Source: Bacillota bacterium (lineage in GTDB: Bacteria > Bacillota > Sulfobacillia > JAJZYS01 > JAJYTV01). From it: 41,912 nucleotides of DNA. The notes under the pieces were generated by a model. The model was not told the origin of the DNA. It made no database searches and saw only the letters and a program-made list of their open reading frames with translations. Positions 1 through 41,912 of the stretch are shown piece after piece; positions within the stretch are counted from its first letter, which is position 1; each line of letters starts with the position of its first letter. Both the position numbers and the translations under genes were made by a program. The DNA lies in the NCBI GenBank assembly GCA_021799275.1, contig JAJZAT010000026.1, positions 1 through 41,912 of the forward strand. Reading direction: 5' to 3'.

Positions 1-10
1 CAGTCCTGCG

Positions 11-104
11 GCTTCAGGTGGCTTCAGCCACTGGTCTTCCAGCAGGCTTTAGCCTGAACCGCGACTTTCAGTCGCCGAAGAAACCCACCGGCTTTAGCCG
101 GTGG
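11..104. repeat. Array of small hairpins with a common loop
   Basis: Four short inverted repeats follow one another: GTGGC-TTCA-GCCAC (18-31), CAGGC-TTTA-GCCTG (43-56), GCGAC-TTTCA-GTCGC (61-75) and CCACCGGC-TTTA-GCCGGTGG (85-104). The loops are nearly identical while the stems differ and stay fully paired, so the structure rather than the stem sequence is kept. The array probably continues to the left of the window. It lies just past the truncated end of a transposase reading frame. Its function is unknown. Confidence 0.75.
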
Positions 105-287
105 CCGGTTTAGTTTGGCAAGGCCGCAGAAGGTATGGAGCTCAAACCCGAAGGAAACGCCGAGGCGGCTGTTCACTCGCTCCACGGCAGTGCGCCCCTT
201 GTAGAGCCGCTTCCAGGTATAGCTTGAACGGTCGATCGGTGGGAAGGTCCGCTGGCTAGGGACAACCCTAACTTCGAGACATTGCAC
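24..287 (-). pseudogene. Truncated DDE transposase, C-terminal remnant
   Basis: The reading frame ends in a segment typical of IS4/IS5-type DDE transposases: residues about 28-42 read YKGRTAVERVNSRLG, which holds the conserved Y-x2-R-x3-E part of the C-terminal catalytic motif. Only about 50 residues look like transposase. The catalytic aspartates and the N-terminal domain are missing, and the frame then runs without a stop through the hairpin array, giving a meaningless tail. I read it as a dead IS fragment. No terminal inverted repeats were identified, so the family is not certain. Confidence 0.6.
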
Positions 288-310
288 TATTATGGATGCA
301 GATGTACACT
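282..310 (+). promoter_or_regulatory. Promoter of the c-di-GMP riboswitch transcript
   Basis: A -35 box TTGCAC (282-287) and a -10 box TACACT (305-310) are separated by exactly 17 bp. The predicted start, near 317, lies just ahead of the GEMM aptamer. The -35 box overlaps the start of the transposase remnant. Confidence 0.5.
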
Positions 311-330
311 CCTGACAGATTCCCCCCTTG

Positions 331-410
331 ACTCAGGCAAACTCGGCGAAAGCCGGGGACGCAAAGCCACGGGCCTACGCCTTCACGGGTATGGCAGCCG
401 GGTTGCCGAC
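331..410 (+). ncRNA. c-di-GMP-I (GEMM-I) riboswitch aptamer
   Basis: The sequence carries the GEMM-I hallmarks in order: AGGCAAAC, a GAAA-capped hairpin (CGGCGAAAGCCG), the invariant block GGGACGCAAAGCC, CGGGCCTAC, and the tetraloop-receptor side ending GGCAGCCGGGTTGCCG. It is preceded by a well-spaced promoter and followed after about 20 nt by an intrinsic terminator, so control is probably by transcription termination. No recognisable gene follows: the next credible CDS starts at 889. A short open frame over the aptamer (328-573) is a by-product of the RNA sequence. Confidence 0.9.
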
Positions 411-428
411 GCGGGGCAGGGTCAAAGA

Positions 429-455
429 CCTTCGCCGGTTCGGCGGGGGTTTTCG
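429..455 (+). terminator. Intrinsic terminator of the GEMM riboswitch
   Basis: CCTTCGCCG pairs with CGGCGGGGG (two G-T wobbles) around a GTT loop, followed directly by TTTTCGTGTT. Position and form fit the expression platform of the riboswitch at 331-410. Between here and 889 I see no supported gene; the short open frames have no ribosome binding site and no recognisable product. Confidence 0.6.
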
Positions 456-888
456 TGTTATTCGAGCATTTGGAGGCTTGGTCGTCAAACAGCCCGTGGC
501 CCGCGTGTCGGCGTTGGGACTCCCCCAGGGTTCTACCGCTGCCGCTCCCAAAGCGATGATGCATGCCCTCTGAGCGCATGAAGTTGGGGTAGGCCCCAGG
601 GCCAATACGCAGCGTCCCAGTCCCGCAGATTCACCGCAGTGGCGGCCGCAAGGTGGAGGTTTGCTCAAGCCAACCGTCGTCGAACCGGCGACATGGCAGC
701 CGTATCGCGGAGCAGTATCATCGAGTGGAATACCTCGAAACCGAAAGCTTCAACTCTGCGAACGCCGTGCATCCAGATGAGCACATTGTGCACACAGCCT
801 TACCACTAGCGTTGTGTTCGGCGCAATGGCATGAAATAGGTCCTTGCCCAAGCGCCCTGGGGGCATCAAGCGAAAGGGAGCGACAAAG

Positions 889-2043
889 ATGGCGCAGTTC
901 GAAGACGCTATAGCGGGAAGCTATGATGACCTGGCTGGATTGCGCAGAAAGGTGCGCTTGTGGAACGTTGTGGGCATCGTCCTATTTCTCCTACCCGGGC
1001 CGGGATGGTTGCTTCTTTTCTTCCTATCGGTCCTCTTTGGCAGTCGGGTAAAGAAGATGCAGACCGAACTTAAGATACGCGAAGCTGGTCAGGAAGGCGA
1101 ACGAAAGACCCGAGCGATTTTTGAGAAACTTGACCAACGCTATTTTGTATTCTCGGACCTAACGATAGAAGTGGATGCCCAGCGTAGCCAGATTGATCAC
1201 ATCGTTGTCGGGCCAACAGGAGTGTTTGTGATTGAGACCAAAAATCTTAACGGTTATATCGAGGGCCAAGCCAGTGATCATCAGGTGGTACAGTATAAGG
1301 TCGGGCGCAAAGGCGGTGAATACCGGAAGCAGCTTTATAACCCTGTCCGTCAGGTAAGTACGCATGTCTACCGTGTAGCACAGTTACTCAAGAAACATGG
1401 CCTCAGAACATGGGTGACGGGCGTAGTATACTTTTCAAATCCGGACGCCGAGGTTGCGCTGGACGGTGGAGCGATCGCGGTGTTTTGCGCCGCGGACGAT
1501 GGTGAGGAACAGGTCTATGCCCTGATTGCTGGGGCCAGGGGCAATGTCTCGTCATCTGAAGTGCAGTCGATTGTCCGGTTAATCAGGTCGGCCAGGTTGG
1601 ATGGAAAGGATAACGGAACGGCCCCTCCCAGAAGCCGGCCAACACCTAGCCAAGCTAGGCCGAGACGTGGCTCCGTCGCGGACGCAAACTCCGACGACCT
1701 TGGAGACGAGGCGTTGCGTCAGCACCTATTGAACATCGCTGTGACATCCCTGGATGAGAATCAGTTAGTGTTGCAAGGGTTGTCGGCTGGCGAACTCGAG
1801 CAATTGGTCCTTGAACGGAATCTCCTCGATCAGGAGCACCTGAAGGAGATTGCCGAACGGATGCATGCTGAAGCGGACCAGACGCACCAACTCATGATGT
1901 CCGAGCACCAGGAGGCTATGTCGATGGCGGATCCTTACCTGCATCCAGGCATCGACACGGCCATCGACCATGATTATCACGGTATCCCGAACGGACTAGA
2001 CAACCCTGGCAACTTCAGCAGTGGAGACTTTGGCGGGCTGTGA
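889..2043 (+). CDS. NERD-domain membrane-anchored protein
   Basis: A protein of 384 aa. A hydrophobic segment at about residues 24-47 predicts one membrane anchor or hairpin. A NERD (nuclease-related) domain spans about 65-170, with the restriction-endonuclease-like core visible as QIDHIVVGPTGVFVIETKN, giving the D and E-x-K residues of that fold. The C-terminal half has a polar Pro/Arg/Ser linker, a helical segment and a Gly/Asn-rich tail. The start is ATG 889 with AAAGGGAG 8-9 bp upstream, in preference to an in-frame TTG at 844 without a site. NERD proteins are presumed nucleases or nucleic-acid-processing factors, and the substrate is unknown. GC and codon use are visibly lower than in the flanking genes, and transposase remnants lie on both sides, which suggests acquisition. 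Confidence 0.8.
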   Translation: MAQFEDAIAGSYDDLAGLRRKVRLWNVVGIVLFLLPGPGWLLLFFLSVLFGSRVKKMQTELKIREAGQEGERKTRAIFEKLDQRYFVFSDLTIEVDAQRSQIDHIVVGPTGVFVIETKNLNGYIEGQASDHQVVQYKVGRKGGEYRKQLYNPVRQVSTHVYRVAQLLKKHGLRTWVTGVVYFSNPDAEVALDGGAIAVFCAADDGEEQVYALIAGARGNVSSSEVQSIVRLIRSARLDGKDNGTAPPRSRPTPSQARPRRGSVADANSDDLGDEALRQHLLNIAVTSLDENQLVLQGLSAGELEQLVLERNLLDQEHLKEIAERMHAEADQTHQLMMSEHQEAMSMADPYLHPGIDTAIDHDYHGIPNGLDNPGNFSSGDFGGL

Positions 2044-2060
2044 GAGTGACCCTGGCTGGG

Positions 2061-2250
2061 GTGGTGTGAGCGCGGGACGTACTTCCCGTCGGAGCGCTCA
2101 CTGCGGACGATCTTGGCCTCGTCGATCGCGATCGCCATGCCCTGGACCCGGAGATAACTGCGATAGGATGAGTTGCGCAGAGATCCGACCCGGAGGGAGT
2201 CTTCTTCACCATCTCGCAACGGCACCTTCGACTGCGCGGTACTTGGCATA
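2061..2250 (-). pseudogene. Decayed IS1634-like transposase fragment
   Basis: On the minus strand, 2180 down to 2061 encodes YRSYLRVQGMAIAIDEAKI followed by SERSDGKYVPRS. This resembles the 'YRRYLxVxG...D(E)xKxxxxxxxDGKxVLRT' stretch of IS1634-type transposases. A possible continuation, AYAKYRAVEGAVARW, lies upstream in another frame, indicating a frameshift. There is no complete transposase and no identified terminal repeats. The family call rests on motif memory. The rest of the 2044-2395 gap holds nothing else I can support. Confidence 0.4.
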
Positions 2251-2395
2251 GGCCCATCGGCCCTGTAGTGAACCAATAGAATAGGAATAAATCTATGACG
2301 GAACGTACGTGATATGGTCTGGACCAGCCCTCCTGGTCGCGTGAACGTTGGTGTATGCTGGTCGCGGACCGGCACGGCTCGCGGGGGGAGACAGC

Positions 2396-3190
2396 TTGCG
2401 CCTAGTCGACGCGACCGGGGATGCGAGGCTCTGGCAACTGTCGCCGGCCCTGGCGGAGACGGTGGCCGTCGCGGTGGCGAGCGGCCGTGCGCCCGAAACC
2501 TTCGGGGTGCGCATGAACGCTCCGTACGTGCTGCTTGGCCCGCAGGACATGCGCCTGCCGCATCCCGAACGAGGCGTCGCTTGGCTGGAGGCGCAGGGCC
2601 TGCCGGTCTACGTCCGCGTTGGCGGCGGCTCGGCCGTTCTGTTGGACGAGAATTGCCTCAGTTTCTTCTGCGCGGTGCCTTGTCGTGACATCTCGCGCCT
2701 CGATAGGAACTTCCACGAGCTCACGCGCCCGGTGCGCCGGGCGCTGGCGACCCTTGGCACACCTGTCCGGTTCGGGCGGGCGCAGGGTTCCTACTGCGAA
2801 GGTCCGCAGGATCTCGTCACCGAGGGCGGGCGGAAGCTCCTCGGTGTTGCCCAGGCCTTGCGCCAGGGCTATGCGCTGGTCTCCGGCATGCTGCTCGTGC
2901 GGCAGGACCCTACGCGCACGACCGCCCTGCTGCAGGAGTTCTACCGCCGCTCCGGCAGCAATCGCGTGTTGCGGCCCGAGGCCGTGACATCGCTGAGCTT
3001 GGAGGCGGGGCGGGACATTCCGCTCGCGGAGGTGAAGAATGCGATCCTGCGTGAGGCGGCCGCGCTTGGCTGGGGCCCCGATCCATCGCCGCTGAGCGCC
3101 TGGGAGGACGATCTCGGGCAGCAGTTGCTGGGTATGCGGCGTTATCCTGCGCAGACACTTGCGCAGCCGCCGTTCATTCGTTCACTATAG
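2396..3190 (+). CDS. lipL: LipL-type octanoyl-[GcvH]:protein N-octanoyltransferase
   Basis: A 264 aa member of the biotin/lipoate protein ligase fold. LipL moves octanoyl groups from GcvH to the E2 subunits of 2-oxoacid dehydrogenases in Bacillota. Visible motifs are VRVGGGSAVLLDEN (about 73-86), GSYCEGPQDL with the likely acyl-accepting Cys134, and GGRKLLGVAQ with Lys147, which match the LipL/LipM arrangement better than ATP-dependent LplA. The start is TTG 2396, five bases after GGGGGGAG; an upstream in-frame GTG at 2348 lacks such a site. It stands alone, with the B12 riboswitch starting downstream. LipM or LplA remain possible. Confidence 0.7.
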   Translation: MRLVDATGDARLWQLSPALAETVAVAVASGRAPETFGVRMNAPYVLLGPQDMRLPHPERGVAWLEAQGLPVYVRVGGGSAVLLDENCLSFFCAVPCRDISRLDRNFHELTRPVRRALATLGTPVRFGRAQGSYCEGPQDLVTEGGRKLLGVAQALRQGYALVSGMLLVRQDPTRTTALLQEFYRRSGSNRVLRPEAVTSLSLEAGRDIPLAEVKNAILREAAALGWGPDPSPLSAWEDDLGQQLLGMRRYPAQTLAQPPFIRSL

Positions 3191-3214
3191 GATTTGGCAA
3201 CTGCATATTGCAGG

Positions 3215-3371
3215 GTTGCGGGTGCCCTCCCACGGGAGGGCGAAGAGGGAATCAGGTGAGAAGCCTGAGCGGTCCCGCCACTGTATGCGGCCGATGAGCG
3301 CCAAAGGAGCCACTGTCGAGAGACGGGAAGGCGGCGCGAGGACACCGCGAGCCAGGAGACCTGCCCGCGCC
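3215..3371 (+). ncRNA. Cobalamin riboswitch
   Basis: The cobalamin-element blocks appear in order: GGTGCCC near the 5' end, GGGAATCAGGTG, GCGGTCCCGCCACTGTA, the GAGCGCCAAAGGAGCCACTG region with CGAGAGACGGGAAGGCGGCG, and the B12 box GAGCCAGGAGACCTGCC (3349-3365). It lies about 115 nt upstream of a B12-type ABC importer, which is the expected target. Binding of adenosylcobalamin should lower expression. Flanking helices make the exact ends uncertain by some 10-20 nt. Confidence 0.92.
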
Positions 3372-3437
3372 ATGCCGGCGATCCTCCGGAGAAGAGGCCA
3401 CGCCGGAAGGCGGCGCAGCGCTGCCTTCTTGGGGGCC

Positions 3438-3462
3438 GCCCGGAGCAATCCGGGCGTTTCGC
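3438..3462 (+). terminator. Candidate terminator/expression platform of the B12 riboswitch
   Basis: GCCCGG-AGCAAT-CCGGGC forms a six-pair hairpin followed by GTTTCGCATTT, between the aptamer and btuF. The U-tract is imperfect, so the switch could also act on translation: AAAGGGAG (3473-3480) lies close by. Confidence 0.45.
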
Positions 3463-3487
3463 ATTTCCCGGGAAAGGGAGTGTCCCA

Positions 3488-4411
3488 ATGCGCCGCCTTG
3501 TCGGTCTGGCTGTCCTCACGTGCGCGGGTGCCCTGCTTGCAGCCGGTTGTGGCCAAGTCCCAACGGCCACGGGTCCGATCCACCTGACCGATGACATGGG
3601 CAAGCACCTCGCGCTCAAAGCCCCCGTCACCCGCATCGTGTCCCTTGGTCCCTCGAACACCCAGATCCTCCTGGCGCTCGGCCTCCGCAAGGACATCGTG
3701 GGCATCGACGACGAGAGCATCCAATACGATCCCGAACCGTACAGTCGCGAGGCCAAGGGGCTGACGGTCGTCGGCGATTCGTACACGGGCCTCAACGTCG
3801 AGAAGATCGCCGCGCTGCACCCGCAGCTCGTCCTGGCCATGCAGGGCGTCAAGAACATCTCCGAGGTCGAGGCGCTTCACCTGAAGGTTGCGACGCTCGA
3901 CCCGAGCAGCGTTCAGGGCATCTATAAGGACATCGCGTTTGTCGGCAGGGCCACGGGCCGGTCGGCCAAGGCAGCGGCGCTCATCGCCTCGATGAAGTCC
4001 CAGCTCCGGGCCATCGCCGACGCCGTGCGCAAGCTCAGCCATCCCAAGGTCTTTGTCGAACTCGATCCTACGCAGTATTACACCGCCGGTCCCGGCAGCT
4101 TCCTCGACGGGCTGATCAAGATGGCGGGAGGCGCCAACATCGCGGACAAGGTGACCACCGAGCAATACCCGGCCCTCTCCAGCGAGACCATCATCGCGCA
4201 GGACCCGCAGGTGATCGTGCTGCTCGACACCCCTTACGCGAGCGCCAAGACGGTCGCGGCGAGGCCCGGCTGGTCCGAGATCTCCGCGGTGCGCCACGGG
4301 CGCGTCGAGCAGAACATCGATTCGAACCTCCTGTCCGAGCCGGCTCCCGCCATCGTGCAGGGCGTCAGGGAACTCGCGCAGGACCTCCACCCAGGGCACC
4401 GCATCCCATGA
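3488..4411 (+). CDS. btuF: Cobalamin ABC transporter substrate-binding lipoprotein
   Basis: A 307 aa class III periplasmic-binding-type protein. The N terminus has a basic start, a hydrophobic core and the lipobox LLAAGC with Cys21, so it should be a membrane-anchored lipoprotein on the outer face of the cell. The segment TRIVSLGPSNTQILLALG (about 49-66) and the 'GLNVEKIAALHPQLVLA' region are typical of BtuF/FecB-like receptors. ATG 3488 follows AAAGGGAG at 7 bp. It overlaps btuC by 4 bp and sits behind a cobalamin riboswitch, which makes corrinoid rather than siderophore the likely ligand. Confidence 0.88.
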   Translation: MRRLVGLAVLTCAGALLAAGCGQVPTATGPIHLTDDMGKHLALKAPVTRIVSLGPSNTQILLALGLRKDIVGIDDESIQYDPEPYSREAKGLTVVGDSYTGLNVEKIAALHPQLVLAMQGVKNISEVEALHLKVATLDPSSVQGIYKDIAFVGRATGRSAKAAALIASMKSQLRAIADAVRKLSHPKVFVELDPTQYYTAGPGSFLDGLIKMAGGANIADKVTTEQYPALSSETIIAQDPQVIVLLDTPYASAKTVAARPGWSEISAVRHGRVEQNIDSNLLSEPAPAIVQGVRELAQDLHPGHRIP

Positions 4412-5403
4412 CCGCACGGCTCACGGGCACGCGCCCGCGCGGCATCCTGCTTCTCGGCCTGCTGGCCCTGGAGATGCTGGCGGCCGTGCTTGTGGGCCCG
4501 ACGGGCATCGCACCTGGCACGGTGCTGCAGAGCCTTGCGCATCCCGAATCCAGCAGCGTCGTGGCGGCGATCGTCTGGCAGGTGCGATTGCCGCGGATCA
4601 TCGGCGCCGCACTCGTGGGGGCGGCGCTCGGCCTCTCGGGGACGATCCTCCAGGCGCTCCTGCGGAACCCTTTGGCGGATCCTTATCTGATCGGCACGTC
4701 CGCCGGGGCGGGACTCGGGGCGACGGTGGTCGAGATCTGGCTGCCGCAGTTCGGCCTCATGCCGGTCGGCGCTTTCGCCGGAGCGGCGCTCGCGGTGCTG
4801 GCCGCGTCCTCCGCCTCGCGCATGCGCGGCGCGGGCAGCGTCACGATCGTGCTGGTCGGCTACGCGCTCTCTGTGATTCTGGGCGCCGTCAGTTCGCTTC
4901 TCCTGGCCTTCGACCATACGGCGCTGCTCTCCGTATATTTCTGGTTTCTCGGTGGTCTGGGCGGCGTGACGTGGGGACAGATCCTGACCCTCGCCGTGGT
5001 GCTCGCCGTCGGTCTCGCGCTCGGCGTCTACCATCGCCGCGAACTCGACGCCCTGGCGATGGGCGAGTCGCAGGCGTATTACCTGGGTGTCGACGTGCAG
5101 CGCACGCGCATCGTGCTGCTCCTGCTGGCGGGACTCACGACCGCGGTGGCGGTCGCGGCCTCGGGCCTCATAGGTTTCGTCGGTCTCGTGGCGCCGCACG
5201 TCGCGCGCCGCCTCTTTGGCGCCGCCCATGACCGCTCGCTGCTGGCGAGCGCCGCGGGAGGCGCAGGCTTTCTCGTGCTCGCCGACACCGTCGCCCGTTC
5301 CATGCCGTTCGGCGAGGTGCCGGTCGGCATCATCACCGCCCTGATCGGCGGGCCGTTCTTCATCTGGCTGATCCTGCACACGGACAGGCGGCACAGCCCA
5401 TGA
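4408..5403 (+). CDS. btuC: Cobalamin ABC transporter permease
   Basis: A 331 aa FecCD/BtuC-family permease with about ten hydrophobic segments. Diagnostic stretches are RLPRIIGAALVGAALGLSG (about 63-81), LRNPLADPYLIGTSAGAG after it, and GLIGFVGLVAPHVARRLFG near residue 255, the coupling-helix region that contacts the ATPase. The start overlaps the btuF stop (ATGA) and the stop overlaps btuD (ATGA), so the three are translationally coupled. It forms the membrane channel of the importer under the upstream B12 riboswitch. Confidence 0.88.
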   Translation: MTARLTGTRPRGILLLGLLALEMLAAVLVGPTGIAPGTVLQSLAHPESSSVVAAIVWQVRLPRIIGAALVGAALGLSGTILQALLRNPLADPYLIGTSAGAGLGATVVEIWLPQFGLMPVGAFAGAALAVLAASSASRMRGAGSVTIVLVGYALSVILGAVSSLLLAFDHTALLSVYFWFLGGLGGVTWGQILTLAVVLAVGLALGVYHRRELDALAMGESQAYYLGVDVQRTRIVLLLLAGLTTAVAVAASGLIGFVGLVAPHVARRLFGAAHDRSLLASAAGGAGFLVLADTVARSMPFGEVPVGIITALIGGPFFIWLILHTDRRHSP

Positions 5404-6182
5404 CCATCGCGGCGCAGGACGTGCGCTTCGCCTATGGGCAGCGGACAGTGCTCGGCAACGTGAGCCTTGGCGTTACGGGACCGGGGCTCATGGCGCTCTG
5501 CGGCCCGAACGGGGCGGGCAAGAGCACGCTTCTGCATGTGCTCGCGGGCAGGCTGCGGCCCCAGGCGGGCAGTGTCACGCTCGACGGGTCTCCGATCGGC
5601 GACCTCAAGCCAGCCGAACGCGCGCGTCGCGTCGCGGTCGTGCCGCAGACCGTTGGCCAGGCCTTCGACCTGACGGTGGAGGACCTCGTCACCCTCGGCC
5701 GCCTGCATCGGTTGAGCGTGCGGGACCGCCTGCTGCTCAGGTCCATGTCGCCGGAGGACGAGGCGGCGGTCTCGGCGGCGCTGCAGGCGGTCGACATCGA
5801 AAGCCTGCGCCAAAGGCGCCTTTCGCAGCTCTCGGGCGGCGAGCAGGCCCGCGCCATGATCGCCACGGCCCTGGCCCAGCAGGCGGACCACCTGCTGCTC
5901 GATGAGCCGACGGCGCATCTCGACCCCGCCTTCCGGCGGGACATCCTCGAGATTCTCGCGCGGCTGGCCGTCAGCGGCCGGACCGTGCTGATCGTGCTGC
6001 ACGATTTGATGCTCGCGGGGCTCTACGCCGACAAGGTCGCCTTGCTGGCGGGAGGCCGTCTGGAGGCGACCGGCCCGGTAGAGGACGTCCTGACGGAAGG
6101 GAACCTCACATCCGTGTTCCGAACGCCGCTGCGGGTGGAACGGCACCCGGCGAGCGGGCGCCCTCTGGTCTTGCCGGGCTGA
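5400..6182 (+). CDS. btuD: Cobalamin ABC transporter ATP-binding protein
   Basis: A 260 aa ABC ATPase. Walker A is GPNGAGKST (about 38-46), the Q-loop lies around VVPQTVGQAF, the signature is LSGGEQARAMIATALAQ, Walker B is HLLLDEPTAHLD, and the switch histidine is in VLHDLMLAG. It energises the BtuC-type permease encoded immediately upstream. It is the last gene of the riboswitch-controlled unit; a weak hairpin GCGGT-GCCT-ACCGC follows the stop. Confidence 0.88.
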   Translation: MTIAAQDVRFAYGQRTVLGNVSLGVTGPGLMALCGPNGAGKSTLLHVLAGRLRPQAGSVTLDGSPIGDLKPAERARRVAVVPQTVGQAFDLTVEDLVTLGRLHRLSVRDRLLLRSMSPEDEAAVSAALQAVDIESLRQRRLSQLSGGEQARAMIATALAQQADHLLLDEPTAHLDPAFRRDILEILARLAVSGRTVLIVLHDLMLAGLYADKVALLAGGRLEATGPVEDVLTEGNLTSVFRTPLRVERHPASGRPLVLPG

Positions 6183-6263
6183 CGCGCGGTGCCTACCGCA
6201 CGTATTGGACGCACGAGCTGGCCCCTGCGATGAGAAAGTCGGCCAGGCGATCTGCGAGCCCGG

Positions 6264-6395
6264 TCAGGGAATGATCACTAGCACGACGTAGCCCGTCGGC
6301 TTCGGGAGCGTGCCAACCCGCCCAACGCCGGTCAGCCCTGCGGCCCGAACCGCCTCCTCGGCCCAGGAGGCGGCGTTGCGCGAGCGGTCCGGAAC
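6264..6395 (-). pseudogene. Possible C-terminal gene remnant
   Basis: A 44-codon minus-strand frame ending at a TGA (6266-6264) contains SWAEEAVRAAGLTGVG followed by RVGTLPKPTGYVVLVIIP. About 85 percent of its third codon positions are G or C, like the real genes here, whereas codons further upstream lose that bias. There is no start codon; the upstream part would run across the trp promoter. I read it as the tail of a lost gene. Family not recognised. Confidence 0.3.
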
Positions 6396-6416
6396 ATGAG
6401 TGGATGCATTTCGCCG

Positions 6417-6445
6417 TTGACAGGAGTCGCCGGGCGGCGTAGGAT
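6417..6445 (+). promoter_or_regulatory. Promoter of the trp-aro operon
   Basis: A perfect -35 box TTGACA (6417-6422) and the -10 box TAGGAT (6440-6445) are separated by 17 bp. Transcription would start near 6452, at the 5' end of the T-box leader. Confidence 0.75.
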
Positions 6446-6451
6446 GTGCGC

Positions 6452-6722
6452 AATAGCGCAGGGCGATGCGCGGGCGGAGTACTGGTGGACCGCTGCAAAG
6501 AGAGCCGGCGAGGGTGAGAGTCCGGCCAGCGGAAAGCTGAGGAATGGGCCTGCAAGCTGCGGACCGAATGGCCTTAGGGCCGAGTAGGCTCCGCCGGGAC
6601 CTCCCCGTTATCTGGAGGGCGGTATCGGACCTTTGTTCCCGTACCGGCAGAGTGGGCCTCGGCCAATTGGGGTGGCACCGCGGAAGTTGCTTCCGTCCCG
6701 ATCAGGACGGAGGCTTTTTTGT
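6452..6722 (+). ncRNA. Tryptophan T-box leader
   Basis: Stem I is visible: CCGCTG (6490-6495) pairs with CAGCGG (6527-6532), with the AGAGAG bulge and the GGTGAGAG apical loop between them. The probable specifier codon is TGG at 6545-6547, just before the helix closed by GCCTGC, and matches tRNA-Trp. The antiterminator T-box GGGTGGCACCGCGG is at 6670-6683. The leader ends in a terminator just before trpE. Uncharged tRNA-Trp should stabilise the antiterminator and turn on the operon. A second in-frame-looking TGG at 6569 is a weaker specifier candidate. Confidence 0.9.
6690..6722 (+). terminator. T-box terminator hairpin
   Basis: CTTCCGTCC (6690-6698) pairs with GGACGGAGG (6705-6713) around CGATCA, followed by a run of T from 6715. 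It is the regulated terminator of the T-box leader. Confidence 0.9.
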
Positions 6723-6744
6723 TGTTGCTGGGAGGGTTGGCCCC

Positions 6745-8169
6745 ATGGTCGTGGCGGAACGTCAGGGTATCGTGTATCACCATCGCGCCGTGCTTTCCGA
6801 CATGCAGACGCCGATCGGCATCTACCAGGCGGTCGCCGGCCGACCCGGGGCCTTCCTGCTCGAAAGCGCCCCTACGCGCCAGAGCGTCGGCCGGTACTCC
6901 TACATCGGCTGGGACCCGCTCTACCGGCTCCAGGCCAAGGAGGGATTTATCCGGCTGGAGCATGACGGGCGCACCGAGCGACGGCATGCTCCCGCCTTCC
7001 AGGAACTGCGCCAGCTCTACGCCCGCATCGAGAGCGCGCGGGCAAGCGACGAGCTGCCCCCGTTCTTCGGCGGTCTCGTCGGCTATATCGGCTACGATGT
7101 CGTGCGCGAGTTCGAGCGGCTTGGCACGGCCCCCGCGGACGATCGTGGGCTCCCTACGCTGCACTTCGTCGTGCCGCGTCATGTCGTCGCCTATGACCAC
7201 GTGACCCGCATGGCGCACCTCGTGGTGGCGGACGAGGATGAGAACCCGGGCGAGGCGCGGGTGCGGCTCGACCAGATGGAGCGGCTGATCCGGCGCGCCA
7301 GGCGTTCGAGCAGCCGGACCGGGGGAGCGCCCGAGCTTCTCGCGAGGTCGCTGACGCGGGAAGCGTACATGGCGCGCGCCCTGCGCGCCAAGGAAGCGAT
7401 CGCCGCCGGCGAGGTCTTTCAGCTGGTGCTCTCGCAGCGGCTCGCCTATCGCACCGGGGCATCCCCTCTGGACGTCTACCGGGTGCTCCGCTCGATCGAT
7501 CCGTCGCCCTACATGTTCCACCTGCGCCTGCCGGGGTTCGCGTTCTACGGCAGTTCGCCCGAGACGCTGGTCCGGGTGGACGGCCGGCGCGTGATGATCC
7601 GGCCGATCGCAGGCACCCGGCCGAGGCCACAAAAGGCCGAGGACCTCGAAGAGGTGGCGCAGGAGCTCGCGCTGGACCCGAAGGAGCAGGCGGAACACCT
7701 CATGCTGCTGGATCTCGGCCGCAACGACGTCGGCAGGGTGGCGGCGCCGGGAAGCGTCAACGTGCGCAGGAGCTTCGCGGTCGAGGAGTACGCGCGGGTG
7801 CTGCACCTCGTCTCGGAAGTCGAGGGCGAGCTCAAGGAGGGAGCCACGAGCCTCGATGCCCTCGTGGCCGCGTTCCCCGCCGGCACACTCACGGGCGCGC
7901 CGAAGATCCGCGCCATGCAGCTGATCGACGAGCTCGAGCCGGTGGCGAGGGGACCTTACGGCGGGGCTGCGGGCTACATCTCTGCGGACGGCAACCTCGA
8001 CTTCGCCATCGCGATCCGCTCGATCGTGCAGACAGGTGACATCGCCTACCTGCAGTCCGGTGCTGGCATCGTCCAGGATTCCGATCCGGGGCGCGAGTAC
8101 GAGGAGTGCATGCACAAGCTCGCGGCCCTGAGGCAGGCGCTCGAGCTGGCGGGGGGTGCACTCCAATGA
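6745..8169 (+). CDS. trpE: Anthranilate synthase component I
   Basis: A 474 aa protein that converts chorismate to anthranilate with ammonia from TrpG, the first step of tryptophan synthesis. The N-terminal domain carries the Trp-feedback motif FLLES followed by RYSYIGWDP. The catalytic domain has PIAGTRPRP, the metal/chorismate region LDLGRNDVGRV, and PAGTLTGAPKIRAMQLIDELE. ATG 6745 follows GGGAGG by 9 bp and lies 22 bp past the T-run of the T-box. It overlaps trpG by 4 bp. The T-box and the TrpG partner favour TrpE over PabB. Confidence 0.95.
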   Translation: MVVAERQGIVYHHRAVLSDMQTPIGIYQAVAGRPGAFLLESAPTRQSVGRYSYIGWDPLYRLQAKEGFIRLEHDGRTERRHAPAFQELRQLYARIESARASDELPPFFGGLVGYIGYDVVREFERLGTAPADDRGLPTLHFVVPRHVVAYDHVTRMAHLVVADEDENPGEARVRLDQMERLIRRARRSSSRTGGAPELLARSLTREAYMARALRAKEAIAAGEVFQLVLSQRLAYRTGASPLDVYRVLRSIDPSPYMFHLRLPGFAFYGSSPETLVRVDGRRVMIRPIAGTRPRPQKAEDLEEVAQELALDPKEQAEHLMLLDLGRNDVGRVAAPGSVNVRRSFAVEEYARVLHLVSEVEGELKEGATSLDALVAAFPAGTLTGAPKIRAMQLIDELEPVARGPYGGAAGYISADGNLDFAIAIRSIVQTGDIAYLQSGAGIVQDSDPGREYEECMHKLAALRQALELAGGALQ

Positions 8170-8726
8170 TCCTGGTCGTCGACAACTACGACTCCTTCAC
8201 CTACAACCTCGTGCAGATGCTGAGCCCCCATGTCGAGGTGGAGGTCGTGCGCAACGACCGGCCGGACCTGCCGCGGCTCATGCGCACGGCCGATGGGATC
8301 GTGATCTCGCCAGGCCCCGGCCGGCCGGAGGAGACCGGCCTGCTGCCGGGACTGCTGCCGGGGCTCATGGGCAGCGTACCGATCCTCGGGGTTTGCCTCG
8401 GCCACCAGCTGATCGGCCTTCTGGCCGGGTGCGACGTGCGCCGCCAGGTGCCCGTCCACGGCAAGACGTCCAAGGTCCACCACGACGGCGAGGGGCTCTT
8501 CTCCGGGGTCGCCCAGAACTTCCCCGCGACGCGCTACCACTCGCTTGCGATCGCCCGGGAAACCGTCCGGCCGCCATGGCGCATCAGCGCGACAGGAGAA
8601 GACGGCACGGTGATGGGGATCCGCTCGGCGGACGGCCTGACCGAGGGCGTGCAGTTCCATCCGGAGTCCATCGCCACCGTCGAGGGCCCGCGCATCGTGG
8701 AGAACTTCCTGGGGAGGTGCCGGTGA
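8166..8726 (+). CDS. trpG: Anthranilate synthase glutamine amidotransferase
   Basis: A 186 aa class I glutamine amidotransferase that delivers ammonia to TrpE. The start of the domain reads MILVVDNYDSFTYNLVQ. The nucleophile is the Cys of GVCLGHQ and the His/Glu pair is in VQFHPES. ATG 8166 overlaps the trpE stop. There is no separate pab cluster in the window, so it could be amphibolic and also serve p-aminobenzoate synthesis, as in Bacillus; that is inference. Confidence 0.94.
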   Translation: MILVVDNYDSFTYNLVQMLSPHVEVEVVRNDRPDLPRLMRTADGIVISPGPGRPEETGLLPGLLPGLMGSVPILGVCLGHQLIGLLAGCDVRRQVPVHGKTSKVHHDGEGLFSGVAQNFPATRYHSLAIARETVRPPWRISATGEDGTVMGIRSADGLTEGVQFHPESIATVEGPRIVENFLGRCR

Positions 8727-9748
8727 TGATCAAGGACGCGATCGCCGCCATTCTACGTGGACAGACGCTCAGCGCGGCCGAGGCCGAGGCAGCCCTCGAC
8801 GAGGTGATGCAGGGACAGGCGACGCCGGCACAGATCGCTGGCTTCGCCATCGCCCTCGCCTTCCGTGGCGAGACGGCGGAGGAGGTAGCCGGCTGCGCGC
8901 GTTCGATGCGGCACCACGCGACGGCGGTGCCGGTGGGCCGGACCGACGCGATCGACAACTGCGGCACGGGCGGCGACGGCCTCTCCACCTTCAACATCTC
9001 GACGACCGCGGCGTTGGTCGCGGCCGGCGCGGGCTGCGCCGTGGCAAAGCACGGCAACCGGGCCGCGTCCAGCCGCTGCGGCTCCGCCGAGGTGCTCGAG
9101 GCCCTCGGCGTGGCCCTGGACCTGCCGGCACCCGCGATCGGGCGGGCCGTCGACGAGGTCGGCATCGGCTTTCTCTACGCCCCCGTGCTCCATGGCGCCC
9201 TGCGCCATGCCGCCGCCCCGCGCAAGGAACTCGGCGTGCGCACCGTCTTCAACCTCCTGGGCCCCTTGGCGAACCCCGCGGGCGTGCGTCGGCAGGTGAT
9301 CGGCGTCGCGCGGCCCGAGCACGTCCGGCTGGTGGCGCAGGCCTTGAGGGAGCTCGGCAGCGAGCACGCCCTGGTGCTGCACGGCGCCGGAGGGGCCGAT
9401 GAGCTGACGCTGGCCGGGGAGAACCTGATCTGCGAGTTGCGCCAAGGCGAACTCCATGAGACCACCCTCGACGCCAGGGAACTGGGACTCGCTCCGGCGC
9501 CGGTCTCGGCGCTCGCCGGCGGCGACGCCCAGGAGAACGCCCGCATCACGCAGGCGGTCCTCGGCGGGGAGCGCGGTCCGCAGCGCGACGTCGTGGCCCT
9601 GAACGCGGCGGCGGCGATCTATGTCGGAGGCCGCGCCGCGGACCTTAAGGAGGCGCTCGCCCTGGCCGAAAGCGCGATCGACAACGGCAGCGCAGCGGAT
9701 CGCCTGCGTCGGCTGGCAGCCTTCGGACGCAAGGAGATGGTCGGATGA
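8726..9748 (+). CDS. trpD: Anthranilate phosphoribosyltransferase
   Basis: A 340 aa enzyme that joins anthranilate to PRPP. The PRPP-binding glycine loop is visible as DNCGTGGDGLSTFNIST, followed by KHGNRAASS, and RKELGVRTVFNLLGPL marks the anthranilate side. GGGGAGG at 8711-8717 precedes ATG 8726; an in-frame GTG at 8723 is an alternative start. The gene overlaps the trpG stop and, at its end, trpC by 4 bp. Confidence 0.94.
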   Translation: MIKDAIAAILRGQTLSAAEAEAALDEVMQGQATPAQIAGFAIALAFRGETAEEVAGCARSMRHHATAVPVGRTDAIDNCGTGGDGLSTFNISTTAALVAAGAGCAVAKHGNRAASSRCGSAEVLEALGVALDLPAPAIGRAVDEVGIGFLYAPVLHGALRHAAAPRKELGVRTVFNLLGPLANPAGVRRQVIGVARPEHVRLVAQALRELGSEHALVLHGAGGADELTLAGENLICELRQGELHETTLDARELGLAPAPVSALAGGDAQENARITQAVLGGERGPQRDVVALNAAAAIYVGGRAADLKEALALAESAIDNGSAADRLRRLAAFGRKEMVG

Positions 9749-10500
9749 ACCTGCTCGAACACCTGACCGAGTCCGAGCGGCTCGCCTACCTGTCGCGACA
9801 GGAGCGGCCGCTGCCGGCGAGGCGGTCCCCTGTGCGGCCATTCCTGCCACAGAGCGGCGGGAGAATTCGGCTGATCGCGGAGTACAAGCGAAGCTCGCCC
9901 AGCCATGGCGCGTTTCCCAGGCAGGAACTCCCGGACGTGGTGCGGCGCTACACGGCGGGCGGTGCGGCGGCGGTCTCGATCCTGGTGGCACAGGAGGGCT
10001 TTGCCGGACATCTTGAGGACCTCCAGGCGGCAAGGGTCTCAACCGACTTGCCGCTCCTCTACAAGGGCTTCGTCAGCGAAACCGGCCAGCTGGACGAGGC
10101 GTACGCCTTCGGCGCCGACGCGGTGCTGCTGATCGCGGCCGTGCTGGGGGCGAAACTCGCGACGTTCATCGCGAGGGCGCTGCGGCTGGGCCTCGCGCCG
10201 CTCGTGGAGGTCCACCGCAAGCAGGAACTCGTGGAGGCTCTGGCCGCGGGGGCGACGCTCGTCGGCATCAATAACCGGAACCTCGCCACCCTGGCCTGCG
10301 ATCCCGGGGTCTTTCTCGGACTTGCGCGCACGGTGCCGGCTGGCGTGACGCTGGTGGCCGAGAGCGGCTACAAGACCTTGGCGGACATCGACGCGGCCGA
10401 GGCCGCGGGGGCCGGGGCCGTGCTGGTCGGAGAGGCGCTTCTCGAGCAAGGAGGCGCGCTGCTCGAGGCATTCGCAGCAACCCGGGCCCATGTGGGTTAA
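9745..10500 (+). CDS. trpC: Indole-3-glycerol phosphate synthase
   Basis: A 251 aa TIM-barrel enzyme that closes the indole ring. Motifs include LIAEYKRSSPSHG with the catalytic Lys, LPLLYKGFV, LVEVHRKQEL and VGINNRNLATL (the family usually has NRDL), and VAESGYKTLAD. ATG 9745 overlaps the trpD stop. Its 3' end overlaps trpF by 11 bp, a longer overlap than the ATGA junctions elsewhere in the operon. Confidence 0.94.
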   Translation: MNLLEHLTESERLAYLSRQERPLPARRSPVRPFLPQSGGRIRLIAEYKRSSPSHGAFPRQELPDVVRRYTAGGAAAVSILVAQEGFAGHLEDLQAARVSTDLPLLYKGFVSETGQLDEAYAFGADAVLLIAAVLGAKLATFIARALRLGLAPLVEVHRKQELVEALAAGATLVGINNRNLATLACDPGVFLGLARTVPAGVTLVAESGYKTLADIDAAEAAGAGAVLVGEALLEQGGALLEAFAATRAHVG

Positions 10501-11089
10501 GGTCTGCGGCTGCCGCACGCCCGAGGGCGTGGAAGCCGCCGTGGCGGCGGGGGCCGACGCGGTGGGCTTCATCTTCGCGGAGAGCCGTCGGCGCGTGACG
10601 GTGGAGGAAGCGGGTCGCCTGGCGGCGCTGGTGCCCTCGCATGTCGCGGTGGTGGGCGTGGTGCGCTCGCCCAGCCTTGGCGATGTGCGCGAGCTGCGCG
10701 AGCGCATGCGGATCGACATGCTGCAGGTGAGCGGCCGACTGCCGGCGGGACGCATCGGTCTTGAGATCCTGCGCACGGTCTACCTGGGTCCGGAGGATCG
10801 CCTGCCATCGGGACGCCTGCCCCGCGGCGACCTGCTGCATCTCGACAGGCGCCATGCCGGCGGCTACGGCGGCAGCGGGCTCGGCGTGAACCAGGGCGCC
10901 GCACGGCGCCTCGCGGCCAGGCAGCGCATCGTGCTGGCGGGAGGCCTGAATCCGGACAACGTCGAGGCGGCGATCGCGGCTGTGCGGCCCTACGGCGTCG
11001 ATGTGGCGTCCGGCGTGGAACGCGACGGCCTGCAGGATCCAGGGCGCATCTGGCGGTTCGTGCGACAGGCGAAGGAGGCGGGGCGATGA
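10490..11089 (+). CDS. trpF: Phosphoribosylanthranilate isomerase
   Basis: A 199 aa TIM-barrel enzyme that isomerises phosphoribosylanthranilate. The start [12 protein letters not shown] holds the catalytic Cys (usual KICGITR), the acid residue is in [14 protein letters not shown], and the phosphate-binding loop is [10 protein letters not shown] followed by DVASGVE. The loops differ from common homologues but all expected catalytic residues are there. It overlaps trpC by 11 bp and trpB by 4 bp. Confidence 0.9.
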
Positions 11090-12252
11090 AGGGCCGGTTC
11101 GGAGCGTATGGCGGGCAGTATGTGCCCGAGACCCTCATGCACGCCTTGGGCGAACTCGAGACGGCGTTCCGGGAAGCCCAGGCGGATCCCGGGTACCAGG
11201 CCGAACTCGGTGAACTTCTTCGGCGCTATGTCGGCCGGCCGACGCCGCTCAGCGAGGCCAGGCGACTCAGCGACCGCTTCGGACGGCGCATCCTTCTGAA
11301 GCGCGAGGATCTCGCACACACCGGTGCCCACAAGATCAACAACACGCTCGGCCAGGCGCTCCTGTGCAAACGCATGGGCAAGCGGCGGCTGATCGCCGAG
11401 ACGGGCGCCGGACAGCACGGCGTCGCCGCCGCCACCGCTGCGGCCCTGTTCGGCCTCGAGTGCGACGTCTTCATGGGCAGCGTCGACGTGGAGCGTCAGG
11501 CCCTGAACGTCTATCGCATGCAGCTCCTGGGCGCCAGGGTGCACCCGGTGGCGAACGGCTCCGGCACCTTGAAGGACGCGACGAACGCGGCCCTGCGCGA
11601 GTGGGTGGCCACCGTCGAGGACACGCACTACGCCATCGGTTCGGTGGTGGGGCCGCATCCCTTCCCGCGCATGGTGCGGGAGTTCCAGTCGGTGATCGGG
11701 CGCGAAGTGCTCTCTCAGTGCCAGGAGCTCCTCGGCGCAAGGCCCGAGGCGGCGATCGCCTGCGTCGGCGGCGGCTCGAACGCCGCGGGGCTCATGGCGC
11801 CGATGGTCGACGAGGACATCCGGCTCTATGGCGTCGAGGCAGCCGGCGGCGGCCTCGAGGGACTCGAGCACGCGGCGACGCTGAGCCGGGGGCGGCCGGG
11901 AGTGCTGCACGGCGCCTACAGCTATCTTCTGCAGGACGACGAGGGCCAGGTCCGGGAGGCGTATTCGATCTCCGCCGGGCTCGACTACCCCGGCGTCGGC
12001 CCCGAGCACGCCTACTGGCGCGACAGCGGGCGCGTCACCTACCTGACGGCCACAGACCGGGAGGCGCTAGAGGCCCTGCACTTGCTGTCGCGGCTCGAGG
12101 GCATCATCCCGGCGCTCGAGAGCGCGCACGCCATCGCCCGCCTGGACGAGGTTGCGCGGGCGACGTCGCCCGGCGACACCATCGTGGTCGTGGTATCCGG
12201 TCGCGGCGACAAGGACCTCGAGGCCATCCGCCGACAGGAGGGAACGGCATGA
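11086..12252 (+). CDS. trpB: Tryptophan synthase beta chain
   Basis: A 388 aa PLP enzyme that joins indole and serine. It starts with [16 protein letters not shown], the PLP Lys lies in [29 protein letters not shown] holds the catalytic Glu, and the phosphate loop is GGGSNAAG. This is the TrpB1 type, which works with TrpA rather than the stand-alone TrpB2. The gene ends in an ATGA overlap with trpA. Confidence 0.96.
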
Positions 12253-13037
12253 GTCGGCTTGTGGACAAGCTCCATGCGGCGACGGCCACGGGGCGCACTC
12301 TGCTCATGGCCTATCTCTGCGCCGGCGACCCTAGCGTCGAGGCGAGCGTCGAGGGTCTCCTGGCAGCCGCAGCCGCGGGGGCCGACATCGTGGAGATCGG
12401 CTGGCCGTTCAGCGATCCAGTCGCGGACGGTCCGGTGATCCAGGCCGCGTCGCAGCGGGCCCTCGGACACACAGGCAGGGCGGAGGTGCTCGAGGTGGTC
12501 CGGCAGGTGCGGCAGGCATCGGATGTGCCGATCGCCTTGCTTGGCTATTGCAACCCCCTGCTGAACCGCGGCCTCGAGGCGACGATCGGGGAACTCGCAG
12601 CGGCCGGCGTCGACGCGCTGGTTGTCGCGGATCTGGCGTTCGAGGAGAGCGAGCCCTGGCGCGCCATCTGCAGGGCGAGCGGCGTCTCGCTCGTGCCGTT
12701 CGTCGCGCCCACGACGCGGGGCGGAAGGCTCGAGGCCATTGCGAGGGCGGCCGACAGATTCATCTACGCGGTCGCGCTTCTGGGCGTCACGGGTCAGCGG
12801 GCCGAGCAGTCCACCTCCATCCTGCCGGTCGTCGAAGAATTGCGCAGGCATGGCAGCGCTCCCGTTCTCGCAGGCTTCGGGATAGGCGATGGGGAGCAGG
12901 CGGCACTCTGGCGCAGGCGTGGACTGGATGGCGTCATCGTCGGGTCGGCCCTCGTTGCGGCGATGGCCGAGGGTGGCCGGACGGCGGTCGGGGACAAGGT
13001 TCGATCGATCCGCTCCGGACTTGACAATCTGGGGTAG
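12249..13037 (+). CDS. trpA: Tryptophan synthase alpha chain
   Basis: A 262 aa TIM-barrel subunit that cleaves indole-3-glycerol phosphate and channels indole to TrpB. The catalytic Glu and Asp are in [18 protein letters not shown], and the phosphate-binding region includes GVTGQR and [12 protein letters not shown] 12249 overlaps the trpB stop by 4 bp. It ends the trp block; the DAHP synthase gene follows about 30 bp later. Confidence 0.95.
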
Positions 13038-13067
13038 TGTTAAACGGAAATGGGGAGTGGATCGCAA

Positions 13068-14093
13068 GTGGTCGTGGTGATGAAGGCCGGCGCGACGCCG
13101 AGGCAGGTGGAGGAGGTCGTCGGGACGATCCGCGGCTTCGAGTTCGCCGCGCACGTCTCGGAGGGACTTGAACGCACCGTGGTGGGAGTCGTCGGACAGG
13201 CGGCCGGTCGCGACGAGGTGATGCAGGCGTTACTCGCGCTGGAGGCCGTCGAGCGCGTGGTGCCGGTCGGGGCTCCGTACAAGCTCGCGAGCCGCGTGCA
13301 CCAGCAGAGCCGCACCAGGGTCCAGATCGGACCGCAATGCGTCTTTGGCGGCGAAAGCTTCACGGTGATCGCGGGACCGTGCAGCGTGGAGGACGAGGAT
13401 CAGATCGTCAGCACGGCGATCGCCGTGCGCGAGGCCGGCGCCAGCGCCCTGCGCGGCGGCGCGTTCAAGCCGCGCACCAGTCCGTACAGCTTCCAGGGCC
13501 TGCAGGAGGAGGGACTGCGCCTGCTGGCGCTGGCCCGCGAGGCGAGCGGCCTGCCCATCGTCACGGAACTTCTGGATCCCCGCCACCTTGAGATTCTGGA
13601 CCCGTACGCCGACATGTTCCAGATCGGCGCCCGCAACATGCAGAACTTCGAACTGCTCAAGGAGGTCGGCCGCAGCCGCAAGCCGGTGCTCCTGAAGCGT
13701 GGCATCTCCGCCACCATCGAGGAGTGGCTGATGGCGGCCGAGTACGTCCTCTCCGAAGGCAATGCGCAGGTGGTGCTCTGCGAGCGCGGCATCCGCACCT
13801 TCGAGCCGGGCACGCGCTTCACGCTCGACCTCTCCGCGGTCGCCCTGGCGCAGCAGCTCAGCCACCTGCCCGTCATCGTCGATCCGTCGCAGGCCGCGGG
13901 CAGGGCGGCGCTCGTGGCGCCCCTCGCGCGTGCCGCATGCGCCTTGGGCGCCGACGGCCTGATCGTGGAGGTGCATCCGGATCCGCTGCACGCCCGGTCG
14001 GACGCCCAGCAGCAATTGCGTTTCGACCAGTTCGCCGACATGATGCAGGACATGACGCACATCGCTGCGATCAGCCAGCGCCTGTCCAGATGA
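13068..14093 (+). CDS. aroF: 3-deoxy-7-phosphoheptulonate (DAHP) synthase, type I-beta
   Basis: A 341 aa enzyme for the first step of the shikimate pathway (phosphoenolpyruvate plus erythrose 4-phosphate). About 75 N-terminal residues form the ferredoxin-like regulatory domain of the AroA-I-beta type (VVVVMKAGATPRQVEEVV). The barrel follows with VIAGPCSVE, LRGGAFKPRTSPYSFQG and VLLKRG. I chose GTG 13068, 10 bp after GGGGAG; ATG 13050 lies upstream of that site. It lies in the same operon as trp, so the entry step and the Trp branch answer to the same T-box. Confidence 0.88.
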   Translation: MVVVMKAGATPRQVEEVVGTIRGFEFAAHVSEGLERTVVGVVGQAAGRDEVMQALLALEAVERVVPVGAPYKLASRVHQQSRTRVQIGPQCVFGGESFTVIAGPCSVEDEDQIVSTAIAVREAGASALRGGAFKPRTSPYSFQGLQEEGLRLLALAREASGLPIVTELLDPRHLEILDPYADMFQIGARNMQNFELLKEVGRSRKPVLLKRGISATIEEWLMAAEYVLSEGNAQVVLCERGIRTFEPGTRFTLDLSAVALAQQLSHLPVIVDPSQAAGRAALVAPLARAACALGADGLIVEVHPDPLHARSDAQQQLRFDQFADMMQDMTHIAAISQRLSR

Positions 14094-15373
14094 GGGTTTC
14101 GCTCGGACCGAGACGCGGTTTCCATTTCGCGGGACCTGTCCCAGGGGACAAGTCCGTAACGCACCGTGCCTACCTTCTGGCCACGCGCGCCAGCGGCGAG
14201 ACCCTGATCCGGGGCGCCCTGCGCTCCCGCGATACGGACGCGACGCTTGCGGTCTGCAGGGCCCTCGGCGCAGATGTGCGCGTTGATGGGCAAGACGTTC
14301 GCCTCGCGCCGCCCACGCAGTTCCAGGAGCCGTCGGCCCCTCTCGACTGCGAGAATGCCGGCACCTTGATCAGGCTGGCCACGGGCTACCTCGCCGGTGC
14401 CGGCCTCTTCGCCGTGCTGACGGGTGACGACTCGCTGCGCGCGCGTCCGATGCGTCGCGTGGTGGAACCCTTGCGCCTGCTTGGCGCGCGCATCGAGGGC
14501 CGAGACCAGGGCGCAAGGGCGCCGCTGGCCGTCCTGCCGGCGCAGCTTGCCGGCTGCACGATCTCGCTGCCTTTGCCGTCCGCACAGGTGAAGTCCGCGG
14601 TGATGCTCGCCGCGCTCGACGCGGCGGGAGAGACTGTGCTCCTGGACCTCATGCCGACGCGCGACCACACCGAGCGCATGCTCCGCCAGTTCGGCGCCCG
14701 GGTGGACATCCAGGGCGACAGGGCCAGCATCGTGGGCGGACAGCAACTGGTCTCGCCGGGTCGCCTCGACGTGCCGGGGGACATTTCGCACGCGGCCTTC
14801 CTGCTTGCGTCCGCCGCGCTGTCGGAGCGCGGGGAGGCCAGGGTGACCGGCGTCGGCTTGAATCCGGGCCGCACCGGCATTCTCGCGGTGCTGAGGCGCA
14901 TGGGCGCGCGGATCGAGGTCTCGGCCGGGGAAGACGACGGAGTCATCGAGCCTTCCGGCGAAGTGCTCGTGCAACAGAGCGACCTCGCAGGGGTGGAGAT
15001 CGGACCAGACGAGGTGCCGTCGCTCATCGACGAACTCCCCGTGATCGCGGCCCTCGCCCTCTGCGCGGAGGGCGTCACGACGGTGCACGGCGCGGGTGAA
15101 CTGCGCGTCAAGGAGACCGATCGCATCGCCGCCTTGCGGCAGATGGCCGAGGGGGTCGGAGGCGATTTCGAGGAATTGGCGGACGGGTTTCGCATCCGGG
15201 GGAAGCGGAATGTCCAGGGCGGGCTGGTGCAAAGCCTCGGCGACCACCGCATCGCGATGGCGGCCGCGGTTCTCAGCCTGCGCAGCCGAGAGGGCGTGGA
15301 GATCGCCGACGCCGAGGCTGCGGCGGTGTCGTTTCCCCGCTTCTTCGACCTCTTCGAGGCGGCGTCCGTCTAA
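14090..15373 (+). CDS. aroA: EPSP synthase (3-phosphoshikimate 1-carboxyvinyltransferase)
   Basis: A 427 aa enzyme that makes 5-enolpyruvylshikimate 3-phosphate. Visible motifs are GDKSVTHRAYLL with the catalytic Lys, ENAGTLIRL, SAQVKSAVMLAAL, MPTRDHTERML, LRVKETDRI and LGDHRIAMA. The usual CGN/GNAGT segment reads CENAGTLIR here, with Glu where a Gly is common. ATG 14090 overlaps the aroF stop. The TAA stop (15371-15373) overlaps the stop of the convergent Nudix gene, so there is no intergenic room for a terminator. Confidence 0.93.
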   Translation: MRVSLGPRRGFHFAGPVPGDKSVTHRAYLLATRASGETLIRGALRSRDTDATLAVCRALGADVRVDGQDVRLAPPTQFQEPSAPLDCENAGTLIRLATGYLAGAGLFAVLTGDDSLRARPMRRVVEPLRLLGARIEGRDQGARAPLAVLPAQLAGCTISLPLPSAQVKSAVMLAALDAAGETVLLDLMPTRDHTERMLRQFGARVDIQGDRASIVGGQQLVSPGRLDVPGDISHAAFLLASAALSERGEARVTGVGLNPGRTGILAVLRRMGARIEVSAGEDDGVIEPSGEVLVQQSDLAGVEIGPDEVPSLIDELPVIAALALCAEGVTTVHGAGELRVKETDRIAALRQMAEGVGGDFEELADGFRIRGKRNVQGGLVQSLGDHRIAMAAAVLSLRSREGVEIADAEAAAVSFPRFFDLFEAASV

Positions 15374-15825
15374 GGGCCATCCTCTCCGGACCGTCGCCCG
15401 AGCAGGCGACGGTCTTCATGTTGCTCGGTGCGCAGGCTGACCTCACCCCTGAACTCCAGCGCGTCTCGCAGCCGCTCGAGAGCGAAGGATGTCACGGGCC
15501 AGGGAATGTCCTCAAGGCGGAAGTACCTGGCCGCGTCGATCTCGTCGTCGTCGGGCCTCAGGCTGCCCTCGAAGGCCAGCGCCCGGAAGATGAACACGTA
15601 GCTGTCGTTCCAGGCCCGATGATAGATGCCGCTCAGGTGCGGGGCGAGCGGCGTCACGCCGATTTCCTCCCGGCACTCCCGCACCGCCGCGTCCCAGGCG
15701 CTCTCGCCGGGGGCCACGATGCCCCCCGGCACTTCCCAGAGCTTGTCGCGGTAGGTCTGGTGAACCAGGAGCACCTGCCCTTGTGCGTCGAGGATGGCGC
15801 AGCCGGCGGCGTCCAGTCCCCGCAT
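15370..15825 (-). CDS. Nudix hydrolase
   Basis: A 151 aa Nudix protein. The Nudix box reads GGIVAPGESAWDAAVRECRE followed by EIG, which fits GX5EX7REUXEEXGU and gives the metal-binding glutamates. These enzymes cleave nucleoside diphosphates linked to another group; the substrate cannot be read from the sequence. ATG at 15825 overlaps the peptidase stop (ATGA), so it is coupled to the upstream M20 gene. Its stop overlaps that of aroA on the other strand. Confidence 0.85.
   Translation of the reverse strand: MRGLDAAGCAILDAQGQVLLVHQTYRDKLWEVPGGIVAPGESAWDAAVRECREEIGVTPLAPHLSGIYHRAWNDSYVFIFRALAFEGSLRPDDDEIDAARYFRLEDIPWPVTSFALERLRDALEFRGEVSLRTEQHEDRRLLGRRSGEDGP
15389..15417 (+). terminator. Candidate terminator of the trp-aro operon inside the Nudix gene
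   Basis: GACCGTCGCC (15389-15398) pairs fully with GGCGACGGTC (15405-15414) around CGAGCA and is followed by TTCATGTT. It lies 16 bp past the aroA stop but inside the 3' end of the convergent Nudix CDS. The U-tract is poor, so function is uncertain. Confidence 0.4.
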
Positions 15826-16937
15826 CAGGCCCGCCGCGCGAGGCGGTCCAAGAGGACCGCGGCAAAATTCAGACCATCCACGAGGGAGTCTACATCCAGC
15901 CACTCGTTGGGCGTGTGCGCGAACCCACCCCTGCCGACGCCGCAACAGATGCCGGGAATGCCCTGGCCGAGCGCCGCGTTGGCGTCGGTGGAGCCCGCGC
16001 TATACATCGGGCTCAGACCCACATCGGCCAACGCGGCCGCGGCGGTGGTCACCAAGGGGTGGTCGCGGTCCACGGCGCCACCGGGACGGTCGCCGATGCA
16101 CTGGCAGTGGAAGCGCACGGGCATGTGGGCGAGGTCTTGGAATACGGCGCGCACGTCACGTTCCAGCCGTTGCAGCGTGCGCATGTCTTCCGAGCGCAGA
16201 TCGATCAGGCAGTGGGCTTGCCGCGCGATGGCGTTGACCGCGCTGCCGCCTTCGATGACGCCGACGTTGAGGGTCGTCCGGGGGACGTGCGGCACCGCGA
16301 GGTCGCCTAGCCGCGCGATCGCCTGGCCGAGCAGATGAATGGCGGAGGGGCTGCCGAAGTCGCTCCAGCTGTGGCCGCCGAGCGTCTCGAAGCCTGCGTC
16401 GAGCCGCCTCGAGCAGATACCCTGGTGCACGATGTCGCCAAGCCGGCCGTCGATCGCGACCACCGCGTCGAGCTCGCGCTGGTGATCCGCGACGAAGCCG
16501 CGGGCGCCGCGCAGGTCACCGAGCCCCTCCTCGCCGACGTTGAAGACGAAGTAGAAGGGCTGCCGCGGCTCGACGCCGCTGCGCCATGCCAGCACCGCGA
16601 GGTGTGAAAGCACGCTCAGCCCGCTGCCGTTGTCGGCTGCGCCGTGCCCGTAGAGCCGGCCGTCCTCCTCGCGCGGCACGACCGTGCCGACGTCGAGAGC
16701 CGTGTCGATGTGCGCGAGGAACGCCTTGGCCCTGCCCGAGGACGGACCCCATCGCGCGACGACGTTGCCGGTCTGGTCGATCTCTGCGGGAACGCCCTGC
16801 GCGACAAGCCAGTCGCGCAGTGCCATGGCGCGGCGCTCTTCGTGGAGCGGCGGGGCGGGGATGGCGATCAGGGCCGACAGATCCGAGATCAGTTCGGATA
16901 GGGGTGGGGGAGAAGGTAGCCAGGTAGGCCAGGCCAA
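15825..16937 (-). CDS. M20-family metallopeptidase
   Basis: A 370 aa di-zinc hydrolase of the M20/M28 clan, which includes peptidases, deacetylases and amidohydrolases. Metal and catalytic residues sit in FLAHIDTALDVG, YGHGAADNGSG (bridging Asp) and NVGEEGLGDLRG (Glu-Glu). A lid/dimerisation domain lies around LNVGVIEGGSAVNAIA. There is no signal peptide, so it is probably cytoplasmic. TTG 16937 is the start, 7 bp after AAGGAGG. It follows an amino-acid-type permease by 24 bp and precedes the Nudix gene, suggesting uptake and hydrolysis of a peptide or N-acyl amino acid. The exact substrate is unknown. Confidence 0.82.
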   Translation of the reverse strand: MAWPTWLPSPPPLSELISDLSALIAIPAPPLHEERRAMALRDWLVAQGVPAEIDQTGNVVARWGPSSGRAKAFLAHIDTALDVGTVVPREEDGRLYGHGAADNGSGLSVLSHLAVLAWRSGVEPRQPFYFVFNVGEEGLGDLRGARGFVADHQRELDAVVAIDGRLGDIVHQGICSRRLDAGFETLGGHSWSDFGSPSAIHLLGQAIARLGDLAVPHVPRTTLNVGVIEGGSAVNAIARQAHCLIDLRSEDMRTLQRLERDVRAVFQDLAHMPVRFHCQCIGDRPGGAVDRDHPLVTTAAAALADVGLSPMYSAGSTDANAALGQGIPGICCGVGRGGFAHTPNEWLDVDSLVDGLNFAAVLLDRLARRA

Positions 16938-16961
16938 GGAAGTTCCTCCTTCGCGCGTTTG

Positions 16962-18293
16962 TCAGGCTGGAGGCCGCTGACGCCGGACACGCAACCTGGG
17001 TACGTAGAGCTTCACGTAAAGGAAGCTCAGCGCCGCGATCACCAGGAGCAGGACCAGGACCCACGGGACGGGTCCCGGGATCCCCGAGGGGCTCGTGGCG
17101 GCGCCGACGGCCAGCACAAGGAAGAGTACGATGGTAACGATAGGCAGTATGATCCCGAAAGGCAATTTGAAGCTGCGCTCAGCATTGGGCTGACGCTTTC
17201 TCAGCCCGATGACCGCGAACGACGCGACGACGTACATGACCGCCTCCAGAGCGGCTCCCGCGTTGATCAGGACACGATAGTCGCCGGTCGCGAACACTAG
17301 AACGGCCAGCACCACCGATACGCCGAACAGCACGTACAGGGCGCGCATCGGCACGAAGCGGTCGTTCAGGGCCGCGAACCAGTTCGGCAGCGACCGTTCC
17401 CGCGCGAGCGCATACAGCAGGCGCGACGCCGAGACGAAACTGCCGTTGAACGTGGTGCCCGCGGTGATCACCGTGATGGCCAGCATCCACCAGAAACCGA
17501 ATTCGCCGAAGGCGGCCCTCCCGACCAGAAGCTGCGGCACGAGCGACCGCGTCAGGATGCTCGAAGGCAGCAGATGCGTCGCCGCCAACGAAAACAGGCC
17601 GAAGGCGATGGCGATGAGTCCGATCGCGATGAACATGCCGCGGGGCATCAGGCGCGAGTCCGTGACCTCCTCGGCTAGAGGCGTGACCCACTCGAAGCCG
17701 ACGAACACGAAGACGCCAAGCGCAACGGCTTGCAGGTAGCCGCCGCCGGGGGCCAGAGGCGTATGCCACGGGTGGTGCACGTGGATGATCGCGGCGATCG
17801 CGATGAGCGTCAGGGAGCCGAGCAGGACGAAGGTCGTGGCATCCTGCACGCGTCCGGCGATCTTGACGCCGCGCAGGTTCGCCCACAGGGCGAGCGACAG
17901 GAAGAGCACGATCCAGATGATGCCGGGGATCGCAGGCATGCCCGCCTCGATCGCCTGGGCCAGGATGAAACTGTCGGCGGCGATGACGGCCAGGATGGTT
18001 GTCAGATAAAGCAGCGTGAAGACCAGGGAAAAGCCGTCGCTGATGCCCTGCCGCGTCCACAGGCGGATGCCTGCGGCGGACGGCAGCACCGCATTGAGTT
18101 CGCCGAAGACACCGGCGGCCAAGAGACACAGCACACCGGCGGTGACGATCGCAAGCCACGCGGAGTCTCCCGCCGCGAGGTCCGCGACCTGGATGACCGC
18201 GAGAAAGTTGACCGCGGCGAAGGCGAGACCTGCACTGGTCGAGACGATGGTCGGCAGGCGCAGGACGCGCCGTAGTTCGGGCAGGGAAGCCAC
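16962..18293 (-). CDS. APC-family amino acid permease
   Basis: A 443 aa membrane protein with about 12 hydrophobic segments. The opening LPTIVSTSAGLAFAAVNFLA is typical of APC superfamily transporters (TM1), and GVFVFVGFEWVTPLAEEV contains the TM6-like motif. The start is uncertain: GTG 18293 is in frame but lies inside the Shine-Dalgarno-like GGGAGG (18298-18293), and CTG 18284 is better spaced from it. A longer in-frame extension would run into gpr and lacks family similarity. It heads a minus-strand unit with the M20 peptidase and the Nudix hydrolase. Confidence 0.8.
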   Translation of the reverse strand: MASLPELRRVLRLPTIVSTSAGLAFAAVNFLAVIQVADLAAGDSAWLAIVTAGVLCLLAAGVFGELNAVLPSAAGIRLWTRQGISDGFSLVFTLLYLTTILAVIAADSFILAQAIEAGMPAIPGIIWIVLFLSLALWANLRGVKIAGRVQDATTFVLLGSLTLIAIAAIIHVHHPWHTPLAPGGGYLQAVALGVFVFVGFEWVTPLAEEVTDSRLMPRGMFIAIGLIAIAFGLFSLAATHLLPSSILTRSLVPQLLVGRAAFGEFGFWWMLAITVITAGTTFNGSFVSASRLLYALARERSLPNWFAALNDRFVPMRALYVLFGVSVVLAVLVFATGDYRVLINAGAALEAVMYVVASFAVIGLRKRQPNAERSFKLPFGIILPIVTIVLFLVLAVGAATSPSGIPGPVPWVLVLLLVIAALSFLYVKLYVPRLRVRRQRPPA

Positions 18294-18301
18294 CTCCCGA
18301 G

Positions 18302-18377
18302 ATGCTGCACTTCGCCTTGAGCGGGTTGCCTCCTGCCGCTCTTGGGCGGCTTGCCCACATCCGCTACCGGTGTCCAA
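18302..18377 (-). promoter_or_regulatory. Structured leader upstream of the permease (unassigned)
   Basis: Read on the minus strand, the leader contains two hairpins: GCGG-(11 nt)-CCGC, and GAGCGG-CAGGAGGCAA-CCGCTC with an AGGAGG in its loop but no start codon at the right distance. This could be a regulatory RNA. I compared it from memory with SAM, c-di-AMP, T-box, glycine and guanidine elements and none fits. Confidence 0.25.
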
Positions 18378-18389
18378 ACGCGTGCTTCT

Positions 18390-18418
18390 GCATGCAATCT
18401 CCGCGCACGGGCAGACTA
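18390..18418 (+). promoter_or_regulatory. Candidate forespore (sigma-G/F-type) promoter of gpr
   Basis: GCATG (18390-18394) and CAGACTA (18412-18418), 17 bp apart, resemble the sigma-G pattern (GYATR / CATNNTA). The predicted start would fall almost at the gpr Shine-Dalgarno sequence, which weakens the call. Confidence 0.25.
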
Positions 18419-18437
18419 GGCGGCCGGAGGCGATGCG

Positions 18438-19397
18438 GTGCCCAGCTCGCGTACGGACCTGGCGATCGAAGCTCACCGGGATGCCCAGAGGGCTGCCCGC
18501 CGCCTGCCCGGAGTGCGGGCGTCGGAACGAACGGAAGACGGGGTCACGATCAGCGAAGTCGTGGTGGAGACGACCGAAGGCGCCGACGCGGTGGGCAAGC
18601 CCGTTGGGCGCTATGTCACGTTCGAGTCGCGTCAACTCAGGCGGCATGACCGCGAGCACGCGGCCAAGGTGGGCAAGCTCCTGAGCGAGACGCTCGAGAG
18701 CATGCTGCCCAAAGGCGAGGAACTTTCGGAGGCGCTGGTGGTCGGCCTGGGCAATTGGCAGGCGACACCCGACGCCCTCGGCCCACGCGTGGTGTCGCGC
18801 CTGCTCGTGACGCGACACCTGAAGTCCGTCGTCCCGGAGGACATCCAGCGCCGCATGCGCCCTGTCGCGGCGCTCGCGCCGGGTGTTCTCGGTATCACGG
18901 GAATCGAGACGGGCGAAATGGTGCGTGCCGTGGTCGACCGGCTGCGGCCCGGCTTCGTCATCGCGATCGACGCGCTGGCGGCGCGTTCCGTCGAGCGCAT
19001 CGCGAGCACGATCCAGGTCTCCGACACGGGCATTCAGCCCGGGTCAGGCGTCGGCAACCATCGCGCGGCGATCAACAGGGAAAGCCTCGGCGTGCCTGTT
19101 CTGGCGATTGGCGTACCGACGGTCGTGCACGCCATCACCATCGCGCGCGACACCATCCAGGGTCTGATCGAGGAACTCAAGGACGACGTGCAGTTCTACG
19201 AGGTCCTGGACGAGCTCTACGACAAGCAGCGCGACGCGCTGATCACGCAGGTGCTCGGCGAGTCCGTGGGAGACCTCATGGTCACGCCCAAAGAGATCGA
19301 CGCGCAGATTGAGGACCTTTCGCGGCTCATCGCAGGCGCCCTCAACACAAGCCTGCAGCCCGCCATCGACATCGGCGAGTTCGGCCTCTACTCCTAG
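18438..19397 (+). CDS. gpr: Germination protease GPR
   Basis: A 319 aa member of peptidase family A25, which starts degradation of small acid-soluble spore proteins (SASPs) at germination. The N terminus SSRTDLAIEAHRDA resembles the propeptide region, and VGLGNWQATPDALGPRVV plus ASTIQVSDTGIQPGSGVGNH are family signatures. The start is GTG 18438 with GGAGG 7 bp upstream. Two of its likely substrates are encoded directly downstream on the other strand. This gene makes an endospore former almost certain. Confidence 0.95.
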   Translation: MPSSRTDLAIEAHRDAQRAARRLPGVRASERTEDGVTISEVVVETTEGADAVGKPVGRYVTFESRQLRRHDREHAAKVGKLLSETLESMLPKGEELSEALVVGLGNWQATPDALGPRVVSRLLVTRHLKSVVPEDIQRRMRPVAALAPGVLGITGIETGEMVRAVVDRLRPGFVIAIDALAARSVERIASTIQVSDTGIQPGSGVGNHRAAINRESLGVPVLAIGVPTVVHAITIARDTIQGLIEELKDDVQFYEVLDELYDKQRDALITQVLGESVGDLMVTPKEIDAQIEDLSRLIAGALNTSLQPAIDIGEFGLYS

Positions 19398-19452
19398 CCC
19401 GGGACTGATGTGTCGTCATGCGATGTTGCAACGAAATGGTGAGGAACATGAC

Positions 19453-19488
19453 GAAAACGCCGCCGAGCTGTTGCTCCGCGGCGTTTTC
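19453..19488. terminator. Bidirectional terminator between gpr and the first SASP
   Basis: GAAAACGCCGC (19453-19463) pairs fully with GCGGCGTTTTC (19478-19488) around a 14-nt loop. The A-tract and T-tract on either side serve both convergent genes. Confidence 0.8.
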
Positions 19489-19501
19489 CCGCTGCCGGAC
19501 G

Positions 19502-19720
19502 TTAGTGACGGCCACCAGCAAGCTGCTGCTCCGCCATCTCGATCATGCGACGCACCATGTGGCCACCGACCGCGCCGCACTGACGGGCCGGAAGGTCACC
19601 CCAGTAGCCGTCCTGCGGGTGCAGGCCGAGCTCGGAGGCGATTTCGTACTTGAACTGGTCGAGCTGCTGCGCGGCGCCCTGAACCATCACGCGGTTGCTC
19701 GTGTTCGATCCCTGTGCCAA
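19502..19720 (-). CDS. Alpha/beta-type small acid-soluble spore protein
   Basis: A 72 aa spore DNA-binding protein. FKYEIASELGL (about 23-33) contains the GPR cleavage site (E-IA), and GAVGGHMVRRMIEMAEQ is the second conserved DNA-contact helix. The start is TTG 19720 behind GGGGAGGTG; a GTG in the same frame lies within the Shine-Dalgarno itself. Unusually, Cys48 (RQCGAVGG) stands where Bacillus SASPs have Asn before Gly. Expressed in the forespore in known organisms; no clear sigma-G promoter was found here. Confidence 0.93.
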   Translation of the reverse strand: MAQGSNTSNRVMVQGAAQQLDQFKYEIASELGLHPQDGYWGDLPARQCGAVGGHMVRRMIEMAEQQLAGGRH

Positions 19721-19822
19721 TGTGTTCACCTCCCCTGTGCGTTATCGTTTCCTCGCAAGCCGGTCGTATGACGCCAAAATCTGCGCCGGCATCCTTTGGG
19801 ACGAGCGTGCGCACAATAAGGC

Positions 19823-19856
19823 AAGGCAGGGTGGATCGCTCCACCCTGCCTTTTGG
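19823..19856. terminator. Strong bidirectional hairpin between the two SASP genes
   Basis: AAGGCAGGGTGGA (19823-19835) pairs over 13 bp with TCCACCCTGCCTT (19840-19852) around TCGC. It lies 7 nt past the stop of the second SASP gene, which it should terminate on the minus strand, although the minus-strand T-tract (CCTTGCCTTATTG) is interrupted. Confidence 0.75.
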
Positions 19857-19862
19857 TTCATA

Positions 19863-20102
19863 TTATCGCGTGGTGCCGCCCATGCCGCCGCGTCCCGCCA
19901 GGGACTGCTCCGCCATCTCGATCATGCGACGGACCATGTGGCCACCGACGGCGCCGCACTGACGGGCCGGGAGGTCACCCCAGTAGCCGTCCTGGGGGAC
20001 GTTGAGGCCGATGTCGCGCGCCACCTCATACTTGAACGAGTCGAGAGCAGGCTCCGCACCGCGAACGATCGCGCGGTTGCTGGTGTTGCTGCCTTGCGCC
20101 AT
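19863..20102 (-). CDS. Alpha/beta-type small acid-soluble spore protein
   Basis: A 79 aa paralogue of the neighbouring SASP. It shares the N terminus MAQGSNTSNR, the GPR site in FKYEVARDIGL and the block GYWGDLPARQCGAVGGHMVR with Cys49 in place of the usual Asn. The C-terminal tail is Gly-rich (LAGRGGMGG). ATG 20102 follows GAAGGAGGTG at ideal spacing. The longer open frame upstream to 20198 is non-coding. The two genes look like a tandem duplication with separate terminators. Confidence 0.95.
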   Translation of the reverse strand: MAQGSNTSNRAIVRGAEPALDSFKYEVARDIGLNVPQDGYWGDLPARQCGAVGGHMVRRMIEMAEQSLAGRGGMGGTTR

Positions 20103-20176
20103 TCCAGTCACCTCCTTCGAGATTACGGTGATAGTGTTCGGCCGCCAACGCGCTTCGCATCCTAGAACCATCTGGG

Positions 20177-20635
20177 TCAGCGTGAAAAGACTTGCCAAAG
20201 ACCCATGGCAACGGCAGTGACGCCTGCGGCGAAGAGCGGCCCGATTGGCACGCCATTAAAGAAGCTGGCCCCCAGCACCGAGCCGATGACCAGCCCGATG
20301 GCTACCTGCGGCTGGCGCTGCAAAAGTTCGATGCCTCTCCCGCTCATCCACGAGGCGAAGATGCCGCCTGCGATCGCAAGGAGGCTAGGGATGCTCCAAA
20401 GCTCGCGCACGAGGCTCCCCAGCGGGACTCGGCCGATCGCCAGCTCGGCGAGAACGGCGATCATCAGCAAGAAGATGCCGACGCGAATGCCGTTGTCTGC
20501 CAGGAACTCGAGAATGGCATGCAGCGGCAGAGCGGCTAGGATCAGAGCGGCGATGGCGCTGACGGCGACCATGTAGTTCCTGCCGAAGGCGCCCACCGCC
20601 AGGATCAGCAGCAGCGCAGCGGTTTCCTGGCTCAT
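20177..20635 (-). CDS. DUF441 family membrane protein
   Basis: A 152 aa very hydrophobic protein with about four to five membrane segments. The opening SQETAALLLILAVGAFGRN, the central FLLMIAVLAELAIGRVP and the end VIGSVLGASFFNGVPIGPL match the DUF441 (Bacillus YtwI/YeaL-like) family. The function is unknown. ATG 20635 has GGGAG about 10 bp upstream. It lies upstream of the SASP genes on the same strand, and is divergent from the MFS gene. Confidence 0.8.
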   Translation of the reverse strand: MSQETAALLLILAVGAFGRNYMVAVSAIAALILAALPLHAILEFLADNGIRVGIFLLMIAVLAELAIGRVPLGSLVRELWSIPSLLAIAGGIFASWMSGRGIELLQRQPQVAIGLVIGSVLGASFFNGVPIGPLFAAGVTAVAMGLWQVFSR

Positions 20636-20727
20636 ACTCAGGCACTCCCTGTGACAGGCTACGCTCTGCGTCAGCCGGTTAGAAACCTAGCGCAGAATCC
20701 GCCACGCCAGGGGGGCGCCAAGAACCG

Positions 20728-21999
20728 ATGAAGAGCTCGATGCGCGCCACCACCGCACTCCTTGGCGCGGTTCCCTTCATGATGGTGCTCGGCAACTCCA
20801 TGCTGTTTCCGGTATTTCCGCGCATGCAGGGCGCGCTCGGGCTATCGGGCCTGCAGACGTCGCTTGTCGTCACGTCGTTCTCTGTACCTGCTGGACTCCT
20901 GATTCCGTTTGCCGGCTATCTGTCGGACCGGTACGGCCGCAAGCCGGTCATGGCGCCAGCCCTGATCATCTTCGGGATCGGTGCGCTCATCGCGGGGTTC
21001 TCCGTGTCGTTCCTCGGCCCGCTGGCGTACCCAGGGCTGCTGGTGGGCCGGATCATCCAGGGGACGGGAGCGGCTGGCATGGCCCAGCTTGCCATGGCGC
21101 TCACGGCGGACATCTTCAAGAGTGGAGAGCGCGCGCAGGTGCTCGGCTGGCTGGAGGCGGCCAACGGCCTCGGCAAGGTGGTCAGCCCGATCTCCGGCGC
21201 GGTGGTGGGCATCATCCTCTGGCTGCTGCCGTTCTACATCTTTGCGGCGCTTTCGATCCCGCTCGGCATCGCGCTCTGGATCTGGGTGCACGAACCCAAG
21301 GCGAAGCGCTCCAGCCAAGGCTTCGCAGCCTACTTCGCAGGGATCATGCAGGTCTTCGCCCGCAAGGGAATGTCGCTGTCGGTCCTCCTGCTGTCCGGGG
21401 CCGTCGTGATGTTCATCCTCTTCGGAACGCTCTTTTACCTCTCCGAAGTGTTGGAGAAGCGCTATGGCATGGCGGAGCTGACGTCCGGCTTCATCCTTGC
21501 CCTGCCGGTCGCCGCCCTCTCCGCGACCTCCCTACTGACGGGCGGCTACCTGAGGCGCCGCCCGTCCTTCGCCAAGACGGTGATCGTCGCGGGGCTCGCG
21601 GTGGTCGCGGCCGTGATGGTGGTGAGCGCGTTCTTCACCGACCGGTGGGTACTCTTTTCCGCCATCTTCTTCATGGGCTTCGGCGGTGGCCTCGTCCTGC
21701 CGACGCTGACACTGCTGATCACGTCCTCCACCGCGCTCAAGGAACGCGGCATGGTCACCTCGCTGTACGGCGGGGTGCGCTTCTTCGGCGTGGCCCTGGG
21801 ACCGCCCACATTCGGCTGGCTGATGCACATCGGCCATCAACCGCTCTTTTGGTCTGCGGCCGGCTTGATCGTCCTGACGACCGTGCTCAACCTCCTGCTC
21901 ATGAACCCCGTCGCCATGCTGGGCAACCAGGCCATGAAGTCCGATCGGGACCGCTACGTGATCGCCTTCCGCCCACCGCGCCCCCGTCCGACTTCCTGA
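20728..21999 (+). CDS. Major facilitator superfamily transporter
   Basis: A 423 aa transporter with about 12 hydrophobic segments. The loop between TM2 and TM3 carries the MFS motif GYLSDRYGRKPVM (about 63-75), and GRIIQGTGAAGMAQLA matches the TM4 region of drug-efflux families. A drug or metabolite exporter is likely but the substrate cannot be assigned. A G-run (20709-20714) lies about 13 bp before ATG 20728; ATG 20740 is an alternative. It is transcribed toward the phosphosulfolactate synthase gene 77 bp away. Confidence 0.8.
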   Translation: MKSSMRATTALLGAVPFMMVLGNSMLFPVFPRMQGALGLSGLQTSLVVTSFSVPAGLLIPFAGYLSDRYGRKPVMAPALIIFGIGALIAGFSVSFLGPLAYPGLLVGRIIQGTGAAGMAQLAMALTADIFKSGERAQVLGWLEAANGLGKVVSPISGAVVGIILWLLPFYIFAALSIPLGIALWIWVHEPKAKRSSQGFAAYFAGIMQVFARKGMSLSVLLLSGAVVMFILFGTLFYLSEVLEKRYGMAELTSGFILALPVAALSATSLLTGGYLRRRPSFAKTVIVAGLAVVAAVMVVSAFFTDRWVLFSAIFFMGFGGGLVLPTLTLLITSSTALKERGMVTSLYGGVRFFGVALGPPTFGWLMHIGHQPLFWSAAGLIVLTTVLNLLLMNPVAMLGNQAMKSDRDRYVIAFRPPRPRPTS

Positions 22000-22076
22000 T
22001 AGGCTGCCGCAAAGCCCGACGCGGCGTCGCCATCTCCTCCGGTGCTACATAGTCTGCGCACGGAGGAGGGGGTGCG

Positions 22077-22916
22077 GTGATCCGGGACTGGAAAGGCGCA
22101 TGGCACGACGTGATCGGGGACCCGCTGGGCGAGCGTAGCGTAAAGCCGCGCACAGACGGCAGGACCATGGTGATCGACAAGGGCATGGGACTCGGCCCGA
22201 CCGAAGATCTGCTCACAATAGCCTGCGAGTATATCGACTATTGGAAGCTGCCGTTCGGCACGAGCGCGCTCTATCCGCCCGACATTCTGCGCGAGAAGAT
22301 CGCGCTCATTCGCCGCTACGGCGTCCACGTCTATCCAGGCGGAACATTCCTGGAGATCGCTATCCTGCAAGGGCGGCTACCCGCCTTCATTGACCGCGTG
22401 GCAGAGCTGGGGTTCGACGGTGCCGAGGTATCGGACGGCACGGTGACGTTCTCATCCGCGCAGCGCCGCGAGGCCATCCGCCTGGCGAGGTCGGCAGGGC
22501 TCCTGGTTCTGACGGAGGTCGGGCGCAAGGATCCGGAGGAGCGACTCGGCGCCCTGCAGATCCATCGTACGATCATGGAGGACCTGAGTGCCGGCGCGGA
22601 GCAGATCATCGTCGAGGGGCGGGAAAGCGGCAAGGGCGTCGGCATCTACGATCAACAGGGCGACATCGCCGAAGAGGAACTGCTCAAGATCATGCGCGCC
22701 GCGGGAGACATCCACCGGCTGATCTGGGAGGCGCCCCTCAAGTCCCAGCAGCAGGAGCTCATCCACCGCTTCGGCGTGAACGTCAGCCTCGGCAACGTGC
22801 CGCCGGCGGAGATCCTTGCGCTCGAGTGCCTGAGGCGCGGCTTGCGTGCCGACACCCTGCGCTACGCCCTGCAGGAGGCCGCGACCGGCGAGCAGCCCGG
22901 AGGCCCTATGGTATAA
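22077..22916 (+). CDS. Phosphosulfolactate synthase (ComA/YitD family)
   Basis: A 279 aa TIM-barrel enzyme family that adds sulfite to phosphoenolpyruvate. Family features include TMVIDKGMGLGPTEDLL near residue 30, YIDYWKLPFGTS, VHVYPGGTFLEIA, and FDGAEVSDGTV. In archaea this is the first step to coenzyme M. In Bacillus subtilis the YitD/YitC pathway makes the sulfolactate that accumulates in spores, and this fits the spore genes close by. The start is GTG 22077 behind GGAGGGGG. No YitC-like phosphatase is in the window. The stop codon lies within the -10 box of the next promoter. Confidence 0.85.
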   Translation: MIRDWKGAWHDVIGDPLGERSVKPRTDGRTMVIDKGMGLGPTEDLLTIACEYIDYWKLPFGTSALYPPDILREKIALIRRYGVHVYPGGTFLEIAILQGRLPAFIDRVAELGFDGAEVSDGTVTFSSAQRREAIRLARSAGLLVLTEVGRKDPEERLGALQIHRTIMEDLSAGAEQIIVEGRESGKGVGIYDQQGDIAEEELLKIMRAAGDIHRLIWEAPLKSQQQELIHRFGVNVSLGNVPPAEILALECLRRGLRADTLRYALQEAATGEQPGGPMV

Positions 22917-22917
22917 T
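22909..22917 (+). promoter_or_regulatory. Extended -10 promoter for rsmD-coaD
   Basis: TGGTATAAT is a perfect -10 hexamer (22912-22917) with the TGn extension. No good -35 box lies 17 bp upstream, which is tolerated by extended -10 promoters. It overlaps the stop codon of the phosphosulfolactate synthase gene. Confidence 0.5.
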
Positions 22918-22935
22918 CCACCTGAGGTGAACCGG

Positions 22936-23481
22936 GTGCGGGTGATCGCGGGTTCGGCCGGCGGCATCCGTCTGCTCACGGTTCCCGGGCGGAACACCCG
23001 GCCGACACTGGACCGGGTGCGCGAGTCCGTGTTCGCGATTCTCACGCCTCGTCTCCTGGACGCGAAGGTCCTCGACCTCTACGCAGGCACTGGGGCACTC
23101 GGACTGGAGGCTTTGAGCCGCGGCGCCGCCTCGTGCGTTTTCGTTGAAAACGATGAGGCGGCGCTGCGGGTCTTGCGCGAGAACGTCGAGCGCACAGGTC
23201 TCTCAGACTGCGCGCGCATCCGGCGCGGCCGCCTGCCCCAGGCACTCGGAACACTCGCAGGCGAAGGTCCGTTCGATCTCGTCCTTTGCGACCCGCCGTA
23301 TGCGCAGGCGCAGTGGGCGGCCTTGCTGGCAGGGCTTGTACCGCTGCTCGCGCGAAACTTCCTCGTGGTGTGGGAGCATGCGCGTCAGGACGCCCCTGTC
23401 TTGCCGGCGAACTATCAGGTCCTGCGGCGGGCCGAGTACGGGCAGACGAGCGTGAGCTTTCTCGGAAGGGGAGACGGTTGA
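22936..23481 (+). CDS. rsmD: 16S rRNA (guanine966-N2)-methyltransferase
   Basis: A 181 aa Rossmann-fold methyltransferase, YlbH in Bacillus. Motif I (AdoMet binding) is VLDLYAGTGALGLEALSRGA, and motif IV is the catalytic DPPY in LVLCDPPYAQ. RPTLDRVRESVFAIL is the family N-terminal block. GTG 22936 follows GAGGTG by 6 bp and gives the usual MRVIAG start; GTG 22927 is possible. It is followed without a gap by coaD, the standard pair in Bacillota. Confidence 0.93.
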   Translation: MRVIAGSAGGIRLLTVPGRNTRPTLDRVRESVFAILTPRLLDAKVLDLYAGTGALGLEALSRGAASCVFVENDEAALRVLRENVERTGLSDCARIRRGRLPQALGTLAGEGPFDLVLCDPPYAQAQWAALLAGLVPLLARNFLVVWEHARQDAPVLPANYQVLRRAEYGQTSVSFLGRGDG

Positions 23482-23967
23482 GTGGCGAGCGCCCTCTACC
23501 CTGGAACATTCGATCCGGTGCATCGCGGGCATCTCGACGTGGTCGAGCGTGCCGCCCGCATTTTCGACCATGTCGTAGTGGCGGTGCTGGAGAACCCCGA
23601 CAAGCGGCCGGTATTCAGCGTCGACGAGCGCGAAGGGTTTCTGCGCGCGGCTCTCTCGGATATTTCGAACGTGACCGTGACGCGCTTCGGCGGACTCACG
23701 GTCGCCTGCGCGAAGGAGCACGGGACGAGCGTCATCCTGCGCGGGCTGAGAGCGGTGCTCGACTTCGACTATGAGGTGCAGCTCGCCATGATGAACAGGC
23801 ACCTCGAGCCCACGGTGGAGACGTTTTTCATGCTTACGAAGAGCAGGTACGCCTACCTGAGCTCCTCCTTGGTCAAGCAGATGGCGAAGTTCGACGCGCC
23901 CGTGGAGGAGTTCGTCACGCCACCCGTCGCCGAAGCCCTGCGTCGGCTGGCGGTGCCCAAGGCATAG
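23482..23967 (+). CDS. coaD: Phosphopantetheine adenylyltransferase
   Basis: A 161 aa nucleotidyltransferase that makes dephospho-CoA from 4'-phosphopantetheine and ATP. The start ALYPGTFDPVHRGHLDVVER contains the HxGH ATP-binding motif, LRGLRAVLDFDYEVQLAMMN is the phosphopantetheine side, and YAYLSSSLVKQMAKF is the ISSS/T-like C-terminal motif. GTG 23482 starts directly after the rsmD stop. CoA supply is in keeping with the fatty-acid genes downstream. Confidence 0.95.
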   Translation: MASALYPGTFDPVHRGHLDVVERAARIFDHVVVAVLENPDKRPVFSVDEREGFLRAALSDISNVTVTRFGGLTVACAKEHGTSVILRGLRAVLDFDYEVQLAMMNRHLEPTVETFFMLTKSRYAYLSSSLVKQMAKFDAPVEEFVTPPVAEALRRLAVPKA

Positions 23968-24023
23968 GATCTTCGCGCCGGTTCAAGGCTAGATCCGACT
24001 TTCTGCTGCGAGGCGAGGGTGCG

Positions 24024-24824
24024 ATGCACGATGGCAAGGGCGGCGTCGCACTGGCACTGGGCGCGGGAGGGGTCTACGGCTACGCCCACGTCGGAGTGCT
24101 GTCGGTGCTCCAGGAGTTCGGGCTCTGGCCCGATTTCGTCGTCGGCTGCAGCATTGGCGCGGTGATCGGTGCCTTCTACGGTGCAGGGCTGACGGGGGAC
24201 CAGCTCCTGCAACTCGGCCTCGGTCTGCGCCGCAGCCACCTGCTCGATCTCAGGCCGACGCGCATGGGACTCATCGGGGGACAGCGTCTGGAAGGCGTGG
24301 TGCGCCTCCTGACGCGCGACAGGCGCCTAGAGGAGATGCGGCCGCCCTTGGCGATTGTCGCCACGGATGTCGAGCGGGGCGAGAAGGTCGTCTTCACCCG
24401 TGGCGCAGCGGCCAAGGCGGCCCGGGCGTCGAGCGCCATGCCAGGCATTTTCGCTCCGGTGCGGATTGGCGAGCACCTGCTGGTGGACGGCGCGGTTCTG
24501 GAGCGCGTGCCCGTGCGAACCGCCCGCGAGCTTGGGGCGGAACGGGTCGTGGCAGTCGTGCTGGGCATGATGGAGCCCGGGCAGAGGGTGCAGGTTCGCA
24601 ACGCCTTCGATGTTGTCACGCAGTCGTTCGACATCATGCAGCGCGAGATCAGCCATGGACACACCGGGGCGGACGTCGTGATCGCGCCGCCCGTGGCCGC
24701 TGCAAACGCGTCTGCGGCTGGAGGCGCCGAGCGCCTGATCGAGGCCGGACGCGCCGCCGCCATGGCACAGCTCGACGCCTTGCGCTCGATCATGCACAGA
24801 AGGGAGATGGCGCAGCATGACTAG
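24024..24824 (+). CDS. ylbK: Patatin-like phospholipase (YlbK family)
   Basis: A 266 aa patatin/RssA-type acyl hydrolase. The oxyanion loop is LGAGGVYGYAHVG, the nucleophile Ser43 lies in GCSIGAVIG (GxSxG), and the dyad Asp is in LVDGAVLERVP. There is no signal peptide. The position between coaD and the PDZ-Lon gene matches Bacillus ylbK, with ylbJ missing here. The last 8 bp overlap the next gene. The natural lipid substrate is not known. Confidence 0.87.
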   Translation: MHDGKGGVALALGAGGVYGYAHVGVLSVLQEFGLWPDFVVGCSIGAVIGAFYGAGLTGDQLLQLGLGLRRSHLLDLRPTRMGLIGGQRLEGVVRLLTRDRRLEEMRPPLAIVATDVERGEKVVFTRGAAAKAARASSAMPGIFAPVRIGEHLLVDGAVLERVPVRTARELGAERVVAVVLGMMEPGQRVQVRNAFDVVTQSFDIMQREISHGHTGADVVIAPPVAAANASAAGGAERLIEAGRAAAMAQLDALRSIMHRREMAQHD

Positions 24825-25830
24825 GCGGCTCAAGTGGTTCCTGGGCGTCGTGATCGCCCTGGTCGTGGTGGCCGCAGCCCTGTGGTTCACGCCCACCGGC
24901 GACTACGTCATCCTGCCGGGCATCACCGAGAACCTGAATCAGATCGTCCAGGTCCAGGGTGTGAAGAAGGCTCCTGCCGGCCGCATGCTCATGGTCGCCG
25001 TCGACATTCAGCCGGCGAATCTTCTTTACTACCTGATCGGGCGCTTCACGCCCTACGGCGAGATCTACCCGGCAAGCGAGCTGTTGGGCACGGGCGTGTC
25101 GGAGCAGCAGTACGAGCAGATGAACCAGCAGCTCATGTCCGAGAGTCACCTGATGGCGAAGGTGGCCGCGCTCCGGGCCATCGGACTGCCGGCCCGCGAG
25201 ACCGGCAAGGGCGTCATCGTCTATGGTACGGAAGCCGGCACACCCGCCGCCGGCAAGCTCAAGGCGCGGGATATCATCACCGCCGTCGACGGCCACCGCA
25301 TGCAGATCGACCAGCAACTGCTGAACTTCATGGGAACCATCAAGCCGGGGACCAAGGTGGACATGACGGTGAAGCGCAAGGGCAAGGTCGTGCACGTCGT
25401 GGTCGGCACCGTGCCGAGCACGTCCATCAAAGGCCACGCCATGGTCGGCGCCTTGATCGGGACCGACTCGCCTGGTTTCGTCGTCCCGCTGAAGATCCAC
25501 ATCCAGACCGGATCGATCTCTGGACCGTCCGCGGGCATGATGTTCAGCCTGTCGATCATCAACCAGTTGCGGCCGCAGTGGCACCTGACGCATGGTGGCA
25601 CGGTGGCCGGGACCGGGACGATCGACGCGTACGGCGACGTCGGCGCGATCGGGGGCGTGCGCGAGAAGGTCGTCACGGTCTACGAGTCGGGAGCGAAGAT
25701 CTTCCTGGTACCGCGCGGCGACTACGCCGACGCGGTGAGCGAGGCGCGTGCCATCGGCATTACCAAGAAAATGCGCATCATACCTGTCGGGACGCTCAAT
25801 CAGGCACTCGCAGCCCTACGCAAGAGCTGA
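24817..25830 (+). CDS. ylbL: Membrane-anchored PDZ/Lon-type protease (YlbL/SepM family)
   Basis: A 337 aa protein. One N-terminal membrane segment (about 7-24) is followed by a VPGP-like region, a PDZ domain (about 130-205, including KARDIITAVDGH) and a Lon-type S16 protease domain. The catalytic Ser lies in SISGPSAGMMFSL and the Lys in GVREKVVTVYESGAK. YlbL-family enzymes cut secreted or membrane proteins outside the cell. It overlaps ylbK by 8 bp and keeps the Bacillus gene order. Confidence 0.9.
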   Translation: MTRRLKWFLGVVIALVVVAAALWFTPTGDYVILPGITENLNQIVQVQGVKKAPAGRMLMVAVDIQPANLLYYLIGRFTPYGEIYPASELLGTGVSEQQYEQMNQQLMSESHLMAKVAALRAIGLPARETGKGVIVYGTEAGTPAAGKLKARDIITAVDGHRMQIDQQLLNFMGTIKPGTKVDMTVKRKGKVVHVVVGTVPSTSIKGHAMVGALIGTDSPGFVVPLKIHIQTGSISGPSAGMMFSLSIINQLRPQWHLTHGGTVAGTGTIDAYGDVGAIGGVREKVVTVYESGAKIFLVPRGDYADAVSEARAIGITKKMRIIPVGTLNQALAALRKS

Positions 25831-25867
25831 GCAGCGTCCCCACCTGAAGTATGGCAGGGGGATGCAG

Positions 25868-26725
25868 ATGCAGGGGGCGGACGAACAGCAGGTTCAAGAG
25901 ATGGTGCAGCAGGAGATGCGAAGGCTCCTGGCCGGCGTGGCCGCTCAGCAGAGCGCCGGTTCCTCGAGTGGGTCCAGCCAGGCTTCGAACGGAGGGGGCT
26001 CGAGCGCGGGCGGATACTCCGGCAGCCAAGGAGGCGCCAACGGGCACGCCAGCGGATATGGAATGAACGGCGCGTCGGGCGGTGGCATGGGGGGCGGCCA
26101 GTCCAGCGGAGGTTCCCAGGCGAACGGCAAGGCGCAGGGCGGATTCGGCCCGGGCATCCCATCGGGCGACGTGCCGCAGCTGCTCATGCAGCTGGCGCTT
26201 GCGTGGCAGCAGCAACTGGTCAGCGGCAGCGCCCAAGGCGCGGCGCAGCAGAACCAGCAGGCGCAAGCGGCGCAGCAGGGCCAGCAGGTCGGCCAGGGAC
26301 AACAGAGTCAGCAGAGTCAGCAGGGTCAGCAGGGTCAGCAGAGTCAGCAGGGCCAGCAGAGTCAGCAGAGCGGCCAGGCGCAGCAGGGACAACAGGCGCA
26401 GGGACAACAGGGACAACAGGGACAACAGGTAAACCAGGGCCAGCAAGCCGGCCAAAGCCAGTCGTCGCAGCAGAACTCGGGCAGCCAGCAGTCGTCTCCT
26501 GGGACCGGAAGCCTGCGCAAGCTCGCCCGGCGCGCCGCGGGGAAGGCCGGAAGAGCTGTTGGCTCGGCGGCGCAGGCGGAACTGATCGCGCAGGCACAGC
26601 AGGAGTTCACGCAGGAACTCCGCCAGAATCTTGAACGGTTGCGCCAGGTGATCTCGGAGAGCCAGGAACTGGCGCGCCGCATGCAGATCGTCCTTGGCGA
26701 AGGAGATGGCAAGAGCTCGAGTTGA
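25868..26725 (+). CDS. Gln/Gly/Ser-rich low-complexity protein with helical ends
   Basis: A 285 aa protein of unrecognised family. Residues about 3-28 (DEQQVQEMVQQEMRRLL) form a predicted helix; about 29-98 is Gly/Ser/Asn-rich; about 101-120 (DVPQLLMQLALAWQQQL) is a second helix; about 123-215 is built of QQGQQ/QQSQQ units. Then comes a basic stretch (LRKLARRAAGKAGRA) and a coiled-coil-like helix (QAELIAQAQQEFTQELRQN). ATG 25868 follows GGGGG by 6 bp; ATG 25862 is closer to that site. It occupies the place of ylbM between ylbL and ylbN. It could be a spore-coat or condensate-forming protein; that is speculation. Confidence 0.7.
   Translation: MQGADEQQVQEMVQQEMRRLLAGVAAQQSAGSSSGSSQASNGGGSSAGGYSGSQGGANGHASGYGMNGASGGGMGGGQSSGGSQANGKAQGGFGPGIPSGDVPQLLMQLALAWQQQLVSGSAQGAAQQNQQAQAAQQGQQVGQGQQSQQSQQGQQGQQSQQGQQSQQSGQAQQGQQAQGQQGQQGQQVNQGQQAGQSQSSQQNSGSQQSSPGTGSLRKLARRAAGKAGRAVGSAAQAELIAQAQQEFTQELRQNLERLRQVISESQELARRMQIVLGEGDGKSSS
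26300..26430 (+). repeat. 9-bp tandem repeats coding for the QQ-rich tract
   Basis: Units of the form CAGCAGGGT, CAGCAGAGT and CAACAGGGA repeat many times in a row within the Gln-rich gene. Because the unit is 9 bp, slippage would change length by three residues without shifting frame. Confidence 0.85.
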
Positions 26726-26750
26726 CGCTCCTCAGGGTCAACCGTATACT
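26722..26750 (+). promoter_or_regulatory. Promoter of ylbN-rpmF
   Basis: TTGACG (26722-26727) and TATACT (26745-26750) are 17 bp apart, a near-consensus sigma-A promoter. The -35 box overlaps the stop codon of the Gln-rich gene. Transcription near 26757 argues against a start codon at 26722. Confidence 0.7.
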
Positions 26751-26772
26751 AGGCAAAGTTGAGGTGGTGCCC

Positions 26773-27261
26773 ATGCTCGGCATAGCCGTCGGCGACCTTC
26801 AGGTGCGTCCGGTAGGCTCCCAGCAGGCCGTCGAGCTGCGGGTGTCCCCCGAGGATCTGCCAGAGCTCGGCCTCGCCGACTGGCTGGAGGCCGAGGGACA
26901 AGCCACGAACCTTGGTGAGGACGGCGTTCGGGTCGAGCTTCAGGTATCGGCCACGCTGCGTCGCTCCTGTGCCAGATGCCTGCAGGATGTGGACCTGGCG
27001 GTGCGGGCAGAGGCGGAGGAGACCTACCACGAGAGTGGGGAGGGGCCGCTGATCACCGCGGACACGATCGACCTGGAGCCGATCATCCAGGAGGCGATCG
27101 TGCTCGCCGAGCCGATGCGGGTTCTCTGCAAGCCCGACTGCCGTGGGCTTTGCCCGCGGTGCGGCAAGGATTTGAACGAGGGACCCTGCGAATGCACCGA
27201 CGACGACCAGGATCCTCGCCTGGCTCCGCTCGCCAAACTGCTGCGACCGAGAGAGGAGTAG
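26773..27261 (+). CDS. ylbN: YceD/DUF177 family protein (YlbN)
   Basis: A 162 aa protein of the DUF177 family, which in most bacteria is encoded just upstream of rpmF and in plants and bacteria is linked to 23S rRNA maturation. The CxxC-type pairs are visible: SCARCLQDV in the middle, and CKPDCRGLCPRCGKDLNEG near the end, followed by CEC. ATG 26773 follows GAGGTG by 6 bp and sits just after the promoter at 26722-26750; an in-frame TTG at 26722 is inside that promoter. Confidence 0.88.
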   Translation: MLGIAVGDLQVRPVGSQQAVELRVSPEDLPELGLADWLEAEGQATNLGEDGVRVELQVSATLRRSCARCLQDVDLAVRAEAEETYHESGEGPLITADTIDLEPIIQEAIVLAEPMRVLCKPDCRGLCPRCGKDLNEGPCECTDDDQDPRLAPLAKLLRPREE

Positions 27262-27265
27262 TACC

Positions 27266-27442
27266 GTGGCCGTTCCGAAGCGGAAGCACTCGAAGGCCCG
27301 CCGTGACGCGCGGCGCGCCAACTGGAAGCTGAGCCCGATCACCCTGGTGCCGTGCCCGCAGTGCAAGAAGCTGCACACTCCGCATCAGGCATGCCGCAAC
27401 TGCGGCTACTACGATGGGCGCGAGGTCGTCAAGGTCGACTAG
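27266..27442 (+). CDS. rpmF: 50S ribosomal protein L32
   Basis: A 58 aa protein starting MAVPKRKHSKARRDARRANW, the standard L32 opening. It has the four-Cys zinc site CPQCKKLH...CRNCGYY, i.e. the zinc-binding (C+) form. GTG 27266 follows GAGGAG by about 8 bp and lies 4 bp after ylbN. A strong terminator follows. Confidence 0.96.
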   Translation: MAVPKRKHSKARRDARRANWKLSPITLVPCPQCKKLHTPHQACRNCGYYDGREVVKVD

Positions 27443-27460
27443 CGTCTCATGGTGGCTCTG

Positions 27461-27499
27461 TCCCCCGGGGTGTTTCCCCCGGGGGATTCGTGTTTTCGG
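27461..27499 (+). terminator. Terminator after rpmF
   Basis: TCCCCCGGGG (27461-27470) pairs fully with CCCCGGGGGA (27477-27486), followed by TTCGTGTTTTC. Confidence 0.8.
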
Positions 27500-27507
27500 G
27501 CGTCTGG

Positions 27508-27536
27508 TTGCCATGGATTCCTATGGGCTATATACT
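27508..27536 (+). promoter_or_regulatory. Promoter of the fapR-fab operon
   Basis: TTGCCA (27508-27513) and TATACT (27531-27536) are separated by 17 bp, each one base from consensus. The predicted start, near 27543, lies inside the FapR-like palindrome. Confidence 0.7.
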
Positions 27537-27552
27537 TGGTGCTAACACTAGG
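27535..27552 (+). promoter_or_regulatory. Candidate FapR operator
   Basis: CTTGGTG-CTAA-CACTAGG is an imperfect palindrome over the transcription start of fapR. Its first half (TTGGTGC) resembles the TTAGTACC half-site of Bacillus FapR boxes. Autoregulation of fapR at such a site is known in Bacillus subtilis; here it is inferred from position and partial match. Confidence 0.5.
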
Positions 27553-27568
27553 TAGGAAGGATCACACG

Positions 27569-28123
27569 GTGGAACGGCAGACCCGAAGGTCTCTCGTCCG
27601 GGCCGCACTGAGGGAAGATCCCTTCATCACCGATCGTGAGCTCGCTGACCGGCTCGCCGTGAGCGTGCAGACCATACGTCTCGACCGCCTGGCCCTGGGC
27701 ATTCCAGAGATGCGCGCGCGGGCCCTCGGGGTGGCCGAGCAGGCGTACGGGGCGACGAGGCTTCTTGCGACACGCGAGGTCTTCGGCGAGATTCTAGACC
27801 TGGAACCGGCCTTGCGCGGCCTGAGTCGCATCGTGACCACGCGCGACATGGCGTTCCGGGACTCCGACCGCGTGCAGGGACATGTCCTCTACGCCCAGGC
27901 CGAGACCCTTGCCCTTGCGCTGGTGGATGTCGAGCGTCCCGTGATCCCGCTGGCCCGCATGCGCTTTCGGCGTGGCGTGGCGGTCGGGGAGACGCTGATC
28001 TGCAAGGCTACGGTGATTCGGCGCAGCTCCGGTCGGCAGGTCGTACTGGCGATCATCCGTGCCGGTGGCGACGAGGTGTTCCGAGGCAAGTTCGAGGTGC
28101 TTGCGGAGGAGGGGGGGCAATAG
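27569..28123 (+). CDS. fapR: Fatty acid and phospholipid biosynthesis repressor FapR
   Basis: A 184 aa protein. The N-terminal helix-turn-helix (about 10-48) includes DPFITDRELADRLAVSVQTI followed by RLDR, the exact FapR signature. The C-terminal hotdog domain (about 75-180) binds malonyl-CoA, which releases the repressor. GTG 27569 follows TAGGAAGG by 8 bp. It heads the plsX-fabD-fabG-acpP-fabF block and probably represses its own promoter through the palindrome at 27535-27552. Confidence 0.92.
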   Translation: MERQTRRSLVRAALREDPFITDRELADRLAVSVQTIRLDRLALGIPEMRARALGVAEQAYGATRLLATREVFGEILDLEPALRGLSRIVTTRDMAFRDSDRVQGHVLYAQAETLALALVDVERPVIPLARMRFRRGVAVGETLICKATVIRRSSGRQVVLAIIRAGGDEVFRGKFEVLAEEGGQ

Positions 28124-29119
28124 ATGCGCATCGCCGTCGACGCCATGGGCGGCGACCACGCCCCGGGGGATGTCGTGCTCGGCGCGCTTGAGGCGTCGCG
28201 AACGTTCGGCATTCCCGTGGGTCTGGTGGGCAAGGGAGATCGCATCGAGCCCTTCCTGACGCAGGCCAACACGGCCGGGGCGGATTTCGTCCTGATCGAG
28301 GCCCCCGAGGAGATCGGTCCGCATGAGAAGCCGGCGCAGGCCGTGCGCCAGAAGCGCCTTTCGTCCATCGTGGTCGGTGTGGAATCGGTGCGCCAGGGAC
28401 AGGCGGATGCGTTCGTCAGCGCCGGCAACACCGGTGCCCTCATGACCGCCTCGCTGCTCGGCCTGGGCAAGATGATGCGCCGGCCCGCTCTTGGCGTGGT
28501 GCTGCCGACCCTATCGGGCAATCCCCTGCTGCTGCTGGACGCGGGAGCCTCCGTGGACGCCCGTCCGGAGGACCTCGTCGAATACGCCCTGGCGGGGAGC
28601 CTGTACGCGGAACAGGTCCTGCACCGCCCGCAACCCAGTGTCGCCCTGCTCAACATCGGCGTCGAGGAAGGTAAGGGCAACGAAATGGTGCGCGGTGCAT
28701 ACGACCTCTTAAAGCAGCAGCCGCTGAACTTCACGGGCAACATCGAGGGCCGGGATCTCATCGCCGGCAACGTGGACGTGGTGGTCTGCGACGGGTTCGT
28801 CGGCAACATCGCCTTGAAGGTGATCGAAGGGGTAGGAACGGGCGTGTTCAGCCTGCTGCGCGAAGAACTCGCGAAAGGGTTCCAAACGCGCCTGGGGGGC
28901 CTTCTGGTGCACGAGCGCATGCGCTCGGTCGCAAGGCGCCTGGACTACGCCACCTACGGCGGAGCGCCGCTCTTCGGCGTGCGCGGTCCCGTCATCAAGT
29001 GCCACGGCAGTTCGCGTTCGCTCGCGGTGCGCAACGGCGTGCGCGTGGCCCACGACTACGTTGCCTGCGGCGCGGTGCATTCCATGGAAGATGCGCTGCG
29101 CCGGGAAGGAGAATCATGA
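28124..29119 (+). CDS. plsX: Phosphate acyltransferase PlsX
   Basis: A 331 aa enzyme that makes acyl phosphate from acyl-ACP for phospholipid synthesis. It starts RIAVDAMGGDHAPGDVVLGA, with later motifs SAGNTGALM and CDGFVGNIALKVIEG. It begins directly after the fapR stop and overlaps fabD by 4 bp. The pairing of fapR with plsX is conserved in Bacillota. Confidence 0.95.
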   Translation: MRIAVDAMGGDHAPGDVVLGALEASRTFGIPVGLVGKGDRIEPFLTQANTAGADFVLIEAPEEIGPHEKPAQAVRQKRLSSIVVGVESVRQGQADAFVSAGNTGALMTASLLGLGKMMRRPALGVVLPTLSGNPLLLLDAGASVDARPEDLVEYALAGSLYAEQVLHRPQPSVALLNIGVEEGKGNEMVRGAYDLLKQQPLNFTGNIEGRDLIAGNVDVVVCDGFVGNIALKVIEGVGTGVFSLLREELAKGFQTRLGGLLVHERMRSVARRLDYATYGGAPLFGVRGPVIKCHGSSRSLAVRNGVRVAHDYVACGAVHSMEDALRREGES

Positions 29120-30045
29120 GCGGGATCGCGCTGCTCTTCGCCGGACAGGGAGCCCAGTATCCCGGCATGGGCAAGGAACTTTACGAGACCTACCCCGTCG
29201 CCCGGGAAGTGTTCGAGGGAGCCGAGGAGGCGACAGGACTGCCTTTGCGGCAGATCTGCTTCGAGGCGTCGCACGAGGAACTGAGGCGCACCGAGTGGAC
29301 CCAGCCCGCCATCCTGACCGTGTCGGTGGCCACCTGGCGCGTGCTGCAGCAGCACGGGCTCCAGGTTGACGCGGCGCTTGGCCTTTCGCTCGGGGAGTAC
29401 GGCGCGCTCGTGGCGGCGGAGAGCCTGGACTGGCGCACTGCGGTGGCACTTGTGCGACTGCGCGGGCGGCTGATGCAGGAGGCCGTGCCCGAGGGGACCG
29501 GCGGCATGCTCGCCATCCTGGGCATGGAGGACTCGGTGGTGGAGGAGCTCTGCCGGGCCGCACCCGGCACCTGCGAGCCGGCCAACTACAATGCGCCGGG
29601 CCAGCTTGTGGCCGCTGGCACCGTGCCTGCTCTCGACTGGCTCGAGCAGGAGGTGCGCCGTCTCGGCGCGCGCAGCGTCCGGCTTTCCGTGTCGGCGCCG
29701 TTCCACTCGTCGCTGCTGCGCCCTGCGGGCGATGCGCTGCGGCCGGCCCTCGAGCAGGCGCAGTTCCGCCCGCCGCGCTTCCCGGTCATCGCGAACCTGA
29801 CCGCGCGGCCGAGTTCCGTCGAGAGCATGGTGGAGACGCTTGTCGGCCAGGTGTCGCACCCCGTCCGCTTCGCGGATTCCTTGCGCTATCTTCTCGCGGA
29901 GGGCTTCGACACGTTTGTCGAGGTGGGGCCGGGTCGGGCGCAGGTGGGCTTTTTGCGCCGCATCGACCGGGACGTGAGGATACTTGTGACCGACAAGTCC
30001 ACCGATCTTGCGGCCACGCTTGATTGGGTCAAGGAGGTTTGCTAG
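29116..30045 (+). CDS. fabD: Malonyl-CoA:ACP transacylase
   Basis: A 309 aa enzyme that loads malonyl groups onto acyl carrier protein. The start has LLFAGQGAQYPGMGKELYE, the nucleophile Ser is in LGLSLGEYGALVAA, and the His is in SAPFHSSLL. ATG 29116 overlaps the plsX stop. No fabH lies between plsX and fabD, unlike the Clostridia arrangement. Confidence 0.95.
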   Translation: MSGIALLFAGQGAQYPGMGKELYETYPVAREVFEGAEEATGLPLRQICFEASHEELRRTEWTQPAILTVSVATWRVLQQHGLQVDAALGLSLGEYGALVAAESLDWRTAVALVRLRGRLMQEAVPEGTGGMLAILGMEDSVVEELCRAAPGTCEPANYNAPGQLVAAGTVPALDWLEQEVRRLGARSVRLSVSAPFHSSLLRPAGDALRPALEQAQFRPPRFPVIANLTARPSSVESMVETLVGQVSHPVRFADSLRYLLAEGFDTFVEVGPGRAQVGFLRRIDRDVRILVTDKSTDLAATLDWVKEVC

Positions 30046-30046
30046 C

Positions 30047-30784
30047 ATGATGCCTGCTTTGGCGGCACTGGTTACCGGCGGCAGCCGGGGCATTGGCCGC
30101 GCGTGCTGCCTGCGGCTGGCGCGCGAGGGATTCCATGTCGCGGTGAACTACCGCCAGGAGGAAGCCCAGGCCCTGCAGGTGGTGGCCGAGATCGAAGCGG
30201 CGGGCGGCAAGGCGTTCGCGCTGCAGGGAGACGTCTCGATGCCCGGTGAGGCCGAGCGCCTCGTGCAGGCGGTACTGGCCGAAGCCGGCCGTCTCGACGT
30301 GCTGGTCAACAACGCGGGGATCACGCGCGACAATCTGGTGCTGCGCATGTCCGACGAGGAATTCGCCGTAGTTCTCGAGACGAATCTCGTCGGGGCATTC
30401 AGACTGGTGCGTGCCGCATTGCGCCCGATGCTGAAGCAGCGGGGCGGGCGCATCATCAACATTTCCTCCATCGCCGGCATGGTGGGCAACCCCGGTCAGG
30501 CGAACTACTCCGCCGCCAAGGCGGGGATGCTGGGCCTGACGCGGTCGGTGGCGAAGGAGGTGGCGTCGAGGGGGATCACGGTGAACGCCGTGGCACCCGG
30601 CTTGATCGAGACCGACATGTCGGAAGCGATCAAGGGACGCGAGCAGCTGATTTCCCAGATTCCGCTCGGCCGGGCGGGGACGCCAGAGGAGGTGGCTTCG
30701 GCGGTCGCATTCCTTGCGAGCCCGGAAGCCGCCTACATCACGGGCGTGACGCTGCCTGTCGACGGCGGCCTGGCGGCCGGTTAG
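30047..30784 (+). CDS. fabG: 3-oxoacyl-ACP reductase
   Basis: A 245 aa classical short-chain dehydrogenase. The cofactor loop is VTGGSRGIGRA, NNAGIT follows, and the catalytic Ser-Tyr-Lys are in ISSIAGMVGNPGQANYSAAK. The end ITGVTLPVDGGLAAG is typical of FabG. ATG 30047 lies 9 bp after AAGGAGG; ATG 30050 is an alternative. It is the reductase of the elongation cycle in this operon. Confidence 0.95.
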   Translation: MMPALAALVTGGSRGIGRACCLRLAREGFHVAVNYRQEEAQALQVVAEIEAAGGKAFALQGDVSMPGEAERLVQAVLAEAGRLDVLVNNAGITRDNLVLRMSDEEFAVVLETNLVGAFRLVRAALRPMLKQRGGRIINISSIAGMVGNPGQANYSAAKAGMLGLTRSVAKEVASRGITVNAVAPGLIETDMSEAIKGREQLISQIPLGRAGTPEEVASAVAFLASPEAAYITGVTLPVDGGLAAG

Positions 30785-30805
30785 CGAAGGGGGGTGACGA
30801 ACTAG

Positions 30806-31048
30806 ATGGCAGACGCGAATGAGGTTATGGAAAAGGTCCGCGGCATCATCGTCGACCAGCTCGGCGTGGAGGCCGCACAGGTGACGCCGGAGGCGTCCTT
30901 TATCGACGACCTGGGAGCGGATTCGCTCGACATTGTCGAGCTGATCATGGCTTTTGAAGAGGAGTTCGACCTCGACATCCCGGACGAGGACGCGGAGAAG
31001 ATCGCTTCCGTGCAGGACGCGGTCGACTACATCAAGGATCGCGCATAG
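30806..31048 (+). CDS. acpP: Acyl carrier protein
   Basis: An 80 aa acidic helical protein. The phosphopantetheine-bearing Ser40 lies in [13 protein letters not shown], as in all AcpP. ATG 30806 follows GGGGTGACG at a suitable distance. It carries the growing acyl chain for FabD, FabG and FabF encoded around it. Confidence 0.97.
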
Positions 31049-31060
31049 GCCGATTGAGGC

Positions 31061-31084
31061 GACGGGGGGCTTGAGCTCCCCGTC
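31061..31084 (+). other. Intercistronic hairpin between acpP and fabF
   Basis: GACGGGGGGC pairs over 10 bp (one G-T wobble) with GCTCCCCGTC around TTGA. No T-run follows, so it is more likely an mRNA stabiliser or partial terminator that favours high acpP levels than a full stop. Confidence 0.6.
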
Positions 31085-31116
31085 GTCCTGTGGGGCTATG
31101 GGCAGGGGGTGCAGGA

Positions 31117-32364
31117 TTGCCGAAGCGCGTAGTGATCACCGGCCTGGGGGAGTTGACCCCGCTCGGGCTGGACGTGGAAACAACCTGGAAGGCCGCGCAG
31201 GCGGGCCAGTCTGGAATCGCCACCTTGGAGCGACTCGATTTCAGCGAGATGGATGTCCGCTTCGGCGGCGAAGTGCACGGGTTTGACCCCGCGCAGTACC
31301 TTGACCGCCGCGATGTGCGCCGCACGGACCGCTTCGTGCAGTTCGGCATCGCCGCCTCCGAAGAAGCCATGCGCGACGCGGGCCTGAGCGCGGGAGACTA
31401 CGACCCCGACCGCTTCGGTGCGATCTGCGGCACGGGCATTGGCGGTATCGAGACACTCACGGAGCAGCACCGCATCTTCCTGGAGCGTGGTGCGAACCGC
31501 GTGTCGCCGCTCTTTATACCTATGATGATCGCCAACATGGCCGCGGGGCAGATCGCGATCCGATTCGGATTGCGCGGACCGAACATGACCTTCGTGACGG
31601 CCTGTTCCTCGTCCGCCAACGCCCTTGGTGATGCCTACCGCGCTATCCAGCACGGAGAGGCCGATCTGATGCTGGCCGGCGGCGCCGAGGCGGTTCTGCT
31701 GCCACTGTGCTACGCGGGATTCATCAACATGAAGGCCCTCTCGACGCGCAACGACGACCCTGAGCGGGCGTCGCGACCGTTTGACCGCGACCGCGACGGC
31801 TTTGTCATGTCCGAAGGCGCCGGTATGCTCGTGCTCGAGGAGCGGGAGCACGCCCTCGCGCGCGGAGCGAAGATCTACGCTGAAGTAGTCGGCTACGGCA
31901 CCACCGCGGACGCCTACCACATCGTGGAGCCCCATCCGGAAGGCGAGGGCGCGGCGCGCGCCATGGAGCTGGCGCTGCGTGACGGCAACCTGCCGCGCGA
32001 GGCGATCGGCTACATCAATGCCCACGCGACGGCGACGCCCAAGGGCGACATCGGCGAGGCGCTGGCGATCCGGCGCGTCTTCGGCGACCATGCCGACCAC
32101 TTGGCCGTCTCGTCCACGAAGTCCATGACGGGACACCTGCTCGGGGCCGCCGGGGGGGTGGAGGCCATCTTCACGACCCTCGCGCTGCGCGACGGCGTGC
32201 TGCCGCCCACGATCAACCTTGAGCACCTGGACCCCGAAATCGACCTCGACTGCGTGCCGCAGACGGCCCGCAAGGCCGAGGTGGAGTACGCCCTGACCAA
32301 TTCGTTCGGCTTCGGCGGACAGAACGTCTCCCTGGCGCTGAGGCGCTACGATGCGGCTTCCTGA
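31117..32364 (+). CDS. fabF: 3-oxoacyl-ACP synthase II
   Basis: A 415 aa condensing enzyme. The catalytic triad is visible: Cys in VTACSSSANALGDA, His in INAHATATPKGD, and Lys/His in SSTKSMTGHLLGAAGG. The start is TTG 31117, 7 bp after AGGGGGT, giving the usual PKRVVITGLGELTPLG. It overlaps rnc by 14 bp. The position between acpP and rnc differs from Bacillus subtilis, where fabF lies elsewhere. Confidence 0.94.
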   Translation: MPKRVVITGLGELTPLGLDVETTWKAAQAGQSGIATLERLDFSEMDVRFGGEVHGFDPAQYLDRRDVRRTDRFVQFGIAASEEAMRDAGLSAGDYDPDRFGAICGTGIGGIETLTEQHRIFLERGANRVSPLFIPMMIANMAAGQIAIRFGLRGPNMTFVTACSSSANALGDAYRAIQHGEADLMLAGGAEAVLLPLCYAGFINMKALSTRNDDPERASRPFDRDRDGFVMSEGAGMLVLEEREHALARGAKIYAEVVGYGTTADAYHIVEPHPEGEGAARAMELALRDGNLPREAIGYINAHATATPKGDIGEALAIRRVFGDHADHLAVSSTKSMTGHLLGAAGGVEAIFTTLALRDGVLPPTINLEHLDPEIDLDCVPQTARKAEVEYALTNSFGFGGQNVSLALRRYDAAS

Positions 32365-33010
32365 GGACTCTCCGCTCTTGCGCCTTGCCTTCGTCCACAC
32401 GTCCTACGCGAACGAGCAGGGACGCAAGGAGACCAACCAGCGGCTGGAGTTTCTCGGCGACGCGGTGCTAGGGCTGTTCGTCGGGGAAATGCTCTACCGG
32501 CACTTCCCGGACCTTCCGGAGGGCGACCTGACCATGCGTCGGGCGGCGCTGGTCTGCGAGGAGAGCCTCGCGAAGCTTGCGTCACAGATGGAACTGGGCC
32601 GCCGGCTCCAGCTCGGTCGCGGTGAGGAGCAGAGCGGCGGACGGGCGAAGCCGTCCGTCCTGGCGGACACCTTCGAGGCCGTGATGGGCGCGCTCTACCT
32701 GGAACTCGGCATCGAGAGGACGCGCGAGTTCGTCCAGGAACTCTTCGGGCCGCTCCTCGACGATCCGCCGCTGCCGCTTAGGGATGCCCGTTCACGCCTG
32801 CAGGAGTATGTCCAGGAGGCGGGACACCAACTGCGCTTCGAGCTCGTGGGGCAGGAGGGCCCGCCCCACCGGCCCGTGTTCACCATCGCCGCTCTCGTCG
32901 ATGAGCGGGAACTGGGACGCGGCGAGGGCGGCTCGAAGCAGGAGGCCACGGCCAAGGCGGCGGCCGAAGCGTATCGCGTCCTGCGCCAGAGCAGGGCGGA
33001 CGGGGACTGA
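32351..33010 (+). CDS. rnc: Ribonuclease III
   Basis: A 219 aa double-strand-specific endoribonuclease. The signature is NQRLEFLGDAVLGLFVGEML with the metal-binding acidic residues, a second acidic site lies in LADTFEAVMGALYLE, and a dsRNA-binding domain occupies about 145-215. The N terminus is shorter than usual, beginning almost directly at LLRLAFVHTSYANE. ATG 32351 overlaps the end of fabF. The smc-ftsY genes that usually follow are not here. Confidence 0.94.
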   Translation: MRLPEDSPLLRLAFVHTSYANEQGRKETNQRLEFLGDAVLGLFVGEMLYRHFPDLPEGDLTMRRAALVCEESLAKLASQMELGRRLQLGRGEEQSGGRAKPSVLADTFEAVMGALYLELGIERTREFVQELFGPLLDDPPLPLRDARSRLQEYVQEAGHQLRFELVGQEGPPHRPVFTIAALVDERELGRGEGGSKQEATAKAAAEAYRVLRQSRADGD

Positions 33011-33013
33011 TCC

Positions 33014-33481
33014 GTGCCTCGACCCTGCGCGCACGAGAAGGATCTCTTTGGCCTGGACGACGCGCCCGCGGATGTCATTCGGCGGGCGCTTGTCGTGCGC
33101 GAGCCTTGGGCAGGCATGATCGCGGGTGGGAGCAAGCGCTGGGAGATCCGGGGCACCTGCACGGCTATCAGGGAAAGGATCGCCATCGCGTCCGCTGGTA
33201 CAGGCACGATCGTCGGTGTCTGCAGGCTCGTCGACGTGCGGGGTCCGCTCGACCTGGAGAGCTATGCGGCCGCCTGGCGGCTCTGGGGCGCAAGGGAGCG
33301 CCCGCCAGGACCGCTGCCCTACCGCCGCACCTATGCCTGGGTGCTGGAGGACGCGCGACCGATCGAGCCACCCATGGTCTACCGCCATCCTCCCGGCGCC
33401 GTCATCTGGGTAAGGCTCGACGAGGCTTTGCGAGAGCGGCTCATGGCCGCCATGGCGCAGGGGCGACAGGAACCGGTCTGA
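33014..33481 (+). CDS. ASCH-domain protein
   Basis: A 155 aa protein with an ASCH (PUA-like) domain: ALVVREPWAGMIAGGSKRWE followed by IRG, a basic strand, and GTGTIVGVCRLVDVRGPLDL. ASCH domains bind RNA or modified nucleotides, and some are ribonucleases or N4-acetylcytidine amidohydrolases. Which applies is unknown. GTG 33014 starts 3 bp after the rnc stop, suggesting co-transcription with an RNA-processing gene. Confidence 0.72.
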   Translation: MPRPCAHEKDLFGLDDAPADVIRRALVVREPWAGMIAGGSKRWEIRGTCTAIRERIAIASAGTGTIVGVCRLVDVRGPLDLESYAAAWRLWGARERPPGPLPYRRTYAWVLEDARPIEPPMVYRHPPGAVIWVRLDEALRERLMAAMAQGRQEPV

Positions 33482-33574
33482 TGGAGCCGGCGCGCCGCCT
33501 CACCCTACCTGCGCCGCGCGATACGTCATCTGCTACCATGAGGCCCGACGTTGCCGTGAACGGGGGCCGTGGCC

Positions 33575-34255
33575 ATGGCGGAGCGAAGCGGGCAAGGCTC
33601 AGCACCTCAGGCTGTCGCGGATCGCGTCTGGCGGCTCCCGCTGCGCGGCGTGAACGCGTACGCGCTCTTGGCGGAGCAATCCACTGTGCTGGTCGACGCG
33701 GGCAACCGCGGAGATGGCCAACGCATGCTCGCCATGCTGCGGGCCGCGGGCGTCGAAGCGCCTCGGCACATTCTGCTGACGCACGCCGACATGGACCACG
33801 CAGGTGGTGTGCGCGCGATCGTCGACGCTACATCGGCGGTTGTCCACGCCTCCCCCGAGCAGGCGGAGCTGCTCGCGGGGCACGGTCACCCGCCCGCCCT
33901 GCGTCGCTTCGGCCGCCTCTTGACGGGCCGCCTGGCTTGCGTGCCTGATCTCGTGGACGGGGAGCGTGTCGCCGGCCTGCTGGTCCTCGCGACGCCAGGC
34001 CACACCGCGGGTCACGTGGCGCTGCTGCGGGAGGCCGACCGGGTCCTGTTCGCGGGCGACGCCCTCGCGGTGCGCGGGGAGAACGTTCGCCTCCTGGGCG
34101 CACCGCTGACGGAGGACATGACGCAGGCCACCGCGTCGCTCAAGCGTCTCGCCGATTTGCGACCGAGCCTCTTGCTGCCGGGCCATGGGAATCCCTTGTT
34201 GTCGCCGCAGAACGCGCTCGAGGCGGCGGTGCGGATGGGTGAAGGCAAGCGGTAG
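33575..34255 (+). CDS. MBL-fold metallo-hydrolase
   Basis: A 226 aa metallo-beta-lactamase-fold protein. The metal motif is THADMDHAGG (HxDxDH, with Asp replacing the second His as in a common subgroup), followed by TPGHTAGHVAL and FAGDAL, and LLLPGHGNPLL at the end. The substrate is not assignable. I chose ATG 33575, 8 bp after GGGGG; GTG 33569 is too close to the site. It ends at a terminator shared with the urocanase gene. Confidence 0.8.
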   Translation: MAERSGQGSAPQAVADRVWRLPLRGVNAYALLAEQSTVLVDAGNRGDGQRMLAMLRAAGVEAPRHILLTHADMDHAGGVRAIVDATSAVVHASPEQAELLAGHGHPPALRRFGRLLTGRLACVPDLVDGERVAGLLVLATPGHTAGHVALLREADRVLFAGDALAVRGENVRLLGAPLTEDMTQATASLKRLADLRPSLLLPGHGNPLLSPQNALEAAVRMGEGKR

Positions 34256-34278
34256 GCGGGTGTTCCGGTCCCATGCGG

Positions 34279-34314
34279 AAGGCCCCGACCGCTTGGGAGC
34301 GGCCGGGGCCTTCT
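34279..34314. terminator. Bidirectional terminator between the MBL-fold gene and hutU
   Basis: AAGGCCCCGACCGCT (34279-34293) pairs with AGCGGCCGGGGCCTT (34298-34312), with one A-C mismatch and a TGGG loop. It serves both convergent genes. Confidence 0.8.
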
Positions 34315-34339
34315 CAGAGTCTTCTGAACGGCCCAGTGC

Positions 34340-36022
34340 CTACGCCTTGCGCGGCTGGGACTCGGGTCCGATGAGTGGGGTGTGGATGGGGACCTCCTGG
34401 AGCTTGCGCCTGGAGAGCTCGTAGCCGGCGTCGGCGTGGCGGACGACGCCGATGCCGGCGTCGTTGTGCAGGACGCGCCAGACACGGCTTTCGGCCTCCT
34501 TGGAGCCGTCGCCGACGACGACCATGCCGGCATGCAGCGAGTAGCCGATGCCGGTGCCGCCGCCATGGTGGAAGGAGACCCAGTGGGCGCCGGACGCGGT
34601 GGAGAGGAGGGCGTTCAGGATGGGCCAGTCGGCGATGGCGTCGGAGCCGTCGCGCATGGCCTCGGTCTCGCGGTAGGGGGAGGCGACGGAGCCGGTGTCG
34701 TGGTGGTCGCGGCCGAAGACGATCGGGGCCTTCAGCTCGCCCTTCCTGACCATGTCGTTGACGCGGACGCCGAACTCCTCGCGCTCGCCGAAGCCGAGGT
34801 AGGCGATGCGGGCGGGCAGGCCCTGGAAGTGGATGTGCTTTCCGGCGAGGGTGATCCAGCGGCGCATCGCGGCGTTCTCGGGGAACATCTCGAGGACGAG
34901 CCGATCGGTCTTGTAGATGTCCTCGGGGTCGCCGGAGAGCGCGGCCCAGCGGAAGGGGCCCTTGCCCTGGGCGAAGAGGTCGCGGATGTAGGCCGGGACG
35001 TAGCCGGGAATGTCGAAGGCGTCCTTGACCCCCTGGTCGTAGGCCTCGCGGCGGATGTTGTTGCCGTACTCGAAGCTCTCGGCGCCGCGGCGCAGGAGCG
35101 TGAGCCAGAGTTCGACGTGGTGCGCGATCGAGGCGCGGGCGAGCCTGAGATACTGCTCGGGGTCCGAGGCCCGCAGTTTCGCCGCCGCCGCGACGTCGTA
35201 GCCGTCGGGGATGTAGCCGACCAGGGGGTCGTGGGCGGCCGTCTGGTCGGAGAGCACGTCGGGCGTGATGTTCTGGTCCACGAGGTACTGCAGGAGCTCC
35301 GAGGCGTGGCACTGCACCGCGATCGAGCGGGCCTCGCCCTTCTTCTTGTACGCGAGGGCCGCCTTGACGCCCGCCTCGATCGACGGCGCCACCTCGTCGA
35401 GGTAGCCGGAGTCGAGGCGCTTCTGGATGCGCGAGGGGTCCACCTCGGCGAGGAGGGCCACCGCCTCCATCATCTTGCCCGCCAGGGGCTGCGCGCCACC
35501 CATGCCGCCGAGACCGGCCGAGACGTAGAGCCTCCCGCGCAGCGTCTCCTGGCCGAACTTGCGCGGCGCCATGGCCGCCATCGTCTCGAAGGTGCCCTGG
35601 ATGACCCCTTGCGAGCCGATGTAGATCCAGGAGCCCGCCGTCATCTGGCCGAACATCGTGAGGCCCATCGCCTCGAGCCGGTTGAACTCCTCGAGCGTCG
35701 CCCACTTGCCGACGAGGTTCGCGTTCGCGATCAGCACCCGCGGCGCCTCGGGCTGGGTGCGGAAGACCGCCACCGGCTTGCCCGACTGCACCAAGAGGGT
35801 CTCGTCGTTCTCGAGCTCCCGGAGCGTCGCGACGATCGCTTCGAACGCCTCCCAAGAGCGCGCCGCGCGTCCCCGCCCGCCGTAGACGATCAGCTCGTCC
35901 GGCTTCTCGCCCACCCGCCGGTTCAGGTTGTTCATCAGCATCCGCATCGCCGCTTCCTGCGGCCAGCCCTTGCATGTCAACCGGTTGCCTGTCGGGGCCT
36001 GAACCTCTCTTGGCTGAGACAA
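34340..36022 (-). CDS. hutU: Urocanate hydratase
   Basis: A 560 aa urocanase, the second enzyme of histidine degradation, which uses bound NAD. Family blocks include [18 protein letters not shown] near the start, [64 protein letters not shown] and [17 protein letters not shown]. The active-site segment reads [12 protein letters not shown], with Ala where the PROSITE signature has Cys (FQGLPxRICW). The start is TTG 36022, 7 bp after GGGAGG, 17 bp downstream of the IclR-type gene. No hutH, hutI or hutG is in the window. Confidence 0.9.
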
Positions 36023-36039
36023 GGAAAAGCCTCCCTGAA

Positions 36040-36828
36040 CTAGATGTTCCCGCTTTCCGGACGCTCGCTGAGGCTTGCCAGGATTCCCTCGATGCGCGCG
36101 GCACTTGCCTGGAGGAGCGGCAGCACGCGCTTCACCTTCTCGTCGGTGAAACGGAACGCCGGCCCGGTCACGGAGAGGGCCGCCCTGGCCCAGCCCCGGC
36201 CGCCGGGGCGGAGCGGAACGGCGAGCGCCCGCACCTCGTCGTCCATCTCGCCGACCGAATTGGCGTAGCCCAGCCGGCGTACTTCGGCGAGGTTCTCGCG
36301 CAAGCGCCCGGGGTCGGTGATGGTGGCCTCCGTGTAGCGGCCGAGGCCGCCTGCGATCACGGCCTCGAGCACGTCGTCCGGCAGGAATGCCAGGAGCGCG
36401 CGCACCGTGGCACCGGCGTGGAGCGGCTCCATCCGTCCCTTGGCGAACGAGAGCCGTACCGGCTCCTGGCTCTCGACCCGCTCGACGCAGACGCCGAAGA
36501 TGCCTGCCGCCTCCACGAGCAGAACCGTCTCGGACGTAAGCCGGCTGAGCTCCCGCATCACGGGCCGCGCCAGATCGGGTAGGGGATCGCGAAGTTGCAG
36601 GCGCCGCGCGAGCGCCGCCACCTTCTCGCCGAGGCGCACCGCGCCGCTGCCCGCGCTCTCCAGGTATCCCGCCTCGCGCAGGCCCTGGATGTAGCGGTAG
36701 GCGGTGGACGGCGGCAGCCCGGCCTGCCTCGCGAGGTTCGTGACGGTCAGCTCGGGTTCGTCCGCGGTCGCGAAGACCGCCAGAAGGCGCAGCCCCCGCT
36801 CGAGGCTGGATCCGCTGCGACGCGCCAA
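36040..36828 (-). CDS. IclR-family transcriptional regulator
   Basis: A 262 aa regulator. The N-terminal winged helix-turn-helix (about 9-70) contains [20 protein letters not shown], and the C-terminal effector domain has [20 protein letters not shown], both typical of IclR. The start is TTG 36828, 9 bp after AAGGAGG; the longer frame upstream would run through the operator repeats. It is co-directional with hutU and 17 bp upstream of it, so it probably controls hutU and itself in response to urocanate or a related compound. That is inference. Confidence 0.88.
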
Positions 36829-36847
36829 CGTGCGAAGCCTCCTTGCG

Positions 36848-36881
36848 CATTCCCGTGGAATGAGAACTTTCCCGTAGAATG
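36848..36881 (-). promoter_or_regulatory. Paired operator-like repeats upstream of iclR-hutU
   Basis: CATTCC-CGT-GGAATG (36848-36862) is a perfect 6-bp dyad, and CTTTCC-CGT-AGAATG (36867-36881) is a near copy, 19 bp apart start to start. They lie just upstream of the ribosome binding site of the IclR-type gene, as expected for an autoregulatory operator. The binding protein is inferred. Confidence 0.6.
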
Positions 36882-37095
36882 CTGCAGAGAGATTCGCCCG
36901 ACGGGCCACTCTTCCTGCCGTTCGCGGCAAGGGACACATGGTCCGAATGTCGCAAGTTGTCGGTCTCAAGGCACACGGGACTTTGGCCCTGTGGCGCGCG
37001 AAAGTGTAGGACCTGAGGCCTACGACCCGGGGTGGACGCGGGCAGAGGCCAGAGCGGGTACGCTTCCCCTGAATCCAGGCAGAGGAGGCGTTCCT

Positions 37096-37860
37096 ATGCG
37101 GACATCCACCGAGTGGCCCCAGGGGCTCTCTGTCTTGCTCATCACCGGTGCGTCGAAGGGACTTGGCCTCGCCATGAGCCGGGCCTGGGCGGGCCCGGGC
37201 AGAACGCTCGCGATCGCGGCGCGGGACGCCAGGCGCCTTGGGGAGGTACGGGATGAACTCGCGTCCCTGGGCGCCCAGGTGCTAGCCGTGCCAGGCGACG
37301 TGGGCGAGCGGGGATTCCCGGAATTCCTCGTCGAGGAGACCCGGCGCAGGCTCGGGCCCGTCACGCATCTCGTCACCTGCGCATCGTCGCTCGGTGCCCT
37401 GCCGCTCGGACCGCTCGCCGACGTCGACGACCGTGGTTGGGACGAGGTCTGGCGGACGAACGTGCTGGGTGTCGTGCGGATCTGGCGCGGCGTGCTGCCG
37501 GCCATGGAGGGCGAACTCGGAGGGGGACGCATCCTCCATGTCTCGTCCGACGCCGCCGTCGAGGCCTATCCGCACTGGGGCCCCTACGGGGCGACCAAGG
37601 CCGCGGTCGATCACCTTGCCCGCATCCTCGCGGCCGAGCTTGACCTGCATGGGCACCCAAACGTACGTGTGTACGCTGTCGATCCGGGCGACATGGACAC
37701 GGAGATGCACCGGGCAGCGATCCCCGATGCCGATCCGGGCGAGCTCCTGCGGCCCGAGCATGTGGCGCCGGTCCTGAGGGATGTTCTGCTGCGCAGACCT
37801 GCCCTGCCCTCGGGCCGCTACCGGGCGGCGGAGATCGCCCTGAGAGGAGGGGCACGATGA
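37096..37860 (+). CDS. Short-chain dehydrogenase/reductase
   Basis: A 254 aa SDR protein. The cofactor loop is LITGASKGLGLAMSRAW, AARDARRLGEV follows strand 2 (NADP-type basic residues), and the catalytic Ser and YxxxK are in HVSSDAAVEAYPHWG and YGATKAAVDHL. Substrate unknown. ATG 37096 follows GAGGAGG by 6-7 bp. It overlaps the QueA-like gene by 4 bp, which ties the two functionally. Confidence 0.87.
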   Translation: MRTSTEWPQGLSVLLITGASKGLGLAMSRAWAGPGRTLAIAARDARRLGEVRDELASLGAQVLAVPGDVGERGFPEFLVEETRRRLGPVTHLVTCASSLGALPLGPLADVDDRGWDEVWRTNVLGVVRIWRGVLPAMEGELGGGRILHVSSDAAVEAYPHWGPYGATKAAVDHLARILAAELDLHGHPNVRVYAVDPGDMDTEMHRAAIPDADPGELLRPEHVAPVLRDVLLRRPALPSGRYRAAEIALRGGAR

Positions 37861-38963
37861 TGACGGCGGTGCCATCTCTGCTGCCCGAACCCGATCTCGA
37901 CCTCGGCATCGCCGATGGGCGCCTGCTTGCGGCCAGCGAGCCGGCGGAGATCCGAGGCGGCGGGCGCGACGACGTGCGGCTTCTCTTGCAGGAGCGGGAG
38001 TCTGGTCGGCTTGAGCACCGGCACTTCAGGGAACTTCCGGATCTCCTGCGCAGGGGCGACCTCCTGGTCGTCAACCGGTCCGCAACGCTGCCGGCGAGCC
38101 TGCCGGCCCTGGACGCCGCAGGGCGGCCGCTCCGCTTGCACGTCGCCCAGCGACTCGGCGCCGGATTGTACCGGCTCGAGGCGCGCGGTGCGGACGGGCT
38201 CCAGCCCGCCGAGCGCGTGCCCGCGGCGGGCGAGCGGCTCTCACTCGCGCGTGGCCAGGGAGATCGGCTCGGTCTCAAGGTCATGCGCAGGGCCAGCGCC
38301 ACATCGCGGCAGGTCGTGGCGGCGGTCGACGGGTCTCGCAGTCTTCTTCCATGGTTGGTGGAGAGCGGCCAGCCGATCCGCTACGCCTACGTGCCGCGCG
38401 CATGGCCGATCGAGTTCTACCAGACCGTCTTCGCGGGACCGCCGGGATCGGCGGAGATGCCCTCGGCTGCGCGTCCCTTCAGCCAGGGCACGCTGGCGGC
38501 CCTACGCAGGCACGGCGTCCGAGTCGTCGCCCTCACCCTGCACTGCGGCCTTTCGAGCGAGGAGGTGGCCGGGTCCCTCACCCAGCATTACCTGCCACCG
38601 GAGTTCTATCGGCTGCCTGCCGCCACGGTGCGGGCCATCCTGGAGACGAGGGCGTCCGGCGGCAGGGTGATCGCGGTCGGGACGACGGTGGTGCGCGCCA
38701 TCGTCAGCGCGACCCGCGGCGGAACGCTCGCCGCGGGTCGCGGACTCGCTGGAGCCGTGGTGCGCCCGGGCACCGACGTGCGCCTGATCGACGGACTCCT
38801 CACCGGCCTGCACACGCCGCGGAGCTCCCATCTCGCCATGCTTGAGGCCTTCGCGCCGCCGGAACATCTGTGGCTCGCCTACGAGGCCGCGATCGAACGG
38901 GACTATCTCTGGCACGAGTTCGGTGACGTGCACCTCATCCTGCCGGGCGGACCCGAGGCCTGA
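37857..38963 (+). CDS. Divergent QueA-like (AdoMet:tRNA ribosyltransferase-isomerase family) protein
   Basis: A 368 aa protein of the QueA family. Shared parts are GDLLVVNRSATLPASLP, IEFYQTVFAGPPGSAE, GGRVIAVGTTVVRAI and YLWHEFGDVHLILPGG. The QueA signatures are changed: PTAGLHF is PSAARPF, LHVGLGTF is LHCGLSSEE, and NFHLPRST is GLHTPRSSH. This resembles the QueA-like group I recall from actinobacteria, whose function is not established. ATG 37857 overlaps the SDR stop; no tgt, queG or queC-F genes are near. True QueA cannot be excluded. Confidence 0.75.
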   Translation: MMTAVPSLLPEPDLDLGIADGRLLAASEPAEIRGGGRDDVRLLLQERESGRLEHRHFRELPDLLRRGDLLVVNRSATLPASLPALDAAGRPLRLHVAQRLGAGLYRLEARGADGLQPAERVPAAGERLSLARGQGDRLGLKVMRRASATSRQVVAAVDGSRSLLPWLVESGQPIRYAYVPRAWPIEFYQTVFAGPPGSAEMPSAARPFSQGTLAALRRHGVRVVALTLHCGLSSEEVAGSLTQHYLPPEFYRLPAATVRAILETRASGGRVIAVGTTVVRAIVSATRGGTLAAGRGLAGAVVRPGTDVRLIDGLLTGLHTPRSSHLAMLEAFAPPEHLWLAYEAAIERDYLWHEFGDVHLILPGGPEA

Positions 38964-38993
38964 TGCGGTACTCTGCAGAGGGGAGGTGACGGT

Positions 38994-40514
38994 GTGGCGA
39001 CGACGCCCCTTGGGCGAAGCGAAGCGCTCAGGCGCGTGGCGGAGGCACTCAACGAGACGCTGGACGCGGAAGCGGCGATCGCGGCTCTCCTGCCGCAACT
39101 CGAGCAGCTGCTCGGCCTGCGTACGGCCTGGGCGTTCCGCTACCGGCCCGAGCGCGGCGACTTCGTCAAGATCGCCGCCACCGGCCTGCCGCCCGCCTTG
39201 GCGAGGGACGACCAGGCCGCGCTCGAGGAGCAGGGCTGCGAGTGCCAGCGCCGCTTACACGCCGGCCAGTTGCCGCAGGCCGTCAACATGGTGACCTGCT
39301 CTCGCCTGCGCGACGCGAAGGGGGACAAGCAGGGCCTCGTGCTGCACGCCAGCGTGCCGTTGCGCCGTGGCGAGCACACGCTCGGCATCCTCAACGTGGC
39401 GGCCCCAGGGCGGACGCACTTCGATGAGGAGTCGCTCGCGCTCCTGTCCGCGGTCGGCAGCCAGTTCGCCGTGGCGCTCGGCCGCGCTGAGTCCCAGGCG
39501 GCCGCGGAGCGCCGGGCCGGGCAGCTGGCCGCGCTCGCGGAGGTGGCGACGGCCCTCACGGCGGAGAGCGAACCCGGCGCGATCCTGCGTCTCGCCGCCA
39601 CGCTGGGCGTCGATCGCCTTGGCATCCCCGCGATCGCCATCGTCCAAGCACATGGCGGGGTTCTGGCGGCGGCCTCGCGCGATCTCCAGCTGTCGGCCGC
39701 GCGGGATCCGGAGAACGCGGGCCCTCGCCTCTTCCCTGGCAGCGGCGCCGTGGTTAGGTACCAGATTTCGGCATCCGAGTACCTGCAGGCGGAGACCGGG
39801 GAGTGTCAGTTCGAGCCCGTGGACCTGTCGGTGCAGGAGGCGTACCTAGCTCTGCTGCGCAGCGTGCTTGCCGCCGCACGGCGGCAGGAGGAACTGCGCC
39901 GCGGCGCGGTCATCGAAGAACGCCAGCGTATCGCCGCGGATCTGCACGACGCCGTGAGCCAGCGGCTCTTCGCCGCCATCCTGAACTTGCGCACCGCGCG
40001 TCTGGCGACGGCGGACAGGCCCTTGAACTCCGAGGCGCAGCTTGCGGCCGCCGAACAGCAGCTCCGCACCGCGCAGGCCGAACTGCGCACCCTGGCGCAC
40101 ACGCTGCTCTGGCAGGCCCCGAGAGACCTGGGCGCGGCCCTGCGGGACCTCGTCCACGCCTTCTCGGTCGGCAGCGGGCCGAAGGTCTCGGCGCGTATCG
40201 GGGCCATCCCGGAGATCCCGCCGACTTCCGCGCAGGCCATCCTGCGGGTGGCGCAGGAGGCCCTGCACAACGCCGTGCGGCACGCCGGAGCGTCGCGCAT
40301 CCACCTCAGCCTTGGCGAGCGCCAGGGCGCCATCGTGCTCAAGGTGCGAGACGACGGGCAAGGTCTACCCCCGGAGCCTGGCCCCGGTGCCGGCCTTGCG
40401 TCGATGCGGGCAAGGGCCGACGCGGTGGGCGCCGGACTCAACATCAGCGGTCCAAGAGGACGCGGTGTGACGGTGGAGCTGAGGCTGCCCGCGCGGGGAG
40501 GTGACGGGCGGTGA
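38994..40514 (+). CDS. GAF-domain sensor histidine kinase (HisKA_3 type)
   Basis: A 506 aa cytoplasmic kinase without membrane segments. The N-terminal GAF domain (about 10-165) carries Cys82, Cys84 and Cys102 (QGCECQRR and VTCSRL). A second, weaker sensory region follows. The dimerisation helix has the phospho-acceptor His318 in ERQRIAADLHDAVSQRLF, and the ATPase domain has AQEALHNAVRHAGAS and DDGQGLPPEPGPGAGLASM. This is the NarX/LiaS/DesK class. GTG 38994 follows GGAGG by 7 bp, 30 bp after the QueA-like gene. It overlaps its response regulator by 4 bp. Confidence 0.9.
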   Translation: MATTPLGRSEALRRVAEALNETLDAEAAIAALLPQLEQLLGLRTAWAFRYRPERGDFVKIAATGLPPALARDDQAALEEQGCECQRRLHAGQLPQAVNMVTCSRLRDAKGDKQGLVLHASVPLRRGEHTLGILNVAAPGRTHFDEESLALLSAVGSQFAVALGRAESQAAAERRAGQLAALAEVATALTAESEPGAILRLAATLGVDRLGIPAIAIVQAHGGVLAAASRDLQLSAARDPENAGPRLFPGSGAVVRYQISASEYLQAETGECQFEPVDLSVQEAYLALLRSVLAAARRQEELRRGAVIEERQRIAADLHDAVSQRLFAAILNLRTARLATADRPLNSEAQLAAAEQQLRTAQAELRTLAHTLLWQAPRDLGAALRDLVHAFSVGSGPKVSARIGAIPEIPPTSAQAILRVAQEALHNAVRHAGASRIHLSLGERQGAIVLKVRDDGQGLPPEPGPGAGLASMRARADAVGAGLNISGPRGRGVTVELRLPARGGDGR

Positions 40515-41170
40515 ACGAGGGCGCGATTCGTGTGATGATCGTCGATGACCATCCCATGGTGCGGGAGGGACTTGCCGCGTTTCTCGGCCTCGCGGAGGAC
40601 CTCAGCCTGGTGGGCGAGGCGGGTGACGTGGAAAGCGCCTCGGAGATGGCCATGAGGCTTCGCCCGGACGTCGTCCTGCTCGACCTCGTGCTGCCTGGCG
40701 CTAAGGGGGCCGGTGCGGTGGGGGCGATCCGAGAAGCCTCGCCCGAGAGCAGGATTCTTGTGCTGACGTCGTTTGCGGAACCCGAGCGGGTTCTCGGGGC
40801 GCTCGCCGCAGGCGCGGCAGGCTACCTTGCCAAGACCGTGGCGCCTGAGGATCTGCTGGCCGCTGTACGACAAGTGGCGGGAGGGCGGTCCGTACTGGAC
40901 GAGGAGGCCCTCAAGGCGGCATCGCGGCACGGGGATAGGCGCTTGCCGACCGGCGAAGCGCTTACTGGCCGCGAGATGGAGGTTCTGGCCTTGATCTCCG
41001 AAGGCTGCGACAACCAGGAAATTTCCCGGCACCTCGCCATCGCCGAAAAGACGGTGAAGGTGCACGTCGGCCGCATCTATGCGAAGCTCGGCGCGCAGAA
41101 CAGGGCGCAGGCGCTCGTGCTCGCGGCGCGCCTGGGCCTTGTTTCGCTGGCGCCGCCCGATCCGCCCTAG
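40511..41170 (+). CDS. NarL/LuxR-family response regulator
   Basis: A 219 aa regulator. The receiver domain has Asp12/Asp13, phospho-acceptor Asp58 (LLDLVLPG), Thr86/Ser87 and Lys108 (YLAKTV). The C-terminal LuxR-type helix-turn-helix begins LTGREMEVLALISEG and includes EKTVKVHVGRIYAKLG. The start overlaps the kinase stop, so the two form one signalling pair. Its TAG stop overlaps the stop of arsC on the other strand. Targets are unknown; the SDR/QueA-like genes upstream are candidates. Confidence 0.93.
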   Translation: MNEGAIRVMIVDDHPMVREGLAAFLGLAEDLSLVGEAGDVESASEMAMRLRPDVVLLDLVLPGAKGAGAVGAIREASPESRILVLTSFAEPERVLGALAAGAAGYLAKTVAPEDLLAAVRQVAGGRSVLDEEALKAASRHGDRRLPTGEALTGREMEVLALISEGCDNQEISRHLAIAEKTVKVHVGRIYAKLGAQNRAQALVLAARLGLVSLAPPDPP

Positions 41171-41580
41171 AGGCTTTCGGCCAGACTTTGCAGCCTCGCT
41201 GCGATCTCGTCGCGCACCTGCCTGAAGATCTGCAGGCGCGCTTCTCTTCCGCCCTGGGCCCGTGCCGGGTCCGGCAGTCCCCAGTGCAGCCGCCGCACTT
41301 CAGGCGGGGTGACAGGGCAACGCTCCTCGGCGTCGCCGCAGAGCGTCACGGCCATATCGGCTGTGCGCAGCCGATCGACGTCGATCGGCTTGCTGTACTG
41401 GCGCGAGATATCCACCCCGGCCTCGGCCATCACCCGAACCGCCAGCGGATGCAGGCTGGAGGGCTCGAGGCCGCCGCTCAGGATCTCGAACCGGTCGCTG
41501 AGCAGCTGGCGCGCGAACCCTTCCGCCATCTGGCTGCGGGCGGAGTTTCCGGTGCAGATGAAGTAGATGAGAGGTTTCAT
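41167..41580 (-). CDS. arsC: Arsenate reductase, thioredoxin-coupled (LMW phosphatase fold)
   Basis: A 137 aa protein of the pI258 ArsC type. The P-loop is ICTGNSARSQMAEGFA with Cys9, and the shuttle cysteines are Cys81 and Cys88 (LCGDAEERCP), the full Cys triad of thioredoxin-dependent arsenate reductases. It turns arsenate into arsenite for export. ATG 41580 has a weak GGGG site upstream. No arsR, arsB or acr3 is visible. The stop overlaps that of the response regulator. Confidence 0.88.
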   Translation of the reverse strand: MKPLIYFICTGNSARSQMAEGFARQLLSDRFEILSGGLEPSSLHPLAVRVMAEAGVDISRQYSKPIDVDRLRTADMAVTLCGDAEERCPVTPPEVRRLHWGLPDPARAQGGREARLQIFRQVRDEIAARLQSLAESL

Positions 41581-41912
41581 GATCTGCCCCCAATGGAGGA
41601 GTGCAGGAAGTCGAACCCTGCTGTCTTGGACGCTAAAGGGCGCGGCGCAAGGACACAAGTTAAGATTTTGTTGCGTCACGGCTCCTGGCCGGAGCTCTGA
41701 TTGTTCTCTTCTATTTGGCGGTCATCACCCACTGGCCTCCCTTCTTCGCTGTGGTGATCTTCGATTATAAAGCGGCAGCAGGGATCGGCCTGCCCGCAGA
41801 CGTGACCAAGGGTGCGGTGCATATCTGTGGTGGTGCGCTAACCCAATCTAGGCAGCATCTTGGGCATCCCGCCTGATGAGTGCAACGCGAGGTGCATTGC
41901 GGAGCGGACGGT
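41581..41912. other. Gap without a supported gene
   Basis: No complete gene is seen. A plus-strand frame from 41664 to about 41875 without a start codon encodes a hydrophobic stretch (LIVLFYLAVITHWPPFFAVV), possibly a decayed membrane-protein fragment. On the minus strand a TATAAT (41769-41764) could be a -10 box for arsC, but lacks a -35 box. Base composition is lower in GC than the neighbouring genes. Confidence 0.3.

Follow-up and report, generated by a model that had tools for sequence, protein, structure and literature searches.

The glutamine-rich gene was located at positions 25868..26725 of the forward strand in the window, the whole 41,912-nucleotide stretch of DNA that was analysed. 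Translation gave an open reading frame of 285 aa plus a stop codon with no internal stop, and an in-frame ATG at 25862 provided an alternative start. The upstream neighbours were rsmD-like, coaD-like, patatin (ylbK), and PDZ-LonC (ylbL) genes, and the downstream neighbours were yceD, rpmF, a fapR-like gene, and plsX. The names rpmF and fapR were assigned partly by eye. The ylbL-type PDZ-LonC gene (24817..25830, + strand) was separated from the glutamine-rich gene by 37 bp. On the other side, yceD (26764..27261, + strand, with a start at 26764 or 26773) was preceded by a vegetative-type promoter-like element, TTGACG-N17-TATACT (26722..26750, + strand), found by eye. This element overlapped the stop codon of the glutamine-rich gene, and transcription of yceD therefore probably starts from a vegetative promoter of its own.

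The glutamine-rich open reading frame is a real gene, because homologues were found and the dN/dS values were low at both termini. A whole-protein search gave homologues in 15 of 41 genomes, with its own genome counted. Between congeneric species, where it was computable, dN/dS was 0.06–0.24 for the first 28 codons, 0.05–0.19 for the last 75 codons, and 0.19–0.37 for the linker, with several dS values being high or saturated and some undefined. The protein is under purifying selection. Its length varied in frame among species (285, 306, 280, and 305 aa), the difference lying in the linker. The 285 aa protein and the in-frame change of length that had been proposed from the sequence were thus both borne out, the latter at the level of species, and the outcome named beforehand as speaking against the gene, no homologue in any relative, was not observed, homologues being present class-wide.

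The AF2 model, which was built on a 14-sequence alignment and had a mean pLDDT of 54.8, contained helices at residues 5–30, 102–119, 214–225, and 233–277, with pLDDT values below 50 for residues 120–209 and nearly all of residues 31–97. The N-terminal helix (residues 5–30; 25880..25957, + strand), placed by AF2 and comparison, carried a conserved motif in the VQEMVQQEMRRLLAG region. It was followed by a predicted disordered linker (residues 31–213; 25958..26506, + strand), rich in Q, G, and S, which included the short predicted helix (residues 102–119; 26171..26224, + strand) and an array of 9-bp repeats that encodes the QQ tract (26246..26445, + strand). TRF described this array with a period of 9 and 22.6 copies, and all TRF arrays scoring above 50 within the 41.9 kb window fell in the QQ tract. 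A basic patch, LRKLARRAAGKAGR (residues 215–231; 26510..26560, + strand), stood ahead of the last helix in the translation and the AF2 model. The predicted C-terminal coiled-coil helix (residues 233–277; 26564..26698, + strand) was the family-defining part according to profiles and AF2. Its core, EL..NL..L+.VI.ES..IA..ME.VL, had a hydrophobic periodicity of 3.5 residues, which was matched by 17 of 10,000 column shuffles. The helical ends, linker, QQ tract made of 9-bp units, and basic patch of the original prediction were therefore all recovered.

Composition and motifs were surveyed in 83 proteins, five of the 88 having been dropped for too little sequence before the coil. A motif like [IL]R.[IL][VI]RQE[LI], counted with a self-made pattern, was present in 55 of the 83 proteins in up to four copies per protein; because the start codons were assigned by a rule, the N-termini of some of them are wrong. 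None of the 83 proteins contained a membrane-like stretch (no 19-residue window above KD 1.6), and the net charge before the coil was at least +3 in 36. The linkers were Q/G/S-rich in the family of the window (f1), S/Q/G/N-rich in f10, and G/A/P-rich in f26. The architecture and the coil are conserved, and Gln-richness is only local. On the layout that the original prediction took as typical of structural or phase-separating proteins, the model and the survey speak to disorder and composition.

Two profiles were used to follow the protein family, A2, made from the C-terminal helix alone (14 rows), and the broader A3 (40 rows). They matched 82 and 84 of the 154 genomes of the class, respectively. 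A profile search with only the terminal helices had been recommended beforehand, and it was the search restricted to a terminal helix that succeeded, recovering the class-wide family. The protein family is a clear case of a kept architecture with a free linker sequence, and for that reason whole-protein similarity searches miss most members. In the A2 and A3 searches it formed one locus per genome except in the contig-split G004, whose contig-end fragment (G004:C40) was excluded from the 86-genome set. In an even sample of the phylum, A3 matched 17 of 398 genomes. Four strong A3 matches lay outside the class (G171, G337, G452, and G512); weak matches outside it, in G195, G428, G475, G245, and at a second place in G512, were discarded as likely chance.

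Pfam and NCBIfam gave no convincing family match, and assignment to a known family by HMM was rejected, the matches up to E 0.1 being scattered coiled-coil or low-complexity ones. A PDB search with the whole protein produced no match at E 0.01, and the coil drew only chance-level ones. The YlbD coat family, considered as a candidate, was unsupported by the Pfam scans, and a limited keyword search of the literature found no paper on the gene. As judged from the profiles, the C-terminal heptad helix defines an undescribed protein family with no Pfam, NCBIfam, or PDB relative. A 61-codon open frame in G023 (L097, oriented positions 3087–3269), with little beyond the coil and no linker, was a possible minimal member.

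The gene had been described as lying in the place of ylbM. It shares with TmcAL (YlbM) the same slot in the order of the ylb cluster, whereas the two are unrelated in sequence, and PF05636 (HIGH_NTase1, TmcAL/YlbM) was absent from the genome of the window and from all 154 genomes of the class in a search that found the domain in B. subtilis. The glutamine-rich protein itself had no Pfam match, and thus no HIGH_NTase1 domain. For comparison, the YlbL of the window was used as a query against 33 genomes in which the family was not clearly represented, and the best 14 loci were read. Among these best 14, ylbL was followed directly by yceD in nine (G039, G025, G031, G084, G060, G087, G090, G147, and G150). 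In G033, rpmF stood at a matching distance from ylbL and yceD was not displayed, and in G042, G027, G151, and G085 the locus had other content after ylbL or ended too early. The mostly closed junction in gene-less relatives indicates that the space between ylbL and yceD either gained the gene by insertion or lost it. Replacement of TmcAL was rejected, because ylbM is missing throughout the class and the slot was closed in most readable gene-less relatives; the likeness to ylbM is positional only. The gene is better assigned to a coiled-coil family that is undescribed, has a free linker, and is probably linked to spores.

Gene contexts were compared side by side at 88 loci. The ylbL gene was upstream in 48 of them, pabC and/or a GH18 gene flanked the family gene in 16, GH18 was close by in 15, ftsH was nearby in six, and NFACT in three. 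The commonest contexts (ylbL, pabC/GH18) were not germination operons. An order of pabC and the family gene facing GH18–FtsK was conserved across many families (L071, L073, L074, L185, L186, and others; f11, f19, and f42), and no NCBIfam name was obtained for the GH18 neighbour.

In seven genomes, representing five families other than that of the window, germination genes adjoined the family gene and were read in the same direction. The orders were gerA-gerAC-gerAB-[gene] in f25 (G035, G134, and G135), gerAC-79 aa-[gene]-gerA in f47 (G145, L076), spoVAC-spoVAD-spoVAEb-[gene]-gerA in f6 (G016, L132), gerA-gerAC-[gene] in f140 (G337), and [gene]-gerA-gerAC in f166 (G452). No spore gene adjoined the copy in the window. 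The number of gerA-type genes was 1 to 12 per genome in the 69 of 88 genomes examined. For fifteen representative genomes, chosen by hand, five lineages of 15 had the gene within 5 kb of gerA compared with 0.2 expected (P ~1e-6), and the same calculation for three or more lineages gave P ~1e-3.

The upstream alignment of f10 contained CATACTA, with GCATA or a similar sequence 17–18 nt before it. This promoter-like motif was located between ylbL and the gene, in most loci 35–45 nt ahead of the called start. Its strict form occurred 29 times on both strands of the 209,517 bp of f10 loci; 28 occurrences lay upstream of the gene at a distance of no more than 140 nt, and the 29th, in G099, fell slightly downstream of a start codon that had probably been placed too far upstream. 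A widened form, NN[AT]TA-N16-18-CAnnCTA, which was set after f43 and f19 had been seen, was present in 41 of 85 upstream regions (three of the 88 loci were left out, their upstream stretch being too short or absent) compared with 0.4 (maximum 2) over 100 dinucleotide-shuffling rounds. Among the 53 regions from families other than f10, 10 contained it, compared with 0.06 (maximum 1) in the shuffles. The counts were 3/6 in f43 and 3/3 in f19, which had shaped the pattern, and 1/2 in f46, 1/2 in f11, 1/1 in f13, and 1/1 in f166, which had not. The motif spanned seven families and several gene contexts, and was found in none of the eight f1 regions.

The form read by the forespore sigma-G has a 17–18 nt gap after ATA and a fixed TA closing the -10, and the upstream motif resembles it. 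PMC3789822 describes the sigma-F and sigma-G elements as alike, gives ATA as the -35 of sigma-E, and places C. difficile spoVA under sigma-G. Upstream of spoIVA of the relatives a different conserved element, GGCATTA..CATATCTT, was found, and no shared motif of the CAnnCTA kind was found upstream of gerA (14 regions) or spoIVB (20 regions). A pattern search of 243 sequences found no SASP gene, so no SASP promoter was usable as a control. With gerA and spoIVB having no such motif and spoIVA another element, there was no positive control, and the motif is therefore termed sporulation-type only; it appears closer to a forespore promoter than to the mother-cell type found before spoIVA. In f10 (L204–L221), a very well conserved non-coding stretch upstream of spoIVA, GGCATTA..TCATATCTTGCTA and then GGTGATCCCGGGACAGGCGAGGACCGGCGCCAACCC, was longer than a promoter requires.

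In f1, CGCATCATACCTGT within the end of ylbL (25774..25787, + strand) was identical in seven of seven genomes, including rare codons. The last ylbL codons kept CGC ATC ATA CCT GT in all seven aligned genomes over two genera, and ATA made up 2.7% of the Ile codons in 14 ORFs of the window. The conserved synonymous sites at 25774–25787 may mark an overlapping regulatory element, distinct from the f10 motif.

Among the 154 class genomes, SpoIVA was detected in 137 and the C-terminal domain of Spo0A in 143. The family gene was present in 83 of the 137 SpoIVA-positive genomes compared with one of the 17 SpoIVA-negative genomes (Fisher P 1.2e-5, uncorrected for descent). The 54 SpoIVA-positive genomes that had no family gene indicate that sporulation does not need it. 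Most SpoIVA-negative genomes were from families wholly without the gene, ylbL too was not found in several of them (G012–G014 and G096), and G083, with neither SpoIVA nor Spo0A, yet kept the family gene; the association is therefore support and not proof. The order-mates G012, G013, and G014 had reduced genomes of 1.5–1.6 Mb in which SpoIVA, Spo0A, and YlbL were undetected, and they have probably lost sporulation.

The germination-operon neighbours and the sporulation-type motif in the relatives agree with the spore link suspected in the original prediction, and we consider it quite likely that the protein family is linked to spores. What the protein would do there can be put more tentatively. 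It is possible, at somewhat less than even confidence, that it is a soluble, probably forespore-made, multivalent scaffold that gathers germination proteins in a GerD-like role. The C-terminal coil would join several chains, and the N-terminal helical motifs, on long flexible linkers, would dock on partners. If expressed in the forespore, the protein, being soluble, would come to lie at the core-facing side of the inner membrane and might there gather or steady GerA-type receptors and the SpoVA channel. The germination neighbours, the motif, the SpoIVA association, the heptad helix, the disordered linker, and the lack of a membrane-like stretch point to such a scaffold; G083, the dispensability of the gene, the commonest contexts, the lack of the motif upstream of gerA, spoIVA, and spoIVB in the relatives, and an f1 with neither motif nor spore neighbour argue against it. 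The role of the copy in the window is hence extrapolated from its relatives, and it would share theirs. The scaffold mechanism taken by itself is slightly more doubtful. The fullest version, in which a class-wide family of soluble forespore proteins arose independently as a GerD-like scaffold and uses its conserved coil and compositionally free, disordered linker to organise the germination machinery at the core face of the inner spore membrane, is rather unlikely to hold in every part.

GerD is a lipoprotein with a helical, oligomer-forming part. The family would resemble it in the proposed scaffold role near the inner membrane and in a helical, potentially oligomer-forming part, whereas it differs in having no membrane-like stretch (83 of 83 proteins) and in having a long disordered linker. 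Scanning Pfam with a limit of E 0.1 gave no match to the GerD or SpoVAEa families, and by this comparison the likeness to GerD is one of role only and not a sequence relationship. According to PMC9241617, GerD is the germinosome scaffold of the germinant receptors near the inner membrane of the Bacillus spore. In G016 the family gene is flanked by spoVAEb and a gerA-family gene, in the region that spoVAEa occupies in Bacillus, whereas the family has no Pfam match to SpoVAEa, another architecture, and other contexts in most genomes. The assembly of germinant receptors and the SpoVA channel has been studied mainly in Bacillus, through GerD, and a single-copy gene with no known domain inside spoVA/gerA operons of several distant spore-former lineages would offer a direct handle outside Bacillus.

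A structural protein of another spore layer (coat, cortex, or core packing), acting as a cross-linked filler and not as a germination scaffold, is an unlikely alternative. A low-complexity linker free in composition and length, a coil suited to cross-linking, and a sporulation-type motif upstream would all suit a filler, as would the nearby GH18 genes, whose spore relevance is unproven. However, the repeated siting in or beside spoVA/gerA operons points to the inner membrane, and the motif appears closer to the forespore form than to the mother-cell form ahead of spoIVA. It is more improbable that the protein is vegetative and works with its neighbour YlbL, for example as a substrate or adaptor of the PDZ protease: the frequent ylbL upstream, the 37-bp spacing in the window, and an f1 with no spore-type motif fit this, but gene-less loci mostly ran from ylbL straight into yceD, the gene was found at other places including spoVA/ger operons, and the f10 motif separated it from ylbL. 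For f1, whose gene has neither spore mark, a vegetative role is nonetheless conceivable. Gamma-type SASP (SspE) is a Q-rich low-complexity spore protein about three to four times shorter than the family, and a comparable spore-core reserve or nucleoid protein, a Q/G/S-rich store digested at germination, is very improbable, since the Q/G/S-rich linker, the basic patch, and a string at the coil start resembling the SASP protease site, E[ILFV][AST][QSN]E (32 of 88 compared with 0.6 in shuffles), are set against the lack of that string in most families and in 56 of the 88 members, a net charge of +3 or more before the coil in only 36 of 83 proteins, and a conserved heptad coil, needless for a reserve protein and with no counterpart in the SASP.

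Apart from the family gene, with the germination scaffold as the tentatively preferred reading, the window contained a c-di-GMP-I-GGC riboswitch (327–411, + strand) and a cobalamin riboswitch (3202–3382, + strand), both above the Rfam gathering score. An imperfect palindrome, TTGGTGCTAACACTAGG, was found by eye before the fapR-like gene at 27536–27552, and is perhaps a FapR box.

Follow-up and report, generated by a model that had tools for sequence, protein, structure and literature searches.

The QueA-like gene in this window, by which is meant the whole stretch of 41,912 nucleotides analyzed here, is best supported as a paralogue of QueA that stands outside the queuosine pathway. It forms a conserved, translationally coupled pair with a gene for an SDR family oxidoreductase, and at most of the loci compared the pair appears to have its own sensor of oxygen or redox state beside it. 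We tentatively read it as a redox-induced pair of enzymes that would modify a small molecule rather than tRNA, using AdoMet chemistry of the QueA type, and give this reading slightly less than an even chance. The original interpretation is partly supported: the paralogy, the coupling and the lack of tgt in many carriers bear it out, while the ribosyl transfer and the SDR step that it suggested are hypothetical. The locus is laid out as follows.

36978..36989, no strand: weak operator candidate GGACTTTGGCCC (inside GGGACTTTGGCCCT), 5' of the SDR gene, with one mismatch to GGNCNTANGNCC; about 10% of controls contain an equal match
37006..37023, no strand: imperfect palindrome GTAGGACCTGAGGCCTAC, a second operator candidate found by reading the sequence, 73-90 bases before the SDR start
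37083..37089, plus strand: GAGGAGG, ribosome binding site just 5' of the SDR gene
37096..37860, plus strand: SDR family oxidoreductase, 254 aa (Pfam adh_short, 1.1e-40)
37857..38963, plus strand: QueA-like protein, 368 aa (Pfam Queuosine_synth, PF02547, 2e-69), starting inside the SDR stop
38445..38480, plus strand: signature 1, residues 197-208, GSAEMPSAARPF (GSxAAPTAGLHF in QueA), from alignment with relatives and QueA
38538..38564, plus strand: signature 2, residues 228-236, LHCGLSSEE (LHVGLGTFR in QueA), from alignment
38805..38834, plus strand: signature 3, residues 317-326, GLHTPRSSHL (NFHLPxSTLL in QueA), from alignment
38907..38936, plus strand: signature 4, residues 351-360, LWHEFGDVHL (RF[FY]SFGDAML in QueA), from alignment
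38994..40514, plus strand: GAF sensor histidine kinase (HisKA_3), 506 aa, by Pfam
39237..39299, plus strand: cysteines C82, C84 and C102 of the kinase GAF domain (C-x-C-x17-C), a motif also present in relatives
40511..41170, plus strand: NarL/LuxR-type response regulator, 219 aa, by Pfam

The SDR and QueA-like reading frames share a 4-base ATGA overlap, and the coupled pair described in the original prediction is exact to the base. The kinase gene begins 30 bases after the QueA-like gene, and its reading frame overlaps that of the regulator, which matches VraR (1e-45), NarL (1.5e-39) and DevR (1e-38). Because all four genes run in the same direction with this spacing, they probably constitute a single operon. 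On the minus strand, 41167-41679 appears to encode a protein like a low-molecular-weight phosphatase or an arsenate reductase (ICTGNSARSQMAEG), in convergent orientation to the gene of the regulator.

In a tree of 126 sequences, the phylogeny that had been called for, the QueA-like proteins occupy one side of a branch with an SH-aLRT of 100 (82 against 44 rows) and thus form a clade of their own, separate from true QueA. Both QueA equivalog models score the window protein well below their cut-offs (TIGR00113, 146.5 bits against 267.45; NF001140, 173.5 bits against 324). The fold is nonetheless that of QueA, as had been proposed: in addition to the PF02547 match, the AlphaFold model (pLDDT 92.2) finds 1vky in Foldseek at 1e-24, and in structure comparison only three structures stand out, all of them QueA (1vky, 1wdi and 1yy3), with Z of 24-26 over both domains. 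The Foldseek TM-scores to QueA are just 0.5-0.67 despite these Z values, which may perhaps reflect a difference in domain orientation.

The three segments originally singled out as altered are indeed so, and among relatives they prove to be fixed signatures of the family; the fourth signature had not been named. Their family forms, nearly invariant in the clade, are GSAEMPSAxRPF, LHTGVxS, TGxHEPxxSHL and WHEFGDVHL. Some 25 positions are fixed in the clade differently from QueA, with E200, S203, R206, H325 and W352-H353-E354 as new fixed residues and H359 also among the departures, and about 11 basic positions conserved in QueA have become non-basic, in some cases acidic. An invariant core is common to both groups (N73, Y178, Y188, G197, P202, H229, E249, G275-T-T, R280, T316, H319, Y342 and G356-D357). 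Among enzymes for which AdoMet serves as ribosyl donor, QueA is the best known. The shared core points to retained handling of AdoMet in the QueA-like proteins, although it could serve some other AdoMet chemistry, and the lost basic positions together with the new polar residues suggest an acceptor different from that of QueA. Net charge was also considered as an argument against RNA binding and was set aside; it discriminates poorly between the groups, and the copy in the window is itself basic. This copy departs from its own family at T320, where about 94% of members have E, and at V283 (codon 38703-38705), where Glu is invariant in 42 true QueA proteins and 81 relatives, the nearest (L002) included. 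Given V283 and the weak operator matches, it could be impaired or altered in activity.

The genome of the host, 97.5% complete with 3.14 Mb on 61 contigs, carries a single PF02547 gene and no second queA. The genome search that had been suggested finds no match to tgt, queG or queH anywhere in it, and of queC only 60-residue fragments scoring 20-21 bits; no queuosine genes lie near the pair either, as originally noted. On these absences a queuosine pathway in the host was rejected, and a full pathway lacking any other queA, named beforehand as the contrary outcome, is not what the genome contains. The original statement that such proteins occur in actinobacteria without the pathway also finds support. 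Thirty-three of 50 further genomes with a relative, actinobacterial ones above all, lack tgt. All 50 have a relative scoring about 220-278 bits with PF02547, and in 14 a true QueA (340-462 bits) is present as a separate gene, accompanied by tgt in every case except one metagenome-assembled genome (MAG), G014. Four carriers have a tgt match and no true QueA (G021, G026, G029 and G031), and none of these four has queG above cut-off or queH. In G021 the match covers only a short piece where a contig begins, and G031 is an archaeal MAG. In G026 and G029, the Trueperaceae MAGs that hold loci L035 and L039, tgt appears as two adjoining pieces of one frame and the QueA-like protein is the only PF02547 protein, which counts against our reading; they may salvage queuine, lack contigs in the assembly or be genuine exceptions.

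The partnership with the SDR is a consistent property of the family. Among the best 80 relatives from the scan, a sample that therefore leans toward near ones, an SDR gene is immediately 5' of the QueA-like gene in 76, and in 67 of these 76 the start codon overlaps the SDR stop, in keeping with the adjacency expected from the window. Three of the four exceptions (L053, L076 and L077) start within 160 bases of a contig end, while the fourth, L016, has about 1 kb of upstream sequence. At the 42 true queA loci examined, the flanks (about 1.5 kb) contain no match to the SDR, the kinase or the regulator; in comparable stretches the SDR is found at 15 of 16 QueA-like loci. The window protein is a classical SDR by its TGxxxGxG motif and N-S-Y-K tetrad, and the catalytic residues N122, S151, Y164 and K168 are invariant in 73 partner SDRs. 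The motif (as TGxxxGLG) and tetrad are shared with classical members of PF00106 such as clavaldehyde dehydrogenase (2jah). Unlike these, the partner SDRs have signatures of their own (ASSLG, SSDAAVxAYPxWGxYG and DPGDMDT), found in the Rhizobium partner as well, and their best solved relatives reach only 83-87 bits, a level uninformative as to substrate. No further conserved enzyme gene was seen in the neighborhood, where most of the other clusters in common seem to reflect synteny within genera.

The sensors beside the pair, which had not been part of the original prediction, offer the best clue to its physiology. Judged by their sequences, these are usually of one of four kinds: a DevS-like haem GAF kinase, an AirS-like cysteine GAF kinase, SoxR, or a SufR-like regulator. 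A sensor kinase and response regulator adjoin the pair, in several gene orders, at 42 of the 53 loci with full flanks, and do so in Actinomycetota, Bacillota, Vulcanimicrobiota and Chloroflexota; further cases nearer contig ends come from Deinococcota and Bacteroidota. The combination of a GAF sensor with a NarL-type regulator is that of DevS/DosT-DevR and AirS-AirR. In contrast to those systems, the one at the pair looks local rather than global, its motif often being unique to the cassette. Most of the kinases without the cysteines have the DevS motif HPxMxxFLG, the histidine of which we take to be the haem ligand, and the GAF domain of one (L010) aligns to DevS GAF structures at 7e-28 with this motif in register, as expected of the DevS/DosT type. 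Kinases without the histidine motif instead have C-x-C-x17-C or close variants, corresponding to three of the four cysteines in the [2Fe-2S] GAF motif of AirS, Cys-X7-Cys-X-Cys-X17-Cys (PMC4601167). The window kinase is of this kind; it lacks the first cysteine and so falls short of the full AirS motif, and against PDB sequences it matches in the kinase core only, with no GAF match to DevS.

Among loci that lack a two-component system, a regulator adjoins the pair at nine (in Acidimicrobiia and others) that is SufR-like rather than assignable to SufR, since three members match TIGR02702, the SufR equivalog, over their full length at 90-108 bits against a cut-off of 178.8. At two more loci (L073 and L078), soxR is divergent to the SDR gene with a palindrome in between. 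The L073 protein is SoxR by TIGR01950 (207.8 bits, cut-off 116.9); both contain CIGCGCLTLRxC (CX2CXCX5C), and L078 is assigned by close similarity. The loci on Rhizobium plasmids, which belong to a more distant paralogue family, have soxR, the SDR and the QueA-like gene in the same order. On Rhizobium etli p42f (L160), a redoxin-domain gene at 7394-8077 comes after the pair; it is unannotated at that place in the other Rhizobium records viewed. A resemblance lies in the SoxR regulons of non-enteric bacteria such as Streptomyces coelicolor, in which SoxR controls a few redox enzymes (PMC4146615). Those recorded there, however, contain no QueA-like gene, and at the pair SoxR is only one of four kinds of sensor. 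At some carriers, including Thermogemmatispora, no sensor was found.

Candidate operators accompany many of these loci. The palindrome GGNCNTANGNCC occurs exactly in 33 of 77 stretches upstream of the pair, mostly some 50-80 bases 5' of the SDR start, and in 1% of control stretches; it was derived from the same loci, so that its presence there is partly by construction, while its rarity elsewhere is not. In the window, the imperfect palindrome GTAGGACCTGAGGCCTAC lies near the position at which other loci have theirs. In eight actinomycete genomes, GGTCCTAGGACC is present as a single copy at the cassette in five, has extra copies elsewhere in two, and has no exact copy in one. Its being the sole genomic copy in five argues for a dedicated, local regulator, and a global regulon defined by the motif was rejected, as the sites beyond the cassette are at seemingly unrelated genes such as rpoA. 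The palindromes 5' of the SDR gene at L073, L078 and the Rhizobium loci resemble what we take to be a SoxR box, and similar sequences are found at L058 and L074. At L057, L049, L025 and L026, there are A+T-rich palindromes about 30-40 bases before the SDR gene (AACAAG-N6-CTTGTT, AAAGATAG-N8-CTATCTTT and CGCAAG-N6-CTTGCG). Because the first three of these loci have a SufR-like gene 3' of the pair, their palindromes may be the operator of that regulator.

The pair is spread over about eight phyla, an estimate in which assignments based on MAGs may include contamination, and it is also found on plasmids. The QueA-like gene is present in 60 of 297 genomes sampled evenly from the class to which Glycomyces belongs. 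Of 199 genomes drawn from the phylum of the host, which its nearest named relative places in Bacillota, just the host itself and G240 have matches well above the rest; the others, not all of them placed in a tree, look like ordinary QueA.

In the route proposed for QueA, deprotonation and loss of adenine are followed by attack of the preQ1 amine and by ring closure with loss of methionine (PMC10491745). By analogy, the QueA-like protein would open AdoMet, with adenine leaving and later methionine, and would place a ribose-derived carbon unit on an acceptor other than preQ1 in tRNA. Using NAD(P)H, the SDR would reduce or oxidize either this acceptor or the product. The two enzymes would work in sequence on a small molecule, and the overlap of stop and start codon would keep the two proteins matched. 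A sensor at the locus, of haem or Fe-S type (in the window the cysteine-GAF kinase with its response regulator), would switch the pair according to O2, NO or redox-active compounds. As the enzymes and pumps under SoxR control outside the enterics are presumed to act on redox-active metabolites (PMC4146615), the likeliest acceptor, by analogy, may be a redox-active metabolite or xenobiotic. It is possible, though we lean against it, that the full ribosyl transfer-isomerization of QueA has been reused on a small molecule other than tRNA, in a redox- or hypoxia-induced pathway of two enzymes that would produce undescribed cyclopentane-bearing metabolites across these phyla.

That the gene is simply a fast-evolved QueA of the queuosine pathway is very improbable. 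Such a reading could point to the Pfam family name, Queuosine biosynthesis protein, and to the two Trueperaceae MAGs, but these also lack queG and queH, and it would have to account for a host without the pathway genes, scores below both equivalog cut-offs, a separate clade, and 14 carriers in which the true QueA is a second gene. QueA and the QueA-like proteins share a fold over both domains and an invariant core; the latter differ in their SDR partner, their lost basic positions, their place in the tree and in having no need of tgt. Retention of the whole fold would equally suit an enzyme that still acts on RNA, modifying another base with a different acceptor and leaving the SDR to finish the modification, and RNA modification genes can be under stress regulation. 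The loss of some eleven basic positions, some now acidic, speaks against this, as does the lack of any further RNA-modifying gene conserved beside the pair; we know of no SDR steps in RNA modification, and consider the idea quite unlikely.

Two other alternatives are unlikely to about the same degree. The QueA-like protein might act on AdoMet as a lyase or hydrolase with no acceptor at all, lowering AdoMet or freeing adenine and methionine under redox stress, with the SDR reducing the aldehyde or sugar fragment left over. According to the route proposed for QueA, AdoMet is depurinated first and an open-chain aldehyde then forms as an intermediate (PMC10491745), a possible substrate for reduction by an SDR, and the residues on the acceptor side are replaced; yet the new invariant polar residues E200, R206, H325, H353 and E354 look more like a new binding site than the loss of one. 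Alternatively, the pair may make an endogenous redox cofactor or signal instead of processing a redox-active compound. Sensors as different as haem and Fe-S types would fit a general need at low O2 or under redox stress, and the pair is present in lineages not known to produce redox-active compounds, but its patchy presence, in one class and on plasmids, is more in line with an optional function than with a core cofactor.

Modification of a small molecule by a redox-induced pair, our preferred reading, bears on annotation as well as on physiology. Given so large a paralogous family with its own partner and sensor, labels of 'queuosine biosynthesis' are probably wrong in many genomes. A redox-stress pathway, possibly with new AdoMet chemistry, would be approachable in cultivable carriers such as Glycomyces, Actinoplanes, Streptosporangium and Rhizobium etli. 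No paper on the pair was found in the open-access literature searched, which takes in few subscription journals, and one review treats QueA for queuosine alone (PMC10491745).

Other PF02547 paralogues lie outside this family. Two Bacteroidetes genomes have a third such gene (L112, 4111-5331, and L113, 7115-8443, both on the minus strand); proteins of this type score 302 and 357 bits and, considered as possible members, branch within true QueA on long branches. A phage origin was likewise discarded, the phage matches being about 30% identical and, by similarity and not by tree, like true QueA. The distant paralogue family on Rhizobium plasmids, the one with soxR, shares Y176, E200, S203, S234, G317, H325, H353 and E354 with the main family. 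On a plasmid of Sinorhizobium meliloti GR4 (L163, 5923-12372), a QueA paralogue that branches alone, near QueA, is accompanied by two radical SAM genes and a diaminopimelate decarboxylase-like gene, and this group is perhaps a natural product cluster.
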